A stretch of DNA of 64,000 nt from Enterobacter ludwigii (GCA_900068845.1 CEFQ01000010.1:88060-152059), one strand, 5' to 3'; shown: positions 1 to 64,000, counted from the stretch's first letter. A program made the numbers and translations. Notes: generated by a model from the sequence alone, not told the origin.

Positions 1-1
1 G

Positions 2-880
2 GCGATGCAGCGGCTCGCCTGCGCCTGCCAACACCATCCTGAGGTTGCGCGCGCCGTGCCGGGTTTCCACCTTGAAGGGCCTTTTCTGTCGCCTGAAGAT
101 GGGCCGCGTGGTGCGCATCCGCATGAGGCAATTCGAGCGCCGGATATCGCGCTGTTCGACAGTTGGCAGCATGCCGCACAGCAGCATATTCGGCTGTTAA
201 CGCTGTCGCCGGAATGGCCGCACAGCGAGGCACTGATCAGGCATTGTGTGGCGCAGCAAGTGCGTGTTGCCATTGGGCACACCTCTGCAACGCCAGAGCA
301 AATCCATGCGGCGGTAAAAGCGGGTGCGACGCTGTCCACGCATCTCGGCAACGGCGCGCATCTGCAACTGCCGCGTCATCCCAATTACATCTGGCAGCAG
401 CTGGCCGAAGATGCGTTGACGGCAACCTTGATTGCGGATGGGGATCATCTGCCCGCGGACGTGCTGAAGGTATTTCTGCGTGCCAAAGGCGAGCAGGCGC
501 TGCTGGTCAGTGATGTCACTTCCTTTGCCGGGCAACCGCCGGGCATCTATGACACCGCCATTGGTGGCCGCGTGCAGCTTAGCGCCAGCGGTCGGCTTTG
601 CATGGCGGATGCGCCGAAACTGCTGGCGGGCTCGGCGCGTGGCTTGCTGGAGGGGGTAAACTTCCTGCTGCGCCACCAGTTGGCGACGCTGGCGCAAGCA
701 ATTGAAATGGCGTCGCTGCGTCCGGCACGCCAGCTCAACCTGCCGCAGCAGAGAGGCCTGACCTGCGGCGCGCCCGCTGATGTGCTGCTGCTTGCTGCGC
801 AGGCGGATGGCAGCGTGGCGTTACGCGGATGTGTGAAGCAAGGCGCTGTGGTGTGGAGAGCGGGCGCAGATTATCTTTAG
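2..880 (+). CDS. NagA-like N-acetylglucosamine-6-phosphate deacetylase, 5' end outside window
   Basis: This is the C-terminal part of an amidohydrolase of the NagA family, which removes acetyl from GlcNAc-6-phosphate in the cytoplasm. The frame is open to the left edge, so the N-terminus is missing. Visible motifs are HLEGPF (metal-binding Glu), GHTSAT, THLGNG, IADGDHL and LVSDVTS, which match the metal and substrate loops of the family in order. The THLGNG and LPRHPNYIW stretch differs from the THLFNAM segment of standard NagA, so it may belong to a divergent subfamily with another N-acyl sugar substrate. The next gene starts about 125 bp downstream and is not obviously related. Confidence 0.7.
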   Translation, partial: AMQRLACACQHHPEVARAVPGFHLEGPFLSPEDGPRGAHPHEAIRAPDIALFDSWQHAAQQHIRLLTLSPEWPHSEALIRHCVAQQVRVAIGHTSATPEQIHAAVKAGATLSTHLGNGAHLQLPRHPNYIWQQLAEDALTATLIADGDHLPADVLKVFLRAKGEQALLVSDVTSFAGQPPGIYDTAIGGRVQLSASGRLCMADAPKLLAGSARGLLEGVNFLLRHQLATLAQAIEMASLRPARQLNLPQQRGLTCGAPADVLLLAAQADGSVALRGCVKQGAVVWRAGADYL

Positions 881-1005
881 AGAAAAAACAATGAGTTAAC
901 TCCCGCTGCGCTTTGTTGTTACGGACAAATCACCATGCTTTGCCAGGCTTACTCTTTGTAGGGATTTGCTGTTTACATCAAAAACCAAAAGAAAGGAGGC
1001 CTAAC

Positions 1006-2532
1006 GTGAGCTATCAAACTGTCGTGGAACTCAAGTCGCTGGCGCAGCGCAAACCCACCAAATTTACCGTCGGCGATACCGATGTGGTGTTGATTCGTGA
1101 CGACGATCGTGTGCAGGCGTTTCAGGCCAAATGTCCGCACGCCGGCGCGCCGTTAGAGCAGGGCGCGGTGTGTGGTGACAAGCTGATCTGTCCGTGGCAC
1201 AAAGCGGTGTTTCAGCTGCAGGATGGGCAGATGTGCGAGCCGTTAGCGCTGGCAAATCTGAAGCGTTATCCGGTGCGTATTGAACAGGGTAAAGTGCTGG
1301 TCAGTCCGCAGGCGATGTCGCCCGCCAGTGCGCCCTCCACACAAGGCGAGCCGCCGGTATGCGTGATTCTGGGATCGGGCGCGGCAGGGAGCGCGGCGAT
1401 CTGGACACTGCGAGACGAAGGTTTTCGCGGACACATTGTCCTGGTGGAGCGAGAATCGGCCGCGCCTTACGATCGTACCGCGCTGAGCAAATTTGTGCCG
1501 TCAGGCAAAATGGCGATTGAAGATGTACCAAAGCTCTTAAAGCAGGATGTGCTCGGCGCCGTGGAGCGAATTCAGGGCGAGGTCGAACAGCTTAAAGCGC
1601 ATGAGCAAAAACTGATCCTGAAAGGTGGCCAGCAGGTGAAGTTTGACCAACTGCTGATTGCCAGCGGCGGCGTGCCGCAACCGCTCGATATACCGGGCAA
1701 AGATTTGGACGGCGTGCATCTGCTGCGTTCGCTCAATCAGGCTGATGAGTTGTTAAAACAGGTCGATAAAACTGAGCAATTAGTGATTATCGGCAACAGC
1801 TTTATTGGCATGGAGATGGCGGGATCGCTGCGTAACCGCGATATCGATGTCACGGTGATTGCGCGTCATCCGCTGCCGTTTGCTAAACAGTTTGGTGAAG
1901 AGATTGGTCGCCACTTTTACGATCTGCATCGCAGCAACGGCGTGAAATTTGTTGAAGGCGATCCCGTGGCGCTGGAAGGCGAGGGCAAAGTCAGCGCCGT
2001 GCGCCTGAAGAGTGGCAAAAAAGTGGATGCCAGCTTAGTGCTGTTCGGAACCGGTGTGGTGCCGGCGACAAAATTCATCCACGACCTTCCGCTGGAAGAA
2101 GATGGCAGTTTGCTGACTGACAGCCAGCTACGTGTTGCTGATAACATTTGGGTGGCTGGTGATATCGCCAGTTATCCTTCGGTGCAGGGTCCGCAACGTA
2201 TTGAGCACTATCGCGTGGCGCACCAGCAAGGGCGCATCGCGGCACTCAATATGTTGGGCAAACATATCCTCTATGACCGTGTGCCGTTTTTCTGGACTGC
2301 GCATTACGGCACGCGTTATGAGTATTTGGGGCATGCGGAGGAGTGGGATGATTACCGATTGCTGGGTTCGCTGCAGAATAAGCAGTTTATTGCTTTCTAT
2401 TGCCGTGAAGGGATGATTGCGGCGGTGTGTTCAGCGGGCCTGTATACGCTGACAGCAGCGCTGGTGCAGGAGATGCAACAGCCTATGACGCTGGCGCAGG
2501 GAATTGCGCTGTATGAGGCGTATCAAGGGTAA
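1006..2532 (+). CDS. Rieske [2Fe-2S] / FAD-dependent pyridine nucleotide-disulfide oxidoreductase (AIF-like), 508 aa
   Basis: A single polypeptide joins an N-terminal Rieske ferredoxin domain (about residues 1-105, with CPHAG and CPWHK as the Cys-His cluster ligands) to a two-Rossmann FAD/NADH reductase (GSGAAGSAA near residue 123; second nucleotide motif IIGNSFIGMEMAG; FAD motif VWVAGD) and a C-terminal reductase domain. This is the architecture of AIFM3-like and nitrite-reductase-like flavoproteins; the electron acceptor is unknown. The start is the GTG at 1006, because AAAGGAGG lies just upstream; the open frame extends to 913 but has no ribosome site there. It is convergent with proC across a small hairpin. 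Confidence 0.8.
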   Translation: MSYQTVVELKSLAQRKPTKFTVGDTDVVLIRDDDRVQAFQAKCPHAGAPLEQGAVCGDKLICPWHKAVFQLQDGQMCEPLALANLKRYPVRIEQGKVLVSPQAMSPASAPSTQGEPPVCVILGSGAAGSAAIWTLRDEGFRGHIVLVERESAAPYDRTALSKFVPSGKMAIEDVPKLLKQDVLGAVERIQGEVEQLKAHEQKLILKGGQQVKFDQLLIASGGVPQPLDIPGKDLDGVHLLRSLNQADELLKQVDKTEQLVIIGNSFIGMEMAGSLRNRDIDVTVIARHPLPFAKQFGEEIGRHFYDLHRSNGVKFVEGDPVALEGEGKVSAVRLKSGKKVDASLVLFGTGVVPATKFIHDLPLEEDGSLLTDSQLRVADNIWVAGDIASYPSVQGPQRIEHYRVAHQQGRIAALNMLGKHILYDRVPFFWTAHYGTRYEYLGHAEEWDDYRLLGSLQNKQFIAFYCREGMIAAVCSAGLYTLTAALVQEMQQPMTLAQGIALYEAYQG

Positions 2533-2544
2533 CATGGGTGCCCG

Positions 2545-2566
2545 AGGTCGCCATCATGGGCGACCT
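2545..2566. repeat. Small hairpin repeat, GGTCGCC...GGCGACC type
   Basis: AGGTCGCC and GGCGACCT form an 8 bp stem with a 6 base loop between two convergent genes. The core matches the GGTCGCCAT-n-ATGGCGACC ends of the larger repeats elsewhere in the window. It may act as a bidirectional terminator, though no U run follows. Confidence 0.6.
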
Positions 2567-2576
2567 CCATACTCGC

Positions 2577-3389
2577 TTACTGCTTACTCAACGCCTCTGA
2601 TTTCGCCATACACTGCTGCATCGCATTAATCACCGCAGCGCGGAAGCCTTTCTCTTCCAGTACTTTTACCGCTTCGATGGTGGTGCCGCCCGGCGAGCAC
2701 ACCATATCTTTCAGCTCGCCCGGATGTTTACCGGTTTCCAGCACCATCTGCGCCGAGCCTTTTACCGCCTGCGCCGCGAACTGATACGCCTGCGCACGCG
2801 GCATGCCGCCAAGCACCGCTGCATCCGCCATCGCTTCAATAAACATAAACACATAGGCCGGCGCTGAACCGCTCACGCCAACCACCGCGTGAATCAGGTA
2901 TTCATTCACCACCGCCGCTTTGCCGAAGCTCTCGAAAATCCCCACCACTTCATCCACTTCATGCGCTTCCACCAGCACGTTCGGCGTGACGGAGGTCATG
3001 CCTTCGTTCACCAGCGATGGCGTATTAGGCATCACGCGGATGATTTTGCGATCGTGGCCGAGGACCGACGCCAGAGAATCAAGCGTCACGCCAGCCGCAA
3101 TCGAGACCACCAGCACATCCTTCTTCAGTTGGCCAGCAAGATCTTTCAGCACTTTGAGAATCACATTGGGTTTCACCGCGCCAAATAGGATGTCGACTTC
3201 ACGCGCCAGGCTTTCTACGCTATCCGCAGCGGTCACACCATATTGCTGTGCCATCGCCTGATTGGTGGCGGGTTTACGGTCAAACACCCAGATGTTGGCA
3301 GGGGCAATCTGCCCGCTGTTGACCAGTCCGCTGATGATAGCTTTAGCCATATTGCCGCAGCCGACAAACCCGATTTTCTTCTCCAGCAT
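2577..3389 (-). CDS. proC: Pyrroline-5-carboxylate reductase
   Basis: Catalyses the last step of proline synthesis, NADPH-dependent reduction of 1-pyrroline-5-carboxylate in the cytoplasm. The 270 residues include the N-terminal Rossmann motif GFVGCGNMA (about 7-15), the VSGSAPAY segment, and the C-terminal P5CR signature SPGGTTIEA. Length matches the family. It is divergent from yaiI, as in E. coli. Confidence 0.97.
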   Translation of the reverse strand: MLEKKIGFVGCGNMAKAIISGLVNSGQIAPANIWVFDRKPATNQAMAQQYGVTAADSVESLAREVDILFGAVKPNVILKVLKDLAGQLKKDVLVVSIAAGVTLDSLASVLGHDRKIIRVMPNTPSLVNEGMTSVTPNVLVEAHEVDEVVGIFESFGKAAVVNEYLIHAVVGVSGSAPAYVFMFIEAMADAAVLGGMPRAQAYQFAAQAVKGSAQMVLETGKHPGELKDMVCSPGGTTIEAVKVLEEKGFRAAVINAMQQCMAKSEALSKQ

Positions 3390-3536
3390 CGCTTTATCCT
3401 CTCAGTGGTTCATTTTTTGTGGGGGTAAGCTTACGTCAGCGAGGATTAATAACAAGGCGGGCAACCAGCAAAAAAAGTTGCCATTCTGCTGCAGCACGGC
3501 AAGATCAGCCTCATTGTCTGCGAAAAAGGATTCATC

Positions 3537-3980
3537 ATGTCGATTTGGGTTGATGCGGATGCCTGTCCGAATGTTATTAAAGAAGTGTTGTACCGCGCTG
3601 CCGAGCGCGCCAACGTTACCGTGACGTTTGTCGCCAACCAGCCGCTGCGAGTGCCGCCGTCACCGTGGTTGAAAACGCTGCAGGTGGCCGCTGGGTTTGA
3701 CGTGGCCGATAACGAAATTGTGAAACGCGTGCAGCCCGGTGAGCTGGTGATTACCGGTGATATTCCGCTGGCGGCGGAAGTGCTGGAGAAGGGCGCAGCG
3801 GCGTTAAATCCGCGCGGTGAACGTTATTCACCGGATACCATTCGCCAGCGTTTAACTATGCGTGATTTTATGGAGACGATGCGCGCCAGCGGGATTCAGA
3901 GTGGCGGACCGTCGACGTTAAGCCAACGCGACCGCCAACTGTTTGCCAATGAATTGGATAAGTGGTTACGGCAGCGCTAA
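3537..3980 (+). CDS. yaiI: YaiI/YqxD family protein (DUF188, UPF0178)
   Basis: A 147-residue DUF188 protein opening with IWVDADACP, the conserved acidic and Cys motif of the family. The fold is related to PIN-like nucleases, but no activity is established for YaiI. Its position next to and divergent from proC is the same as in E. coli. Its stop codon directly abuts the stop of the convergent DUF2076 gene. Confidence 0.93.
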
Positions 3981-4685
3981 TCAGACGAAGCTGTCATCGT
4001 CATCAAAGTCGCCGCCACTGCCAAAGTCACCGAAATCATTGTTATCCGCAAGGTTGTTATCCCAACCCGAATTATCGTTCAGGAACGCATTGTTACTGTC
4101 GTTGCCATTAAAGGTATCGAGGCTGTTATCCACCTGCGGCAGCGCCGGTTCGTTGATGATGTTAACAATCTCTTCCGGCTGTGAATGGTGGAACATGCTG
4201 GTCAGCATATCCGCCATTACCACGCCGCCCGCGACACCCACAGCCGTTTGCAACGCGCCGCCAAGGAAGCCAGTGCCGCGCGCCGGCGCCGCGCCATATT
4301 GCTGCTGCGGAGGCGGTGCATACTGCTGTTGCGGCTGAGGTGGGGGATTATTCCACGCCGGTTGCTGCTGTTGCGACGCTGCCGGACGCGAACCGCCGCC
4401 AAACAGGCTTGAGAGAAAACCGCCGCTGCTCTGCTGCGGTGCTTGTTGCTGCTGCTGCGCCTGCGCCAGACGACTTTCCAGCTCTGTAACCTGCGCATTA
4501 AGTTTTTTCAGCGCCGCTTCCTGAATCAGGATCGCCTGCGACATGTAATACGGTGCGCCGGGCTGATTTTGTAAATGCTGTTTAATTAACTGTTCAGCAC
4601 CGGCATCGCGCGGGCCGCTTTGGGTCTCTGCCTGTTTCAGTCGGCTGAACAGGTTATCAATAAGTTGTTGTTCTTCGTTTTGCAT
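3981..4685 (-). CDS. DUF2076 family protein with Gln-rich middle and acidic tail, 234 aa
   Basis: The N-terminal ~70 residues form a helical DUF2076 region (QLIDNLFSRLKQAE onward). A Gln/Pro-rich linker (about 70-135) follows, then a Gly/Ala-rich hydrophobic segment (about 140-165), and an Asn/Asp-rich tail ending in DFDDDDSFV. Members are annotated as possible periplasmic ligand-binding sensors, but no function is established. The start is the ATG at 4685, preceded by GGAGG; an upstream in-frame start at 4715 lacks such a site. No classical signal peptide is visible. The gene lies between yaiI and aroL, which are neighbours in E. coli, so it is an insertion relative to that order. Confidence 0.8.
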   Translation of the reverse strand: MQNEEQQLIDNLFSRLKQAETQSGPRDAGAEQLIKQHLQNQPGAPYYMSQAILIQEAALKKLNAQVTELESRLAQAQQQQQAPQQSSGGFLSSLFGGGSRPAASQQQQPAWNNPPPQPQQQYAPPPQQQYGAAPARGTGFLGGALQTAVGVAGGVVMADMLTSMFHHSQPEEIVNIINEPALPQVDNSLDTFNGNDSNNAFLNDNSGWDNNLADNNDFGDFGSGGDFDDDDSFV

Positions 4686-4969
4686 GGCAAACCTCCATTT
4701 ACGGTATGACTCCATATATGAGGGCGCGGCTGAGGAAAGTAAATCAACGGCCTGGTAAGGAAATGTTGCCCGCTCTTACATTTTGGTCAATGCACGATTC
4801 ATGCACTGTTTTTCGCTGGCTAATCAAACGAATAGCTTAGGATGTGACTGAAATATGCGTAAAACGTGCCTCACGTGTGGCTGATAAAATAAAATCCAGG
4901 TATTATGCGACGCATTATTGACCTGATGACGATGCCCGTGCGGCACATTACGGCGGAGGATGAGCCCGG

Positions 4970-5494
4970 ATGTCATTACCCATCTATCTGATCGGCGCAC
5001 GCGGTTGCGGTAAAACCACGGTTGGCCAGGCGTTGTCGCAAGCGCTGGGCTATACCTTTAACGATACCGATCACTATCTACAACTCACTACGCAGCGAAG
5101 CGTGGCGGAGATTGTGGCATCTGAAGGGTGGGATAGCTTCCGTGCCCGCGAAACCGAATCGCTGCGTGCGGTTACCGCACCGAATACCGTTATCGCCACC
5201 GGCGGCGGCATGGTATTGGCGGAGGTAAACTGCCGCTTTATGCGCGAACACGGTCAGGTGATTTGGCTGAATGCACCCTCTGAAGTGCTGGCCGGTCGTC
5301 TTGAACATCAACCGGAAGCGGCGCAGCGTCCAACCTTGACTGGCCGCCCGATCGCCGAAGAGATGGGCGATATCCTGCGCGAGCGTGCGCATCTGTATCG
5401 TCAAACGGCCCATCACGAAGTGGATGCCATGCAATCGCCGGATCGCGTTGTAGAGCAAATCCTGCGCGCGCTGTCACTCGCACGCGCGAGCTAA
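4970..5494 (+). CDS. aroL: Shikimate kinase II
   Basis: Phosphorylates shikimate at the 3-position with ATP in the chorismate pathway. The 174 residues carry a Walker A motif [11 protein letters not shown] (about 8-18), the substrate Asp region FNDTDHYL, the GGGMVL loop, and the RPTLTG lid segment. Length equals E. coli AroL. GGCGGAGGATG lies upstream of the ATG. The 284 bp upstream were searched by eye for TyrR (TGTAAA-N6-TTTACA) and TrpR operators and none was convincing. yaiA follows, as in E. coli. Confidence 0.97.
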
Positions 5495-5601
5495 CCCCTC
5501 AGATTCTTCTCTCTTTTTTTGCAGCGATCCTCAGTTGTCTATACTTAGCGGTAGGCAGAGGATCACCACTGTCTGTGGACAACTGAAAAAGAGGGAACAT
5601 T

Positions 5602-5793
5602 ATGCCAAGCAGACCACCGTACCCGCGTGAAGCTCGCATCGTTAGCGTCGAAAAAGGCTCGGCGGACCAAACCGTGACCTGGTATGAATTACGCGCCGAC
5701 CATCCCAAACCCGATACGTTAATTAGTGAACACAAAACCGAAGCCGAAGCGCAAGATGCTAAAGAGCGCTACGAAGATGTCGAAAAAGAGTAA
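5602..5793 (+). CDS. yaiA: YaiA family small protein, 63 aa
   Basis: A 63-residue charged cytoplasmic protein starting [11 protein letters not shown], matching YaiA, which lies next to aroL in E. coli. Function is unknown. A GAGGGAA ribosome site lies just upstream of the ATG. In E. coli the next gene is aroM; here three other genes intervene. Confidence 0.9.
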
Positions 5794-6100
5794 AGGTTTC
5801 GAAAACGGTTAATGTCGGCTGGCAAGGACGCCGGCACAAATTTGGTTACTTTCCGTTGCTAAAGTTTTTTATTAATCCTGCTAAATATCTGTCATCCACA
5901 AATAAATCTGCACACCTTCCTGCTGAATATATTGCTCGCCTGATAACGTCATTTAATTCTCTTTTTCCACCGTATTTTATGCTGCCTTAAATCTGATGAG
6001 AAAAGTCCGGCTTAAAATTTGCGCTTGACGGAGTAAGCGTAGCGTTTTACTTTCGAGAACTTGATAGAGGAACTCAGTTCCGCATAGTGGAACAAGCGCC
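5794..6100. other. 307 bp intergenic region upstream of the IclR gene
   Basis: AT-rich and without a credible ORF. It contains an imperfect hairpin just after yaiA (GTCGGC...GCCGGC, about 5815-5835) that could end aroL-yaiA transcription. At its right end are the overlapping GGAAC/GTTCC palindromes described separately. The remaining stretch shows nothing recognisable. Confidence 0.5.
6069..6093. promoter_or_regulatory. Candidate IclR-type operator
   Basis: Three alternating arms read GGAAC-TCA-GTTCC-GCATAGT-GGAAC, giving two overlapping palindromes that end 8 bases before the IclR start. IclR proteins often bind such GGAAC/GTTCC or TGGAA-like palindromes and repress their own gene. Binding by this regulator is inferred. 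Confidence 0.5.
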
Positions 6101-6853
6101 ATGACGACACTCGAAAATGCCTCCGCGGTACTTAAGCTTTTCCAGCGCTTTAGCGTGACGCAGGGCCATCCCGGCTTAACTTTTACCGAGGTGGTTGATG
6201 CGTTGGGCTTGCCGAAAAGTACGGTGTCGCGCCTGCTGGCGACCATGGAAAGTGAAGGGTTGCTTGAGCGCGATACCGAGAGTCGCTGTTTTCAGATTGG
6301 TCGCGTGCTGCTGTCGGTTGCCGGTCATTATCTGTCTACGCCGCTGGTGGATAGCGCTTCGGCGCCGATGGCGCGTCTGGCGGCCAGCAGTGGGTGCATG
6401 GGCTATATCTCGGTGCTGGATGGTGATGATGTGTTGGTCATGCGCATGTATCACGGTCGTTTTTTTACCCAACTGGTGACACCGCCAGGCACGCGGGTTT
6501 CATTAACCGGTACCTCGACCGGACGCGTACTGTTGGCGCAGTTGAGTGAGGAAGAGGTGCGCGATCGTTTCGCCAGCAACTGGCAGGCGGCGTCGATGAA
6601 CTCTCCGCTGACGCTGGATGATTTGTGTAAAGAATTAGCGGTGATTCGCCAACAAGGCTGGGCACTGGCGCGCAATGAGACGCTGCCAGGCATCAGTTCT
6701 CTGGCGGTGTCTGTAACCAACAAACATCGCGGCGAAAGTGCCGCGCTGTGCCTCTCGTTTTTATCGCAAGAAGCGGCGCCCGGATATCCGGAAGCACTGC
6801 TCAGTGAACTACGCGCAACGGCTGCACTGATGGCCGAAAAATACGGCGCATAA
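6101..6853 (+). CDS. IclR family transcriptional regulator
   Basis: 250 residues with an N-terminal winged helix-turn-helix (about 5-65, including LTFTEVVDALGLPKSTVSRL) and a C-terminal IclR effector domain (about 75-250, with TGTSTGRVLLA and GISSLAVSV segments). It heads a cluster of transporter, DUF1177 and aroM genes in the same direction, so it probably controls them in response to the transported compound or a breakdown product. A hairpin with a UUCG loop separates it from the transporter gene. The ribosome site is weak. Confidence 0.88.
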   Translation: MTTLENASAVLKLFQRFSVTQGHPGLTFTEVVDALGLPKSTVSRLLATMESEGLLERDTESRCFQIGRVLLSVAGHYLSTPLVDSASAPMARLAASSGCMGYISVLDGDDVLVMRMYHGRFFTQLVTPPGTRVSLTGTSTGRVLLAQLSEEEVRDRFASNWQAASMNSPLTLDDLCKELAVIRQQGWALARNETLPGISSLAVSVTNKHRGESAALCLSFLSQEAAPGYPEALLSELRATAALMAEKYGA

Positions 6854-6895
6854 CCTTATTTTCGATTTAAAGGCGTTTATTCGCGCCACACCAGG

Positions 6896-6926
6896 GAAAT
6901 AGCAGGTCTTCGGACCTGCTTATTTC
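6896..6926 (+). terminator. Hairpin with UUCG loop after the IclR gene
   Basis: AGCAGGTC-TTCG-GACCTGCT is a perfect 8 bp stem with a stable tetraloop at 6901-6920. Flanking AAAT/ATTT bases extend it with one bulge. The U tract is short, so it may be an attenuating or processing hairpin between the regulator and the transporter rather than a full terminator. Confidence 0.6.
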
Positions 6927-7022
6927 AATAATCAGGGAACGATTAAATAAAGATGTGGATGTCCCGCGTGCCGGGCATTGCATTTTAATGCGTTTTCTTC
7001 AGGGTGAAAATACGGGGATCTC

Positions 7023-8582
7023 ATGCGTCAAAATAATCCAATAAAAAGTGTTGGCGTTGCCTTAATGCTGGTTCTGCTGTCGGTTGCAGGCGCCATCATT
7101 GGGGTTCAGCTTATTACCACCATTGGGGTGACACCCAATACCTCTATTATTGGCGCGCTGTTTGCCATGCTGTTGGCGCGTATTCCACTGCAATGGTTTC
7201 GGCGCTATCGCTCTATTGAAGTGCAAAACCTCGCGCAAACCGCCATCTCTTCTGCCACCTTCGGTGCGGCCAATAGCCTGTTAATGCCCATTGCGGTGCC
7301 GTGGGCGCTGGGCGAACCGCAGCTGGTGCTGCCGCTGTTTGTCGGCGTCAGTGCGGCGATGTTGCTGGATGCCTATTTACTCTATCGCCTGTTCGATACG
7401 CGCGTGTTCCCGGCCAGCAATGCATGGCCGCCGGGCGTGGCGGCAGCGGAAGCGATCAAAGCCGGTGATAAAGGCGGTCGTCAGGCATGGCTGCTGGTGG
7501 TGGGAATTGTCGGCGGCATAGTCGGTTCGATGCTGAAGATCCCCATGTCGGCATTTGGTACCGCGTTTATCGGCAATATCTGGGCGCTGAGCATGCTCGG
7601 CATTGGTTTCCTACTGCGTGCTTATGCGCAACCGGTTGCGGGTATCGATATCAACGCACTGTATATTCCGCATGGCGTGATGGTTGGGGCGGGTTTAGTG
7701 GCGCTGATTCAGGTGGTGCAGGTGATTCGCAGCCGCCGCAATGATCAGCTCAACGTCAGCCGCAGCGACAGCGAAGTAAAACGTTCGCTCGGTTTTGGCA
7801 CCGTGGGCTACATCGTCATCTCCACACTGCTGGCGCTGGCAGGCGGTTTATGGAGCCAGATGGGCCTGCCGATGCTGGTGCTGTTTATTCTCTATGCCGC
7901 CTTTGCCGCCTTCGTGCATGAATTGATCGTTGGTATCGCCGCCATGCACTCCGGCTGGTTCCCGGCTTTTGCCGTGGCGCTGATTACGTTGATTCTCGGT
8001 ATTTTGCTCGGCTTCCCGCCGCTGGCGCTGTGTCTGCTGTGCGGCTTTACCGCCGCCACCGGTCCGGCGTTTGCCGATATGGGTTATGACCTGAAAGCCG
8101 GTTTTATCCTGCGCGGTAACGGTGCCGATGTGCAGCAAGAGCTGTGGGGCCGCCGCATCCAGCTGATCGCCGCGATGATCGCCTTTGTCATCTGTATTCC
8201 GGTGGTGTGGTATGCGCACACGATTTTCTTTGCGGAGAATCTGCTGCCGCCGGTGGCGCGCGTTTACGCTAAAACCATTCAGGCCGGTGCGGAGCCGGGT
8301 ATCGCCGGTAATCTGCTGATGTGGGCGATACCGGGCGCGATTATTCAGTTGATCGGCGGACCGAAGCGTCAGCTTGGCGTACTGCTGGCGACCGGCTTAT
8401 TAATCAACAACGCTGCTGCCGGTTGGGCTGTGATGGTGGGTATCGCGTTGCGTATCCTGATCCTGCGCGTGTGGGGTGAGCGTGGACGTTCACCGATGGA
8501 GGTGATGGCCGCTGGATTTATCGCGGGTGACGCGCTTTACAGCTTCTTCCATTCACTTTTTGCCAGTGGCACCAAAAAATAA
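7023..8582 (+). CDS. OPT/YSL family transporter, 519 aa
   Basis: A polytopic inner-membrane protein with about a dozen hydrophobic segments, typical of the oligopeptide transporter (OPT) superfamily, which imports peptides, modified peptides or metal chelates with protons. Recognisable family stretches are the N-terminal GVTPNTSIIGALFAML segment, the NLAQTAISSATFGAANSL stretch (about 62-80) and the FPASNAWPPGVAAAEAIKAG region (about 123-143). It begins 170 bp after the IclR gene and ends 15 bp before the DUF1177 gene, so the two are probably co-transcribed. The substrate is unknown. No OPT gene lies at this position in E. coli. Confidence 0.85.
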   Translation: MRQNNPIKSVGVALMLVLLSVAGAIIGVQLITTIGVTPNTSIIGALFAMLLARIPLQWFRRYRSIEVQNLAQTAISSATFGAANSLLMPIAVPWALGEPQLVLPLFVGVSAAMLLDAYLLYRLFDTRVFPASNAWPPGVAAAEAIKAGDKGGRQAWLLVVGIVGGIVGSMLKIPMSAFGTAFIGNIWALSMLGIGFLLRAYAQPVAGIDINALYIPHGVMVGAGLVALIQVVQVIRSRRNDQLNVSRSDSEVKRSLGFGTVGYIVISTLLALAGGLWSQMGLPMLVLFILYAAFAAFVHELIVGIAAMHSGWFPAFAVALITLILGILLGFPPLALCLLCGFTAATGPAFADMGYDLKAGFILRGNGADVQQELWGRRIQLIAAMIAFVICIPVVWYAHTIFFAENLLPPVARVYAKTIQAGAEPGIAGNLLMWAIPGAIIQLIGGPKRQLGVLLATGLLINNAAAGWAVMVGIALRILILRVWGERGRSPMEVMAAGFIAGDALYSFFHSLFASGTKK

Positions 8583-8597
8583 TCCAGGGAATTCATT

Positions 8598-9530
8598 ATG
8601 AGTTTACAGCAGACACTGCAGGTCTTTGAGTTACTCGATAGCGCCTACATTGATGGCCAACAGGTGGTGGATTTGTTCGCTGCCTATCCGGGCGTGACCG
8701 CCAGCACAAAACGCGTTAGCGGGCCAAAAGGGCGTACCGACTTCGTCCGCATCGATATCCCCGGCGCGCAGGGCAAAAGTAACGGCGGCAACGCACCGAC
8801 GCTCGGCATTATTGGTCGCCTCGGCGGTATCGGCGCGCGGCCAACGCGAATTGGTATGGTGTCAGACGCCGATGGCGCAGTCGCGGCGGTGAGCAGTGCG
8901 CTGAAGCTGGCGCAGATGCAGACGAAAGGTGACGTGTTGGCCGGTGATGTGATCATCACCACCCACATCTGTCCAGATGCACCAACGCGTCCGCACGAAC
9001 CGGTCGATTTCATGGATTCGCCGTGCGACGACATCACCATGAATGACAATGAAGTGATTGCTGGGGTTGATGCGATTTTGTCGATCGATACCACTAAAGG
9101 TAACCGCATCCTCAATCACAAAGGCTACGCGCTGTCGCCGACAGTGAAAGAGGGCTACATCCTGCGTGTCTCAGAAGATCTGTTACGCATCATGGAGATG
9201 ACCAGCGGCCAACCGGCAGTCACCTTCCCGATCACCACGCAGGACATCACGCCATACGGCAACGGGGTTTATCACCTCAACAGCATTCTGCAGCCTTCAA
9301 CCGCCACCGATGTGCCGGTGGTCGGCGTGGCGATCTGCGCGCAGTCGGTGGTGCCTGGCTGTGGTACCGGCGCGAGTCACGAAGTGGATATCGCCTCTGC
9401 GGTGAAGTTTGCGGTGGAAGTGGCGAAAGAGTTCGGACGCGAAACCTGCCAGTTCTATGACGCGCAAGAGTACGCGCTGCTGCTATCTTTGTATGGTAGT
9501 CTCAGCCACTTGCGTAACCGGAAAGCCTGA
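8598..9530 (+). CDS. DUF1177 family protein, putative metallohydrolase fold
   Basis: 310 residues, the usual length for DUF1177, a family without an assigned function. Features that recall the zinc aminopeptidases of families M20/M42 are a GIIGRLGGIG segment (70-79), SDADGAVAAVSSALK (89-103), and GDVIITTHICPD (116-127), arranged like the D-x2-G-A, helix, and GDV-strand order of those enzymes. Possible metal ligands are D90, D92, H123, D127, H133 and H261/E262. The peptidase link is my inference from pattern. The stop overlaps the first ATG of aroM (TGATG), so the two products are made together. Confidence 0.85.
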   Translation: MSLQQTLQVFELLDSAYIDGQQVVDLFAAYPGVTASTKRVSGPKGRTDFVRIDIPGAQGKSNGGNAPTLGIIGRLGGIGARPTRIGMVSDADGAVAAVSSALKLAQMQTKGDVLAGDVIITTHICPDAPTRPHEPVDFMDSPCDDITMNDNEVIAGVDAILSIDTTKGNRILNHKGYALSPTVKEGYILRVSEDLLRIMEMTSGQPAVTFPITTQDITPYGNGVYHLNSILQPSTATDVPVVGVAICAQSVVPGCGTGASHEVDIASAVKFAVEVAKEFGRETCQFYDAQEYALLLSLYGSLSHLRNRKA

Positions 9531-10210
9531 TGATGAATATGTCCCTGATCACTCTTACCATTGGTCAATCACCGCGCAGCGACATTCTGCCGCTGCTGCA
9601 GGAATATCTGCCCGCCGATCAGGTAGCGCATGCCGGTTTACTCGACGGTCTGACGCTGGCTGATGTCGAGTCGCAGTATGGGCCTGCACCGGGCGACAAG
9701 GTGCTGGTGTCACGCATGACCAGTGGCGAGCAAGTGCGCCTGTCCGGGCCAAAAGTAGAGCAGGGACTGCAACGTAAGATCAACGCGCTTGAACAGCAGG
9801 GCTACGACACCATTTTGCTGTTGTGTACCGGTGAGTTCGGCGCGCTGAAAACCCAATCCGCTTTATTGCTGGAGCCGGATCGCATCATTCCCCCGCTGGT
9901 GCGCGCGATTGTGCAAGCGCATAAAGTCGGCATTGTGGTGCCGGTGGAGGAGCAGATTGCCGAGCAGGCCAACAAGTGGCGCAATCTGAACAGCCCGCCG
10001 TGCTTTGCCGTCGCCAGTCCGTATCTGGCGGAGCAGGCCGATTTGATGGAAGCGGGATTGTCGCTGCAGGAGCAGGGTGCGGATGTGGTGGTGCTGGATT
10101 GCATCGGCTATCACCAAAAGCACCGCGATTTCCTGCAGAAAATGCTGGGCATTCCGGTTCTGCTGTCGAACGTGCTGGTGGCCAAGCTGGCGGCAGAATT
10201 GATCGTCTAA
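9530..10210 (+). CDS. aroM: AroM family protein, Asp/Glu-racemase-like
   Basis: 226 residues of the AroM family (PF07302). In E. coli aroM follows yaiA and its function is unknown. Two cysteines sit in matched contexts, LLLCTGEFG (C99) and VVLDCIGYH (C191), resembling the paired catalytic cysteines of the Asp/Glu/hydantoin racemase superfamily. The start overlaps the DUF1177 stop (TGATGATGAATATG), and ATGs at 9530, 9533 and 9539 are all possible. Coupling to a transporter and a hydrolase-like gene suggests a catabolic or salvage role rather than aromatic synthesis. Confidence 0.88.
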   Translation: MMNMSLITLTIGQSPRSDILPLLQEYLPADQVAHAGLLDGLTLADVESQYGPAPGDKVLVSRMTSGEQVRLSGPKVEQGLQRKINALEQQGYDTILLLCTGEFGALKTQSALLLEPDRIIPPLVRAIVQAHKVGIVVPVEEQIAEQANKWRNLNSPPCFAVASPYLAEQADLMEAGLSLQEQGADVVVLDCIGYHQKHRDFLQKMLGIPVLLSNVLVAKLAAELIV

Positions 10211-10314
10211 TGCGAGCAGATCACAAGTTGCAATCTGTGGCGCTAATTCACGTGACAGATCAGCGAGTTCCTTAGTAATCTGCCAGTCACGATAATGTGC
10301 TGTGAGGAAGTAAT

Positions 10315-10599
10315 ATGCTCAATACGAGTGAGTATTTCGACGGAAAAGTGAAATCCATTGGTTTCGACAGCGTGACCATTGGCCGTGCCAGCGTTGGCGT
10401 GATGGCGGAAGGTGAATACACCTTCGGCACCAATCAACCAGAAGAGATGACGGTGGTGAGCGGCGCGCTAAAAGTGCTGCTGCCGGGCGAAACTGAGTGG
10501 AAATGGTATGAAGCCGGTTCCGTCTTCAGCGTACCGGGCCAGAGCGAATTTCATCTGCAGGTGGCAGAGCCTTCCTCTTATCTGTGCCGCTATTTATAA
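10315..10599 (+). CDS. ppnP: Pyrimidine/purine nucleoside phosphorylase
   Basis: A 94-residue single-cupin protein, the length of E. coli PpnP (YaiE). The family splits nucleosides with phosphate into base and ribose-1-phosphate. Recognisable parts are [17 protein letters not shown] and [24 protein letters not shown] lies upstream of the ATG. A strong terminator follows. Confidence 0.95.
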
Positions 10600-10624
10600 G
10601 TTGTAGTGGAACCCGAATTTTATC

Positions 10625-10658
10625 AACCTGCCATTCCTTTGGGATGGCAGGTTTTTTT
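10625..10658 (+). terminator. Rho-independent terminator after ppnP
   Basis: AACCTGCCATTCC pairs with GGATGGCAGGTT with one bulged base and a short loop, followed by a run of seven T. It ends the ppnP transcript and isolates the toxin-antitoxin pair downstream. Confidence 0.9.
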
Positions 10659-10688
10659 GTCGCCGCAAAAGCCACGCTTTAGCGCACT

Positions 10689-10719
10689 GGTGTATAAATC
10701 TAGCATAAATTTGTACACC
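10689..10719. promoter_or_regulatory. Imperfect palindrome in the toxin-antitoxin promoter region
   Basis: GGTGTATAAATC and AATTTGTACACC are 12-base arms matching at 10 positions around a TAGCATA centre. The palindrome lies 100 bp upstream of the antitoxin start. Antitoxins commonly bind such sites to repress their own operon; binding here is inferred. Confidence 0.5.
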
Positions 10720-10818
10720 TCTATTCGCAGTGCTACTCTCCTCAAATAAATGGCAATTGTGTGAAGGTGTCAGCCTCCACGATACTTCATTATCTGCCGC
10801 GATAAGGGTCACATACCT

Positions 10819-11088
10819 ATGGCACAAACTATGTCACAGAAGGTTGCTCGCGAAGGGCTAGGCAATCCTGAACTCTTCAAAGGTGGGGTATTTATTACGA
10901 AAAATGGCGTGGCGGAGTTGTTTGTCCAAACCGCAGCGGAAAGGGAAGCGGAGTTACTAAAAATGGAAGAGGAACGTCAAATTAACGCCCTGTTTAAATT
11001 AGCGATGATCGCCAAACAGGAAGTGGCGGAGGATGACGGTATGACGCCAGAAGAGGTTCTGGAGAAATTACGTAACGCCAGAACGTAA
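10819..11088 (+). CDS. Antitoxin of a type II toxin-antitoxin pair, Phd/YefM-like
   Basis: 89 residues, acidic overall in the C-terminal half. The VFITKNGVAELFVQT segment (about 30-44) resembles the Phd/YefM fold (a hydrophobic strand, ITxxG, then VLV strand). The C-terminal helix with MTPEEVLEKLRNA would wrap the toxin. The toxin gene starts 12 bp downstream. Family placement is tentative. The pair lies between ppnP and rdgC, which are near neighbours in E. coli. Confidence 0.75.
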   Translation: MAQTMSQKVAREGLGNPELFKGGVFITKNGVAELFVQTAAEREAELLKMEEERQINALFKLAMIAKQEVAEDDGMTPEEVLEKLRNART

Positions 11089-11100
11089 GAGAACAACCTT

Positions 11101-11439
11101 ATGTCACCTCAGTTTAAAGTAAGCATTGCACCGCTGGCGGAGTGGACCCTGAAGGATATCGAATCTTTCAAGAGCACAACAATTGGCGCCAAACTGGCGG
11201 CGGAATTTGTCGATGCTCTTTTGATGGATTCTGTTGCGGCGATTATGCAGGATCCTGAGCGCTACCGATTTAGCCATCTATTGTCACAACGTGGATTGAA
11301 TCTACGAGAAAGATTGGACCCAAACAGCGACTATCGCGTGCTGTATGACTTTGATGGCAAGAACGTGCAGATATTGATGTTTTTAGGCATGAAACAGGAT
11401 TTTGTTACCACGCTGTATCGCTACCAGATAGTGAAATGA
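11101..11439 (+). CDS. RelE/ParE superfamily toxin
   Basis: 112 residues with the ParE/RelE layout: an N-terminal strand (FKVSIAPLAEW), two helices, a PERY turn, and C-terminal strands YRVLYDFDGKNVQILMFLG. RelE members cut mRNA at the ribosome and ParE members poison gyrase; the sequence alone does not decide which. It is the second gene of a two-gene operon, 12 bp after the antitoxin. Confidence 0.82.
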   Translation: MSPQFKVSIAPLAEWTLKDIESFKSTTIGAKLAAEFVDALLMDSVAAIMQDPERYRFSHLLSQRGLNLRERLDPNSDYRVLYDFDGKNVQILMFLGMKQDFVTTLYRYQIVK

Positions 11440-11480
11440 CGTGCGGTAAGCATGAAGGTACAAACCGCGCGGATTTTGTC

Positions 11481-11665
11481 GGGTCGCCATTGATGGCGTA
11501 ATGCCGCTTACTTAAGTGCGCATGAATGCGCACCCTACGAAAACCCAGCTCTGTAAACGTAGGGTCGCCATTCATGAAGACCGATTCACGCTTAAACGTA
11601 GGGTCGCCATTCATGGTGACCGATTCACGCTTAACTGACGAGCATTACACCATCAATGGCGACCC
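11481..11665. repeat. 185 bp element with 24 bp terminal inverted repeats
   Basis: The ends are GGGTCGCCATTGATGGCG-TAATGC (11481-11504) and its inverse at 11642-11665, with one mismatch in 24. Inside are a GTGCGCAT-GAATGCGCAC hairpin (from 11516) and two direct copies of a block containing AACGTAGGGTCGCCATTCAT. It lies between the toxin gene and the convergent rdgC. No ORF is present, so it looks like a non-autonomous REPIN- or MITE-like element. Confidence 0.75.
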
Positions 11666-11676
11666 GAACTAAGCAA

Positions 11677-12588
11677 TTAACGCTTCGCTTCTCCGCCTAA
11701 CGCTTCCACCAGATTAGCAATCAGCGCGGCCAATTCGCTGGTCATCAGAATGAAATCGGCATCGAAACGCTGAGCGAAATCATCGCGGTCAATGTCATCA
11801 TTCTGCTCACGCAGCGTGTCGCTGAACTTCAGGCGTTTTACCGAAGCATCATCGGCGATAACCAACTGAATGCGTTCCTGCCAGTCGAGCGCCAGTTTGG
11901 TGACCACTTTACCGGCTTCAATGTGCGTGGCGATCTCGTCAGAGATCAAATCCTGCTTCTTGCAGCGGATCACGCCGCCATCTTCCAGCATCGCTTTCAA
12001 CTCGGCTTCATCCATCAAAGCAAAACCAGCGGGCAACTCACCGGAACGTACCCATTCGGTCAGCGTCAGTTCGATCGGATTTTCCAGCGTCAGCGGCACC
12101 ACCGGCAGCGAACCGAGGCTCTTACGCAGCAATGCCAGCGTATCTTCAGCTTTTTTGGCGCTGGCGCAATCGACGATGATCAGGTTATTAACGGTATCGA
12201 TCCACATATAAGTCTGGCTGAAACGGCTAAACGCACGCGGAAGCAGGCTGTGCAGCACTTCATCTTTCAGCGAGTCTTTCTCCGTCTTCTTCAGCTTGCG
12301 GCTCTGTTCCGCTTCCAGCTTGTCGATTTTGGCTTCCAGCGCCTGCTTCACCACCGGCGACGGCAGGATTTTTTGCTCGGTGCGTGCGCAAATCACCATC
12401 TGTCCGTTGATTTCATGCGTCAGCGATTCGCCGCGATTGCCCATGGGTGAAACCCAACCGGTTTTCGCCATATCCTGGCTGCCGCACGGTGAAAAGGTGA
12501 AGGCGTCGAGCTGTTTTTCCAGATCGTCTGCGGACAGCGGAATGTCACGATTCAGACGATAAACCATCATATTTTTAAACCACAACAT
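11677..12588 (-). CDS. rdgC: Recombination-associated protein RdgC
   Basis: 303 residues, equal to E. coli RdgC, a ring-shaped DNA-binding protein that limits RecA-driven recombination. The N-terminus [14 protein letters not shown] and the GWVSPMG segment are characteristic. It is divergent from mak across about 145 bp, as in E. coli. Confidence 0.97.
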
Positions 12589-12733
12589 CGGGATTCCTTA
12601 CCGTGGGTGCGATCGGGCGCACAAGTCTCAAAGTCAGCGCGCATGATAGCGAAACATCGGATTCGTTTCATTGCCTTTCCCGATTCAGCCTTCTACTGTA
12701 TTGGTCACCAGAACGAATAATGAGGAATAAATC

Positions 12734-13645
12734 GTGCGTATCGGGATTGATTTAGGCGGTACCAAAATTGAAGTGATTGCCTTGTCCGATCAGGGTAAAG
12801 AACTGTTCCGTCATCGCGTCAATACGCCGCGTGACGACTACGCTGCCACGGTACAGGCGATTGTCGATTTGGTGTTGCTGGCGGAAGAAAAAACCGGTCA
12901 GCAGGGCACGGTCGGCATCGGCATTCCCGGCACGATTTCCCCTTATACGCAGCGGGTGAAGAATGCCAACTCAACCTGGTTAAACGGTCAGCCGCTGGAT
13001 AAGGATTTAGCCCAGGCGCTGAATCGTGACGTGCGCATCGCTAACGACGCGAATTGTCTGGCGGTTTCCGAAGCCGTTGATGGTGCGGGGGCGGGTCAGC
13101 CGCTGGTGTTTGCCGTGATTATCGGCACCGGTTCTGGTGCAGGCGTGGCGATTGGCGGTGAGTCGCGCATTGGCGGTAACGGCAATGCGGGTGAGTGGGG
13201 CCACAATCCGCTGCCGTGGATGGACGAGGATGAACTGCGCCATCGCGCTGAAGTGCCGTGTTATTGCGGCTTGCAGGGCTGCATTGAGACCTTCGTGTCG
13301 GGCACGGGTTTTGCCATCGATTATCAGCGTCTGAGCGGCAAAACGTTAAAAGGTGCGGAAATCATCAAGCTGATTGAGCAGCAGGATCCCGTGGCGGAAC
13401 TGGCGATGAATCGCTACGAAATGCGTCTGGCGAAATCACTGGCGCAAGTGGTGAACTTGCTCGATCCCGATGTGATTGTGCTGGGTGGCGGTATGAGCAA
13501 TAACGATCGCCTGTATCAAACCGTGCCAGCGCTGATGAAGCAGTGGGTGTTTGGCCGCGAGTGTGAAACACCGGTGCTGAAGGCGGTTCACGGTGATTCG
13601 AGTGGTGTGCGTGGGGCGGCGTGGCTGTGGCCGGTAAAGGGTTAG
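12734..13645 (+). CDS. mak: Fructokinase, ROK family
   Basis: 303 residues. [11 protein letters not shown] (about 3-13) is the ATP-binding phosphate-1 motif of ROK kinases; IANDANCLA contains the catalytic Asp; [10 protein letters not shown] is the ROK zinc-binding motif. Mak phosphorylates fructose and other hexoses in the cytoplasm. Translation starts at a GTG preceded by TGAGGAAT. Its position after rdgC is the E. coli one. E. coli araJ, which follows mak, is absent here and accessory genes take its place. Confidence 0.94.
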
Positions 13646-13654
13646 ATTCGGTGT

Positions 13655-13815
13655 GTGCTGGCTGTCCCCCTGTACCGTGCTGGTTGCCCCCCACCTCGGT
13701 CCTCCCCCATAAATGGGGGAGGAAGATGCTGCTATATGTGAGTTAAGAAGCTGCATATGGCAGCGTCTCCTTCCCCCGCTTGCGGGGGAAGGCCGGGATG
13801 GGGGACAGCCAGCAC
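13655..13815. repeat. 161 bp element with perfect 16 bp terminal inverted repeats
   Basis: GTGCTGGCTGTCCCCC (13655-13670) and its exact inverse (13800-13815) bound a stretch holding two strong hairpins, CCTCCCCCAT-AAATGGGGGAGG (around 13691-13712) and CTTCCCCCGC-TTGCGGGGGAAG (around 13770-13791). It fills nearly the whole gap between mak and the convergent permease gene and could end both transcripts. No ORF and no clear target duplication were seen. Confidence 0.8.
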
Positions 13816-13819
13816 GAAC

Positions 13820-15187
13820 TCACTCACCCACTAACATCGAATCCTGCGGTGCATTATCGCGCTGGGCTTTGGTTGCCAGGAAGTAGACGTATCCCACCGC
13901 CATAATCGCCACAAACAAGGCACCAATCACCGGGTTAAACCACAACATTGCCACCAGACACACCAGCGATAGCACCAGCGCAATACCCGGCACAATCGGA
14001 TAGCCCGGCGCACGGAAGCTGCGTTCCATCTCCGGCGCCGTCCGGCGCAGTTTAAACAGGCTCAGCATGCTCATCAGATACATCACAATCGCGCCGAACA
14101 CCGCCATGGTGATCATCGCGGCCGTCAGCGTCATACCTTGCAAATTGATGAAGCCATCGCTGTAGATCGCGGCGATACCAATCAAACCACCGGCGATAAT
14201 TGCGCGATGCGGCGTCTGGAAGCGTGACAGTTTCGCTAAACTGGGCGGCAGATAACCGGCGCGGGCGAGGGCGAAGAACTGGCGCGAATAGCCGAGAATA
14301 ATACCGTGGAAGCTGGCAATCAGACCAAACAGGCCAATCCACACCAGCATATGCATCCAGTTAGAGTTTTCACCCACGATCATCTTCATCGCCTGTGGCA
14401 AAGGATCGTTGATGTCTGACAGCTTGCGCCAGTCACCTGCACCGCCCGCCAGCAACATCACGCCAATCGCCAGCACCACCAGCGTCAAAATGCCGGTGAT
14501 ATAGGCTTTGGGAATGGTGCGTTTCGGGTCTTTGGCCTCTTCCGCCGCCATCGCAGCGCCTTCAATCGCGAGGAAGAACCAGATGGCGAAGGGAATGGCG
14601 GCGAAGATGCCCGACATTGCCGGCATGCCAAAGTGATCGCTGCCCGCCCAGCCGTTGGCGGCAAAGTTGGCGAGGCTGAAGCCCGGCGACACCACGCCCA
14701 TAAACACCAATAGCTCCAGAACCGCCAGCACCGTGACCACCAATTCGAACATCGCCGCCAGCTTTACGCCGAGAATGTTCAGCGTCATAAACACGATGTA
14801 GGCACCCACCGCAGCGGTTTTCGGATTGAGATCGGGATATTGCACGTTGAGGTAGGCACCAATCGCCATCGCAATAGCGGGTGGGGCGAACACGAACTCA
14901 ATCAGCGTGGCCAGGCCGGCAATCAAACCACCGGTTTCACCGAACGCGCGGCGGCTATAAGCAAATGGGCCACCGGCATGGGGAATCGCGGTGGTTAGTT
15001 CGGTAAAGCTAAAAATGAAGCAGGTATACAGGGTGGCGATCATTGCGGTGGTGATCAAAAATCCCAGCGTGCCCGCCACGCCCCAGCCATAACTCCAGCC
15101 AAAATATTCACCGGAAATCACCAGTCCAACCGCGATGCCCCACAAATGCAGGGCGCCCAGCGTGGGTTTGAGCTTATTCGTCATCAT
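13820..15187 (-). CDS. APC-superfamily permease, ethanolamine-permease type
   Basis: 455 residues with about 12 membrane helices. The start GALHLWGIAVGLVISGEYFGWSYGW and the IPHAGGPFAYSRRAFG segment resemble the ethanolamine permease (Eat) branch of the APC superfamily, rather than the cationic amino-acid branch. AEEAKDPKRTIPKAY is the conserved cytoplasmic loop of APC transporters. It is divergent from an APH-fold kinase gene, with 256 bp between them. The substrate is probably ethanolamine or a similar amino alcohol or amino acid, but this is inferred. Confidence 0.82.
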   Translation of the reverse strand: MMTNKLKPTLGALHLWGIAVGLVISGEYFGWSYGWGVAGTLGFLITTAMIATLYTCFIFSFTELTTAIPHAGGPFAYSRRAFGETGGLIAGLATLIEFVFAPPAIAMAIGAYLNVQYPDLNPKTAAVGAYIVFMTLNILGVKLAAMFELVVTVLAVLELLVFMGVVSPGFSLANFAANGWAGSDHFGMPAMSGIFAAIPFAIWFFLAIEGAAMAAEEAKDPKRTIPKAYITGILTLVVLAIGVMLLAGGAGDWRKLSDINDPLPQAMKMIVGENSNWMHMLVWIGLFGLIASFHGIILGYSRQFFALARAGYLPPSLAKLSRFQTPHRAIIAGGLIGIAAIYSDGFINLQGMTLTAAMITMAVFGAIVMYLMSMLSLFKLRRTAPEMERSFRAPGYPIVPGIALVLSLVCLVAMLWFNPVIGALFVAIMAVGYVYFLATKAQRDNAPQDSMLVGE

Positions 15188-15313
15188 CTTCTCCCCGTCG
15201 TCATTGTTGGTGCGGCAGCTTCACCGCGCTTTTTTATCTTTACGCTACAGTGAAGTGATAATGCCGTGGCATGGCGCGGGAAAACTTGACGCGGGCGCAG
15301 TGAGTTTTGTCCT

Positions 15314-15384
15314 CCACGGTCAACTCTGTGGCAAAAAAAGTGCCAGATGCACGCTGCGGTCAACTTTGGGTTGTCTGCGGTCAA
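15314..15384. promoter_or_regulatory. Direct repeats CTGCGGTCAA spaced 21 bp, candidate AraC-family site
   Basis: CTGCGGTCAA occurs at 15354-15363 and again at 15375-15384, exactly 21 bp apart. A third, 8-of-10 match (CCACGGTCAA) lies at 15314-15323, 40 bp upstream. Two direct half-sites 21 bp apart are the classic AraC-family arrangement. They sit between the divergent permease and kinase genes, and an AraC regulator gene is 1.3 kb away. Binding is inferred. Confidence 0.6.
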
Positions 15385-15443
15385 GCAGTCAGGACGACGT
15401 CATCCCATGCTGATAACACGTGCTTGATGCTGGAGACTGATGA

Positions 15444-16448
15444 ATGAGTGCCGAACAATCCGATAGCTTAACCGATGCTGAAATCACCCTGCTGGCGCAC
15501 CAGGCGCTGGCCTGTTATCCCGCCGCGCTGCGTGGCGAGCTGAAGCTGCTGTGCCGCTCGGAAAATGCCACCTTTCTGTTGCAGGCGGCGGGCAAACGCT
15601 ATGCGCTGCGCCTGCATCGCCCTAACTACCACAGCAAAGCGGACATCCAAAGCGAGCTGCTGTGGCTGGATGCGCTGCGTGACATCGGCATCATGGTGCC
15701 GCAGGCGATCCCGGCCAGCGATGGCGAAAGCGTATTGACGCTGCCGATGGCGAACAGCGCAGAGCGTTATGCGGTGCTGTTCCACTGGATCGAAGGTGAA
15801 ATGCCCACCACCGACGTTGATCCCAAAGCTTTTCAACAGCTCGGCCACATCACTGCGCGCCTGCATCAGCACAGCCGCAGCTGGCAGAAACCGGCGGGTT
15901 TCCAGCGCATCATTTGGGATCATCACACCATGGTGAGCGATCATAGTCACTGGGGACGCTGGCAGGATGCGCCGAACCTCAATCCGGCCGATCACAGCAT
16001 CGTTACCGAAGCGGTGACGCGTGTGGGGCAGGAGCTGCAAGGCTTTGGTAAAGGTGCGGATCGTTATGGTTTGATCCATGCCGATCTGCGCCTGACCAAC
16101 CTGCTGCTGCACAAAGGCGAAACGCGGGTGATCGATTTTGATGACTGCGGCTTGGGCTGGTACCTGCACGATCTGGCGGCAGCGATCAGTTTCGTCGAGC
16201 ATCATCCGCGTGCCGCCGAATGGGTGGATAACTGGATCCTCGGTTACGAAAAAGTGGCGCATATCAGCGATGAAGAGATGGCGCTAGTGCCGACGTTATT
16301 GATCCAGCGGCGTATTCAGATGACGGCGTGGATGGGATCGCATGCGGATACGGAAATGGCGCTGAGTCTTGGGCCGCGCTGGGCCGACCATTCGGTGCGG
16401 CTGTGCCGACGTTACCTGGAAACCAATCAGCTGCCGGTTGGCGTTTGA
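15444..16448 (+). CDS. APH-fold small-molecule kinase, 334 aa
   Basis: A phosphotransferase of the aminoglycoside/choline/homoserine kinase superfamily. The catalytic loop is IHADLRLTN (H212, D214, N219) and the metal site IDFDDCG (D231, D233). An Asn-Ala-Thr loop near 41 and YALRLHR (about 53-59) form the nucleotide pocket. Members phosphorylate hydroxyl groups of amino alcohols, hydroxylysine, homoserine or protein targets (SrkA). Divergent pairing with an ethanolamine-type permease suggests that it phosphorylates the imported compound. No phospholyase or aminotransferase gene lies nearby to complete such a pathway. Confidence 0.78.
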   Translation: MSAEQSDSLTDAEITLLAHQALACYPAALRGELKLLCRSENATFLLQAAGKRYALRLHRPNYHSKADIQSELLWLDALRDIGIMVPQAIPASDGESVLTLPMANSAERYAVLFHWIEGEMPTTDVDPKAFQQLGHITARLHQHSRSWQKPAGFQRIIWDHHTMVSDHSHWGRWQDAPNLNPADHSIVTEAVTRVGQELQGFGKGADRYGLIHADLRLTNLLLHKGETRVIDFDDCGLGWYLHDLAAAISFVEHHPRAAEWVDNWILGYEKVAHISDEEMALVPTLLIQRRIQMTAWMGSHADTEMALSLGPRWADHSVRLCRRYLETNQLPVGV

Positions 16449-16490
16449 TGCACCAGCAGTGAGCAGCCTTGCGCTGTCACAGCGCAATCG

Positions 16491-16660
16491 AGGTCGCCAT
16501 AAATGGCGTAATGCTTGTCAGTTAAGAGATGAAAACCCCAACTACCTGGCGCACACCTTGTAGCGGCGCAATTTATTGCGCGATAAATCGCGCCGCTACG
16601 GAATGTGCGGTAATTAATACGGGGCTTAACTGATCCGCATTACGCCATTCATGGCGACCT
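16491..16660. repeat. 170 bp element with 24 bp terminal inverted repeats, copy 1
   Basis: The ends are AGGTCGCCATAAATGGCG-TAATGC (16491-16514) and its inverse at 16637-16660, with one mismatch. The middle is a 40 bp palindromic core, GTAGCGGCGC...GCGCCGCTAC (16560-16599). A nearly identical element lies at 27339-27507 in the opposite orientation, with about a dozen differences by eye. It fills most of the gap between the kinase and AraC genes. Non-coding. Confidence 0.85.
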
Positions 16661-16747
16661 GGCAATAAAACCCGCAAATCATCCGCCTGGTACGAAAATT
16701 GCTGCAGTCCTCAATAAGTTTCACTTGCACCACCTGATGAGGTTCCG

Positions 16748-17839
16748 ATGCAATCATTCATGACACCCACCGAAGCCTTTAGCGCCTTAACCGTCGACGC
16801 CAGTAACCGCGGCGTTTTGGCAGCGGCGGCCACCGGGCTCAGCGGCTTTATCACTGACAAAGGCGGCGATGTTGACCGTATCTTTGGCATTAGTGGCATC
16901 AACGCCGAACTGCTGGCAAGCCCCACGCTGAGTCTGGGTTTGGTGAACTACTGTCGCGTGATGGAAGAAGCGGCGCGCCATTCCGGTTTTGATAACTTCG
17001 GTTTGCATTACGGCAAGCAGTTCAAACCGCAGTCATTAGGCTTGATTGGGTATATCGGGCTCTGTTCGCCCACGCTGGAGCAGGCGCTGCACAACGTGGT
17101 GAATGCGTTTCCATGGCATCAGCACGATACGCTGACGCGGCTGGTGGATAAAGGCGAGTGCTGGCGGCTCGATTATCAGGTGCGCCACGGTGCGATTCTC
17201 TCACGACGTCAGGATGCTGAGCTGACGCTCGGCATGTTCCTCAACCTGATCCGCCATGTTGCTGGCAAGCACTGGGCGCCGCGCGAAGTGCATTTTGAAC
17301 ACCCGCGCCCGGAGCAGTGGCACGAGCACTGCAAAGTCTTTGATGCGCCAGTGTGGTTCGATCAACCCTTCAATTCATTACTGATCCCAAAACGCGATCT
17401 GCTGCGCACGATGCCAGAACAGGATCCGATGTTGCTGATGGTGATGCAGGATGCCATTCGCCGTCTCAACAGTTGTGCCAGCCTGCAAAGCGTGGTGGAA
17501 CAGGCGCGTTCGCAGGTCAATCTGTCGCTAATGCAAGGCGAGCCGGTGCTGGAGGAGATTGCCGATAAAATGGGGCTGTCGAGCTGGTCGCTGCAACGGC
17601 GGCTGCGTGAAGAGGGCATCAGTTTCACGGCGCTGGTCGACAAGGTGCGCTGCGAGATGGCGACTCACTATTTGCAACAAAAGCAGCTGCCGATCTCAGA
17701 ATTGGCGCTGCTGCTCGGCTATTCCGAAGTCAGCGCCTTTTCTCGCGCGTTCCGTCGCTGGTTTGGTATTAGCCCGCGCCAGTGGCGTCAGGATGGATCG
17801 GCGTCGCCGGGGCAAAACCGAACCACGCTGGCTGGCTAG
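16748..17839 (+). CDS. AraC family regulator with arabinose-binding-like N-terminal domain (OruR/ArgR type)
   Basis: 363 residues. The N-terminal ~220 residues resemble the PF12625 domain of OruR-type AraC proteins (GLVNYCRVMEEAARHSG..FGLHYG). The C-terminal ~95 residues hold the double helix-turn-helix, with the second signature LALLLGYSEVSAFSRAFRRW. These regulators usually activate uptake and breakdown of amino acids or amines. Downstream of the permease/kinase pair, it is the likely regulator of that pair. Its 3' end overlaps the convergent lipoprotein gene by 71 bp. Confidence 0.85.
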   Translation: MQSFMTPTEAFSALTVDASNRGVLAAAATGLSGFITDKGGDVDRIFGISGINAELLASPTLSLGLVNYCRVMEEAARHSGFDNFGLHYGKQFKPQSLGLIGYIGLCSPTLEQALHNVVNAFPWHQHDTLTRLVDKGECWRLDYQVRHGAILSRRQDAELTLGMFLNLIRHVAGKHWAPREVHFEHPRPEQWHEHCKVFDAPVWFDQPFNSLLIPKRDLLRTMPEQDPMLLMVMQDAIRRLNSCASLQSVVEQARSQVNLSLMQGEPVLEEIADKMGLSSWSLQRRLREEGISFTALVDKVRCEMATHYLQQKQLPISELALLLGYSEVSAFSRAFRRWFGISPRQWRQDGSASPGQNRTTLAG

Positions 17840-18188
17840 TATCCGGCGGCGGCGGCAAATCTTTGTTTTGACCAATCAATTGCCAGGCGCGCAGGCACAG
17901 CGTTTCATCGCCTTGCGTCTGCGTCACCGCGTAGCGCCCGCTGCTTTGCCATTCGAGTCGCACCAGACATTGCTGACCCGCATAACGCCGGGCATCACGG
18001 AAATGCTGGTTGAGCTGATGCTGCATTTCATCAGCCCATTTACACGATGCGCTACCCGGCGCGCGCTGCGGCTGACAGAGATTGGCGATGCTATCCTGTT
18101 GCTTTGGCTGAGGATGCTGGCAAGCGCTGAGCGCGAAAGCAATCATTAACCCGCCCAATAATCCCGTCATTCGATTAATTAAATTCAT
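17769..18188 (-). CDS. Lipoprotein consisting of a TolA C-terminal domain, 139 aa
   Basis: A lipoprotein signal ending LSAC (lipid-modified C23) is followed by about 15 linker residues and a domain that aligns in pattern with TolA domain III: CKWADEMQHQLNQHF, DARRYAGQQCLVRLEW, DETLCLRAWQLIG, and a PPPPD stretch. In TolA this domain binds TolB, phage g3p and colicins; here it lacks the TolA membrane anchor and long helix. The start is the ATG at 18188; the open frame runs upstream without a signal peptide. It is divergent from the CsgG-like trio and overlaps the AraC gene end. Confidence 0.78.
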   Translation of the reverse strand: MNLINRMTGLLGGLMIAFALSACQHPQPKQQDSIANLCQPQRAPGSASCKWADEMQHQLNQHFRDARRYAGQQCLVRLEWQSSGRYAVTQTQGDETLCLRAWQLIGQNKDLPPPPDTSQPAWFGFAPATPIHPDATGAG

Positions 18189-18227
18189 TAATATGCCTGT
18201 CTTTTCACTAAAGTTCCTCTCCCTCAA

Positions 18228-18285
18228 TGCCGACAGTCTACAGACCGATTTAATCAATGCTATGGCATTACTCTGACTGTCGGCA
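18228..18285. promoter_or_regulatory. 11 bp inverted repeat in the divergent lipoprotein promoter
   Basis: TGCCGACAGTC (18228-18238) and its exact inverse GACTGTCGGCA (18275-18285) flank 36 bp. Inside lies a second palindrome, AATGCTATGGCATT (18256-18269). The structure sits between the TolA-domain lipoprotein (minus) and the CsgG-like operon (plus) and could be an operator for both. Confidence 0.5.
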
Positions 18286-18342
18286 GAACCAGAATTTGCC
18301 GCCACTTCGCGGCTTTATCTCCTTTTGATTCATGGATTAGAA

Positions 18343-19020
18343 ATGCAGAAAAAATATGCCCTTGCGGCACTCTCCTTGTTAAGCGTTTCGGTGCTCAGCG
18401 GTTGCGCCACCGAATCGTCACGTGCCATTGAAGCGCCACAAGTACGCGCGGCCAGCCAGCCCGCGTACCAAGGCGTACGCAGCCCGATTGCGGTCGGCCA
18501 GTTTGATAACCGCTCGTCGTACATGAACGGCATCTTCTCCGACGGCGTTGATCGTCTTGGCAATCAGTCGAAAACCATTTTGGTCACCCATCTGCAGCAG
18601 ACCAACCGCTTCAACGTGCTGGATCGCAGCAACCTGAAAGAGTTGCAGCAGGAAGCGGGCTTCAAGAAGAGCCAGCAGAACATTAAAGGCGCCACCTACA
18701 TCATCACCGGCGATATCACCGAATTTGGCCGTAAAGAAGTGGGCGATCAGCAGCTGTGGGGCATTTTGGGACGCGGTAAGAACCAAATCGCCTACGCCAA
18801 AGTGAACCTGAATGTGGTTGATGTTACCACCTCAGAAGTGGTGTACAGCGCGCAGGGCGCGGGCGAATTCAAGCTGTCGGCGCGTGAGGTTATCGGTTTT
18901 GGCGGTACGGCCAGCTATGACTCGACGCTGAATGGCAAAGTGATGGATCTGGCGATCCGTGAAGCGGTGGATCACTTAGTCGATGGTATTAACAGCGGCG
19001 CATGGCGTCCGGCGAAATAA
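18343..19020 (+). CDS. CsgG/HfaB family lipoprotein, 225 aa
   Basis: A lipoprotein with signal LLSVSVLSGC (C21) and a CsgG domain: SPIAVGQFDNRS, LVTHLQQTNRFNVLDRSNL, GATYIITGDITEFGRK, and a Gly-rich FGGTASYDS strand. CsgG of the curli system forms an outer-membrane pore, but no curli genes are here. The start is the ATG at 18343; an upstream TTG at 18325 is less likely because it would move the signal away from the N-terminus. It is the first of three lipoprotein genes of a CsgG/DUF4810/DUF799 set that also occurs in Neisseria (next to GNA1162). Function is not established. Confidence 0.85.
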   Translation: MQKKYALAALSLLSVSVLSGCATESSRAIEAPQVRAASQPAYQGVRSPIAVGQFDNRSSYMNGIFSDGVDRLGNQSKTILVTHLQQTNRFNVLDRSNLKELQQEAGFKKSQQNIKGATYIITGDITEFGRKEVGDQQLWGILGRGKNQIAYAKVNLNVVDVTTSEVVYSAQGAGEFKLSAREVIGFGGTASYDSTLNGKVMDLAIREAVDHLVDGINSGAWRPAK

Positions 19021-19031
19021 GGATATTGAGC

Positions 19032-19391
19032 ATGAAATTGTTGCAACTGAGTGCGGCGCTGATCGCCGCCGGCGTGCTAGCGGGCTGCGCACCGAAAGGG
19101 CCGGAGCCCATCTACTACTGGGGCGATTATCAGCAGCAGATCTACAGCTACTACAAAAATGACAGCGATCCGCAAAAGCAGATTGAGGCACTGAATCTGG
19201 ATATCGAAAAAGCCAAAGCGGTTAACAAGCCAGTGGCGCCAGGCCTGCACGCGCAATTGGGGCTGTTATATGCGAAAAACGGTGATACCGATAAAGCCTT
19301 CGGCCAGTTTGCCACCGAGAAACAGCTGTTCCCGGAATCGGCCCCGTACATGGACTTTCTGATGAAGAAAAAACAAGGAGTTGCCCAGTGA
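19032..19391 (+). CDS. DUF4810 lipoprotein, 119 aa
   Basis: The lipobox VLAGC (C19) is followed by APKGPEPIYYWGDYQQQIYSYY, typical of DUF4810, and a short TPR-like region (HAQLGLLYAKNGDTDKAFGQF). It begins 11 bp after the CsgG-like gene and overlaps the next gene by 4 bp (GTGA). Probably an outer-membrane partner of the CsgG-like protein. Confidence 0.88.
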   Translation: MKLLQLSAALIAAGVLAGCAPKGPEPIYYWGDYQQQIYSYYKNDSDPQKQIEALNLDIEKAKAVNKPVAPGLHAQLGLLYAKNGDTDKAFGQFATEKQLFPESAPYMDFLMKKKQGVAQ

Positions 19392-20041
19392 AAAAAATCA
19401 TTGCTGCTTGTGGTGTGCTTGCCGCACTGCTGCTGACCGGTTGTGCGCACAAAAAGCCGTATGACTACAGCGCCTTCCGCGCCAGCAAACCGGCATCTAT
19501 TCTGGTGCTACCGGCGGATAACCGTGCGCCCGATGTGAATGCGGCCAACAGCTTCACCTCTTTGGTGACGCGTCCACTGGCCGAAGCAGGCTATTACGTG
19601 TTCCCGGTGGCGGTGGTGGATGAAACCTTCCAGCAGAACGGATTGACCAATGGCCATGAAATCCAGGCCGTTAGCCCGCAGCGCCTGCACGATATTTTCC
19701 ACGCCGACAGCGCGCTGTACATTTCTGTTACCGATTACGGCAGCAGTTATCAGGTCATTCAGAGCGTGACCAAGGTGTCGGCAACGGCACGCCTGGTGGA
19801 TTTGCGCAGCGGTAAAGAGCTGTGGCAGGGGATTGCCACCGCCAGCGACGCGGAAGACGGCAACAACAATAACGGCGGCATTATCGGCATGTTGGTCTCC
19901 GCTGCGATTAAGCAGATTTCCAGCAATGTGTCGGATAAGGCGCACACCATCGCCGGTGTCACCAGCGCCCGTTTGTTAGCGCAAAACGAGCAGGGCGGTT
20001 TGCTGGTCGGCCCGCGTTATAAGTTGGCGAGCGCCCGGTAA
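19388..20041 (+). CDS. DUF799 (GNA1162-like) lipoprotein, 217 aa
   Basis: Lipobox LLTGC (C19), then a DUF799 domain beginning ASILVLPADNRAPDVNA, with DSALYISVTDYG and ATARLVDLRSGKELW strands. The meningococcal homologue GNA1162 is a surface lipoprotein related in fold to CsgG/TolB-like domains. The start is a GTG overlapping the stop of the DUF4810 gene (GTGA), so the pair is translationally coupled. Third and last gene of the trio. Confidence 0.88.
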   Translation: MKKIIAACGVLAALLLTGCAHKKPYDYSAFRASKPASILVLPADNRAPDVNAANSFTSLVTRPLAEAGYYVFPVAVVDETFQQNGLTNGHEIQAVSPQRLHDIFHADSALYISVTDYGSSYQVIQSVTKVSATARLVDLRSGKELWQGIATASDAEDGNNNNGGIIGMLVSAAIKQISSNVSDKAHTIAGVTSARLLAQNEQGGLLVGPRYKLASAR

Positions 20042-20057
20042 AAAAACGCAGTTAATC

Positions 20058-20128
20058 GTAGCGGCGCGATTTATCGCGCTTTTTCAGACGTGATCCGCTG
20101 CATGTAGCGCGATAAATCGCGCCGCTAC
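20058..20128. repeat. Perfect 23 bp inverted repeat, bidirectional terminator candidate
   Basis: GTAGCGGCGCGATTTATCGC-GCT (20058-20080) and its exact inverse (20106-20128) are separated by 25 bp. The arms match the core of the 170 bp repeats. It lies between the convergent DUF799 and sbcC genes, where it could end both transcripts. Confidence 0.75.
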
Positions 20129-20149
20129 GTATATTGTGCATTCTTAGGT

Positions 20150-23100
20150 TTACTCGCCCGGCAACTCCAGCTTGCTGTAGCCTAATCCATTCATCTTACG
20201 CACCCGGATCTGTACCGGAATACGCTCTTTCATCGCTTCCACATGACTGATCACGCCAATGGTTTTGCCGCTGGCGTTCAGGGCGTCGAGCGCATCCAAG
20301 GCGGTATCCAGCGTCTCGGCATCCAGCGTGCCGAAGCCTTCGTCGAGGAATAATGATTCGATGCGCGTTTTATGGCTGACTAAATCCGACAGCGCTAACG
20401 CCAGCGCCAGGCTGACAAGGAAGCTCTCACCGCCCGACAGCGTACGGGTGTCGCGCGTGGCATCCGCCTGCCAGGTATCAACCACTTCCAGTTCCAGCTC
20501 TTCACTGACGCGGCGTTGCAGCAGGTAGCGACCGTGCAGACGATCGAGCTGACGGTTCGCCAGCCACACCAGATGATCGAGCGTCAGGCCTTGCGCGAAG
20601 CGGCGGAATTTATCGCCTTTGGCCGAGCCAACCAGATCGTTCAGGCGGCTCAACTGCGCCAGCTCCACTTCATCAGTAGCGATTTGCGTCAGCAACGACT
20701 GCTGCTGTTGACGCCGTTGCGCATCGCTGTGCAACTGCTGCTGTGCCTCGCCCTGTTGACGCGCATTGTCACGCAGGGTCACGCGTAGCTGTTCCAGCTG
20801 GTGCTGGATGTGGGCGGCGACTTCATCACTGAGATCCGCCGGGCGCTGCTGCTGATGCATTATGCCGCGCTGCGTAAGCTGTTCACTCAGGGTAAGTTGC
20901 TGCTGGCGCTGTTGATCGAGCGTCTGCAACTGCTGGCGGAGTTGCTGCACCTCGCGCTCATCGAGCAGGGCGGCGCGCAGTGCTGTTTCATCAGCAAAAT
21001 CACTTTGCTGCAGCGCGACAAGGAAGGCATTTTCTGCGGCAGCGACGCGTTCACTCAACGTGTGTTGCTGCGCAGCAATTTGCTCACATTGCCCATTCAG
21101 GCTGTGCAGCAAGCTTTGTGCCTGTTGCCACTGCTCTAATTGTTGCGCCAGCGCCTGTTCACACTGCTGTAGCGCGGCGTGTTGCTGTTGACGTGCTTCC
21201 GCCACCCGACGATCGCCAAACAACTGCCGACGCTGTTGCTGCTGCTGTTGATGCTGCTGTTGCAGAGCGTTGAGCGAGTGCTGCAGCTCATCAAGCCGCT
21301 GCTGTTCACGCGCTAAATTCTGCTGCAAGCTGCTGCGTTCACTCTCTGCTTTTGCCAGCTGTGGCTGCAACTCGCTGTATAAACGCTCATTTTCCTGCCA
21401 TGAAGTCCAACGCTGCTGCAGCGCGTTGATCCAGCCTTCCCGCGCTGCCGCTTGTGGCAGGCTGAGCTGATGCTGCGACAATTGTTGTTCCAGCTGCTGC
21501 GCCAGTTGCTGCATGGCGCTGCGTTCAGTGGCTTCGCGTTGGATGATTTCATCCAGCGTCTGCTGCGTACTGATGATCTGCTGCTGCGCCAGCTGCTGCT
21601 GATTTTGATGCTGTTGCCACCGTTGCTGCTGTTGCAGATGGGCGTCTTTTGCCTGCTGCACCGCACGTGCGGCGTTTTCCCGCACCTGTAGCTGCTGCTG
21701 CTGTGTCTGTTCCTGCGCATCCTGCTGTTGCTGCCACTGCGCAAAGTCATCCTGTTGCTCCAGTGTGCAGGTAAGTGCCAGCTCACCGCACAGCGCTTGC
21801 CACTGGGTGTTCACCGTTGTGAGCTGCTGGTCGTATTCGCTGATTTCCTGCTGCAGCGCCTGCTGCTGTTGCAGCGACAATTTCTGCTGCTCGCCTTTGG
21901 CGGTGCCGGACTCTTTCAGCTGCGCCACGCGCGTTTCCAGCTCGACCAGACGCTGCTGATTGGCGCCTGGCTCAAGCTGCTGATATTGCGCGATAGCCGG
22001 ATGCTGGCACGAGCCGCACAGCGGGCAGGGCTGATCCGGCTGCAGTTTCGCGCGCTCATCAGCCAGCTGGGCGATGGTGCGCTCCAGCTCACAGATTTTG
22101 CGCACATCAAGCAGCGCCTGATGTTCCCGCTTGTAGGCTTCGCGCAGTACCTGCAACGCTTGTTCAGCTTCCTGATGTTGCTGCTGCAACTGCGCCAGTT
22201 TCTGCTGACGCTGCACCCGCTGCGGTTGTAGCGAGCGCCACTGCGCGGCGAGCAGGCTGAGCTGCTGCCGCGCAGCACGCTGCGCTTGATGTTGCGTCAA
22301 GGCGGCACGCAGCTGTGGACTGGCGACTTCAGACTCAAGCGAAGTCAGTGCTTGCTCCGCTTGCAGCCGCTGCTGCGCGGCCTGCGCTTCGGCTTGCTGC
22401 AAGGGTTGCGCCGCCTGTTCACGCTGGGTCTGCGCCTGTTGATGCTGCTCCAGTTGGTTGCGCTGCTGCTGTTGCTGCGCAATCAACTGTTTTAGCGTCT
22501 GTTCGCGTTCATCCAGTCGGGCGATCTCCGCCTGCCAGCGGGTCAGTTCAGCGCCCCAATGGGCCACTGCAGCTTCTCGGGAGCGGAATTCCTGCTGCTG
22601 CGCCAGCTGCTGTTGTAAATGTTCACTTACCTGCTGTTGCTTGCTGAGCGCGATTTGGCTGGTTTGCAGCGCCTGTTGCTGCTGCACATGCAGCCGCTGT
22701 TGCTCATCCAACTGCTGTGACAGGGTGGTGATGCGTTGATCGAGCGGGATAACCTGCTCGGTCAGCAGCGTTTCTAGCTGCTGCTGTTGCTGTAACGCCT
22801 GCTCGCGTGCCTGCTGCGCTGCCTGATAGTGGCTTTCGTGCTGTTGCAGCGCGCTTTTGGCCTGCTGCTGTTGCGCCTGTCGCTGCTGTGATTGCTGTTC
22901 CAGCGTGCGACGATCGCTTTGCAACTGTTCGCGCTGTTGTAGCTTCTCACGCAGTTTTTCTGCCGGTTCGGCCCGCGCCAGCCGCTGACGATCGCCATCG
23001 GCCTGCTGCCAGGCCTGTTGCGCGGCAAGCAGCGTCTGTTCCGCCTGCTGCTGTTCCTGCGTCAGCTGCTGTTGCTGCATCAGCCATTGTTGCTGATGTT

Positions 23101-23827
23101 GCGCCAGCGTTAGCTGTTCGCTGAGGGCTTTCTCCTGCACACTCAGATCCGCCAACTGCTGCGTCAGTTCTGCGCGGCGCGCTTCATCGAGCAGCGACAT
23201 GCCGCCGGCGCGGGCGCGCAGCGTCTCCAGCTCGCCACGCGCGGTGCGCCAGCGCTCGTAAATCTGCACCGAGATTTGTCCGTAAATTTCGGTGCCGGTT
23301 AGCTCTTCCAGCAGCTCGGCGCGTTCGCCGGGTTTGGCATTCAGAAAGGCGGCAAACTGGCCCTGCGACAGCATCATCGAGCGGGTAAAGCGGGCGAAGT
23401 CGAGTCCCGACAGGGTTTCAATTGCTTTCAGTTTGTCGCCGACTTTATCGGCGATGATTTGATTATCGGCGACGCGTGCCAGCTCGACGCGCGGCGCCTG
23501 CAGTTTGCCGTCGGCCAGGCCGCGCGCGCGGTTCTGGCTCCAAAAGGCGCGCCAGGCTTCGCCTTTGATCTCAAACTCCACTTCGGCCAGACACTCGGCG
23601 GTGTCGCGCGTGATTAGCTCATTCTGCGTTTGCGACAGCGTGCCGAGGCGCGGCGTCTGGTGATAGAGCGCCAGACAAATGGCATCAAGCAAAGTGGTTT
23701 TGCCCGCGCCGGTGGCGCCGGTAATGGCAAATAATCCATTGCTGGCAAAAGGCTCACGGCGGAAATCGATAAACCATTCGCCGCGCAGTGCATTGAGGTT
23801 TTTAAAGCGTAGCGTCAAAATTTTCAT
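20150..23827 (-). CDS. sbcC: Exonuclease subunit SbcC
   Basis: ATPase subunit of the SbcCD nuclease, which cuts hairpins and protein-blocked DNA ends. The N-terminal lobe has Walker [14 protein letters not shown]; the C-terminal lobe has TLSGGESFL and [12 protein letters not shown] zinc hook, CPLCG, is near residue 600. At 1225 residues it is longer than the 1048 of E. coli SbcC; the extra length is in coiled-coil arms exceptionally rich in glutamine. The ATG overlaps the sbcD stop (ATGA). Confidence 0.96.
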
Positions 23828-25041
23828 GCAGATGGATTCTCCAGCGCCGCGAGGGTGGTGCGGAACAGCTGCGTGAGTTGCTCGGCCTGCTCTGCATCCA
23901 GCTGATCTTCCTGCGCCAGGCGGCGGGCAAAGACCTCTTCCACTTTTAATTCGCTCAGGGTTTCGTTCTCCAGCCGTTCCAGGCTGCGCTGCCGCTGCTC
24001 CCGGCTGCGGCGCACCAGCAGTACTTCAACCGGCAGTTTTTCGGTCAGTGCTTCAATACGGCGTTGCAGATCGCTGAGATATTCCTGCGTGGTGATCTCA
24101 ATATCCAGCCACGTGGGCAGTTCGCTGGCGCTTTCGCGGAACTGCGCCAGCTGATGTTCGATCTCCGCCATTGAGCCTTTCAGCATCTGCATCGGCTGGA
24201 AGTGCGGAATGGTCAGCGGCGTGACCGTCTCCAGCGTGGTGCTGAACGTCAGCAAGAAGACGCTTTTCTCACGGCCGAGTTCATCAAAACTGAGCGGAAT
24301 CGGCGAGCCGCTATAGCGAATATGCTCGCTGTTGGCGATGCGCTGCGCGCGATGGATGTGACCGAGCGCGATGTAATCCGCGGGTGGAAACGCCTGCGCC
24401 GGAAACGCATCCAGCGTGCCGATATAGATGTCGCGCACCGAATCGCTTTTTGTCACGCCGACAGTGGTGAGATGGCCGGTGGCGATGATCGGCAGCGTGC
24501 TGTCCAGCGCCTCGCGCTGCGCCAGCGCGGCAGCAAAGCAGTGCTGATAATGCTGCGCGATCGCTTCCAGCAGCGAAATCTGCTTCTCGCGCCCCGATTG
24601 TCCGGCCTGACTGCGCAGAATATCGCGTGGACGCAGATAAGGAATGGCGCACAGCAGCGCACCCGGCGCGCCATCGCGCTGCGTGAGCGTTAACACCTGC
24701 TGTTCGCCTTGTGGTGTGGCGCTGGTGATCACCTGGGTATTCAGGCAGGCCAGCAGCTCGCGCGATTCATTCAGCGTCGCCACCGAATCGTGATTGCCCG
24801 CCAGCACCACCAGTTGACAGCCGCTCGGCTGCAGCGCCACCACAAAACGGTTAAACATTTCGCGCGCGTAGCTCGGTGGCGAGCCGGTATCAAACAGATC
24901 GCCCGCGACGATGAGCGCATCCACCTGATGCTGCACAATCTGATCCAGCAACCAGTCAAGAAACGCCTGGTGTTCCCGGGCGCGACTTTTGCTGTAAAAG
25001 AACTGGCCGAGATGCCAGTCAGCGGTGTGAATGATGCGCAT
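23824..25041 (-). CDS. sbcD: Exonuclease subunit SbcD
   Basis: The Mre11-type nuclease partner of SbcC, 405 residues. Metal-binding motifs are in order: HTADWHLG (residues 5-12), [15 protein letters not shown], and later ALGHIHRAQ. It is first in the sbcDC operon, divergent from phoB. Confidence 0.97.
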
Positions 25042-25158
25042 GTTTGCTCCGTGCTGAGTTTAGCGAAGGCGAATTATAACCACTTAAGATCACAAAGAAA
25101 AAAAGCAGATTTTTATTGTGACATTTCCGTTTTTTATCTATCTATCTTAAGGCAGTGT

Positions 25159-25193
25159 TTTTCATAAAAGTGTCACAAAACTGACGCATAATG
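25159..25193 (+). promoter_or_regulatory. Pho box of the phoB promoter
   Basis: GTGTCACAAAACTGACGCA (25170-25188) matches the E. coli phoB box CTGTCATAAATCTGACGCA closely, preceded by a further TTTTCATAAAA half and followed by a CATAAT -10 element (25187-25192). PhoB would activate its own operon here under phosphate limitation. Confidence 0.92.
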
Positions 25194-25239
25194 ACGCCGC
25201 AAATCCCAGTGACACGGTGTCACACTAGCAGGAGTTACA

Positions 25240-25929
25240 ATGGCTAAGCGCATTTTGGTTGTGGAAGACGAAGCTCCCATCCGTGAAATGTTATGTTTCG
25301 TGCTGGAACAGAATGATTACCAGCCTATTGAGGCGGAAGATTATGACAGCGCGATTGGTAAGCTGATCGAACCCTGGCCTGATTTAATTCTGCTGGACTG
25401 GATGTTGCCCGGCGGCAGCGGTATCCAGTTTATTAAGCATTTGAAGCGTGAAGCCATGACGCGCGACATTCCGGTGATGATGCTGACGGCGCGCGGTGAA
25501 GAAGAAGATCGCGTGCGCGGTCTGGAAGTGGGGGCGGATGACTATATTACCAAGCCGTTTTCGCCAAAAGAGCTGATGGCGCGTATCAAAGCGGTGATGC
25601 GCCGTATTTCGCCGATGGCGGTGGAAGAGGTGATTGAGATGCAGGGGCTGAGCCTCGATCCGTCATCGCACCGCGTGATGTCGGAAACCACGCCGCTGGA
25701 GATGGGACCGACCGAATACAAACTGCTGCACTTCTTTATGACGCATCCGGAACGCGTTTACAGCCGCGAACAGCTGCTGAACCACGTGTGGGGCACCAAT
25801 GTGTATGTCGAAGATCGCACCGTCGATGTGCATATTCGCCGTTTACGTAAAGCGCTGGAACTGACCGGCCACGATCGCATGGTTCAAACCGTTCGCGGAA
25901 CAGGGTATCGTTTCTCAGCCCGCTACTAA
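25240..25929 (+). CDS. phoB: Phosphate regulon response regulator PhoB
   Basis: 229 residues, as in E. coli. The receiver domain has acidic residues EDE near 10 and the phosphorylated Asp in [10 protein letters not shown] (about 53). The C-terminal OmpR-type winged helix (about 130-229) includes [12 protein letters not shown] and [15 protein letters not shown] Pho box precedes it, and phoR begins 20 bp downstream. Confidence 0.98.
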
Positions 25930-25949
25930 ACGTAAACGGAGTTTTTACC

Positions 25950-27266
25950 GTGCTGGAACGACTCTCCTGGAAGAGACTTTTGACCGAGCTGGCGCTGGTC
26001 TGTTTACCTGCGCTGGTGTTGGGTCTGTTGTTCGGCTATCTGCCGTGGCTACTGCTGATTGCGGTGAGCTGCGTGATGTTGTGGCATTTCAGAAATCTGA
26101 TGCGTTTGTCGCACTGGCTGTGGGTCGATCGTTCAATGACGCCGCCCACCGGACGCGGCAGTTGGGAACCGCTGTTCTATGGTCTGTATCAGATGCAGCT
26201 GCGCAACCGGCGGCGGCGGCGTGAGCTGGGTAATCTGATCAAACGTTTCCGCAGCGGTGCAGAATCGCTGCCGGATGCCGTGGTACTGACCACTGAAGAG
26301 GGCACCATTTTCTGGTGCAATGGTTTGGCGCAACAGCATCTTGGCTTGCGTTGGCCGGAGGATAACGGCCAGAACATCCTCAATTTGCTGCGTTATCCTG
26401 AATTTTCCCGTTATATCCGCCAGCGCAAGTTCGACATGCCGCTGACGCAGATCCTCAATAATCAGCATCATATGGAATTCCGCGTGATGCCATACAGCGA
26501 AGGGCAGTGGCTGATGGTGGCGCGTGATGTCACCCAAATGCACCAGCTGGAAGGCGCGCGACGTAACTTCTTTGCTAACGTCAGCCATGAACTGCGTACG
26601 CCACTAACGGTGCTGCAGGGTTATCTGGAAATGATGGACGACTCGGTAATGAACGAGCGCACGCGCAGCAAGGCATTGCATACCATGCAAGAGCAGACGC
26701 GACGCATGGACAGCCTGGTAAAACAGCTGCTGACCTTATCGCGGATTGAAGCGGCTCCGGCCATCGATCTGAAAGAGACAGTGGATGTGCCTGGCATGCT
26801 GCTGCTGTTGCAGCGTGAAGCGGAAACGCTGAGTCAGGGACGTCATACCATCCATTTCCACACCGATCCGCACCTTAAAGTGTTCGGCAATGACGAGCAG
26901 CTGCGTAGCGCCATTTCCAATCTGGTCTACAACGCGGTGAATCATACGCCGGAAGGCACGCGCATCGACATCAGCTGGTTGCGTACCAAACAAGGTGCGC
27001 AGTTTAAGGTGTGCGATGACGGGCCGGGCATCAGCGAGCAGCATCTGCCACGCCTCACCGAGCGTTTCTACCGTGTGGATAAAGCGCGTTCGCGCGCTAC
27101 TGGCGGCAGCGGTTTGGGGCTGGCGATTGTGAAACATGCGCTGGGCCATCATAACGCGCGGCTGGAAATCACCAGCGTGCCGCATCAGGAAACCTGTTTC
27201 AGCTTTCTTCTGCCGCAGCGGTTGATTGTGGCTAACGTGACTCAAGAGCGCGTTAACACCGAGTGA
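25950..27266 (+). CDS. phoR: Phosphate regulon sensor histidine kinase PhoR
   Basis: 438 residues: a hydrophobic N-terminal hairpin (about 12-50), a PAS domain (about 95-200), the phosphoacceptor motif [15 protein letters not shown] (His near 213), and an ATPase domain with [11 protein letters not shown] and [12 protein letters not shown]. It works with PstSCAB-PhoU to sense phosphate supply. The GTG start at 25950 follows ACGGAG. Confidence 0.97.
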
Positions 27267-27290
27267 GTCAATTTATTGCCTATGCATTCA

Positions 27291-27338
27291 GGTGCGCATA
27301 AATGCGCACCCTACGAAAACCCAGCTCCGTAAACGTAG
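27291..27338. repeat. GTGCGCAT hairpin plus CCTACGAAAACCCAGC block
   Basis: GGTGCGCAT-AA-ATGCGCACC is a hairpin followed by CTACGAAAACCCAGCTC and GTAAACGTAG. The same block occurs inside the 11481-11665 element and, inverted, at 52601-52669. It abuts the 170 bp repeat directly. Confidence 0.75.
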
Positions 27339-27507
27339 AGTCGCCCTTCATGGCGTAATGCCAATCAGTTAAGCGCCGTATTAATTACCGCACATTCCGT
27401 AGCGGCGCGATTTATCGCGCAATAAATTGCGCCGCTACAATGTTTGCGCCAGGTAGTTGGGGTTTTCATCTCTTAACTGACCAGCATTACGCCATTCATG
27501 GCGACCT
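27339..27507. repeat. 169 bp element with terminal inverted repeats, copy 2 (inverted)
   Basis: This is the reverse complement of the 16491-16660 element, with about a dozen differences and one single-base gap by eye. The right end GCATTACGCCATTCATGG-CGACCT is intact; the left end has diverged slightly (AGTCGCCCTTCATGGCG). The palindromic core is at 27399-27438. Confidence 0.85.
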
Positions 27508-27599
27508 ATTCGCGCCTCGCTGGCTGCCATGACGCAATTTATTGCGCGTTAAATCGCGCCGCGACAGAATAGAGCCCTTATTGAATTGCGGAACCGCTC

Positions 27600-28526
27600 A
27601 TGAAATCGCTGTTGCTCTCCTGCATGCTGCTTTGCTCTGCTTTAGCACATGGCCAACAAACCATGCTGACCGGCAATCTGAGCAGCGTTGGATCGGACAC
27701 GCTTGGCTACCTGATGACCTTGTGGGGCGAGGATTTTAGCCGTCAGTCGCCGGGCGTGAACGTTCAGGTGCAGGCGGCGGGATCTTCTACCGCACCGACC
27801 GCGCTGGCGGCGGGTGCTGCTCAACTGGGCGCGATGAGCCGCCCGATGCAAATCGATGAACGTCAACTCTTTACCGCGCGCTACGGCTACCCGCCGCTGG
27901 CCGTGCCGGTGGCGATGGATGCGCTGGTGGTAGTGGTCAATCAGGATAACCCGTTGCCGCGCATTGCGCCGCAACAGCTCGACGCGCTGTTCTCCATTAC
28001 CCGCCTGTGCGGCGGGCGGCAAGTGCCGCAACGTTGGGGCGATCTCGGCCTGAGCGACAGCCGCTGGGCCACGCGCAGCATTCAACGTTATGGCCGCAAC
28101 TCGGCTTCGGGAACGTGGGGCTTTTTCAAGCAGCAGGCGCTGTGCAAAGGGGATTTTCGCGCTGACGTTGCCGAATTCCCCGGTTCTGCGGCGGTGGTAC
28201 AAGCCGTTGCCGCCACGCCTAACAGCATTGGTTATGCCAGTTTTGGCTTTCATCTCAGTGGGGTGAAAATGCTGCCGGTCGTCACGGCAAACGGCGACAG
28301 CGTGATGCCGGATGCCGAATCCATTCGCAGCGGCCGCTATCCGTGGTCGCGTCCGCTCTATATCTATGTCAATAAAGCGCCGGGTAAACCGCTGCCGCCG
28401 CTGGTCAATGCGTTTCTGCATCAGGTCTTGTCGCCGCAGGGTCAACGTCGGGTGAGTGAAGCCGGTTATCTGCCATTGTCGGATAGCCAGATGTCACAAG
28501 CACGCGCGGCAATTGAGGGAAATTGA
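27600..28526 (+). CDS. PstS-like phosphate-binding periplasmic protein, 308 aa
   Basis: A Sec signal peptide (MKSLLLSCMLLCSALAHG) leads into a PBP-like domain. SVGSDTLGYLMTLW and QAAGSSTAPTALAAG match the phosphate-binding SSG-type loops, with GRNSASGTWGFF as the third loop. It is shorter and different from the PstS of the pst operon; no transporter genes are adjacent. Its place after phoR suggests a role in phosphate scavenging or signalling. The ribosome site is weak. Confidence 0.82.
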   Translation: MKSLLLSCMLLCSALAHGQQTMLTGNLSSVGSDTLGYLMTLWGEDFSRQSPGVNVQVQAAGSSTAPTALAAGAAQLGAMSRPMQIDERQLFTARYGYPPLAVPVAMDALVVVVNQDNPLPRIAPQQLDALFSITRLCGGRQVPQRWGDLGLSDSRWATRSIQRYGRNSASGTWGFFKQQALCKGDFRADVAEFPGSAAVVQAVAATPNSIGYASFGFHLSGVKMLPVVTANGDSVMPDAESIRSGRYPWSRPLYIYVNKAPGKPLPPLVNAFLHQVLSPQGQRRVSEAGYLPLSDSQMSQARAAIEGN

Positions 28527-28611
28527 AGAACGTGCATCTGAACATGAAATAGTTTCATGTGACCTGAATTTTCTTCCGTTGCCGAATGTGTAACAGCGTG
28601 GCATTCTTCTT

Positions 28612-28635
28612 GGACATATAGCCGTCCAGATGGCT
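28612..28635 (+). promoter_or_regulatory. Three tandem candidate MetJ boxes
   Basis: GGACATAT, AGCCGTCC and AGATGGCT are contiguous 8-base units matching the MetJ consensus AGACGTCT at 5, 6 and 6 positions. They lie 58 bp upstream of the MetE-core gene. MetJ binds tandem met boxes in exact 8 bp phase and represses methionine genes. Confidence 0.5.
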
Positions 28636-28692
28636 GATATAACCCAGCGAAATTATACCCTGACGCAACTATGCGCTCAGCCAGGAGAGAAG

Positions 28693-29796
28693 ATGCCACG
28701 TCATAATCCGTTCCGTGCCGATACCGTCGGCAGTTTTCTGCGTCCCGCAGCCATCAAGCAGGCGCGTGTGCAGTTTGCCAATGGCGAAATCAGTGCCGAT
28801 CAATTGCGCCAGGTTGAAGATCGCGAAATCCGTCACGTTGTGGAGCAGCAGCGTGCCAACGGCCTGCAGATCGTTACCGATGGTGAATTCCGTCGCGCCT
28901 GGTGGCACTTCGATTTCTTCGGCGATCTGCACGGCGTAGAGCTGTTCGAAGCGGAGCAGGGCATTCAGTTCAACGGCGTGCAGACCAAAGCGCACGGCGT
29001 GAAAGTCACCGGTAAAGTGGCCTTTAATCCTCAACACCCGATGCTGGATCACTTCCGCTTCCTGCAAAGCGTGGCGGGCGATGCGGTTGCCAAAATGACC
29101 ATTCCAAGCCCAAGCGTGTTGCACTTCCGCGGTGGCCGTAAGGTGATCGATGCGACGGTTTATCCCGACCTCAAAGAGTACTTCGCCGATCTGGCGCAGA
29201 CCTACAAAGATGCCATCAAAGCGTTTTACGACGCGGGCTGCCGTTATCTGCAGCTGGATGACACCGTGTGGGCATACCTGTGCTCAACTGACCAGCAACA
29301 GCAGATCCGCGAACGTGGCGAAGATCCACAGGAACTGGCGCGCATCTATGCTGAAGTGCTAAACAGCGCGCTGGAAGGCAAGCCGGAAGATCTGACCGTT
29401 GGTCTGCATGTGTGTCGCGGCAACTTCCGCTCGACGTGGATCTCCGAAGGTGGCTATGAGCCGGTAGCCGAAGTGCTGTTTGGTGGCGTGAATATCGATG
29501 CCTTCTACCTTGAGTACGACAATGAACGTTCGGGGGGCTTCGAGCCGCTGCGCTTCCTTAAGCCAGGCCATCAGCAGGTCGTACTGGGCCTGATCACCAC
29601 CAAAACCGGTGAGCTGGAAGATGCGGCACAGGTGAAAGCGCGTCTGCAGGAAGCGTCGCAGTTCGTTAGCCTCAACCAAATCTGCCTCAGCCCGCAGTGT
29701 GGCTTTGCATCTACCGAAGAGGGCAACAGCCTGAGCGAAGAGCAACAGTGGCAGAAGATTCGTCTGGTGGTCGAGATAGCAAGAACGGTCTGGTAA
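28693..29796 (+). CDS. MetE C-terminal-like methionine synthase family protein (YxjG/YxjH type), 367 aa
   Basis: A single catalytic barrel of the cobalamin-independent methionine synthase family without the MetE N-terminal half. Zinc ligands are visible as GLHVCRGN (H239, C241) and SPQCGFAS (C336). VGSFLRP near the N-terminus and DGEFRR are family motifs. It would methylate homocysteine from an unidentified donor. The start is the ATG at 28693, with AGGAGA upstream; the open frame begins at 28630 without a site. Candidate MetJ boxes lie upstream and a hairpin terminator follows. Confidence 0.87.
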   Translation: MPRHNPFRADTVGSFLRPAAIKQARVQFANGEISADQLRQVEDREIRHVVEQQRANGLQIVTDGEFRRAWWHFDFFGDLHGVELFEAEQGIQFNGVQTKAHGVKVTGKVAFNPQHPMLDHFRFLQSVAGDAVAKMTIPSPSVLHFRGGRKVIDATVYPDLKEYFADLAQTYKDAIKAFYDAGCRYLQLDDTVWAYLCSTDQQQQIRERGEDPQELARIYAEVLNSALEGKPEDLTVGLHVCRGNFRSTWISEGGYEPVAEVLFGGVNIDAFYLEYDNERSGGFEPLRFLKPGHQQVVLGLITTKTGELEDAAQVKARLQEASQFVSLNQICLSPQCGFASTEEGNSLSEEQQWQKIRLVVEIARTVW

Positions 29797-29816
29797 TGCT
29801 GTAAACCTGAACAAAC

Positions 29817-29838
29817 AGGCGCGTAAATCGCGCCTTTT
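29817..29838 (+). terminator. Hairpin terminator after the MetE-core gene
   Basis: AGGCGCG-TAAAT-CGCGCCT followed by TTT, 20 bp after the stop codon. Confidence 0.8.
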
Positions 29839-30198
29839 GTGCATCTCAAGGCCGGTTTATGCAAAGAAATCTCCCGTACTGAGGAAAGTTTTAGCAAATC
29901 ATCTGGGGTGTTTTCCCGCTATTCCGCCGTGATTCACTGCTTTATCCCGCTATCTTGTTATATCCTTCTGGTTTTCCGATCCCGTATTGCCTTTCTTCGC
30001 TATAAACGTTCTAATTTGCGCCGTTGTCGATTTATCCCTCTGCGAACAGAAGAAAAGTAGTTTAAATCACCTGCGCTTTAGCGTTTTAGACCGCATATCA
30101 CGCTGGTCTTGCCTGATAAGGCTTTGTTTTAGTGCATCCAGAGGACAACACGAACCCAACTTCCACCGCAACATCAGCTACAGGCAGTACAGAAGTTT
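29839..30198. other. 360 bp leader region of brnQ
   Basis: The region has lower GC than its neighbours. Short open frames exist (for example from 29839 and 29987) but none has a ribosome site or a run of Leu, Ile or Val codons that would mark an attenuator peptide. The brnQ promoter must lie here; no operator was recognised. Confidence 0.5.
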
Positions 30199-31518
30199 AT
30201 GACACACCGTTTAACCTCCAAGGATATCCTGGCGCTGGGCTTTATGACGTTTGCCCTGTTCGTTGGCGCAGGAAATATCATCTTCCCACCGATGGTGGGA
30301 ATTCAGTCTGGCGAACACGTTTGGGTGGCGGCATTCGGCTTCCTGATTACCGCTGTTGGCTTACCGGTGATCACCGTTATCGCGCTGGCGCGTGTGGGCG
30401 GCGGCATTGATGCGCTGAGCTCACCGATTGGTAAAGCCGCCGGTTTGCTGCTGGCGACGGTTTGCTACCTGGCGGTTGGGCCGCTGTTTGCCACGCCGCG
30501 TACCGCTACCGTCTCCTTTGCCGTCGGCATTGCACCGCTGACCGGCGATGGCGCGCTGCCGCTGTTGATCTACAGCCTGATTTACTTCGCGCTGGTGATC
30601 GGCATCTCGCTCTATCCAGGCAAACTGCTGGATACCGTGGGCCACTTCCTTGCTCCGCTGAAAATTCTGGCGCTGATTGTGCTTGGCGTCGCCGTGCTGA
30701 TCTGGCCTGCCGGTGGCGTTTCACCGGGTACGGAAGAGTATCAGCGAGCGGCCTTCTCCAGCGGCTTCGTCAATGGTTATCTGACCATGGATACGCTGGG
30801 TGCGCTGGTGTTCGGTATTGTTATCGTCAATGCGGCGCGCTCACGCGGCGTTGAAGATGCCAAATTACTCACGCGCTATACCATGCTGGCCGGCATCATT
30901 GCGGGTATCGGTTTGACGCTGATTTACCTGACGCTGTTCAAACTCGGCAACGATAGCGGTGCGTTGGTTGCGCAGAGCGCCAATGGTGCTGAGATTCTGC
31001 ATGCTTACGTGCAGCAGACCTTCGGCGGTATGGGCAGCTTCTTCCTTGCAGCGCTGATCTTCGTGGCCTGCATGGTGACGGCGGTGGGCCTGACCTGCGC
31101 CTGCGCAGAATTCTTTGCGCAATATGTTCCGCTGTCGTATAAAACGCTGGTATTTATTCTGGGTCTGTTCTCCATGGTGGTGTCGAATCTCGGCCTGAGC
31201 CATCTGATTCAGATCTCGATTCCGGTGCTGACGGCGATTTATCCGCCATGTATCGTGCTGGTGGTACTGAGCTTCACGCTGAAGTTGTGGAACAAAAGTT
31301 CACGTATCATCGCGCCGACCATGTTGGTCAGCCTGCTGTTCGGTATCGTTGATGCCATCAAAACCACCAGCTTTAAAGATGTGCTGCCGCTGTTCAGTCA
31401 GCATCTGCCGCTGGCCGATCAGGGACTCTCCTGGTTGCCGCCATCGCTGGCGATGATGGTGATTGCTGCGGTGGTTGATCGGGCAAAAGGACGTGAGCAG
31501 GTCGCCGTTCATCAGTAA
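30199..31518 (+). CDS. brnQ: Branched-chain amino acid transporter BrnQ (LIV-II)
   Basis: 439 residues with about 12 membrane helices; a sodium- or proton-coupled importer of Leu, Ile and Val in the inner membrane. Family stretches include [17 protein letters not shown] near the N-terminus and [14 protein letters not shown]. The gene order phoR-brnQ-proY is that of E. coli, with two genes inserted after phoR. A terminator follows. Confidence 0.96.
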
Positions 31519-31538
31519 GCGACATTGCTGTTAATTCC

Positions 31539-31563
31539 AACCACGGGCTTGCCCGTGGTTTTT
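31539..31563 (+). terminator. Rho-independent terminator after brnQ
   Basis: AACCACGGGC-TT-GCCCGTGGTT followed by TTT. It separates brnQ from proY, whose start is about 25 bp downstream. Confidence 0.85.
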
Positions 31564-31585
31564 CATTTTCAAGGTACTGAGTGTT

Positions 31586-32941
31586 ATGCAAGAAACCAAT
31601 AAGCTCAAACGCGGACTGAGCACGCGCCACATTCGCTTTATGGCACTGGGTTCGGCGATTGGCACCGGGCTGTTTTACGGCTCGGCCGATGCCATCAGAA
31701 TGGCAGGCCCAAGCGTGTTGCTGGCGTACATCATCGGCGGTGCGGTGGCGTACATCATCATGCGTGCGCTGGGTGAGATGTCGGTCAACAACCCGCAGGC
31801 CAGCTCATTCTCGCGCTATGCGCAGGATTATCTCGGCCCGCTGGCAGGTTACATTACCGGCTGGACCTACTGTTTTGAAATCCTGATCGTGGCGATTGCC
31901 GACGTAACGGCGTTTGGTATCTACATGGGCGTGTGGTTCCCCGAGGTACCGCATTGGATTTGGGTGCTGAGCGTGGTACTGATTATCGGTGCCATCAACC
32001 TGATGAGCGTGAAAGTGTTTGGTGAAGTTGAGTTCTGGTTCTCCTTCTTCAAAGTCGCCACCATTATCATCATGATTCTTGCCGGCTTCGGCATGATTTT
32101 CTGGGGCATCGGTAACGGTGGGCAACCGACCGGCATTCACAATCTGTGGACCAACGGCGGCTTCTTCGCGCACGGCATTGTCGGCATGCTGCTGTCGCTG
32201 CAGATGGTGATGTTTGCTTACGGCGGCATTGAGATCATCGGGATTACGGCCGGTGAAGCAGACGATCCTAAGACCTCGATTCCTCGCGCTATCAACTCGG
32301 TGCCGATGCGTATTCTGGTGTTCTATGTGGGTACGCTGTTTGTCATCATGTCGATTTATCCGTGGAATCAGGTGGGCACTTCCGGCAGCCCGTTCGTGCT
32401 GACCTTCCAGCATTTGGGTATCGCGGCGGCGGCTTCAATCCTCAACTTCGTGGTGCTGACGGCTTCATTGTCGGCGATCAACAGCGATGTATTTGGCGTG
32501 GGACGAATGCTGCACGGTATGGCGCAGCAAGGTCACGCACCCAAGGTATTCCAGAAAGTGTCTAATCGCGGGATTCCGTGGGTGACCGTGTTAGTGATGA
32601 TGATGGCGATGTTAATCGCGGTCTATCTCAACTACCTGATGCCAGAAAAAGTGTTCCTGGTGATCGCCTCGCTCGCCACCTTTGCGACCGTTTGGGTATG
32701 GATCATGATTCTGCTGTCGCAAATTGCCTTCCGCCGCAAAATTGGCCAAGAGCAAGCTGGGAAGTTGGATTTCGCTATGCCAGGTGGCAGTGCAACCGCG
32801 TGGTTTGGCGTGGTGTTCCTGGCCTTCATTATTGGGTTGATTGGTTATTTCCCGGATACGCGCGTGTCGCTGTACGTTGGTTTCGCGTGGATTGCCGTGC
32901 TGTTGCTGACGTGGCCGCTGGTGAAAAAGCGTAAGGGCTGA
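31586..32941 (+). CDS. proY: Proline-specific permease ProY
   Basis: 451-residue APC-superfamily amino acid permease. [20 protein letters not shown] (residues 15-34) is the first-helix signature of the AAT family; [18 protein letters not shown] is the conserved loop. The position after brnQ supports ProY rather than another AAT member. In E. coli malZ follows; it is absent here. Confidence 0.9.
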
Positions 32942-32991
32942 TGTTATTTCAGGTGCGCATCAGTGAGCACCTATTGGATATATCGCAATTT

Positions 32992-33031
32992 GTAGCGGCG
33001 CAATTTATTGCGCGATAAATCGCGCCGCTAC
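32992..33031. repeat. 40 bp palindromic repeat core
   Basis: GTAGCGGCGCAATTTATTGC to GCGCCGCTAC, the same core as at 16560-16599, followed by the shared CGGAATGTGC. The terminal GGTCGCC ends of the long element are missing here. Confidence 0.8.
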
Positions 33032-33229
33032 GGAATGTGCATTAATCGCAAGCGTAAAATAAAACGTAGAAAACAACGCGAAATATTAAATAGTCAAACG
33101 CAGTGATGTGATCAAAAAATAATTCGGCGCATCCTGTCGCCGAAAATACATCAAAAAAGGAGAAAATAAGTAATGCTAAGGGATGTTTGACTTACTCAGC
33201 ATATCGCATTTTGATTGTTGTCGGCATGT

Positions 33230-33262
33230 TCAGAAAAAAAAGAGAAAACTCCCACATGGGAA
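33230..33262 (-). terminator. Possible terminator of the minus-strand inositol-phosphatase-like gene
   Basis: Read on the minus strand, TCCCA and TGGGA form a short stem followed by GTTTTCTCTTTTTTTT. The stem is short, so this is a weak call. Confidence 0.4.
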
Positions 33263-33344
33263 TAGAGAATTACTTACAGTTAATTTAAGTGATTTTCCTG
33301 AAAAGTTAAGCTCGCATAATTTAACGCGCTTAACCTCAAAAAAA

Positions 33345-34154
33345 TTATAACGTCACATGTGCAGGCAGCAGCGCTTTCAACTGTGGATAAATCACGGCAT
33401 TGGCCAGTAGCACCGGATTGCCGTGCTGCAAACCTTCATGACCGAGATAATCGTTGGTGATGCCGCCCGCTTCACGCATCAGCACAATGCCCGGTAAGCC
33501 ATCCCACGGATTCATGTGTGCTTCGTAGTAACCCATTAATCGACCCGCCGCCGCCCACGCACTCATCAACGCGCCAGAACCGTTGCGGATAAACATGCCA
33601 CCCTGTGCCAGTAACGCGCCGATAAAGGTAGTGAGCGGTTCAATAGGCTGGCTGTTGGAACTGCCGAGACCCAGCAATCCCTGATTGAGCTGCTGCGCAC
33701 TGTGCGATTGAATGCGTTTATCATTGACCCATGCCCCTTTTCCCCGACAGGCATGAAAAGTTTCTTGATGATTGGGATCGCAAACCACGCCAATTACCGC
33801 TTCATTTTCACAGACAATGGCCAGCGAAACGCACCAGTTGTGCAGGCCATTAACAAAGCTGCTGGTGCCATCAATCGGATCGATCACCCAGATAAAGCGC
33901 GCGCCGGAGGTCATGCCGCCGCTCTCTTCGCCCAGTACCGCATCGTCAGGAAAACGTTCGTGGATCAGATGCTTGACCAGTTGTTCAACGTTGCGATCGG
34001 CTTCGCTGGCCACATCCTGGAGATCCTTCTTATGCTCAACGACGAGCTGATGACGTTGCTGATACCACGATAAAGCACGGCTGGCGGCGGTTTTCGCAAC
34101 ATCACAGGCGAAGTGATAGCGTGCATCGAGTTCGGTAAGCGAAGCTGAAGACAT
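33345..34154 (-). CDS. Inositol monophosphatase family protein
   Basis: 269 residues with the two metal-binding motifs of the family, GEESGG (about 75) and WVIDPIDGTSSFVNG (about 89-103), and the C-terminal NPWDGLPG motif. Substrates in the family include inositol phosphate, histidinol phosphate and 3'-phosphoadenosine phosphate; the sequence does not decide. SuhB proper is at another locus in enterics, so this is a paralogue. It is an insertion relative to the E. coli proY-malZ-acpH order. Confidence 0.85.
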   Translation of the reverse strand: MSSASLTELDARYHFACDVAKTAASRALSWYQQRHQLVVEHKKDLQDVASEADRNVEQLVKHLIHERFPDDAVLGEESGGMTSGARFIWVIDPIDGTSSFVNGLHNWCVSLAIVCENEAVIGVVCDPNHQETFHACRGKGAWVNDKRIQSHSAQQLNQGLLGLGSSNSQPIEPLTTFIGALLAQGGMFIRNGSGALMSAWAAAGRLMGYYEAHMNPWDGLPGIVLMREAGGITNDYLGHEGLQHGNPVLLANAVIYPQLKALLPAHVTL

Positions 34155-34296
34155 CTTTCCCTCTTATGATTGTCAGGCTGGAGGAGCAACAACTGACGCC
34201 GAAAATGGCGTCCTGGCTGTGTGACGGACTTAACAAAAGTTAAGAAAGGCTTCATTAAGCCGTAGATGACCGCGCCTGACAAGAGGAGTAGAAGCA

Positions 34297-34327
34297 CAGC
34301 CAGCGAAATTTTTATTTTCGCTGGCTG
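34297..34327 (-). terminator. Strong hairpin after the YbdG-like gene
   Basis: CAGCCAGCGAAA and its exact inverse form a 12 bp stem with a 7 base A/T loop. It is downstream of the minus-strand channel gene and is probably its terminator. Confidence 0.75.
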
Positions 34328-34345
34328 GTAAAGCGGGATGAAGCG

Positions 34346-35596
34346 TTAGTGGCGGGTTCGCACGCCAATTTGACGCATGTCATTACCGGTAGGTGATTGG
34401 TGTACGCGCAGTCCAAAGGCAGGCAGAACCGCGTAAATATGGTCGAAGATATCTGACTGAATATCCTCATACTCTTTCCACACCGTGGTGCTGGTGAAAA
34501 CATAGACTTCCAGCGGCAAGCCGTTCTCACCCGGTGCTAACTGACGTACCATTAACGTCATCTCTTTATGAATGCGCGGATGCTGCTCCAGCCAGCTTTG
34601 CAACCAGACACGGAAAGTACCGACATTCGTTAAGCGACGTCCATTCAGCGGTGAATTCAAATCACAGCCCAGCTGCGCATTCCATGCAGCGACCTCTTCA
34701 CTTTTACTGTTTAGATACGGCGTCAGCAGATGAGCGCTTTTCAGTTGCTGCATCATGGCGTCATCGAGAAAGGCAATGCTGGTGGTATCTAAATGAATAC
34801 TGCGTTTAATACGACGTCCGCCCGATTCCGACATGCCACGCCAGTTTTTAAATGAATCAGAAATAAGCGCATAGGCAGGAATAGTGACAATGGTGTTATC
34901 CCAGTTGCGTACTTTTACCGTGGTCAGTGAAATATCGATCACCGCACCGTCCGCGCCATATTTCGGCATTTCCAGCCAGTCATTCATTTTCAGCATGTTA
35001 TTTGCTGCCAGCTGAATACCGGCAACCAGGCCCAGAATGGGATCCTTAAATACCAGCATCAACACCGCCGTCATGGCGCCGAGTCCAGTGATCAATACGC
35101 CCGGAGATTTTCCCAGCAGCAGCGAGATAATCATGATCACCATTAAAATAGCGGCGATCAGTTTCACGCTTTGGATGATTCCGCGCAGCGGCAATTGCTG
35201 TGCCAGCATGCTATTAACGCTGAGTTGTTGCAGCAGATCCAGCAAGGAGAACAGCATGAGAAGCGCGAAGATCATCATCCAAAGCTGGGCGACAATCAGC
35301 AGCGCACTGTATAACTGGCTGCTGTCATGCAGGAATAATTCGGTTTGTAATTTAAATAACACGCCTTGCATCAGCCATACGCTGCGGCTAAACAGGCGGC
35401 TGTTAATCAACGCCTTCGGCCACTGGCGACTGCTTTTTTCGGTGTAACGACGCAGCAGCGGCAAGATAGCGCGGTGCAGAATGGCGTGAGTGATAAGCGA
35501 GATGGCAAAGATAATGGCAATCACTATTCCCAATGCCATGATGTGCGTATAGCTAAGGCCGGCTTCTGCGAGCCGATTTGCAATAAGATGCTGCAT
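34346..35596 (-). CDS. ybdG: Mechanosensitive channel of the YbdG (MscM) type
   Basis: 416 residues, against 415 in E. coli YbdG. Several N-terminal membrane helices are followed by the MscS pore and beta domain: GLGAMTAVLMLVFKDPILGL is the pore helix, then LEMPKYGADGAVIDISLTTVKVRNWDNT. It opens under osmotic down-shock. In E. coli ybdG is elsewhere, so the gene has moved or is a paralogue. Confidence 0.87.
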   Translation of the reverse strand: MQHLIANRLAEAGLSYTHIMALGIVIAIIFAISLITHAILHRAILPLLRRYTEKSSRQWPKALINSRLFSRSVWLMQGVLFKLQTELFLHDSSQLYSALLIVAQLWMMIFALLMLFSLLDLLQQLSVNSMLAQQLPLRGIIQSVKLIAAILMVIMIISLLLGKSPGVLITGLGAMTAVLMLVFKDPILGLVAGIQLAANNMLKMNDWLEMPKYGADGAVIDISLTTVKVRNWDNTIVTIPAYALISDSFKNWRGMSESGGRRIKRSIHLDTTSIAFLDDAMMQQLKSAHLLTPYLNSKSEEVAAWNAQLGCDLNSPLNGRRLTNVGTFRVWLQSWLEQHPRIHKEMTLMVRQLAPGENGLPLEVYVFTSTTVWKEYEDIQSDIFDHIYAVLPAFGLRVHQSPTGNDMRQIGVRTRH

Positions 35597-35680
35597 AAGA
35601 TTTCCCTGAGTGTGACGAAAATTAAGGTCACGCAGGGTAGGGGATGGGAAATTTCCCGTCCAACAGACGGGTCTTGAATT

Positions 35681-36262
35681 CTACAGTCGTTGCGCGCGCG
35701 CGTCGGCCATCAGGCGCGGATAGAACTGGAAGAACAGGGGTTCGAGCCGATCATAGTGATCGATGAAATCCTGATAGGAATCACGCAGCGCAACCAGACG
35801 CGGACGACGATGTGCCATGCCGCTTAGCACGCGCGCCAGCCGTGTCGGTTCCGCGTAGTGTTCAAACCAGCGCTCGCGCCACATCACGGCATTCAATTCT
35901 ATGAAGCCTTCCGGCGTACCGGCCAGCTGCGGCACGATGTTGCGTTCAGCCGCCTGCGTAAACTCTGCCAGCGATTGCGTGGGATGAAATTTCTCCCAGT
36001 GTAACGCAAGGAAGTGATCCCAAATCACATCCAGCGTGATCGGTGCCACGCGGCGCGTTTCGGGGCGAAACAGGTCACGCGCAATACGCACTTCGGGCAG
36101 GTTATCGGTTAACACGTCAAGACGGCGATGCATGGCGATGCCATCCACGACGGGCGCGGGCCATTGCGATTGCACGTTACCGCGCACGAAATCGGCCATG
36201 AGATTGCCCAGCAGAGAGCTGTTTGCCAGCTGCGCCAGGTGAAGGTGAGCGAGAAAGTTCAT
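35681..36262 (-). CDS. acpH: Acyl carrier protein phosphodiesterase
   Basis: 193 residues, starting [20 protein letters not shown] as in E. coli AcpH. It removes the 4'-phosphopantetheine group from holo-ACP; the family is HD-like, with His and Asp ligands in HLHLA and VIWDHFLA. Divergent from queA across 182 bp, as in E. coli. Confidence 0.95.
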
Positions 36263-36444
36263 GGCGCATTATATACACGTCATACTGCAAGTTACAGGTG
36301 CGTTGGCTGCTTTCATGTACCCGAATCACTGACTCGAATGAGGGTGTGTTGAGGCAGAATCACGGAAGCGCAGCCAGTTGTTCAGAATTTGCCGCTTTTC
36401 AGCTAGACTATGCCGCCTGATTTTAAGTCCTGAAGAAGTGAAGC

Positions 36445-37515
36445 ATGCGCGTAGCCGATTTTACCTTTGAGTTGCCAGAATCATTAATCGCCCACTATCC
36501 GCAGGCGCAGCGAAGCGGTTGTCGCTTGCTGTCGCTGGATGGCCCAAGCGGCGCGTTAAGCCATGGCGTATTTACTGACGTGATGGATAAGCTCAATCCG
36601 GGCGATCTGCTGGTGTTTAACAACACTCGCGTGATTCCCGCACGCGTCTTTGGCCGTAAAGCCAGCGGCGGGAAAATCGAGATGCTGGTTGAGCGCATGC
36701 TGGACGACAAACGCGTGCTGGCGCATGTGCGCGCCTCTAAAGCACCGAAGCCAGGCGCAGAGTTGCTGCTGGGCGATGACGAAAGCGTTAAAGCCACCAT
36801 GGTGGCGCGTCATGACACGCTGTTTGAAATTGCTTTTGAAGACGATCGCGCAGTGCTGGATATTCTCAACAGCGTCGGCCATATGCCGCTGCCGCCGTAT
36901 ATTGATCGTCCCGATGAAGATGCCGACCGTGAGCTGTACCAAACCGTGTATGGCGTGCGTCCCGGTGCTGTTGCCGCACCCACCGCCGGTTTGCACTTTG
37001 ATGAACCGCTGCTGGAGGCGCTGAAAGCCAAAGGCGTTGAAATGGCGTTTGTCACGCTGCACGTCGGTGCCGGCACCTTCCAGCCGGTGCGCGTAGAAAC
37101 CATCGAAGATCACATCATGCACGCCGAATACGCGGAAGTGCCACAGGAGGTGGTGGATGCGGTGTTGGCGTGTAAAGCGCGCGGCAATAAAGTGGTCGCC
37201 GTCGGCACCACCTCGGTAAGATCGCTGGAGAGCGCCGCGAAGGCCAGCCAGGACGCGCTGATTGCCCCGTTCTTCGATGACACCCAGATCTTTATCTATC
37301 CCGGCTACCACTATCAGGTGATTGATGCGTTGATCACCAACTTCCATCTGCCGGAATCGACCCTGATTATGCTGGTATCGGCCTTTGCCGGTTACCAGCA
37401 CACCATGGCGGCTTATCACAGCGCGGTGGCAGAGCAGTACCGTTTCTTTAGCTACGGCGATGCGATGTACATCACCCGTAATCCCCAGGCACCTGACGAA
37501 AGCGTTGGTGCGTAA
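36445..37515 (+). CDS. queA: S-adenosylmethionine:tRNA ribosyltransferase-isomerase QueA
   Basis: 356 residues. It builds epoxyqueuosine in tRNA by adding the ribosyl part of SAM. Family motifs: [15 protein letters not shown] at the start, [28 protein letters not shown], and [11 protein letters not shown]. First gene of the queA-tgt-yajC-secD-secF group. Confidence 0.98.
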
Positions 37516-37537
37516 TTGAATCAGACTGTTTCTCTGA

Positions 37538-38674
<1,137 letters not shown>

Positions 38675-38698
38675 TAATTCATCAATGAGGGAAATTTA

Positions 38699-39031
38699 AT
38701 GAGCTTTTTCATTTCTGACGCCGTAGCCGCAGCAGGCGCACCGTCTCAGGGAAGTCCGTATTCTCTGGTGATCATGCTGGTGGTATTTGGTCTGATCTTC
38801 TACTTCATGATTCTGCGTCCACAGCAGAAGCGTACCAAAGATCACAAGAAGCTGATGGATTCCATCTCTAAAGGTGATGAAGTGCTGACCAGCGGTGGTT
38901 TAGTTGGCCGTGTGACCAAAGTGGCAGAAACTGGCTATGTTTCAATTGCCCTGAACGACACCACTGAAGTAGTTGTTAAACGTGATTTCGTGGCCGCCGT
39001 TCTGCCGAAAGGTACTATGAAGGCGCTGTAA
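38699..39031 (+). CDS. yajC: Sec translocon accessory protein YajC
   Basis: 110 residues with one N-terminal membrane helix ([20 protein letters not shown]) followed by a small cytoplasmic domain ([15 protein letters not shown]). It associates with SecDF. Same order and spacing as in E. coli. Confidence 0.97.
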
Positions 39032-39056
39032 TTTTTTCTTCCCGAAGGGAACTGCC

Positions 39057-40904
39057 GTGTTAAACCGTTATCCTTTGTGGAAGTACATCATGCTGGTCGT
39101 CGTGATTCTCGTCGGCCTGCTCTATGCGCTTCCTAACCTCTATGGTGAGGATCCGGCCGTTCAGATCACTGGTGCGCGCGGTGGCGCCGCCAGTGAGCAA
39201 ACGTTGGATCAGATCCAGAACGTATTAAAACAAGACAATATCGAGAGCAAATCCCTCGCTCTGGAAAATGGTGCCATTCTGGCCCGCTTTGCGACTCAGG
39301 ATGCGCAACTGCGCGCGCGTGATGCACTCACCACCACGCTGGGCGAAGACTACATTGTGGCACTCAACCTCGCGCCAGCAACCCCTCGCTGGCTGAGCAT
39401 GCTGGCCGCGGAGCCGATGAAACTCGGTCTTGATCTGCGCGGCGGCGTTCACTTCCTGATGGAAGTGGATATGGATACGGCTCTGGGCAAACTGCAAGAG
39501 CAGAACGCCGACAGCCTGCGCAGCGACCTGCGCGACAAAAGCATTCCGTATACCACCGTTAATAAAATCGCGAACTATGGTGTAGAAGTGCGTTTCCGTG
39601 ACGGCGCCAGCCGTGACGCGGCAATCAGCTACTTGTCTACGCGCCACCGCGATCTGGTGATCTCAAGCCAGGGCAGCGATGCGCTGCGTGCGGTCATGAG
39701 CGATGCGCGTCTGAGCGAAGCGCGTGAATATGCGGTGCAGCAAAACATCACGATTCTGCGTAACCGTGTGAACCAGCTTGGCGTCGCCGAACCGCTGGTG
39801 CAGCGTCAAGGTTCTGACCGCATCGTGGTGGAACTGCCGGGTATTCAGGACACCGCGCGCGCGAAAGAGATTTTGGGCGCCACCGCCACGCTGGAATTCC
39901 GTCTGGTTAATACCAGCGTTGATCCTACCGCCGCAGCCAGCGGCCGTGTGCCGGGCGATTCGGAAGTGAAGAAAACGCGCGAAGGGCAGCCAGTGGTGCT
40001 GTACAAGCGTGTCATTCTGACCGGTGACCACATCACCGACTCTACGTCGAGCATGGATGAGTACAACCAGCCACAGGTGAACATTTCACTGGATGGCGCG
40101 GGCGGCAACATGATGTCGAACTTCACCAAGGACAACATCGGTAAGCCGATGGCGACCCTGTTTGTGGAGTACAAAGACAGCGGTAAGAAAGATGCCAACG
40201 GCCGTTCGATTCTGGTGAAACAGGAAGAAGTGATTAACGTGGCGAACATCCAGTCGCGCCTCGGCAACAGCTTCCGTATCACCGGCATTAATAACCCGAA
40301 CGAAGCACGCCAGCTGTCGCTGCTGCTGCGCGCGGGTGCGTTGATTGCGCCAATCCAGATTGTAGAAGAACGCACCATCGGTCCAACCATGGGCCAGCAG
40401 AACATCACACAAGGTCTCGAAGCCTGTCTGTGGGGTTTGATCGCGTCCATCATCTTTATGGTGGTGTTCTACAAGAAGTTTGGCCTTATCGCCACCAGCG
40501 CACTGCTGTGTAACCTGGTGCTGATTGTCGGCATCATGTCACTGCTGCCTGGCGCCACGCTCACCATGCCGGGTATCGCCGGTATCGTGCTGACGCTGGC
40601 GGTGGCGGTTGATGCTAACGTATTGATTAACGAACGTATTAAAGAAGAGTTGCGTAACGGACGCTCGGTGCAGCAGGCGATTCATGAAGGCTATAAAGGC
40701 GCCTTCTCCAGTATCGTCGATGCCAACGTTACGACGCTGATTAAAGTCATCATTCTTTATGCGGTCGGTACCGGTTCAATCAAAGGCTTTGCGATTACTA
40801 CGGCTATCGGTATCGCAACTTCAATGTTTACCGCTATCGTCGGCACCCGTGCCATCGTTAACCTGGTGTACGGCGGCAAACGCATCAACAAGCTGTCTAT
40901 CTGA
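39057..40904 (+). CDS. secD: Protein translocase subunit SecD
   Basis: 615 residues, as in E. coli. One N-terminal helix, a large periplasmic P1 domain (about 30-450, with [16 protein letters not shown]), and five C-terminal helices including [20 protein letters not shown], which holds charged residues needed for the proton motive force. GTG or TTG start at 39057 following GAAGGGA. Confidence 0.97.
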
Positions 40905-40914
40905 GGAGTGCGTT

Positions 40915-41883
40915 GTGGCACAGGAATATAGTATTGAGCAGCTAAACCACGGGCGTAAAGTCGTCGACTTTATGCGCTGGGATCGGCTGGCTTTCATCAT
41001 CTCCGGTCTGCTGATTGTGGCGTCTATTGCCATTATCGGTGTGCGAGGCTTCAACTGGGGCCTCGACTTTACCGGCGGAACGGTGATTGAGATTAACCTG
41101 GAAAAACCGGCGGATCTCGATGCGCTGCGCGAAGGTTTGGTGAAGGCGGGCTTTGAAGAGCCGCTGGTGCAGAACTTTGGTAGCAGCCGCGATGTGATGG
41201 TGCGTATGCCACCGGCGACCGGCAATGCCGGTACCGAACTGGGCAACAAGGTGTTGGCGTCAATCAGCCAGACCACGCAGCAGAACGCCACCGTGAAACG
41301 TATCGAGTTCGTTGGCCCAAGCGTGGGAAGCGATCTGGCGCAGGCCGGTGCGCTGGCGCTGTTGTCGGCGCTGATTGCGATTTTGATCTACATCGGCATC
41401 CGCTTTGAGTGGCGTTTGGCGCTCGGCACCGTACTGGCGCTGGCGCACGATGTGATCATCACCTGCGGCATTTTGTCGCTGTCACGCGTGGAGATCGATC
41501 TGACGATTGTCGCCTCGCTGATGTCGGTAATTGGTTACTCGCTTAACGATAAGATCGTGGTATCCGACCGTATTCGTGAGAACTTCCGTAAGATTCGCCG
41601 CGGGTCTTCTTACGACATCACCAACGTGTCGCTGACCCAAACGCTGAGCCGTACCTTGATCACCTCCCTCACCACGCTGGCGATGATCATGATCCTGTTC
41701 GTGTTTGGTGGTGCGTTGCTGAAAGGCTTCTCACTGACCATGCTGATCGGTGTCACCATCGGTACCATTTCATCGATTTATGTCTCTTCAGCGCTGGCGC
41801 TGAAACTTGGCATGAAGCGTGAACACATGCTGGTGCAGAAAGTGGAAAAAGAGGGCGCAGATCAGCCTTCGATTCTGCCGTAA
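40915..41883 (+). CDS. secF: Protein translocase subunit SecF
   Basis: 322 residues from the GTG at 40915, which has TGAGGAG upstream and lies 10 bp after the secD stop. The open frame extends back to 40759 inside secD but without reason to start there. [12 protein letters not shown] and [20 protein letters not shown] are SecF signatures. Confidence 0.97.
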
Positions 41884-41900
41884 CGCTGTGTAAGAAAGTA

Positions 41901-41930
41901 AACGGGCTGCCAGTGGCAGCCCGTTTTTTT
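41901..41930 (+). terminator. Rho-independent terminator after secF
   Basis: AACGGGCTGCC pairs with GGCAGCCCGTT, followed by seven T. It ends the queA-secF group. In E. coli tsx lies just beyond; here yajI follows directly on the other strand. Confidence 0.92.
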
Positions 41931-41941
41931 ATGCCTGGCGA

Positions 41942-42502
41942 TCAGGGCGTGGTTTTTGCTGCGGTATGCTCAACATCATGCACGCGCACGTAGCCGAGCT
42001 GATCCGGGGTTAATCCGCTAAGCCGCAGCGGCACAGTCACGGAACTGCGCGGCATTAACTCGGCGGGAACATCGATGGTCTGACTCAGGCTGCCCGCATT
42101 AAGCGGTTTACCGCTGGCCGGATCCATTTCGCCCCATACCACAGTCGCGCGCAGTGCTGGAATTGGCTGGTCATCCGTGGCGCGGATATTCAGGTTAGCG
42201 CGACTGCCGCTGGCTTCACCCGCCACCTGCGTAAGCGACAAACGCAATTTACCGAGCTGCGTCTGCAGCTCTACCGGCGTATTGGCCTGCGGCAACAGCC
42301 ACGCGCCCTGAGTGGATTGGCTGTTCAGCTGACCCTGAATCTCCAACGCCGTTGCCTGATTAGTCAGCTTGCGCATCTGCTGATTAAGCTGACTTACTTC
42401 CTGATGCAACTCTTTGACCTGCGGTGAAACCGGCGTTGAACTACAACCACTGAGAACCAGCAAAGAGAGTGCTGCCGGTGCCCAAAACGTCCTGATCGTC
42501 AT
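41942..42502 (-). CDS. yajI: DUF3251 lipoprotein YajI
   Basis: 186 residues with a lipoprotein signal (LLVLSGC, C20), a short coiled coil (VKELHQEVSQLNQQMRKL), and a DUF3251 domain. Function unknown. yajI occupies the same neighbourhood, before nrdR, in E. coli. Confidence 0.9.
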   Translation of the reverse strand: MTIRTFWAPAALSLLVLSGCSSTPVSPQVKELHQEVSQLNQQMRKLTNQATALEIQGQLNSQSTQGAWLLPQANTPVELQTQLGKLRLSLTQVAGEASGSRANLNIRATDDQPIPALRATVVWGEMDPASGKPLNAGSLSQTIDVPAELMPRSSVTVPLRLSGLTPDQLGYVRVHDVEHTAAKTTP

Positions 42503-42516
42503 GCAATGTCCTTTCT

Positions 42517-42957
42517 TTATTCGGGAATTCGTAAAACCTGGCCAGGGTAGATCTTATCAGGATGCGTCAGCATTGGCTTGTTCGCTTCGAAAATCTTGTT
42601 GTATTGATTAGGATTTCCGTAGACCTCTTTCGATACCGCACTCAAGGTATCGCCTTTTTTCACGGTATAGAACTTCGCGGGCGTAGCGGAATCGCTGGTG
42701 GTGACCTTGTCATCCACCTTGGTGATCCCTGCAACGTTACCCGCCGCCACCAAAATCTTCTCTTTCAACTCCTGTGAAATGCCATCACCGGTGACCGTCA
42801 CCGTATCGCCTTTCACATCCACCTTCACCTTATCGCTGTCAGGCAAACCGAGTTTGTTGATGTGATCCTGCAATTTCTTGCTGGCATCGTCACCGCCGCC
42901 ACTCACGGCGTCCCACAGTTTTTCTCCAGCCTCTTTCACGAAATCAAACAGACCCAT
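42517..42957 (-). CDS. kbp: Potassium-binding protein Kbp (BON and LysM domains)
   Basis: 146 residues: [18 protein letters not shown] at the N-terminus, a BON domain (about 25-88), and a C-terminal LysM domain ([18 protein letters not shown], about 96-144). E. coli Kbp (YgaU) binds K+ in the cytoplasm and is at another locus. Here it lies 14 bp upstream of yajI in the same direction, an arrangement not found in E. coli. Confidence 0.92.
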
Positions 42958-43162
42958 ACATCCTCCAGATTTTTATGGTGTTGGCCGCCTGGCTGGCGGC
43001 TTTATAAGCGTAGTGGGTTTTTGCCTGAGGTCATGTAGGTGATGTCTGGCATTTGGCTTAATGTCACAAACCGCCATTCACACATTCTGTGCCACACACA
43101 TACATTTTGTGTCGCGATCGCGCTACACTGTGTGGCCTATTTATCTCGCATCAGGAAGCCTC

Positions 43163-43612
43163 ATGCATTGCCCATTCTGCTCCGCTGTGGACACCAAAGT
43201 GATTGATTCTCGTCTGGTTAGTGAAGGATCGTCGGTGCGTCGCCGTCGTCAGTGTCTGGTCTGTCATGAGCGTTTTACCACCTTTGAAGTGGCGGAACTG
43301 GTGATGCCGCGCGTGGTGAAAAGCAACGATGTGCGCGAACCCTTCAACGAAGATAAACTCAGCAGCGGCATGATCAAGGCATTGGAAAAACGCCCGGTGA
43401 GCGCCGATGCGGTTGAAAGCGCGGTCAATCATATTAAAACCCAGCTGCGTGCCACCGGCGAACGCGAAGTGCCAAGCGCGCTGATCGGCAATCTGGTGAT
43501 GGATGAGCTGAAAAAGCTCGATAAAGTGGCCTACATTCGCTTTGCCTCGGTCTATCGCAGCTTTGAAGATATTCGCGATTTTGGTGAAGAGATCGCCCGC
43601 TTACAGGACTAA
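43163..43612 (+). CDS. nrdR: Transcriptional repressor NrdR
   Basis: 149 residues from the ATG at 43163: a zinc ribbon (MHCPFC and CLVCHERF, C3, C6, C31, C34) and an ATP-cone domain (about 49-139). It represses ribonucleotide reductase genes when dATP is high. The start is set by the conserved MHCPFC; a frame extending upstream to 43061 is rejected. ribD begins 4 bp after the stop. Confidence 0.98.
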
Positions 43613-43615
43613 TCC

Positions 43616-44719
43616 ATGACTGACGAACGCTACATGGCGCGCGCGCTGGAACTGGCGCGCCGCGGACGCTTTACCACGACACCGAATCCCAACGTTGGCT
43701 GTGTGATTGTGCGCGAGGGCGAGATCGTCGGCGAAGGCTGGCATCAGCGCGCCGGTGAACCGCATGCCGAAGTGCACGCGCTGCGTATGGCCGGGGAACG
43801 CGCCAATGGCGCAACCGCCTATGTCACGCTGGAACCTTGCAGCCATCATGGGCGCACGCCGCCGTGCTGCGATGCGCTGATTGCCGCAGGCGTGACGCGC
43901 GTAGTCGCCGCGATGCAGGACCCCAATCCGCAAGTGGCGGGACGTGGACTCTATCGTTTACAGCAGGCGGGCATTGATGTCAGTCACGGCTTGATGATGA
44001 ATGAAGCGGAAGCGTTGAATCGTGGTTTTCTGAAACGCATGCGCACCGGCTTCCCGTGGATTCAACTGAAACTCGGCGCATCCCTTGATGGGCGCACCGC
44101 GATGACGAATGGCGAAAGTCAGTGGATCACTTCGGCAGCGGCAAGGCGCGATGTGCAACGTTTACGCGCCCAGAGTTCAGCTATCCTTAGCACCAGCGCC
44201 ACGGTGTTGGCGGATAATCCGTCCTTGACGGTGCGCTGGAATGAATTGAATGAAGAGGTGCGTGCGCAGCTCGACGAAAGCCAGCTGCGCCAACCGGTGC
44301 GCGTGGTCATCGACAGCCAACAGCGCGTCTCGCCGCAACACCGTTTGATTGACCAGCCGGGCGAAACCTGGCTGATGCGCAGCGAGCCTGATGAACAGGA
44401 GTGGCCTGCCAGCGTGAGCCAGATTGCGGTGCCGCTGCACGGTGAGCAGCTCGATTTGGTCGCCATGATGATGTTACTCGGTCAGCGACAGATCAACAGC
44501 GTGTGGGTTGAAGCAGGCGCGAACTTAGCAGGCGCGCTGCTGCAAGCGGGGCTGGTAGATGAACTGATCGTTTACATGGCACCGAAGCTGCTGGGTAACA
44601 CGGCACGCGGCTTATGCGCGCTGCCAGGATTGGAACAATTGGCCGATGCGCCCGCGCTGAATTTTAGCGATATCCGCCTGGTCGGCGAGGACCTGCGCCT
44701 GACGTTGACGCCGCGTTGA
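43616..44719 (+). CDS. ribD: Riboflavin biosynthesis deaminase/reductase RibD
   Basis: 367 residues. The N-terminal deaminase has the zinc motif PHAEVHAL and PCSHHGRTPPCCDALI; the C-terminal reductase starts near 147 (LGASLDGRTAM). It performs the second and third steps from GTP in riboflavin synthesis. Operon nrdR-ribD-ribH-nusB-thiL as in E. coli. Confidence 0.98.
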   Translation: MTDERYMARALELARRGRFTTTPNPNVGCVIVREGEIVGEGWHQRAGEPHAEVHALRMAGERANGATAYVTLEPCSHHGRTPPCCDALIAAGVTRVVAAMQDPNPQVAGRGLYRLQQAGIDVSHGLMMNEAEALNRGFLKRMRTGFPWIQLKLGASLDGRTAMTNGESQWITSAAARRDVQRLRAQSSAILSTSATVLADNPSLTVRWNELNEEVRAQLDESQLRQPVRVVIDSQQRVSPQHRLIDQPGETWLMRSEPDEQEWPASVSQIAVPLHGEQLDLVAMMMLLGQRQINSVWVEAGANLAGALLQAGLVDELIVYMAPKLLGNTARGLCALPGLEQLADAPALNFSDIRLVGEDLRLTLTPR

Positions 44720-44809
44720 AAGCGCGCGGAAAAGCCTGAGCGCGTCGCCAAAGAGTATGATAGAATCCGCCCCCTTCTGCGGGGCCATAAAACAACCCAA
44801 AGGATATGT

Positions 44810-45280
44810 ATGAAAGTTATCGAAGCTCCTGTTGCCACGCCTGATGCAAACATTGCCATCGTAATTGCGCGTTTTAACAACTTCATTAATGACAGTCTGC
44901 TGGACGGCGCGGTTGATGCGCTTAAGCGTATCGGCCAGGTGAAAGCAGATAACATCACTGTGGTCTGGGTTCCAGGTGCATACGAACTGCCGCTCGCAGC
45001 ACGCGCACTGGCGAATGCCGGTAAGCACGACGCTATCGTTGCGTTGGGCACGGTGATCCGTGGCGGCACCGCACACTTCGAATATGTGGCCGGTGAAGCC
45101 AGCTCGGGCATTGCGCACGTCGCTATGACCAGCGAAATCCCGGTGACCTTCGGCGTGTTGACCACTGAAAATATCGAGCAGGCGATTGAACGCGCCGGCA
45201 CGAAAGCAGGGAATAAAGGTGCCGAAGCGGCCCTGACTGCACTCGAAATGATCAACGTATTGAAAGCCATCAAAGCCTGA
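44810..45280 (+). CDS. ribH: 6,7-dimethyl-8-ribityllumazine synthase
   Basis: 156 residues, the E. coli length. It condenses the RibA/RibD product with 3,4-dihydroxybutanone phosphate. Signatures: [25 protein letters not shown], and [22 protein letters not shown] lies upstream. Confidence 0.98.
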
Positions 45281-45299
45281 TTTTTGTAAGGGGAATTTT

Positions 45300-45719
45300 G
45301 TGAAACCTGCTGCTCGTCGTCGCGCCCGTGAGTGCGCTGTTCAGGCGCTTTACTCCTGGCAGTTGTCAAAGAACGACATTGCCGATGTGGAATACCAGTT
45401 TCTGGCGGAACAAGACGTCAAAGACGTCGATATTAGTTATTTCCGCGAATTGCTGGCCGGTGTGGCGACCAACAGCGCGTACCTGGACGGTCTGATGAAG
45501 CCTTACCTGTCGCGTCAGCTGGAAGAGCTGGGCCAGGTAGAAAAAGCCATCCTGCGTATTTCGCTGTATGAGCTGAGCAAGCGTTCTGATGTGCCCTATA
45601 AAGTGGCCATCAACGAAGGCATTGAGTTGGCAAAAGTGTTTGGTGCTGAAGATAGCCACAAATTCGTCAACGGTGTCCTCGACAAAGCTGCCCCGCAAAT
45701 TCGACCCAATAAAAAATAG
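45300..45719 (+). CDS. nusB: Transcription antitermination factor NusB
   Basis: 139 residues, all-helical, starting [20 protein letters not shown]. It binds boxA RNA with NusE during rRNA transcription. GTG start 19 bp after the ribH stop, preceded by AGGGGA. Confidence 0.98.
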
Positions 45720-45723
45720 TTTT

Positions 45724-45748
45724 AAAGGCCGGTTTACCGGCCTTTTTC
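45724..45748 (+). terminator. Terminator between nusB and thiL
   Basis: AAAGGCCGG-TTTA-CCGGCCTTTTT hairpin with a U run, just after the nusB stop; it may reduce readthrough into thiL. Confidence 0.85.
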
Positions 45749-45765
45749 TCATTGAGACCTGATTT

Positions 45766-46743
45766 ATGTCTTGTGGTGAATTTGAACTGATTGCACGTTA
45801 CTTTAACCGCGTCACCAGCTCCCGCCGCGATGTGGAGAAAGGAATTGGTGATGACTGCGCGTTACTCAACGTGCCAGAAAAACAGACTCTTGCCATCAGC
45901 ACCGACACGCTGGTGGCGGGCGTCCACTTCTTACGTGATATCCATCCCGCCGATCTCGGCTATAAAGCCGTCGCGGTTAATCTCAGCGATTTAGCGGCCA
46001 TGGGCGCCGATCCTGCCTGGCTGACGCTGGCGCTCACGCTGCCTGACATCGATGAAGACTGGGTTGCGGCCTTTAGCGATAGCCTGTTTGAGCTGCTGGA
46101 TTACTACGATATGCAGCTGATTGGCGGAGATACCACGCGCGGACCGCTCAGCATGACGCTCGGCATTCACGGTTTGGTGCCGGTGGGAAGGGCGCTGAAG
46201 CGCTCGGGTGCGAAGCCGGGCGACTGGATTTTTGTCACCGGTACGCTGGGTGACAGCGCGGCCGGTTTGTCGTTGCTGCAACATCGTCATCGTCTGAACG
46301 ATCCGGCGGTGCACGAAGCGTTGATCAAACGTCATCTGCGCCCGATGCCACGTGTATTGCAAGGCCAGGCGTTGCGTGGTCTGGCGACCTCGGCGATCGA
46401 TATCTCTGATGGCCTGATTTCTGATCTCGGCCATGTGCTGACTGCCAGCCGTGTCGGTGCGCGTCTCAATCTCGACGCGTTACCGCTTTCAGCCGCGCTG
46501 CGCGATCACTTTGAGCCTGAGCTGGTGCTGCAATGGGCGCTGAGCGGCGGCGAAGACTACGAGCTGTGCTTCACCGTGCCGGAAGTCAATCGCGGTGCGC
46601 TGGACGTGGCGCTTGGCCACTTTGGCGTGCCTTATACCTGCATTGGTCAGATTGCACCGGAATCGGAAGGGCTGAGTTTGCTGGAGAACGGCAAGCCGCG
46701 CCGCGTGGATGTGAAAGGGTTTGATCACTTCGGTACCAGGTGA
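45766..46743 (+). CDS. thiL: Thiamine-monophosphate kinase
   Basis: 325 residues. It phosphorylates thiamine monophosphate to the cofactor diphosphate. Motifs: [35 protein letters not shown], and GGDTTRGP. In E. coli pgpA overlaps the end of thiL; here no pgpA follows and the next gene is the convergent yajO. Confidence 0.97.
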
Positions 46744-46748
46744 AAGTG

Positions 46749-46803
46749 GTGGCCATGAATGGCCACCCTACAAAACCCGTAGGGTCGCCATTTATGGCGA
46801 CCT
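46749..46803. repeat. Double hairpin repeat between thiL and yajO
   Basis: GTGGCCAT-GA-ATGGCCAC and AGGGTCGCCAT-TT-ATGGCGACCT, joined by CCTACAAAACCCGT. It belongs to the GGTCGCC/CCTACGAAAACCC repeat group and occupies the spot where pgpA would be expected. Confidence 0.8.
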
Positions 46804-46813
46804 GGTTTCTGAA

Positions 46814-47788
46814 TCACTCAAATCCCACCGCTGGATGTGAATGATATACGCTTTCCAGCTCTGCAATCTCATTCGCACTCAACTCTACATCTACCGCTTT
46901 AACCAGCTCGGCAAACTGCTGCTCGCGCGAGGCACCAATAATTGGTGCGGTGACCGCCGGTTTATGCAACAGCCACGCTAGCGCCACTTGCGCGCGCGTC
47001 ACGCCTTTATCGGCGGCAACATTCGCCAGACGCTCGGCAATCGCCGCATCGTTCTCTTCGGTGCCGGTATACAGCTTTTCCATCACATTATCAGAGACCG
47101 AACGTGCGGTGGTTTCGCCCCAGGGACGCGTTAACTTACCACGCGCCAGCGGACTCCACGGCAGCACCGCAATCCCTTCGCGCTGACACAGCGGATGCAT
47201 GTCGTTCTCTTCTTCGCGCTGAATCAGGTTGTACTGATCCTGCATGCTGACAAAGCGTGCCCAGTTATGTTGCTTCTGCAGATCCAGCGCCTGAGCAAAC
47301 TGCGATGCATGCATTGATGATGCGCCGATGTAGCGCGCCTTGCCGGATTTCACCACTTCATGCAGTGCTTCCAGCGTCTCTTCAATTGGCGTGTCGTAAT
47401 CCCAGCGGTGAATCTGCAGCAGATCGACATATTCCATGCCCAGGCGCGTCAGGCTGTCATCAATCGATTGCAGGATATTCTTGCGCGATAAGCCTTGTGA
47501 CAAATTACTGAGCGGAAAATAGACCTTGGTGGCGACCACAACCTGATCGCGGCGGGCAAAATCTTTCAGCGCACGGCCAACGATCTCTTCGCTGCTGCCG
47601 TCGGAATAACTGTTAGCGGTATCGAAGAAGTTAATGCCAGCCTCCAGCGCCTGCTTGATCAGCGGTCGGCTGCTCTCTTCCGGCAATGTCCAGGCGTGAT
47701 TACCGCGCGTTGGATCGCCGTAGGTCATGCAGCCTAAACAGAGACGCGATACCTGTAAGTCGGTGTGGCCTAAGGGAATGGTTTTCAT
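46814..47788 (-). CDS. yajO: Aldo/keto reductase YajO
   Basis: 324 residues of the aldo/keto reductase family. The catalytic tetrad is represented by FFDTANSYSDG (Asp, Tyr), ATKVYFPL (Lys) and LLQIHRWD (His). E. coli YajO acts as a 1-deoxyxylulose-5-phosphate-linked reductase, and its gene is next to dxs, as here. Confidence 0.94.
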   Translation of the reverse strand: MKTIPLGHTDLQVSRLCLGCMTYGDPTRGNHAWTLPEESSRPLIKQALEAGINFFDTANSYSDGSSEEIVGRALKDFARRDQVVVATKVYFPLSNLSQGLSRKNILQSIDDSLTRLGMEYVDLLQIHRWDYDTPIEETLEALHEVVKSGKARYIGASSMHASQFAQALDLQKQHNWARFVSMQDQYNLIQREEENDMHPLCQREGIAVLPWSPLARGKLTRPWGETTARSVSDNVMEKLYTGTEENDAAIAERLANVAADKGVTRAQVALAWLLHKPAVTAPIIGASREQQFAELVKAVDVELSANEIAELESVYHSHPAVGFE

Positions 47789-47846
47789 GTATTTGGGCTC
47801 CTGCTCTTATGCTTGAGGGAAATCGTTCCCTAAGCATAGCAGCAGG

Positions 47847-47870
47847 CTCGCTCACCGGGCGGTGAGCGAG
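47847..47870. other. Perfect 10 bp hairpin between dxs and yajO
   Basis: CTCGCTCACC-GGGC-GGTGAGCGAG, 10 bp after the dxs stop on the minus strand. No U run follows, so it may be an mRNA-stabilising or processing hairpin within a dxs-yajO transcript. Confidence 0.55.
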
Positions 47871-47879
47871 TCGGGCAGT

Positions 47880-49745
47880 TTACTGGGCGAGCCAGTCAAC
47901 GATTTGCTGCTGAATACCGGCGGCATCCAGCTGATAATCCTGACGGACTTCTTCCTGGGTACCTTGCGGGATGAACTCATCCGGCAGGCCAAGGTTGAGC
48001 ACCGGCACGCGCAGGCGTTTTGCCATCACGTACTCGTTGACGCCGCTACCGGCACCACCTTTGATTGCGCCTTCTTCCAGCGTGATCAGCGAATCGTGAC
48101 TGGCCGCCAGCTCGGCAATCAAGGCTTCGTCGAGCGGCTTCACAAAACGCATATCCACCAGCGTGGCGTTTAGCGCTTCAGCCGCCGCTGCCGCTTCTGG
48201 CAGCAAAGTACCGAAGTTAAGGATCGCCAGCTTTTCGCCGCGACGCTTCACGATACCTTTGCCCAGCGGCAAACTCGCCAGTGGTTCCAGCACCGCACCC
48301 GTGCCGGTACCGCGTGGATAACGCACCGCGCTTGGGCCATCCTGATAGTGATAACCGGTATACAGCATCAGACGACACTCGTTTTCGTCGCTTGGCGTCA
48401 TGATCACCATTTCTGGCACGCAGCGTAAAAACGCGATATCAAATGCGCCCTGATGGGTTTGACCATCCGCGCCGACAATGCCGCCGCGATCGATAGCAAA
48501 CAGGACCGGCAATTTCTGGATGGCGACATCGTGGATCAGCTGATCATAGGCGCGCTGCAGGAAGGTGGAGTAGATCGCCACAATCGGTTTATAGCCACCA
48601 ATCGCCATACCCGCCGCGAACGTCACCGCATGCTGTTCCGCAATCGCCACGTCAAAATATTGCTGCGGATAATCGCGTGAATAGCTCACCATTCCTGAAC
48701 CTTCGCGCATCGCTGGCGTCACCGCCATCAAGCGCGGATCGTCGGCGGCCATTTCGCTCAACCAGTTGCCAAAGATTTTCGAGTAGCTTGGCAGGCCCGG
48801 CACGCTTTTCGGCAGTGCTAAGCTCGCCGGATCAAATTTCGGTACCGAATGCCAGGCGATCGGATCTTCTTCCGCCGGGGCATAACCTTTGCCTTTTTTA
48901 GTCATGATGTGCAGGAACTGCGGGCCTTTCAGATCGCGCATGTTCTTCAACGTGCTCACCAGCGTTAGCACGTCATGGCCATCCACCGGACCGATATAGT
49001 TGAAGCCCAGCTCTTCAAACAGCGTGCCCGGCACCACCATGCCTTTCAGGTGCTCTTCGGTGCGCTTCACCAGCTCTTTAATCGGCGGTAAACCGCCTAG
49101 CACACGCTTGCCGCCTTCGCGCAGGCGTGAATAGGTTTTCCCGGAGAGGATCTGTGCCAAACGATTGTTGAGCGCGCCGACGTTTTCGGAGATCGACATC
49201 TCATTGTCGTTAAGGATCACCAGCATATCCGGTTTGATGTCACCCGCATGGTTCATGGCTTCAAACGCCATGCCCGCCGTGATCGCGCCATCGCCAATAA
49301 TGCAGGCGGTGCGGCGGCCTTTGCCTTCACGCTCGGCGGCAACCGCCATACCGAGGCCGGCGCTGATTGAGGTGGAGGAGTGACCCACGCTTAGCACGTC
49401 GTATTCACTCTCACCGCGCCACGGGAACGGATGCAGGCCATTTTTCTGACGGATAGTGCCGATACGATCGCGGCGTCCGGTCAGAATCTTGTGCGGATAG
49501 GCTTGATGGCCCACGTCCCACACCAGATGGTCAAACGGGGTGTTATAAACATAATGGAGCGCCACTGTTAGCTCGACGACGCCCAGACCCGAAGCAAAGT
49601 GGCCAGAGGAGCGGCTCACGCTGTCCAACAGATATTGACGCAGCTCGTCACACAGCTCCGGAAGTTTTTCTTTCGGTAATAAACGTAATTCCTGAACCGT
49701 GTTTGCTAACGCCAGTGTCGGGTATTTTGCAATATCAAAACTCAT
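47880..49745 (-). CDS. dxs: 1-deoxy-D-xylulose-5-phosphate synthase
   Basis: 621 residues. The thiamine-diphosphate enzyme that starts the MEP isoprenoid pathway and feeds thiamine and pyridoxal synthesis. Motifs: [15 protein letters not shown], the cofactor motif [18 protein letters not shown]...NDNEMS, and [15 protein letters not shown]. The start is set at [12 protein letters not shown], the E. coli start; an upstream in-frame start at 49781 would overlap ispA. Confidence 0.98.
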
Positions 49746-49764
49746 CAGAGACTCATTATGAAAG

Positions 49765-50664
49765 TTATTTATCGCGTTCAATTATGAAGCTTGCCAGCGC
49801 TTGTAAGGCGATTGTGTTGTAAGACTGTGCCGCCAGAATATCGAGCGCGCCGAGCGCCTCTTGATAGAGATCCCAGGCTTTACTGCGGGCATTTTCCAGC
49901 CCCATCAATGCAGGATAGGTGCTTTTACCCAATGCCTGATCCGAGCCCTGTGTTTTCCCTAACACGCTGGTATCGCCGACGACATCAAGGATGTCGTCCT
50001 GTACCTGAAACGCCAGTCCGATGGCGTTTGCATAGGTATCTAATACCGGTAACGCGGCGCGGCCACGATCGCCCGCAGCTAAAGCACCTAATCGCACCGC
50101 AGCACGAATTAACGCACCGGTTTTATGACGGTGAATTTGTTCCAGCTGCGCCAGATCGATACGTTTGCCTTCTGCCGCCAAATCTAAGGCCTGGCCGCCG
50201 CACATACCTGCCACGCCGCTGGCCTGTGCCAGTTCGGAAATCATCGCAATACGCGCTTCGGCGCTGACGCCGGGCATCGGCTGATCGGCCAGAATCGAAA
50301 AGGCCAGAGTTTGCAGAGCATCGCCGGCAAGAATCGCCGTATCTTCACCATATTTAATATGGCAGGTTGGCTGACCGCGACGTAACGCATCGTCATCCAT
50401 CGCCGGCAGATCGTCATGAATCAGGGAATAAGCATGGATGCACTCTACGGCCGCGGCCGGCACATCCAGGCTGGCCGTATCGGCCTTTAGCATTTCGCCT
50501 GTGGCGTACACCAGAAAGGGACGCAGACGCTTACCGCCTAATAATGCCCCATATTCCATGGCATTCACCAGAGGAGAACTCTGAAAAGGAAGTGGATCTA
50601 TTAAGCGTGTCAACGCCTGATTGACGCGTTGATGGTACGCGCTCAGCAGTTTAGCAAAATCCAT
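49765..50664 (-). CDS. ispA: Farnesyl diphosphate synthase
   Basis: 299 residues, the E. coli length. The two Asp-rich motifs are DDLPAMDDD (first) and [10 protein letters not shown] (second). Its ATG overlaps the xseB stop (TAATG), and dxs begins 19 bp downstream. Confidence 0.98.
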
Positions 50665-50906
50665 TACTCATTTTCCGGGGTAAAAGGGGCGAGAGCGGCG
50701 TCTTTCTCGTCGTTGAGCAGGATTTGCACGCGCTGCTCTGCCTGCTGCAGGGTTTGCTGACCGGTACGTGCCAATTGTACGCCGCGTTCGAATTCGTTCA
50801 GCGCCTGCTCGAGCGGCAGCTCGCCACTTTCCAGGCGGCTGACAATCTGTTCCAGCTGCTGTAATGCGCTTTCAAAACTGGCTGGCGCTTCGGCTTTTTT
50901 CGGCAT
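50664..50906 (-). CDS. xseB: Exodeoxyribonuclease VII small subunit
   Basis: 80 residues from [11 protein letters not shown], with the helical hairpin [16 protein letters not shown] and [12 protein letters not shown] typical of XseB. Overlap with ispA couples the two. Divergent from thiI across about 240 bp. Confidence 0.97.
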
Positions 50907-51143
50907 AATCAGTGTCGACTCACAGGTTAGAACATCATCTTGCAATCGGTCATGGTAGCCGACGAGGATTAATTAGCAAAATAATGAATGTGATGAAGGT
51001 TGCTTAAAGCAGTCACCCCTCAAAGGTGATATACTTTTGCGCCTCGGATGCGGGGGCTCCTGAATCAACCCGCAATTATATGATTTTAACAGCTAAGTGC
51101 CGATGCTTTTAGCACTTATTTGCCCAAACGAACCCCTGTCGCC

Positions 51144-52592
51144 ATGAAGTTTATCATCAAGCTGTTCCCAGAAATCACCATCAAAAGTCAGTCGGTGCGT
51201 CTGCGCTTTATCAAGATTCTTTCCAGCAGCATTCGCAATATCCTGCGCACCGTCGATGACGACATCAAGGTGGTGCGTCACTGGGACCACATTGAAGTGC
51301 GTTCTAAGAATGAGTCGCTGCGCGAGACTATTGTCACCGAGCTGACGCGCATTCCCGGCATTCACCACGTTCTGGCGGTAGAAGATCGCTCGTACACCGA
51401 TATGCACGATATCTTCGAGCAGACGTTGGCGCTGAATCGTGAACGGCTGGAAGGCAAAAGCTTCAGCGTTCGCGTGAAGCGTCGCGGTAAGCATAGCTTC
51501 AGCTCGCAGGACGTCGAGCGTTACGTGGGCGGCGGCCTCAACCAGCACATCGCCAGCGCGCGCGTGCAGCTCAATCGTCCGGATGAAACGGTCAATCTGG
51601 AAATCGACGACGATCGCCTGTTGCTGATCACCGCACGCTATGAAGGCTTGGGCGGATTCCCGATTGGTACGCAGGAAGATGTATTGTCACTGATTTCGGG
51701 CGGTTTCGACTCCGGCGTGTCCAGCTATATGCTGATGCGTCGCGGCTGCCGCGTGCATTACTGCTTCTTCAACCTTGGCGGTGCGGCACATGAGATTGGC
51801 GTACGCCAGGTCGCACATTACCTGTGGCAGCGTTTTGGTCGATCGCATCGCGTGCGTTTCGTGGCGATCAACTTCGAGCCGGTGGTGGGTGAGATTCTGG
51901 AGAAAGTGGACGACGGCCAGATGGGCGTCGTGCTGAAACGCATGATGGTGCGTGCGGCGTCGATGGTGGCGGAACGTTATGGCGTGCAAGCGCTGGTCAC
52001 TGGCGAAGCGCTGGGACAGGTTTCCAGCCAGACGTTGACTAACCTGCGTCTGATCGATAACGCCTCGGATACGTTGATTCTGCGTCCGCTGATTTCCCAT
52101 GACAAAGAGCACATCATCGATGTGGCGCGTAAGATCGGCACCGAAGATTTTGCCCGTACTATGCCGGAATATTGTGGCGTGATTTCGAAGAGCCCAACCG
52201 TTAAAGCGGTGAAGGCAAAAATCGAAGAAGAAGAGCTGAATTTCGATTTTGAGATACTGAATCGTGTGGTGCAGGAAGCCAGCAACGTCGATATTCGTGA
52301 AATCGCCGAGCAGACGGAAGAAGAAGTGGTGGAAGTTGAAACCGTCGACTCCTTCACCAGCAACGATGTGGTGTTAGATATTCGTTCGGCTGATGAGCAG
52401 GACGCGAAGCCGCTGGAGCTGGAAGGCGTTGAGGTCAAACCTCTGGCGTTTTATAAGCTCAGCACCCAATTCGGCGATTTGGACCAGAGTAAAACCTGGC
52501 TGTTGTATTGCGATCGCGGTGTGATGAGTCGTCTGCAGGCGCTTTACCTGCACGAGCAAGGCTTCAAAAACGTGAAGGTTTATCGCCCGTAA
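51144..52592 (+). CDS. thiI: tRNA 4-thiouridine synthase / thiamine sulfur carrier ThiI
   Basis: 482 residues, the E. coli length, from [17 protein letters not shown] domain (about 60-165), a PP-loop ATPase ([14 protein letters not shown]), and a C-terminal rhodanese domain with the active Cys near 456 ([10 protein letters not shown]). The frame extends 8 codons upstream, rejected by homology. Confidence 0.98.
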
Positions 52593-52597
52593 TAGCC

Positions 52598-52725
52598 AGG
52601 GTCATCCTAAATGGCGACCCTGGGTTTACAGCGCTGGGTTTTCGTAGGGTGCGCATTCATGCGCACCTGCATAACCAGGCAATTCTATGCTCAATGGGGC
52701 GTCATTACGCCCTTCACGGCGACCT
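52598..52725. repeat. Composite intergenic repeat after thiI
   Basis: Starts with GGTCATCC-TAAATGGCGACC, then the inverse of the CCTACGAAAACCCAGC block with its GTGCGCATTCATGCGCAC hairpin (52648-52667), and ends with CATTACGCCCTTCACGGC-GACCT. It fills the gap between convergent thiI and yajL. The ends are more decayed than in the other copies. Confidence 0.7.
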
Positions 52726-52732
52726 CTGCCAT

Positions 52733-53341
52733 TCAGCGCTCTTCGAACTCCTGATAGTTATAAATGCCCGCCGCCAGCACCAGTTGCGAAGCCACTTCGC
52801 GCGCCGTCACTTTATCCACCAGCAAATCAATAAGCTTTAACGCAAAATCAATGGCAGTGCCCGGTCCCTGACTGGTCAGCAGATTGACGCGCGGATCCCA
52901 CACCACGCGACGCTCCATCCATTTGCTGTCCGGAATGGTGTCACGCAGGCCGGGAAAGCCGGTCATATTGCCAACGGGGAAGAGATCGTGCGGCACCAGC
53001 ACGGTGCCCGGTGCGGCACAGATTGCCGCCACAATCTTGCTGGAGAGATGGAACTGGCGCACGGTTTCTACCAGCAATGGACTATCGCGGAAGGTTTCCG
53101 CGCCTTTCAAACCACCGGGCAGCACAATCGCGTCGTATTCGTTGTCCGCGACCTCAACTAAAGGCGCATCCGCCAGCAGGCGCACGCCGCGCGAACAGAC
53201 GATCTCACGTGTGCCATCGCTCTCCACGCTGGCGGTGGTGACGCTTATCCCGCCGCGTACCAGCAAATCGATCGTGGTGACCGCTTCGGTCTCTTCACTT
53301 CCATGTGCCAGGCAAACCAGAACCGATGCGTTCGCGCTCAT
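52733..53341 (-). CDS. yajL: Protein deglycase/chaperone YajL (DJ-1 family)
   Basis: 202 residues, slightly longer than the 196 of E. coli YajL. DJ-1/PfpI fold with the oxidisable nucleophile in [11 protein letters not shown] (Cys near 108) and the Glu near 15-18 (GSEETEA). Protects proteins under oxidative stress. Its start overlaps the end of panE by 47 bp. Confidence 0.96.
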
Positions 53342-54215
53342 AGTGGGACTCCTTACGTTTAATCAGATCGTAGAGACGGGTATTTTCCGGCAGTGAAATG
53401 CCCTGCGCGCGGGCGCGACGTAACAGGTAGCCAGTGATGTAATCAATTTCAGTCAGACGCTGCGCCCGCACATCCTGCAACATCGATGAGGTATTGGCGG
53501 CGGTGCTATCGATCACGTCGTAAATAATGTCGCGCAGATTATCCACCGCTATATGCTGGCCTTCGCGCTCCATCACCCAGGCGATCTCTTCGCACAAGGT
53601 GGCGATTTGTGCCGGCCAGGCGCGCAGTGCGCCGTTCTGGCAATCATGCTCAACGGTCATCGGATTGATGACGCAGTTGATCGCCAGCTTGCGCCAGCTG
53701 GCGGCGGCAATATTGTCATGCCAGGCCACATCCGGCAGCGCCTGATGCAGAATATCGGCGACATCGCTTAGCGCGGCGCTCTCCCGATTGGCAGGACCGA
53801 TGTGCGTGATGCCGTGCGCAATATGTTTGATCACAGTGCCATCGCGCATCGCAGCGTGCGTGGTGATGCCGCGCAGCAGAGGCTGGCGCAGATCTTTCAG
53901 CTCCTCCAGCGTTCCCATGCCGTTATGCAGCAGCAGAATGGGGGCATGCGTCGGCAGCACGCTTTGCAGGTTCTTCACCGCAGGTGAAACCTGCGGCGCT
54001 TTAAGTGTCACCAGTAACAGCTGGCTTTCGGCGAGGAACAGCGGATCGTTGGCGATAAAGGTGTGATTACTCACCTGGCCTTGCGGATCGACCACGTTGG
54101 CTGAGCAATACGGCTGCGGCACACGTAACCAACCCTGCACATCATGTCCCTGACGGGCGAGAGCGGCGAGCCAAATTTGACCTAAGGCGCCACACCCTAA
54201 CACGGTAATTTTCAT
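53295..54215 (-). CDS. panE: 2-dehydropantoate 2-reductase
   Basis: 306 residues. NADPH-dependent ketopantoate reduction in pantothenate synthesis. N-terminal [15 protein letters not shown] Rossmann motif, then [11 protein letters not shown] and [14 protein letters not shown] with the catalytic Lys and Asn. Upstream of yajL in one operon; divergent from yajQ. Confidence 0.96.
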
Positions 54216-54340
54216 TTTGCCTCCCGTGGGCGGGTTCCTGTTTTCACGATACGAGTAAGTATAGCTTTCCGCGTATCGTGTTTTATTAGCGCCACAAGAC
54301 GCGTATTATGCATGTCACTTTAGTATCAGGAGAAGAAAAG

Positions 54341-54832
54341 ATGCCATCTTTCGATATCGTTTCCGAAGTCGAATTGTCGGAAGTGCGAAATGCCGTGGAG
54401 AATGCGAGCCGCGAGATCTCAACCCGTTTCGATTTCCGTAACGTGAGTGCAACCATTGAGCTCAACGAAAAGAATGAGACCATCAAACTCAGCAGTGAAT
54501 CTGATTTCCAGGTCAAACAGCTGGTGGATATTTTGCGTGAAAAGCTGCTGAAGCGTGGTATTGAAGGCGCGGCGATTGACGTGCCAGAAGAGATCGTGCA
54601 CAGCGGTAAAAGCTGGTCGGTGGAAGCCAAGCTGAAGAAAGGTATTGAAAGCGATATCGCGAAAAAGCTGGTGAAGCTGATCAAAGACAGCAAGCTGAAA
54701 GTGCAGACGCAGATTCAGGGTGAAGAACTGCGCGTCACCGGTAAGTCACGCGACGATCTGCAAGGTGCGATGGCGCTGGTGCGCGGTGGCAACCTCGGTC
54801 AGCCTTTCCAGTTCAAAAACTTCCGCGACTAA
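54341..54832 (+). CDS. yajQ: YajQ nucleotide-binding protein
   Basis: 163 residues from [12 protein letters not shown], with AGGAGA upstream. The two ferredoxin-like domains bind nucleotides; related proteins bind cyclic di-GMP. In E. coli yajR is the next gene; here three accessory genes intervene. The 3' end overlaps the convergent regulator gene by 4 bp. Confidence 0.97.
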
Positions 54833-56601
54833 TCGCGTTTGTCGCGCGCCGCACGACGATAGAGCGTGCTGCGCGCGACGCCCAATGCGGCCGCCGCTTT
54901 ACTGATATTGCCATTGAAGCGCTGCAGCGTTTCGCTAATCAAGCGCTCATCATGACTCTGCCGATCGAAGGGTGGCTGCGACGCTGCGCGACGATATTCT
55001 GCCGGTAAATGGACCTCAGTCACTTCCTCGCCGTCATCCGCCAGCGCCAGCAGCACGCGTAGCAAGCTGCGCAACTGCCGCACGTTGCCCGGCCATGGCA
55101 GCTGCGCCAGAGCCGTCAGCAGTGCCGGCGAAATCTGGATATCGCGATCCGCGCCGCCCAGTTCCAGCCATAAACGGCGGATAAAACCTTCCACATCGGG
55201 CCAATCGCGCAGCGGTGGAATGGTCATGGAAAATTCCTGCAGCCGATAGAGTAAATCTTCACGGAATTCACCTTCAGCTACACGCTGTGCCAAATCACGA
55301 TGGGTAGCGCAAATCACCGCAAAATTCACCGGCCAGCTGCGGCTGGATCCGAGCGGCGCGACTTCTTTCTCCTGCAGCACACGCAGTAAGCGAGTTTGCA
55401 GCGTCAGCGGCATATCGCCGATTTCATCAAGAAACAGCACGCCGCCATCCGCTTCACGGATTTTGCCGATGTAGCCATTTTTGCTCGCGCCGGTAAATGC
55501 GCCAGGTTGATAGCCAAACAGCTCGGATTCAATCAGCGCTTCGGGGATCGCTGCGCAGTTAATGGCAATAAACTTGCCTGTACGCCAGCGGCTTTGCTGA
55601 TGCAGTGCGCGGCTGACATACTCTTTTCCGCTGCCGGTTTCTCCATGAATGCATAACGAAACGCCCGCATTGAGCAGGCGCACCATTTTTTCGCCATCGC
55701 GACTTAGCGGGAAGGGCAGATTGCAGGCGGGCTCGCCCGGCGTGGCGAAATGGCTACGCTGTGGTGCCCGCAGGCGGAAATAGTAGCGCTGCGTGGCGTA
55801 ATCAAGCGGAACGGGAAGGGTGTTGGCTTGTTGCGGCTGCTGCGGGAACAGCTGTTGAAAAGTCACGCTGCCAAGTTGCTCGACCTTGAGCGCCAGTTCG
55901 CGGATCGCCAGACGATTGGCGGCGGTCAGGACGTTATCTGAGAACACCAGCAGCAGTTCATCGCTGGTATCGATGCCCTGCGGTTGAACATGCAGGCTCA
56001 TCAACCACTGCTGCGGATGCAGGCTCTGCTTCACCCACAGATATTCGATCTGTTTTGCTGCCGCTTTGACCCAGTTAAAGGTTTGCGGGTGGGGGAAGTG
56101 GGCTGGGCCAGAAATATCCAGTACGCCCGCAATTTGACCCGTCGGCATTTGCAGCGGCATCGCTGCACAATACAAGCCTTGATTGAGCGTCAGGAAATGC
56201 TGATGACCGTCAATCTCACAGCCGTCATCAATCGCCAGCGCGGTGCCAATCGCATTGGTGCCACGGCCACATTCACTCCACAAATTACCCGGCGCCAATG
56301 CATAACGCTGGGCTTTTTTCATTGAGGGCATATCGCCAAACGTATTGAGCACCAAACCGGTGGCATCCGACAAAATCAGCACTGATTGTTTCTCGGCTAA
56401 CTTTTGCGCCAGCTGCTTAATGACGGGCTGCGCGAACTGTTGCAGGCCGGCATTGCTGGCGAGTAAGTCGGCAAGCTCACCTTGTCGAACTCGCGGGAAG
56501 TCATCGGCGGTGCGGTCGAGACCATACTGCTGGCTACGGAACCAGGAGTCGCTTAACAGCGGATTGGTGTTAACGGCAGACGCGGATAGATTTCCCTGCA
56601 T
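54829..56601 (-). CDS. Sigma-54-dependent activator, AcoR type
   Basis: 590 residues. An N-terminal GAF-like sensor region (about 60-200), an AAA+ domain with Walker [15 protein letters not shown], the sigma-54 contact loop [15 protein letters not shown], and a C-terminal Fis-type helix-turn-helix ([18 protein letters not shown]). Similar to AcoR/AcxR activators of acetoin, alcohol or acetaldehyde use. The start is placed at 56601, which has GAGG upstream; an ATG at 56637 is also possible. It is divergent from an aldehyde dehydrogenase gene with a sigma-54 promoter. Confidence 0.88.
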
Positions 56602-56626
56602 TGATGACCTCATGCCCAAGCGAAAG

Positions 56627-56676
56627 TGTTGCGGCATTGTAGCGAGTCAGTTTCTTTACTGTTGCGATACGCAACA
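56627..56676. promoter_or_regulatory. Upstream activator site: TGTTGCG palindrome and half-site
   Basis: TGTTGCG-ATA-CGCAACA is a perfect palindrome at 56660-56676. A TGTTGCG half-site lies at 56627-56633, 33 bp away, about three helical turns. The position about 110 bp upstream of the sigma-54 promoter fits an activator enhancer. Binding by the adjacent activator is inferred. Confidence 0.65.
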
Positions 56677-56783
56677 CAGATGGTGAAGTTTTCTGCACAA
56701 CATCTGCAAGCCATGCTGCGATAAGATGAATAACGTGATGATGTAGATAACAATTTTTCCAATAATCGTCTGATGAAAAAAGC

Positions 56784-56800
56784 TGGCACGCACGCTGCAA
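56784..56800 (+). promoter_or_regulatory. Sigma-54 (-24/-12) promoter of the aldehyde dehydrogenase gene
   Basis: TGGCACGCACGCTGCAA has GG and GC separated by exactly 10 bases and matches the consensus TGGCACG-N4-TTGCA at all but one key position. It lies 77 bp before the ATG of the aldehyde dehydrogenase gene. Confidence 0.85.
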
Positions 56801-56876
56801 TAGCTCCTTTGACAGCGAGTTATCTGGAGGGAGATTTTCCGTTCAGATTATCTGACCCTACATAAAGGAGTTTGCG

Positions 56877-58397
56877 ATGCGTTATGCACATCCCGGCACG
56901 CCCGGCGCGTTGGTTTCATTTCAGGCGACTTACGGCAACTACATTGCGGGCAAATTCGTCGAGCCGCTCAGCGGCCAATACTTTACTAACACTTCGCCAG
57001 TGAATGGCAGCGATATCGCGCAGTTCCCTCGTTCGGATGCGCGCGATATCGATTTAGCGCTGGATGCGGCGCATCAGGCTGCCGACGCCTGGGGGAAAAC
57101 CAGCGTGCAGCATCGCGCTAACATTCTGTTGCAGGTGGCGGACCGCATCGAAGCCAATCTCGAACAACTGGCGGTGGCGGAGAGCTGGGATAACGGCAAA
57201 CCGATCCGCGAAACCCTGAATGCCGATTTGCCGCTGGCGGTGGATCACTTCCGCTATTTCGCCGGTTGTCTGCGTGCGCAAGAGGGCAGCACCGCCGAGA
57301 TCGATGAAACGACTGTGGCGTACCACTTCCACGAACCGCTAGGTGTAGTGGGGCAAATTATTCCCTGGAACTTCCCACTGTTAATGGCGGCGTGGAAACT
57401 GGCGCCAGCGTTAGCGGCGGGGAACTGTGTGGTGCTGAAACCGGCGGAACAAACGCCGCTGGGCATTACGCTGCTGATGGACGTGATTGGCGATCTGTTC
57501 CCGGCTGGCGTGTTGAATGTGGTTCAGGGCTTTGGTCGTGAAGCGGGTGAAGCGCTGGCGACCAGCAAACGCATCGCCAAAATCGCCTTTACCGGTTCAA
57601 CGCCCGTGGGCCGACACATTATGGCCTGCGCCGCCGAAAACATCATTCCCTGCACCGTTGAGTTGGGCGGCAAGTCGCCGAACATCTACTTCGCCGATGT
57701 GATGGATGGTGAGGATGAGTTTATTGAGAAAGCGGTGGAAGGGTTGGTGCTCGGCTTCTTCAATCAGGGCGAAGTCTGTACCTGTCCATCACGCGCATTG
57801 ATTCATGAATCGATTTATCAACCTTTTATGGATCGCGTCATGGCGAAGGTGGCGAACATCCGCCGCGGCGATCCGCTGGATACTGACACCATGATCGGCG
57901 CGCAGGCTTCGCGCCAGCAATTCGACAAAATATTGTCGTATATCAACATCGCACGCGACGAAGGCGGGCAGATTCTGACCGGAGGCGATCGCGCAAGCGT
58001 TGCCGCTGAGCTGAATGACGGATTCTATATTCAGCCGACGTTAATCAAAGGAACTAACCAGATGCGCTGTTTCCAGGAGGAGATTTTTGGGCCGGTGATT
58101 GGTGTCACCACGTTTAAGGATGAGGCCGAAGCACTCGCCATCGCCAATGAAACCCAGTTCGGTCTCGGGGCTGGCGTGTGGACGCGCGATACCAATCTGG
58201 CGTATCGCATGGGACGCGGCATCAAAGCCGGTCGCGTCTGGACCAACTGCTATCACATCTATCCCGCTCACGCAGCATTCGGCGGCTACAAGCAATCGGG
58301 TGTGGGTCGTGAGACGCACAAAATGGCATTGAGCGCCTATCAACAAACCAAAAATCTGCTGGTTAGCTACGGTACCGCGCCTTTGGGCCTGTTCTGA
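56877..58397 (+). CDS. NAD-dependent aldehyde dehydrogenase, AldB/ExaC type
   Basis: 506 residues. [20 protein letters not shown] (cofactor site), [21 protein letters not shown] (general base Glu) and GEVCTCPSR (catalytic Cys) identify the ALDH superfamily. Length and the N-terminal [16 protein letters not shown] match AldB/ExaC acetaldehyde dehydrogenases. It sits behind a sigma-54 promoter and before an alcohol dehydrogenase, so it probably oxidises the aldehyde made by that enzyme to acetate. Confidence 0.9.
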
Positions 58398-58427
58398 GAC
58401 CGCATCCGATCAAATGGAGAGTGAAAG

Positions 58428-59468
58428 ATGAATATGCAAATCAAAACCACCATGAAAGCCGCTGTCGTGAAAGCTTTTGGCGAGCCGCTGGTGATTGAGC
58501 AGGTGCCGGTACCGCAGGTCGGGCCGGGGCAGGTTTTGGTGAAGATTGCAGCAACCGGTGTGTGCCACACCGATTTGCACGCGGCTGAAGGTGACTGGCC
58601 AGTCAAACCCAATCCTCCGTTTATTCCCGGTCACGAAGGTGTAGGTCAGGTTGTGGCGTTGGGTGAAGGCGTCAAGCATCTGAAAATGGGCGATCGCGTC
58701 GGCGTGCCATGGCTTTATTCCGCCTGCGGCCACTGCGAACACTGTCTGGATAGTTGGGAAACACTGTGTCTGGCGCAGCAAAATGCCGGTTACTCGGTGA
58801 ATGGCAGCTTCGCGGAATATTGCCTCGCCGATGCCAACTATGTCGGCATCATTCCGGATAACGTCGATTACAACGAAATCGCGCCAATCCTTTGTGCGGG
58901 CGTCACCGTGTACAAAGGATTAAAAATGACCGATACCAAACCCGGCGATTGGGTGGTGATTTCTGGTATCGGCGGTTTAGGGCATATGGCGGTGCAGTAT
59001 GCGGTCGCCATGGGACTGAACGTCGCGGCAGTGGATATCGATGATGAGAAGCTGGCGTTCGCGAAACGTTTGGGTGCCAGCGTGGTGGCGAATGCGAAAA
59101 ATGTCGATCCGGCGAAAGTGTTTCAGGAGAGCTTCGGCGGAGCGCATGGCGTGCTGGTCACGGCTGTTTCACCGAAAGCGTTTGAACAGGCGATTGGTAC
59201 GCTGCGTCGTGGCGGCACCATGGTGCTGAACGGTTTGCCGCCGGGCAAATTCGATCTGTCGATCTTCAATATGGTGCTGGATGGCATTACGGTGCGTGGT
59301 TCTATTGTCGGTACGCGCAAAGACCTGCAGGAAGCGCTGGATTTCGCCGGTCGTCACAAGGTGAAAGCCACCGTGGCGGTGGAGCCGCTCGCTAACATCA
59401 ACGATATTTTTGCGCGTATGCACGCCGGTAAAATTGAAGGGCGCATCGTGGTGGATATGTCGCTGTAA
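58428..59468 (+). CDS. adhP: Zinc-dependent alcohol dehydrogenase, AdhP type
   Basis: 346 residues. Catalytic zinc ligands GVCHTDLH and PGHEGVG, structural zinc CGHCEHC...LC, and a Rossmann motif GIGGLGHMA. Similar to AdhP, an ethanol/propanol dehydrogenase. It starts 30 bp after the aldehyde dehydrogenase stop, giving a two-step alcohol-to-acid oxidation operon. Confidence 0.92.
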
Positions 59469-59473
59469 CAACA

Positions 59474-59495
59474 AGCCCGACGCAACGGTCGGGCT
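59474..59495. terminator. Hairpin between adhP and yajR
   Basis: AGCCCGAC and GTCGGGCT form an 8 bp stem between convergent genes. The T content after it is low on both strands, so termination is likely but not certain. Confidence 0.6.
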
Positions 59496-59501
59496 GATGC
59501 T

Positions 59502-60866
59502 TTAGCAGCTGGCGAGCAGCGCTTCGAGTTCGACGCGGCTCGTCACTTTACTGTCTATTTTGATGTAAGCGCTTTTCTCTTCCGGCACGATGAACACTGA
59601 CGCCACGCCCGGCTGCGCTTTCAAACGCTTTTCAAGGTTCGGTACCGCCAAAACGGCATCGCTGAGCATGATGCGCAGGCTACTCACGTAAGGCGGTTCC
59701 TGCATCGACATCGCCACAAACAGCCATGCTGCCGCGACAATCGCACCAACCAGAAATACAGTTTGTGCATCGACGTGACCAAAGATCCAACCCCCCATAC
59801 TGCCGCCAATCGCTACGCCAATGAACTGGCTGGTGGAGTAGATGCCCATCGCGGTGCCTTTGTAGCCCGGCGGCGACTCTTTGCTGATCAGCGACGGCAG
59901 AATGGCTTCCATCAGGTTGAAGGCGAGGAAGAACAGCTGCACACCAATCACCAGCGTCCAGAAGTGGCCCGCTGCGCCCCATAAAACGATTTCTGCGATG
60001 ATGATGATGGCCACACAGGCGACGAACACGCGCTTCATGCGGCGCTTCACTTCGGCGTAGATGATGAAAGGCACCACGGCAACAAAGGCCACCAGCATCG
60101 TCACCAGATAGACTTTCCAGTGTTCGGCTGCCGGTAAACCCGCTTGTTCAAACTGTCCCGGCAGCGCGACGAAGCTCGACATCAGCAGAATGTGTAGGCA
60201 AAGAATACCGATATTCAGTTTTAACAGTTTTGGATTGGCCAGCACCGCGCGGATGCTGCCTTTTACCATGCCCGATTCACGATTCAATACATGGTTCGGC
60301 GCGTTCGGCACCACTAATAACGTAATCACAATACCGAGCGTGGCGAGGATAGCGATCATCCAGAATAGCGCGTGCAAGCCCAAGGCATGAGTCACTATCG
60401 GGCCAACTACCATCGCAATGGCAAAGGTGACGCCAAAACTGATGCCGATAAATGCCATCGCTTTGGTGCGGTTCTGTTCACGGGTTAAATCTGACAGCAG
60501 CGCCATTACGGCAGCGGCAATCGCGCCCGAGCCTTGTAAGGCACGACCTAAAATAATGCCCCAAATGGAATCTGAAGTGGCCGCGATGATACTGCCGAAA
60601 ACAAACAGCAGCAGTCCGCCGACGATCAGCGGCTTACGGCCAACGCGATCGGAAAGAAGACCGAAGGGGATCTGGAAGAGGGCTTGTGCCAAACCATAGA
60701 TACCGATGGCGAGACCAATCAGTGTTTCACTGGCGCCCTGTAACGCCATGCCGTACGTGGTCAGTACCGGCAAGACCATAAACATCCCCAGCATGCGCAG
60801 GGAAAAAACCGTGCCTAAACCCCATGTAGCGCGAAGCTCTACTGGCGTCATTTTATTGTCGTTCAT
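59502..60866 (-). CDS. yajR: MFS transporter YajR
   Basis: 454 residues with 12 membrane helices and a C-terminal YAM domain (about 388-454, ferredoxin-like, with VPNLEKRLKAQPGVASVFI). The MFS motif A is LLSDRVGRKPLIVGG. The substrate is unknown. It is next to the cyo operon, as in E. coli. Confidence 0.95.
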   Translation of the reverse strand: MNDNKMTPVELRATWGLGTVFSLRMLGMFMVLPVLTTYGMALQGASETLIGLAIGIYGLAQALFQIPFGLLSDRVGRKPLIVGGLLLFVFGSIIAATSDSIWGIILGRALQGSGAIAAAVMALLSDLTREQNRTKAMAFIGISFGVTFAIAMVVGPIVTHALGLHALFWMIAILATLGIVITLLVVPNAPNHVLNRESGMVKGSIRAVLANPKLLKLNIGILCLHILLMSSFVALPGQFEQAGLPAAEHWKVYLVTMLVAFVAVVPFIIYAEVKRRMKRVFVACVAIIIIAEIVLWGAAGHFWTLVIGVQLFFLAFNLMEAILPSLISKESPPGYKGTAMGIYSTSQFIGVAIGGSMGGWIFGHVDAQTVFLVGAIVAAAWLFVAMSMQEPPYVSSLRIMLSDAVLAVPNLEKRLKAQPGVASVFIVPEEKSAYIKIDSKVTSRVELEALLASC

Positions 60867-60950
60867 GTTTACCTCAAAATTATGCTGCGCCCATTTTAGG
60901 CAGCAGGGCAGGGCGGGTAAAACATTTGTTCTTAAGCAGTGGTAACAAAA

Positions 60951-60979
60951 AGAAAGGGCGCGAAAATCGCGCCCTTTCT
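60951..60979 (-). terminator. Terminator of the cyo operon
   Basis: AGAAAGGGCGCGA-AAA-TCGCGCCCTTTCT is a perfect 13 bp stem; on the minus strand it is followed by TTTTTGTT. Confidence 0.92.
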
Positions 60980-60996
60980 GGTTTTGCGGAGCTGAA

Positions 60997-61884
60997 TTAC
61001 CAGACGTAAGTCAGCAGGTCTTTCGATGCTGGCGTCATGAAATCAACCGACATCATCACGCTCAGGGCGGTTATCGCAACAATCGAGAACACAAACAGTT
61101 TACGCGCCCAAACTTTATCGTTTGAAGTGTTGTAACCTGAGAGTGCCATGCCGAGCCACCACACGCTAACGGCCGCAGCCACCACCAGATATTTGTAGCC
61201 CGCGTAACCGCCAAGGGTCAGCATCAGCGTGGCAATCATGAACGCCAGGATATACAGCGTAATATGATTTTTTGCCACCGAGATGCCTTTCACCACCGGC
61301 AGAACCGGGATGTTGGCCGCCTGGTAATCTTTAAAGCGGAAGATGGCAATCGCGTAGGAGTGCGGCATCTGCCACAGGCTAAAGATAGCCAGTAAAATCA
61401 ACGCGCCAGCATCAAACTGGTTGGTCACTGCACAGTAGCCAATTACCGGCGGCGCAGCGCCAGAGAGGCTACCAATCAGTGTGCCGTAGACAGAGTTACG
61501 CTTCATATAGAGGCTGTAAACGCCTACATAAACCACGAAGCCCATCACCGCCAGCCACATGGCCAGCGGATTAGCGCCGAAATACAGCAACGCAAAGCCA
61601 GCAATACCCAATGCGGTTGCATAAACCAGGCTTACTTTCGCCGAGATCAGGCCTTTGACCAGAACACGGTTCCGCGTTCTCTCCATTTTGATGTCGATAT
61701 CGCGGTCAATCACGTTGTTGAAAACACAACCTGATGCGACAACCAGCGATACGCCAACCAGCGAGGCGAGAAACAGGGTGTAATCAATGCTGCCTTTCGA
61801 AGCCAGCAGGAATCCACCGATCACAGAAATTAAATTGCCGAAAATAATTCCTGGTTTTGTTACTTGCAGGTATTGCTTAATCAT
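60997..61884 (-). CDS. cyoE: Protoheme IX farnesyltransferase (heme O synthase)
   Basis: 295 residues of the UbiA family. It farnesylates heme b to heme O for the bo3 oxidase. Motif [17 protein letters not shown] holds the Asp residues that bind diphosphate. The start is at [12 protein letters not shown]; the open frame continues further into cyoD but without homology. Confidence 0.97.
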
Positions 61885-61895
61885 TACGCGACTCT

Positions 61896-62225
61896 TTAGT
61901 GGGCCATCATGTTGTAGTTGAGGTTCCACATAATCCACAGTGAGCCCACTACAACAATCAAGATGATGAGTGCTGAGAAGACAATGGCCACCATGTTCCA
62001 GCCACCTTCTGATTTGCTGTCTAAGTGCAGGAAGTAGACCAGGTGAACCAGCACCTGAACTACCGCACACACCAGAACCACACCCAGAATAGTGCCGTGT
62101 GAAGCGCCGCCATCCATTACCATCCAGAACGGAATACCGGTCAGGATGATAGAGAGGACGAAGCCGATCATGTAAGACTTCACGCTACCGTGCGAAGCGC
62201 CATGTTCGTTAACAGAATGACTCAT
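61896..62225 (-). CDS. cyoD: Cytochrome bo3 ubiquinol oxidase subunit IV
   Basis: 109 residues, the E. coli length, with three membrane helices. It starts at [10 protein letters not shown] and overlaps the cyoC stop by one base (TAATG). Confidence 0.97.
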
Positions 62226-62839
62226 TACATGGCTCCCATCAGGTAGACAACGGTGAATACGCAGATCCATACCACATCCAGGAAGTGCCAGAACAAGCTG
62301 AGGCACATGATACGGGTGCGGTTGGTTGCAGTCAGACCACGTTTAGAAATCTGGAACATCATGACTGCCATCCAGATCAGACCAGAGGTCACGTGCAGAC
62401 CGTGCGTGCCGACCAGCGTAAAGAACGCTGACAGGAAGCCGCTGCGGTCAGGACCGAAGCCTTCCTTGATCAGGTGATGGAATTCATAGATTTCCATCCC
62501 GATGAAGCCCGCACCGAACAGGAAGGTCAAGGCTAACCAGCTGATGACCGAGCCCTTGTTCTGGTTGTTCATCGCGATCACTGCCATACCATAGGTAATG
62601 GAGCTGAGCAGCAGCAGCGCGGTTTCGACCAGGACGAACGGCAGTTCGAAGATGTCTTTACCTGCCGGGCCACCGGCAGTGTTATTGACCATAACTGCAT
62701 AGGTCGCAAACAGGGTTGCGAAGATAATGCAGTCACTCATCAGGTAGATCCAGAAGCCAAAGACTTTATTGGCTCCTGCATCGTGATGCCCATGCTCCGC
62801 ATGGGCGTCGTGGTGGTGTTTTGCAGTTTCAGTTGACAT
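62225..62839 (-). CDS. cyoC: Cytochrome bo3 ubiquinol oxidase subunit III
   Basis: 204 residues with five membrane helices and a His-rich N-terminus ([13 protein letters not shown]). [16 protein letters not shown] is the subunit III signature. Overlaps the neighbouring cyo genes by single bases. Confidence 0.98.
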
Positions 62840-64000
62840 TATTTCAGACCTGCTTTGCTGATTTCGTCAAAGTGCTTCTTCTCGATCTGCTCGACTTCGG
62901 CAACCGGTACGTAGTAATCCACGTCTTCGTCGAAGCTCTTCACAATCCAGGTCACGATAGTACCCACGAATGTGAGGCCAGCCAGCCACCAGATATGCCA
63001 GATCATAGCGAAACCGAACACAGTCATCAGGGCCGCGATAACAACAGCTGCGCCGCTGTTTTTCGGCATATGAATTTCTTCATATTTTTCTGGCTGCTTG
63101 TACGCTTCGCCTTTCTCTTTCATTTCCCAGAACGCATCGCGCTCGTGGATCTGAGGGATAACAGCAAAGTTGTAGAACGGCGGCGGTGAAGAGGTTGCCC
63201 ACTCCAGCGTACGTCCACCCCACGGGTCACCGGTCAGATCGCGGTTCTGGTCGCGGTCACGCACAGAAACGTAGAACTGGGTCAGCTGGCACAGAATACC
63301 GCACGCGATCAGCGCCGCACCGCCTGCTGCAACCACCAGCAGAGAGTGGAACTGTGGATCGATATCCTGACTGATACGACGCGTCATACCCATGAAGCCC
63401 AGCGCATACAGCGGCATGAATGCCACGAAGAAGCCGATGATCCAGAACCAGAATGCGCGAATACCCCATTTTTCATTCAGCGTGAAGCCAAATGCTTTCG
63501 GGAACCAGTAGGTCACGCCAGCCATACAACCGAACACCACACCACCGATAATTACGTTATGGAAGTGCGCGATCAGGAACAGGCTGTTGTGCAGAATGAA
63601 GTCTGCACCCGGAACCGCCAGCAGAACACCTGTCATACCACCAATAGAGAAGGTAACCAGGAAGCCGATGGTCCACAGCATCGCTGAGTGGAACTCAACG
63701 CGACCTTGATACATGGTGAATAGCCAGTTGAAGATTTTCACGCCGGTCGGGATAGCGATGATCATCGTCATAATACCGAAGAAGGCGTTTACGTTAGCGC
63801 CTGCACCCATGGTGAAGAAGTGGTGCAGCCAAACGATGAACGACAGTACGGTAATCGCGATGGTCGCCCACACCAGAGAGGTGTAACCGAACAGACGCTT
63901 TTTAGAGAAGGTCGCAGTGACTTCAGCGAAGACACCAAATACCGGCAGAACAAGGATGTACACTTCTGGGTGACCCCAGACCCAAATCAGGTTGACGTAC
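62839..64000 (-). CDS. cyoB: Cytochrome bo3 ubiquinol oxidase subunit I, 5' part outside window
   Basis: The C-terminal ~387 residues of subunit I; the gene enters from the right edge. GHPEVY at the edge holds the His-Tyr cofactor region of the oxygen site, WLHHFFTMG holds the CuB His pair, and [12 protein letters not shown] holds the heme ligands. This subunit reduces oxygen and pumps protons. Confidence 0.98.

Follow-up and report, generated by a model that had tools for sequence, protein, structure and literature searches.

The window, i.e., the whole stretch of 64,000 nucleotides that we analyzed, carries four lipoprotein genes between an AraC-type regulator gene and sbcC. The minus-strand gene at 17769..18188, with its ATG at 18188 and its stop codon ending at 17769, codes for a 139-aa TolA-domain-III lipoprotein, called TolAlip here. 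A divergent intergenic region of 154 bp (18189..18342) separates it from three plus-strand genes, called the trio: the csgG-like gene (18343..19020, 225 aa), the DUF4810 gene (19032..19391, 119 aa, TPR-like) and the GNA1162/DUF799 gene (19388..20041, 217 aa), which has a GTG start and a 4-nt overlap with the DUF4810 stop. The starts of the four genes were set better than the longest-ORF starts. All four products are predicted lipoproteins, as judged from a signal peptide and a lipobox with its Cys near the N terminus (LSAC with Gln at +2 in TolAlip, then LSGC, LAGC and LTGC). Their domains belong to known families, with scores above the curated Pfam cut-offs: 31.4 bits for TolAlip against the TolA C-terminal family PF06519 (cut-off 25), 96.3 bits for the csgG-like protein against CsgG PF03783 (20.8), 117 bits for the DUF4810 protein against PF16068 (34.7) and 272 bits for the GNA1162 protein against the GNA1162-like family PF05643 (25.9). 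An earlier note on this DNA had placed four outer-envelope lipoprotein genes at this site, and all four were located there. TolAlip shares 91% identity with its homologues in Pantoea sp. SOD02 and Pantoea endophytica, which places the window in a Pantoea genome.

The AraC-type regulator gene (16748..17839, plus strand) is tail-to-tail with TolAlip, with a 71-bp overlap, and is outside the lipoprotein module. A REP-like palindrome with 24-bp arms (20057..20129) follows the trio, and sbcC occupies 20150..23827 on the minus strand. About 370 REP-like half-sites occur across the genome. No known RNA or riboswitch was found in the window.

Analyses of the intergenic region revealed a promoter-like element on the TolAlip strand. 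A putative -10 box is located at 18235..18240 (minus strand, reading TAGACT on that strand) and a putative -35/operator zone at 18258..18269 (minus strand, reading TGCTATGGCATT on the plus strand). In 44/44 genus genomes with a close-type TolAlip, whether the trio is present or absent, a TAnACT -10 is conserved, exactly 17 nt from a box that reads nGCTATGGCA on the plus strand. The -10/17-nt/-35 element was present in none of the diverged-type or other-genus TolAlip loci. It is enclosed by a perfect 11-bp inverted repeat, TGCCGACAGTC / GACTGTCGGCA (18228..18285, arms 36 nt apart), which is partly retained in trio-less relatives. The element is best read as TolAlip's own promoter, probably regulated. 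The promoter region that the four genes were said to share thus agrees with the divergent geometry, but the conserved element within it appears to be TolAlip's and persists without the trio. Elsewhere in the genome, the 20-base pattern GCTATGGCATTNCTCYGACT around the -35 box recurred once, and then with 3 mismatches; a regulon sharing the motif was discarded on the basis of this single weak match.

We modeled TolAlip with AlphaFold2 using 31 homologues. The model was confident over about residues 40-130, with a core pLDDT of about 95, and its best structural match was E. coli TolAIII (Foldseek 2x9a, E 2e-4). Against 3qdp, it gave a VIA Z of 9.5 over 82 residues, model residues 45-127 lying on chain residues 334-421, and a profile made from the TolAlip homologue alignment retrieved TolA chains with an E value of 7.5e-10. 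In TolAlip, the mature domain region contains four Cys, and the family shares the signature GDExLCL(R/K)AW. The C-terminal strand, residues 121-125, ends in F-x-P, with F125 and P127 nearly invariant among the 31 homologues. These residues match the end of beta3 in TolA, the last pair in the structural alignment being P127 and P421 of E. coli TolA. The beta3 strand of TolA is bound by g3p and colicin N, with TolB competing for it (PMC4339652; review PMC7391070). The TolB-binding-type domain recognized in the earlier note is therefore a genuine TolAIII fold in which the strand used for TolB binding is kept. In the model, the segment leading up to the last strand (residues 108-120) forms no helix, and in P. 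aeruginosa TolAIII it is the C-terminal helix that TolB displaces (PMC7391070). TolAlip may thus expose its last strand without a TolB-driven rearrangement.

TolAlip is not TolA itself, as it has no membrane helix and no long arm and scores 33.5 bits against the full-length TolA equivalog TIGR02794, below the cut-off of 59.45. The one other TolA-domain gene of the genome is the true tolA, which is intact and has an open frame 438 codons long. A phage origin was rejected, as a search of 50,697 phage records gave no match to TolAlip. So was a plasmid origin, as plasmids, conjugative or mobilizable, yielded only TolA-like proteins that are distant (27%) and encoded close to psiA.

Among the trio proteins, the csgG-like protein aligned nearly end to end with E. 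coli CsgG and the CsgG profile. The stretches aligned to both transmembrane hairpins of E. coli CsgG (residue ranges after Goyal et al. 2014) are free of deletions, and the alignment also covers the constriction-loop Tyr and Phe. Its single-chain fold model was of low confidence (pLDDT 49) and did not resolve barrel strands. That no curli genes are nearby was borne out: the csgG-like gene is the sole PF03783 gene of the genome. Curli was ruled out on this ground, on the lack of curli genes at the locus and on a score of 15.9 bits against the curli CsgG equivalog, whose cut-off is 505. The LpoB equivalog TIGR02722 matched only the GNA1162 gene, at 16.3 bits against a cut-off of 110.55. The GNA1162 protein matched its solved Neisseria homologue 4hrv with an E value of 1.6e-55, and a 49% identical homologue in N. 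gonorrhoeae records agrees with the claim that the trio occurs in distant bacteria including Neisseria. GNA1162 is reported to resemble TolB and LptE structurally, and its function is listed as unknown (PMC6497663), in keeping with the description of the trio as lacking a settled function. In two Pasteurellaceae species, biofilms show up-regulation of homologues that are annotated as NMB1162 and NMB1164 (PMC4245831).

In our genus sample of 60 Pantoea genomes, TolAlip was present in 57, the three genomes lacking it being 1.4-2.9 Mb in size, and the trio in 25, including a 37-residue remnant in genome G020 and a copy in genome G371 on a contig with most genes frameshifted. All 25 trios sit between TolAlip and sbcC. 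TolAlip occurs without the trio in 32 of the 57 genomes, in two of which it is 81% identical to that of the window. In genomes G015 and G020, csgG or GNA1162 fragments were left at the site next to an intact TolAlip, indicating that the trio was deleted there. In diverged genus members without the trio, TolAlip is mostly found directly downstream of sbcC on the same strand.

Outside the genus, we sampled 292 genomes of the family, counting TolAlip at E values of at most 1e-8. The trio was found in 46 of them and TolAlip in 10. Both occurred together in a single genome versus 1.6 expected (Fisher P = 1), so that co-occurrence beyond one lineage, the mark of a four-gene system, was not seen above the chance level; 45 of the 46 trio-bearing genomes had no TolAlip. 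With 15-kb flanks, 29 trios from other genera lay in about 20 different neighborhoods, nine of them sharing one, and only the three trio genes recurred throughout. In the phylum sample, the GNA1162 family was present in 51/398 genomes. All 17 loci inspected had the csgG-like, DUF4810 and GNA1162 genes in identical order, and none of these 17 trios had TolAlip beside it. The csgG-like proteins are 88-100% identical within the genus and 64-76% across the family and across classes. Erwinia sp. 198 has the same TolAlip-trio-sbcC layout as the window. The earlier note proposed to check whether the TolA-domain gene goes with the trio in other genomes, and named a chance pairing restricted to this lineage, with no shared phenotype, as refuting its idea. 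The pairing proved to be confined to the Pantoea/Erwinia lineage, where it occupies a single inherited site.

In a tree of GNA1162 plus DUF4810, the genus trios and the trio found in the same slot in a sister genus (genome G229) formed one clade with 100/99 support, separate from 39 other trios of the family. The SbcC tree, with 64 genomes, called for at least 10 changes of trio state, and for 17 trio losses inside the genus if the trio is ancestral. The TolAlip tree, to be read cautiously because of its long branches, conflicts with the SbcC tree for one clade, whose TolAlip and trio seem to have been transferred jointly from a different clade. This suggests that the slot was also exchanged by recombination. 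As recombination moves neighbors together, the number of trio losses may be inflated. Pantoea, Erwinia and Mixta have TolAlip as a resident gene beside sbcC, immediately downstream of sbcDC. The trio probably arrived in the gap between these two genes, sbcC and TolAlip, ahead of the divergence of Pantoea from its sister genera, and many losses at that site followed.

The dN/dS ratios of TolAlip against its nearest relatives, 0.13-0.23, were the highest of the locus genes compared, the others being 0.03-0.05 for the csgG-like gene, 0.03-0.11 for DUF4810, 0.04-0.09 for GNA1162 and 0.08-0.14 for sbcC. TolAlip thus evolves faster than its neighbors. Its ratios were 0.17 and 0.16 against the trio-less relatives L203 and L211, compared with 0.13-0.23 against trio-bearing relatives. 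These similarly low values indicate that TolAlip is functional without the trio and under purifying selection, as read from the substitution pattern.

At this locus, a cassette that is widespread elsewhere and a TolAIII lipoprotein that is resident have come to lie side by side in one lineage. We consider it very probable that TolAlip and the trio are independent modules, neighbors and not one machine, because TolAlip is found in 57/60 genus genomes versus 25/60 for the trio, with repeated trio loss and scars beside intact TolAlip, because the promoter-like element is kept in 44/44 genomes with or without the trio, because family co-occurrence is 1 versus 1.6 expected, because the 29 other trios are scattered over about 20 neighborhoods and none of the 17 phylum trios is beside TolAlip, and because the dN/dS of TolAlip is similar against trio-less relatives. 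The earlier note had instead hinted at one envelope assembly or Tol-Pal-linked system of four lipoproteins. In such a system, TolAlip would link a CsgG-type complex to TolB or to the energy of Tol-Pal. The common divergent intergenic region, the adjacency of the 25 genus trios and of those in G229 and Erwinia sp. 198, the apparent co-transfer between clades and a weak resemblance of the csgG-like protein to TolB_N, which falls short of the Pfam cut-off, all speak for it. However, 32 genus genomes and 9 further ones keep TolAlip under similar constraint although they have no trio, TolAlip is missing from 45 of the 46 other family genomes with a trio, its promoter-like element is independent of the trio, and joint movement is to be expected of neighbors that share one fixed site. 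A single system is therefore very unlikely. Against independence stand the adjacency in 25/25 genus trios and the age of the arrangement, which spans at least two genera, and such old and constant adjacency leaves room for a facultative functional link between TolAlip and the trio. As an overall explanation of the locus, two independent envelope modules in one chromosomal slot, together with the mechanisms outlined below, is the one that we favor with moderate confidence.

For TolAlip, most likely an outer-membrane-anchored, free-standing TolA domain III, we tentatively propose that it might pair, through its exposed C-terminal beta strand, with the N terminus of TolB, possibly also with phage g3p or ligands of the colicin N type, which bind that strand in TolA, and thus compete with true TolA, tuning or shielding Tol-Pal. 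Going one step further, the TolB strand of the tethered domain could be permanently exposed, making TolAlip either a brake on Tol-Pal or a decoy for filamentous phages and Tol-dependent bacteriocins, which is a rather doubtful extension. The literature that we searched holds no description of a regulator class of tethered free-standing TolAIII. A dedicated role as a periplasmic decoy or immunity-type lipoprotein, trapping filamentous phage g3p or Tol-dependent bacteriocins, appears unlikely. The TolAIII fold with its g3p/ColN/TolB strand, the dN/dS of TolAlip (0.13-0.23 vs 0.03-0.11 for the trio), the non-helical residues 108-120 that may leave the last strand exposed and the use of periplasm-directed TolAIII to make the outer membrane of E. 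coli leaky (PMC6195910) are consistent with it, but overall dN/dS is well below 1, phage records hold no match, and almost every genus genome has kept TolAlip, a pattern not shared by most accessory defense genes. For the trio, the csgG-like protein may form a CsgG-type outer-membrane pore, with the TPR-like DUF4810 and TolB/LptE-like GNA1162 lipoproteins helping to load substrate or to gate it. We judge this export pore with two accessory lipoproteins, deduced from the alignments, to be plausible at slightly less than an even chance. That the csgG-like protein is instead a soluble LpoB-like periplasmic regulator, e.g., of peptidoglycan synthases, and no pore is improbable: its Pfam LpoB match is just over the cut-off (23.1 vs 22.3 bits), but the CsgG match is far stronger and nearly end to end, both hairpin-aligned stretches are present without deletion, and 64-76% identity across classes suggests strong structural constraint.

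With two independent modules, what looked like a single problem becomes two open ones, the trio and the free-standing TolAIII lipoprotein. The former represents a widespread and highly conserved candidate outer-membrane export cassette. The latter, if it does bind TolB, would provide a natural way to get at the regulation of Tol-Pal and at the entry of phages and bacteriocins. Pantoea strains that have the same TolAlip but differ in the presence of the trio already supply natural controls.

TolAlip has the same fold as TolA domain III (PF06519; PDB 3qdp, 1tol, 6s3w) and, like E. coli TolAIII, keeps a Cys pair and a C-terminal beta strand ending in F-x-P. In contrast to TolA, it is a 139-aa lipoprotein devoid of a transmembrane helix and of the long helical arm; unlike in TolAIII, most homologues have a second Cys pair, and segment 108-120 is non-helical in the model. 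Among known systems, the trio is closest to the Neisseria lipoproteins NMB1124-1126 / NMB1162-1164, including GNA1162 (PDB 4hrv), but trios outside the Pantoea/Erwinia lineage were not seen to have a TolA-domain gene next to them. Its csgG-like member differs from curli CsgG in length (225 vs 277 aa) and in its partners, which are DUF4810 and GNA1162 and not CsgE/CsgF/CsgA. Like the CsgG curli channel (PF03783; PDB 4uv3, 6si7), it is a lipoprotein that matches the profile over almost its whole chain, with the constriction-loop Tyr and Phe aligned and, unlike in a simple LpoB-type protein, both hairpin-aligned stretches present.

On the other flank of the gene for the 139-aa TolA-domain-III lipoprotein, an ethanolamine permease, an APH-type kinase and a QhpR-like AraC regulator form a block (13820-17839) between rdgC/mak and the lipoprotein gene that is found in some relatives and missing from others. 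Beyond the csgG-like/DUF4810/GNA1162 trio lies a REP-like repeat palindrome with 24-bp arms (20057-20129). A genome-wide pattern search allowing ≤2 mismatches returned 178 forward and 192 reverse half-sites, and no match in the genome to the reversed control pattern.

In one relative (G371), most genes of the corresponding locus, L151, carry frameshifts (mak, ethanolamine permease, APH, araC, GNA1162 and sbcC). As either poor assembly or a decaying genome could explain them, this locus was left out of the evidence for trio loss.

Further small TolA-domain proteins are encoded at sites unrelated to sbcC in two other genomes (L145 in G311, L146 in G143), indicating that free-standing proteins of TolA domain III occur beyond the slot studied here. 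Plasmid matches (H1-H12; e.g., NZ_CP122576.1:173524-173844) consist of a TolA-domain gene annotated tolA that overlaps or adjoins psiA, on conjugative or mobilizable plasmids of Klebsiella, Serratia, Escherichia and Citrobacter; a free-standing TolA domain III borne on a plasmid could merit closer study.
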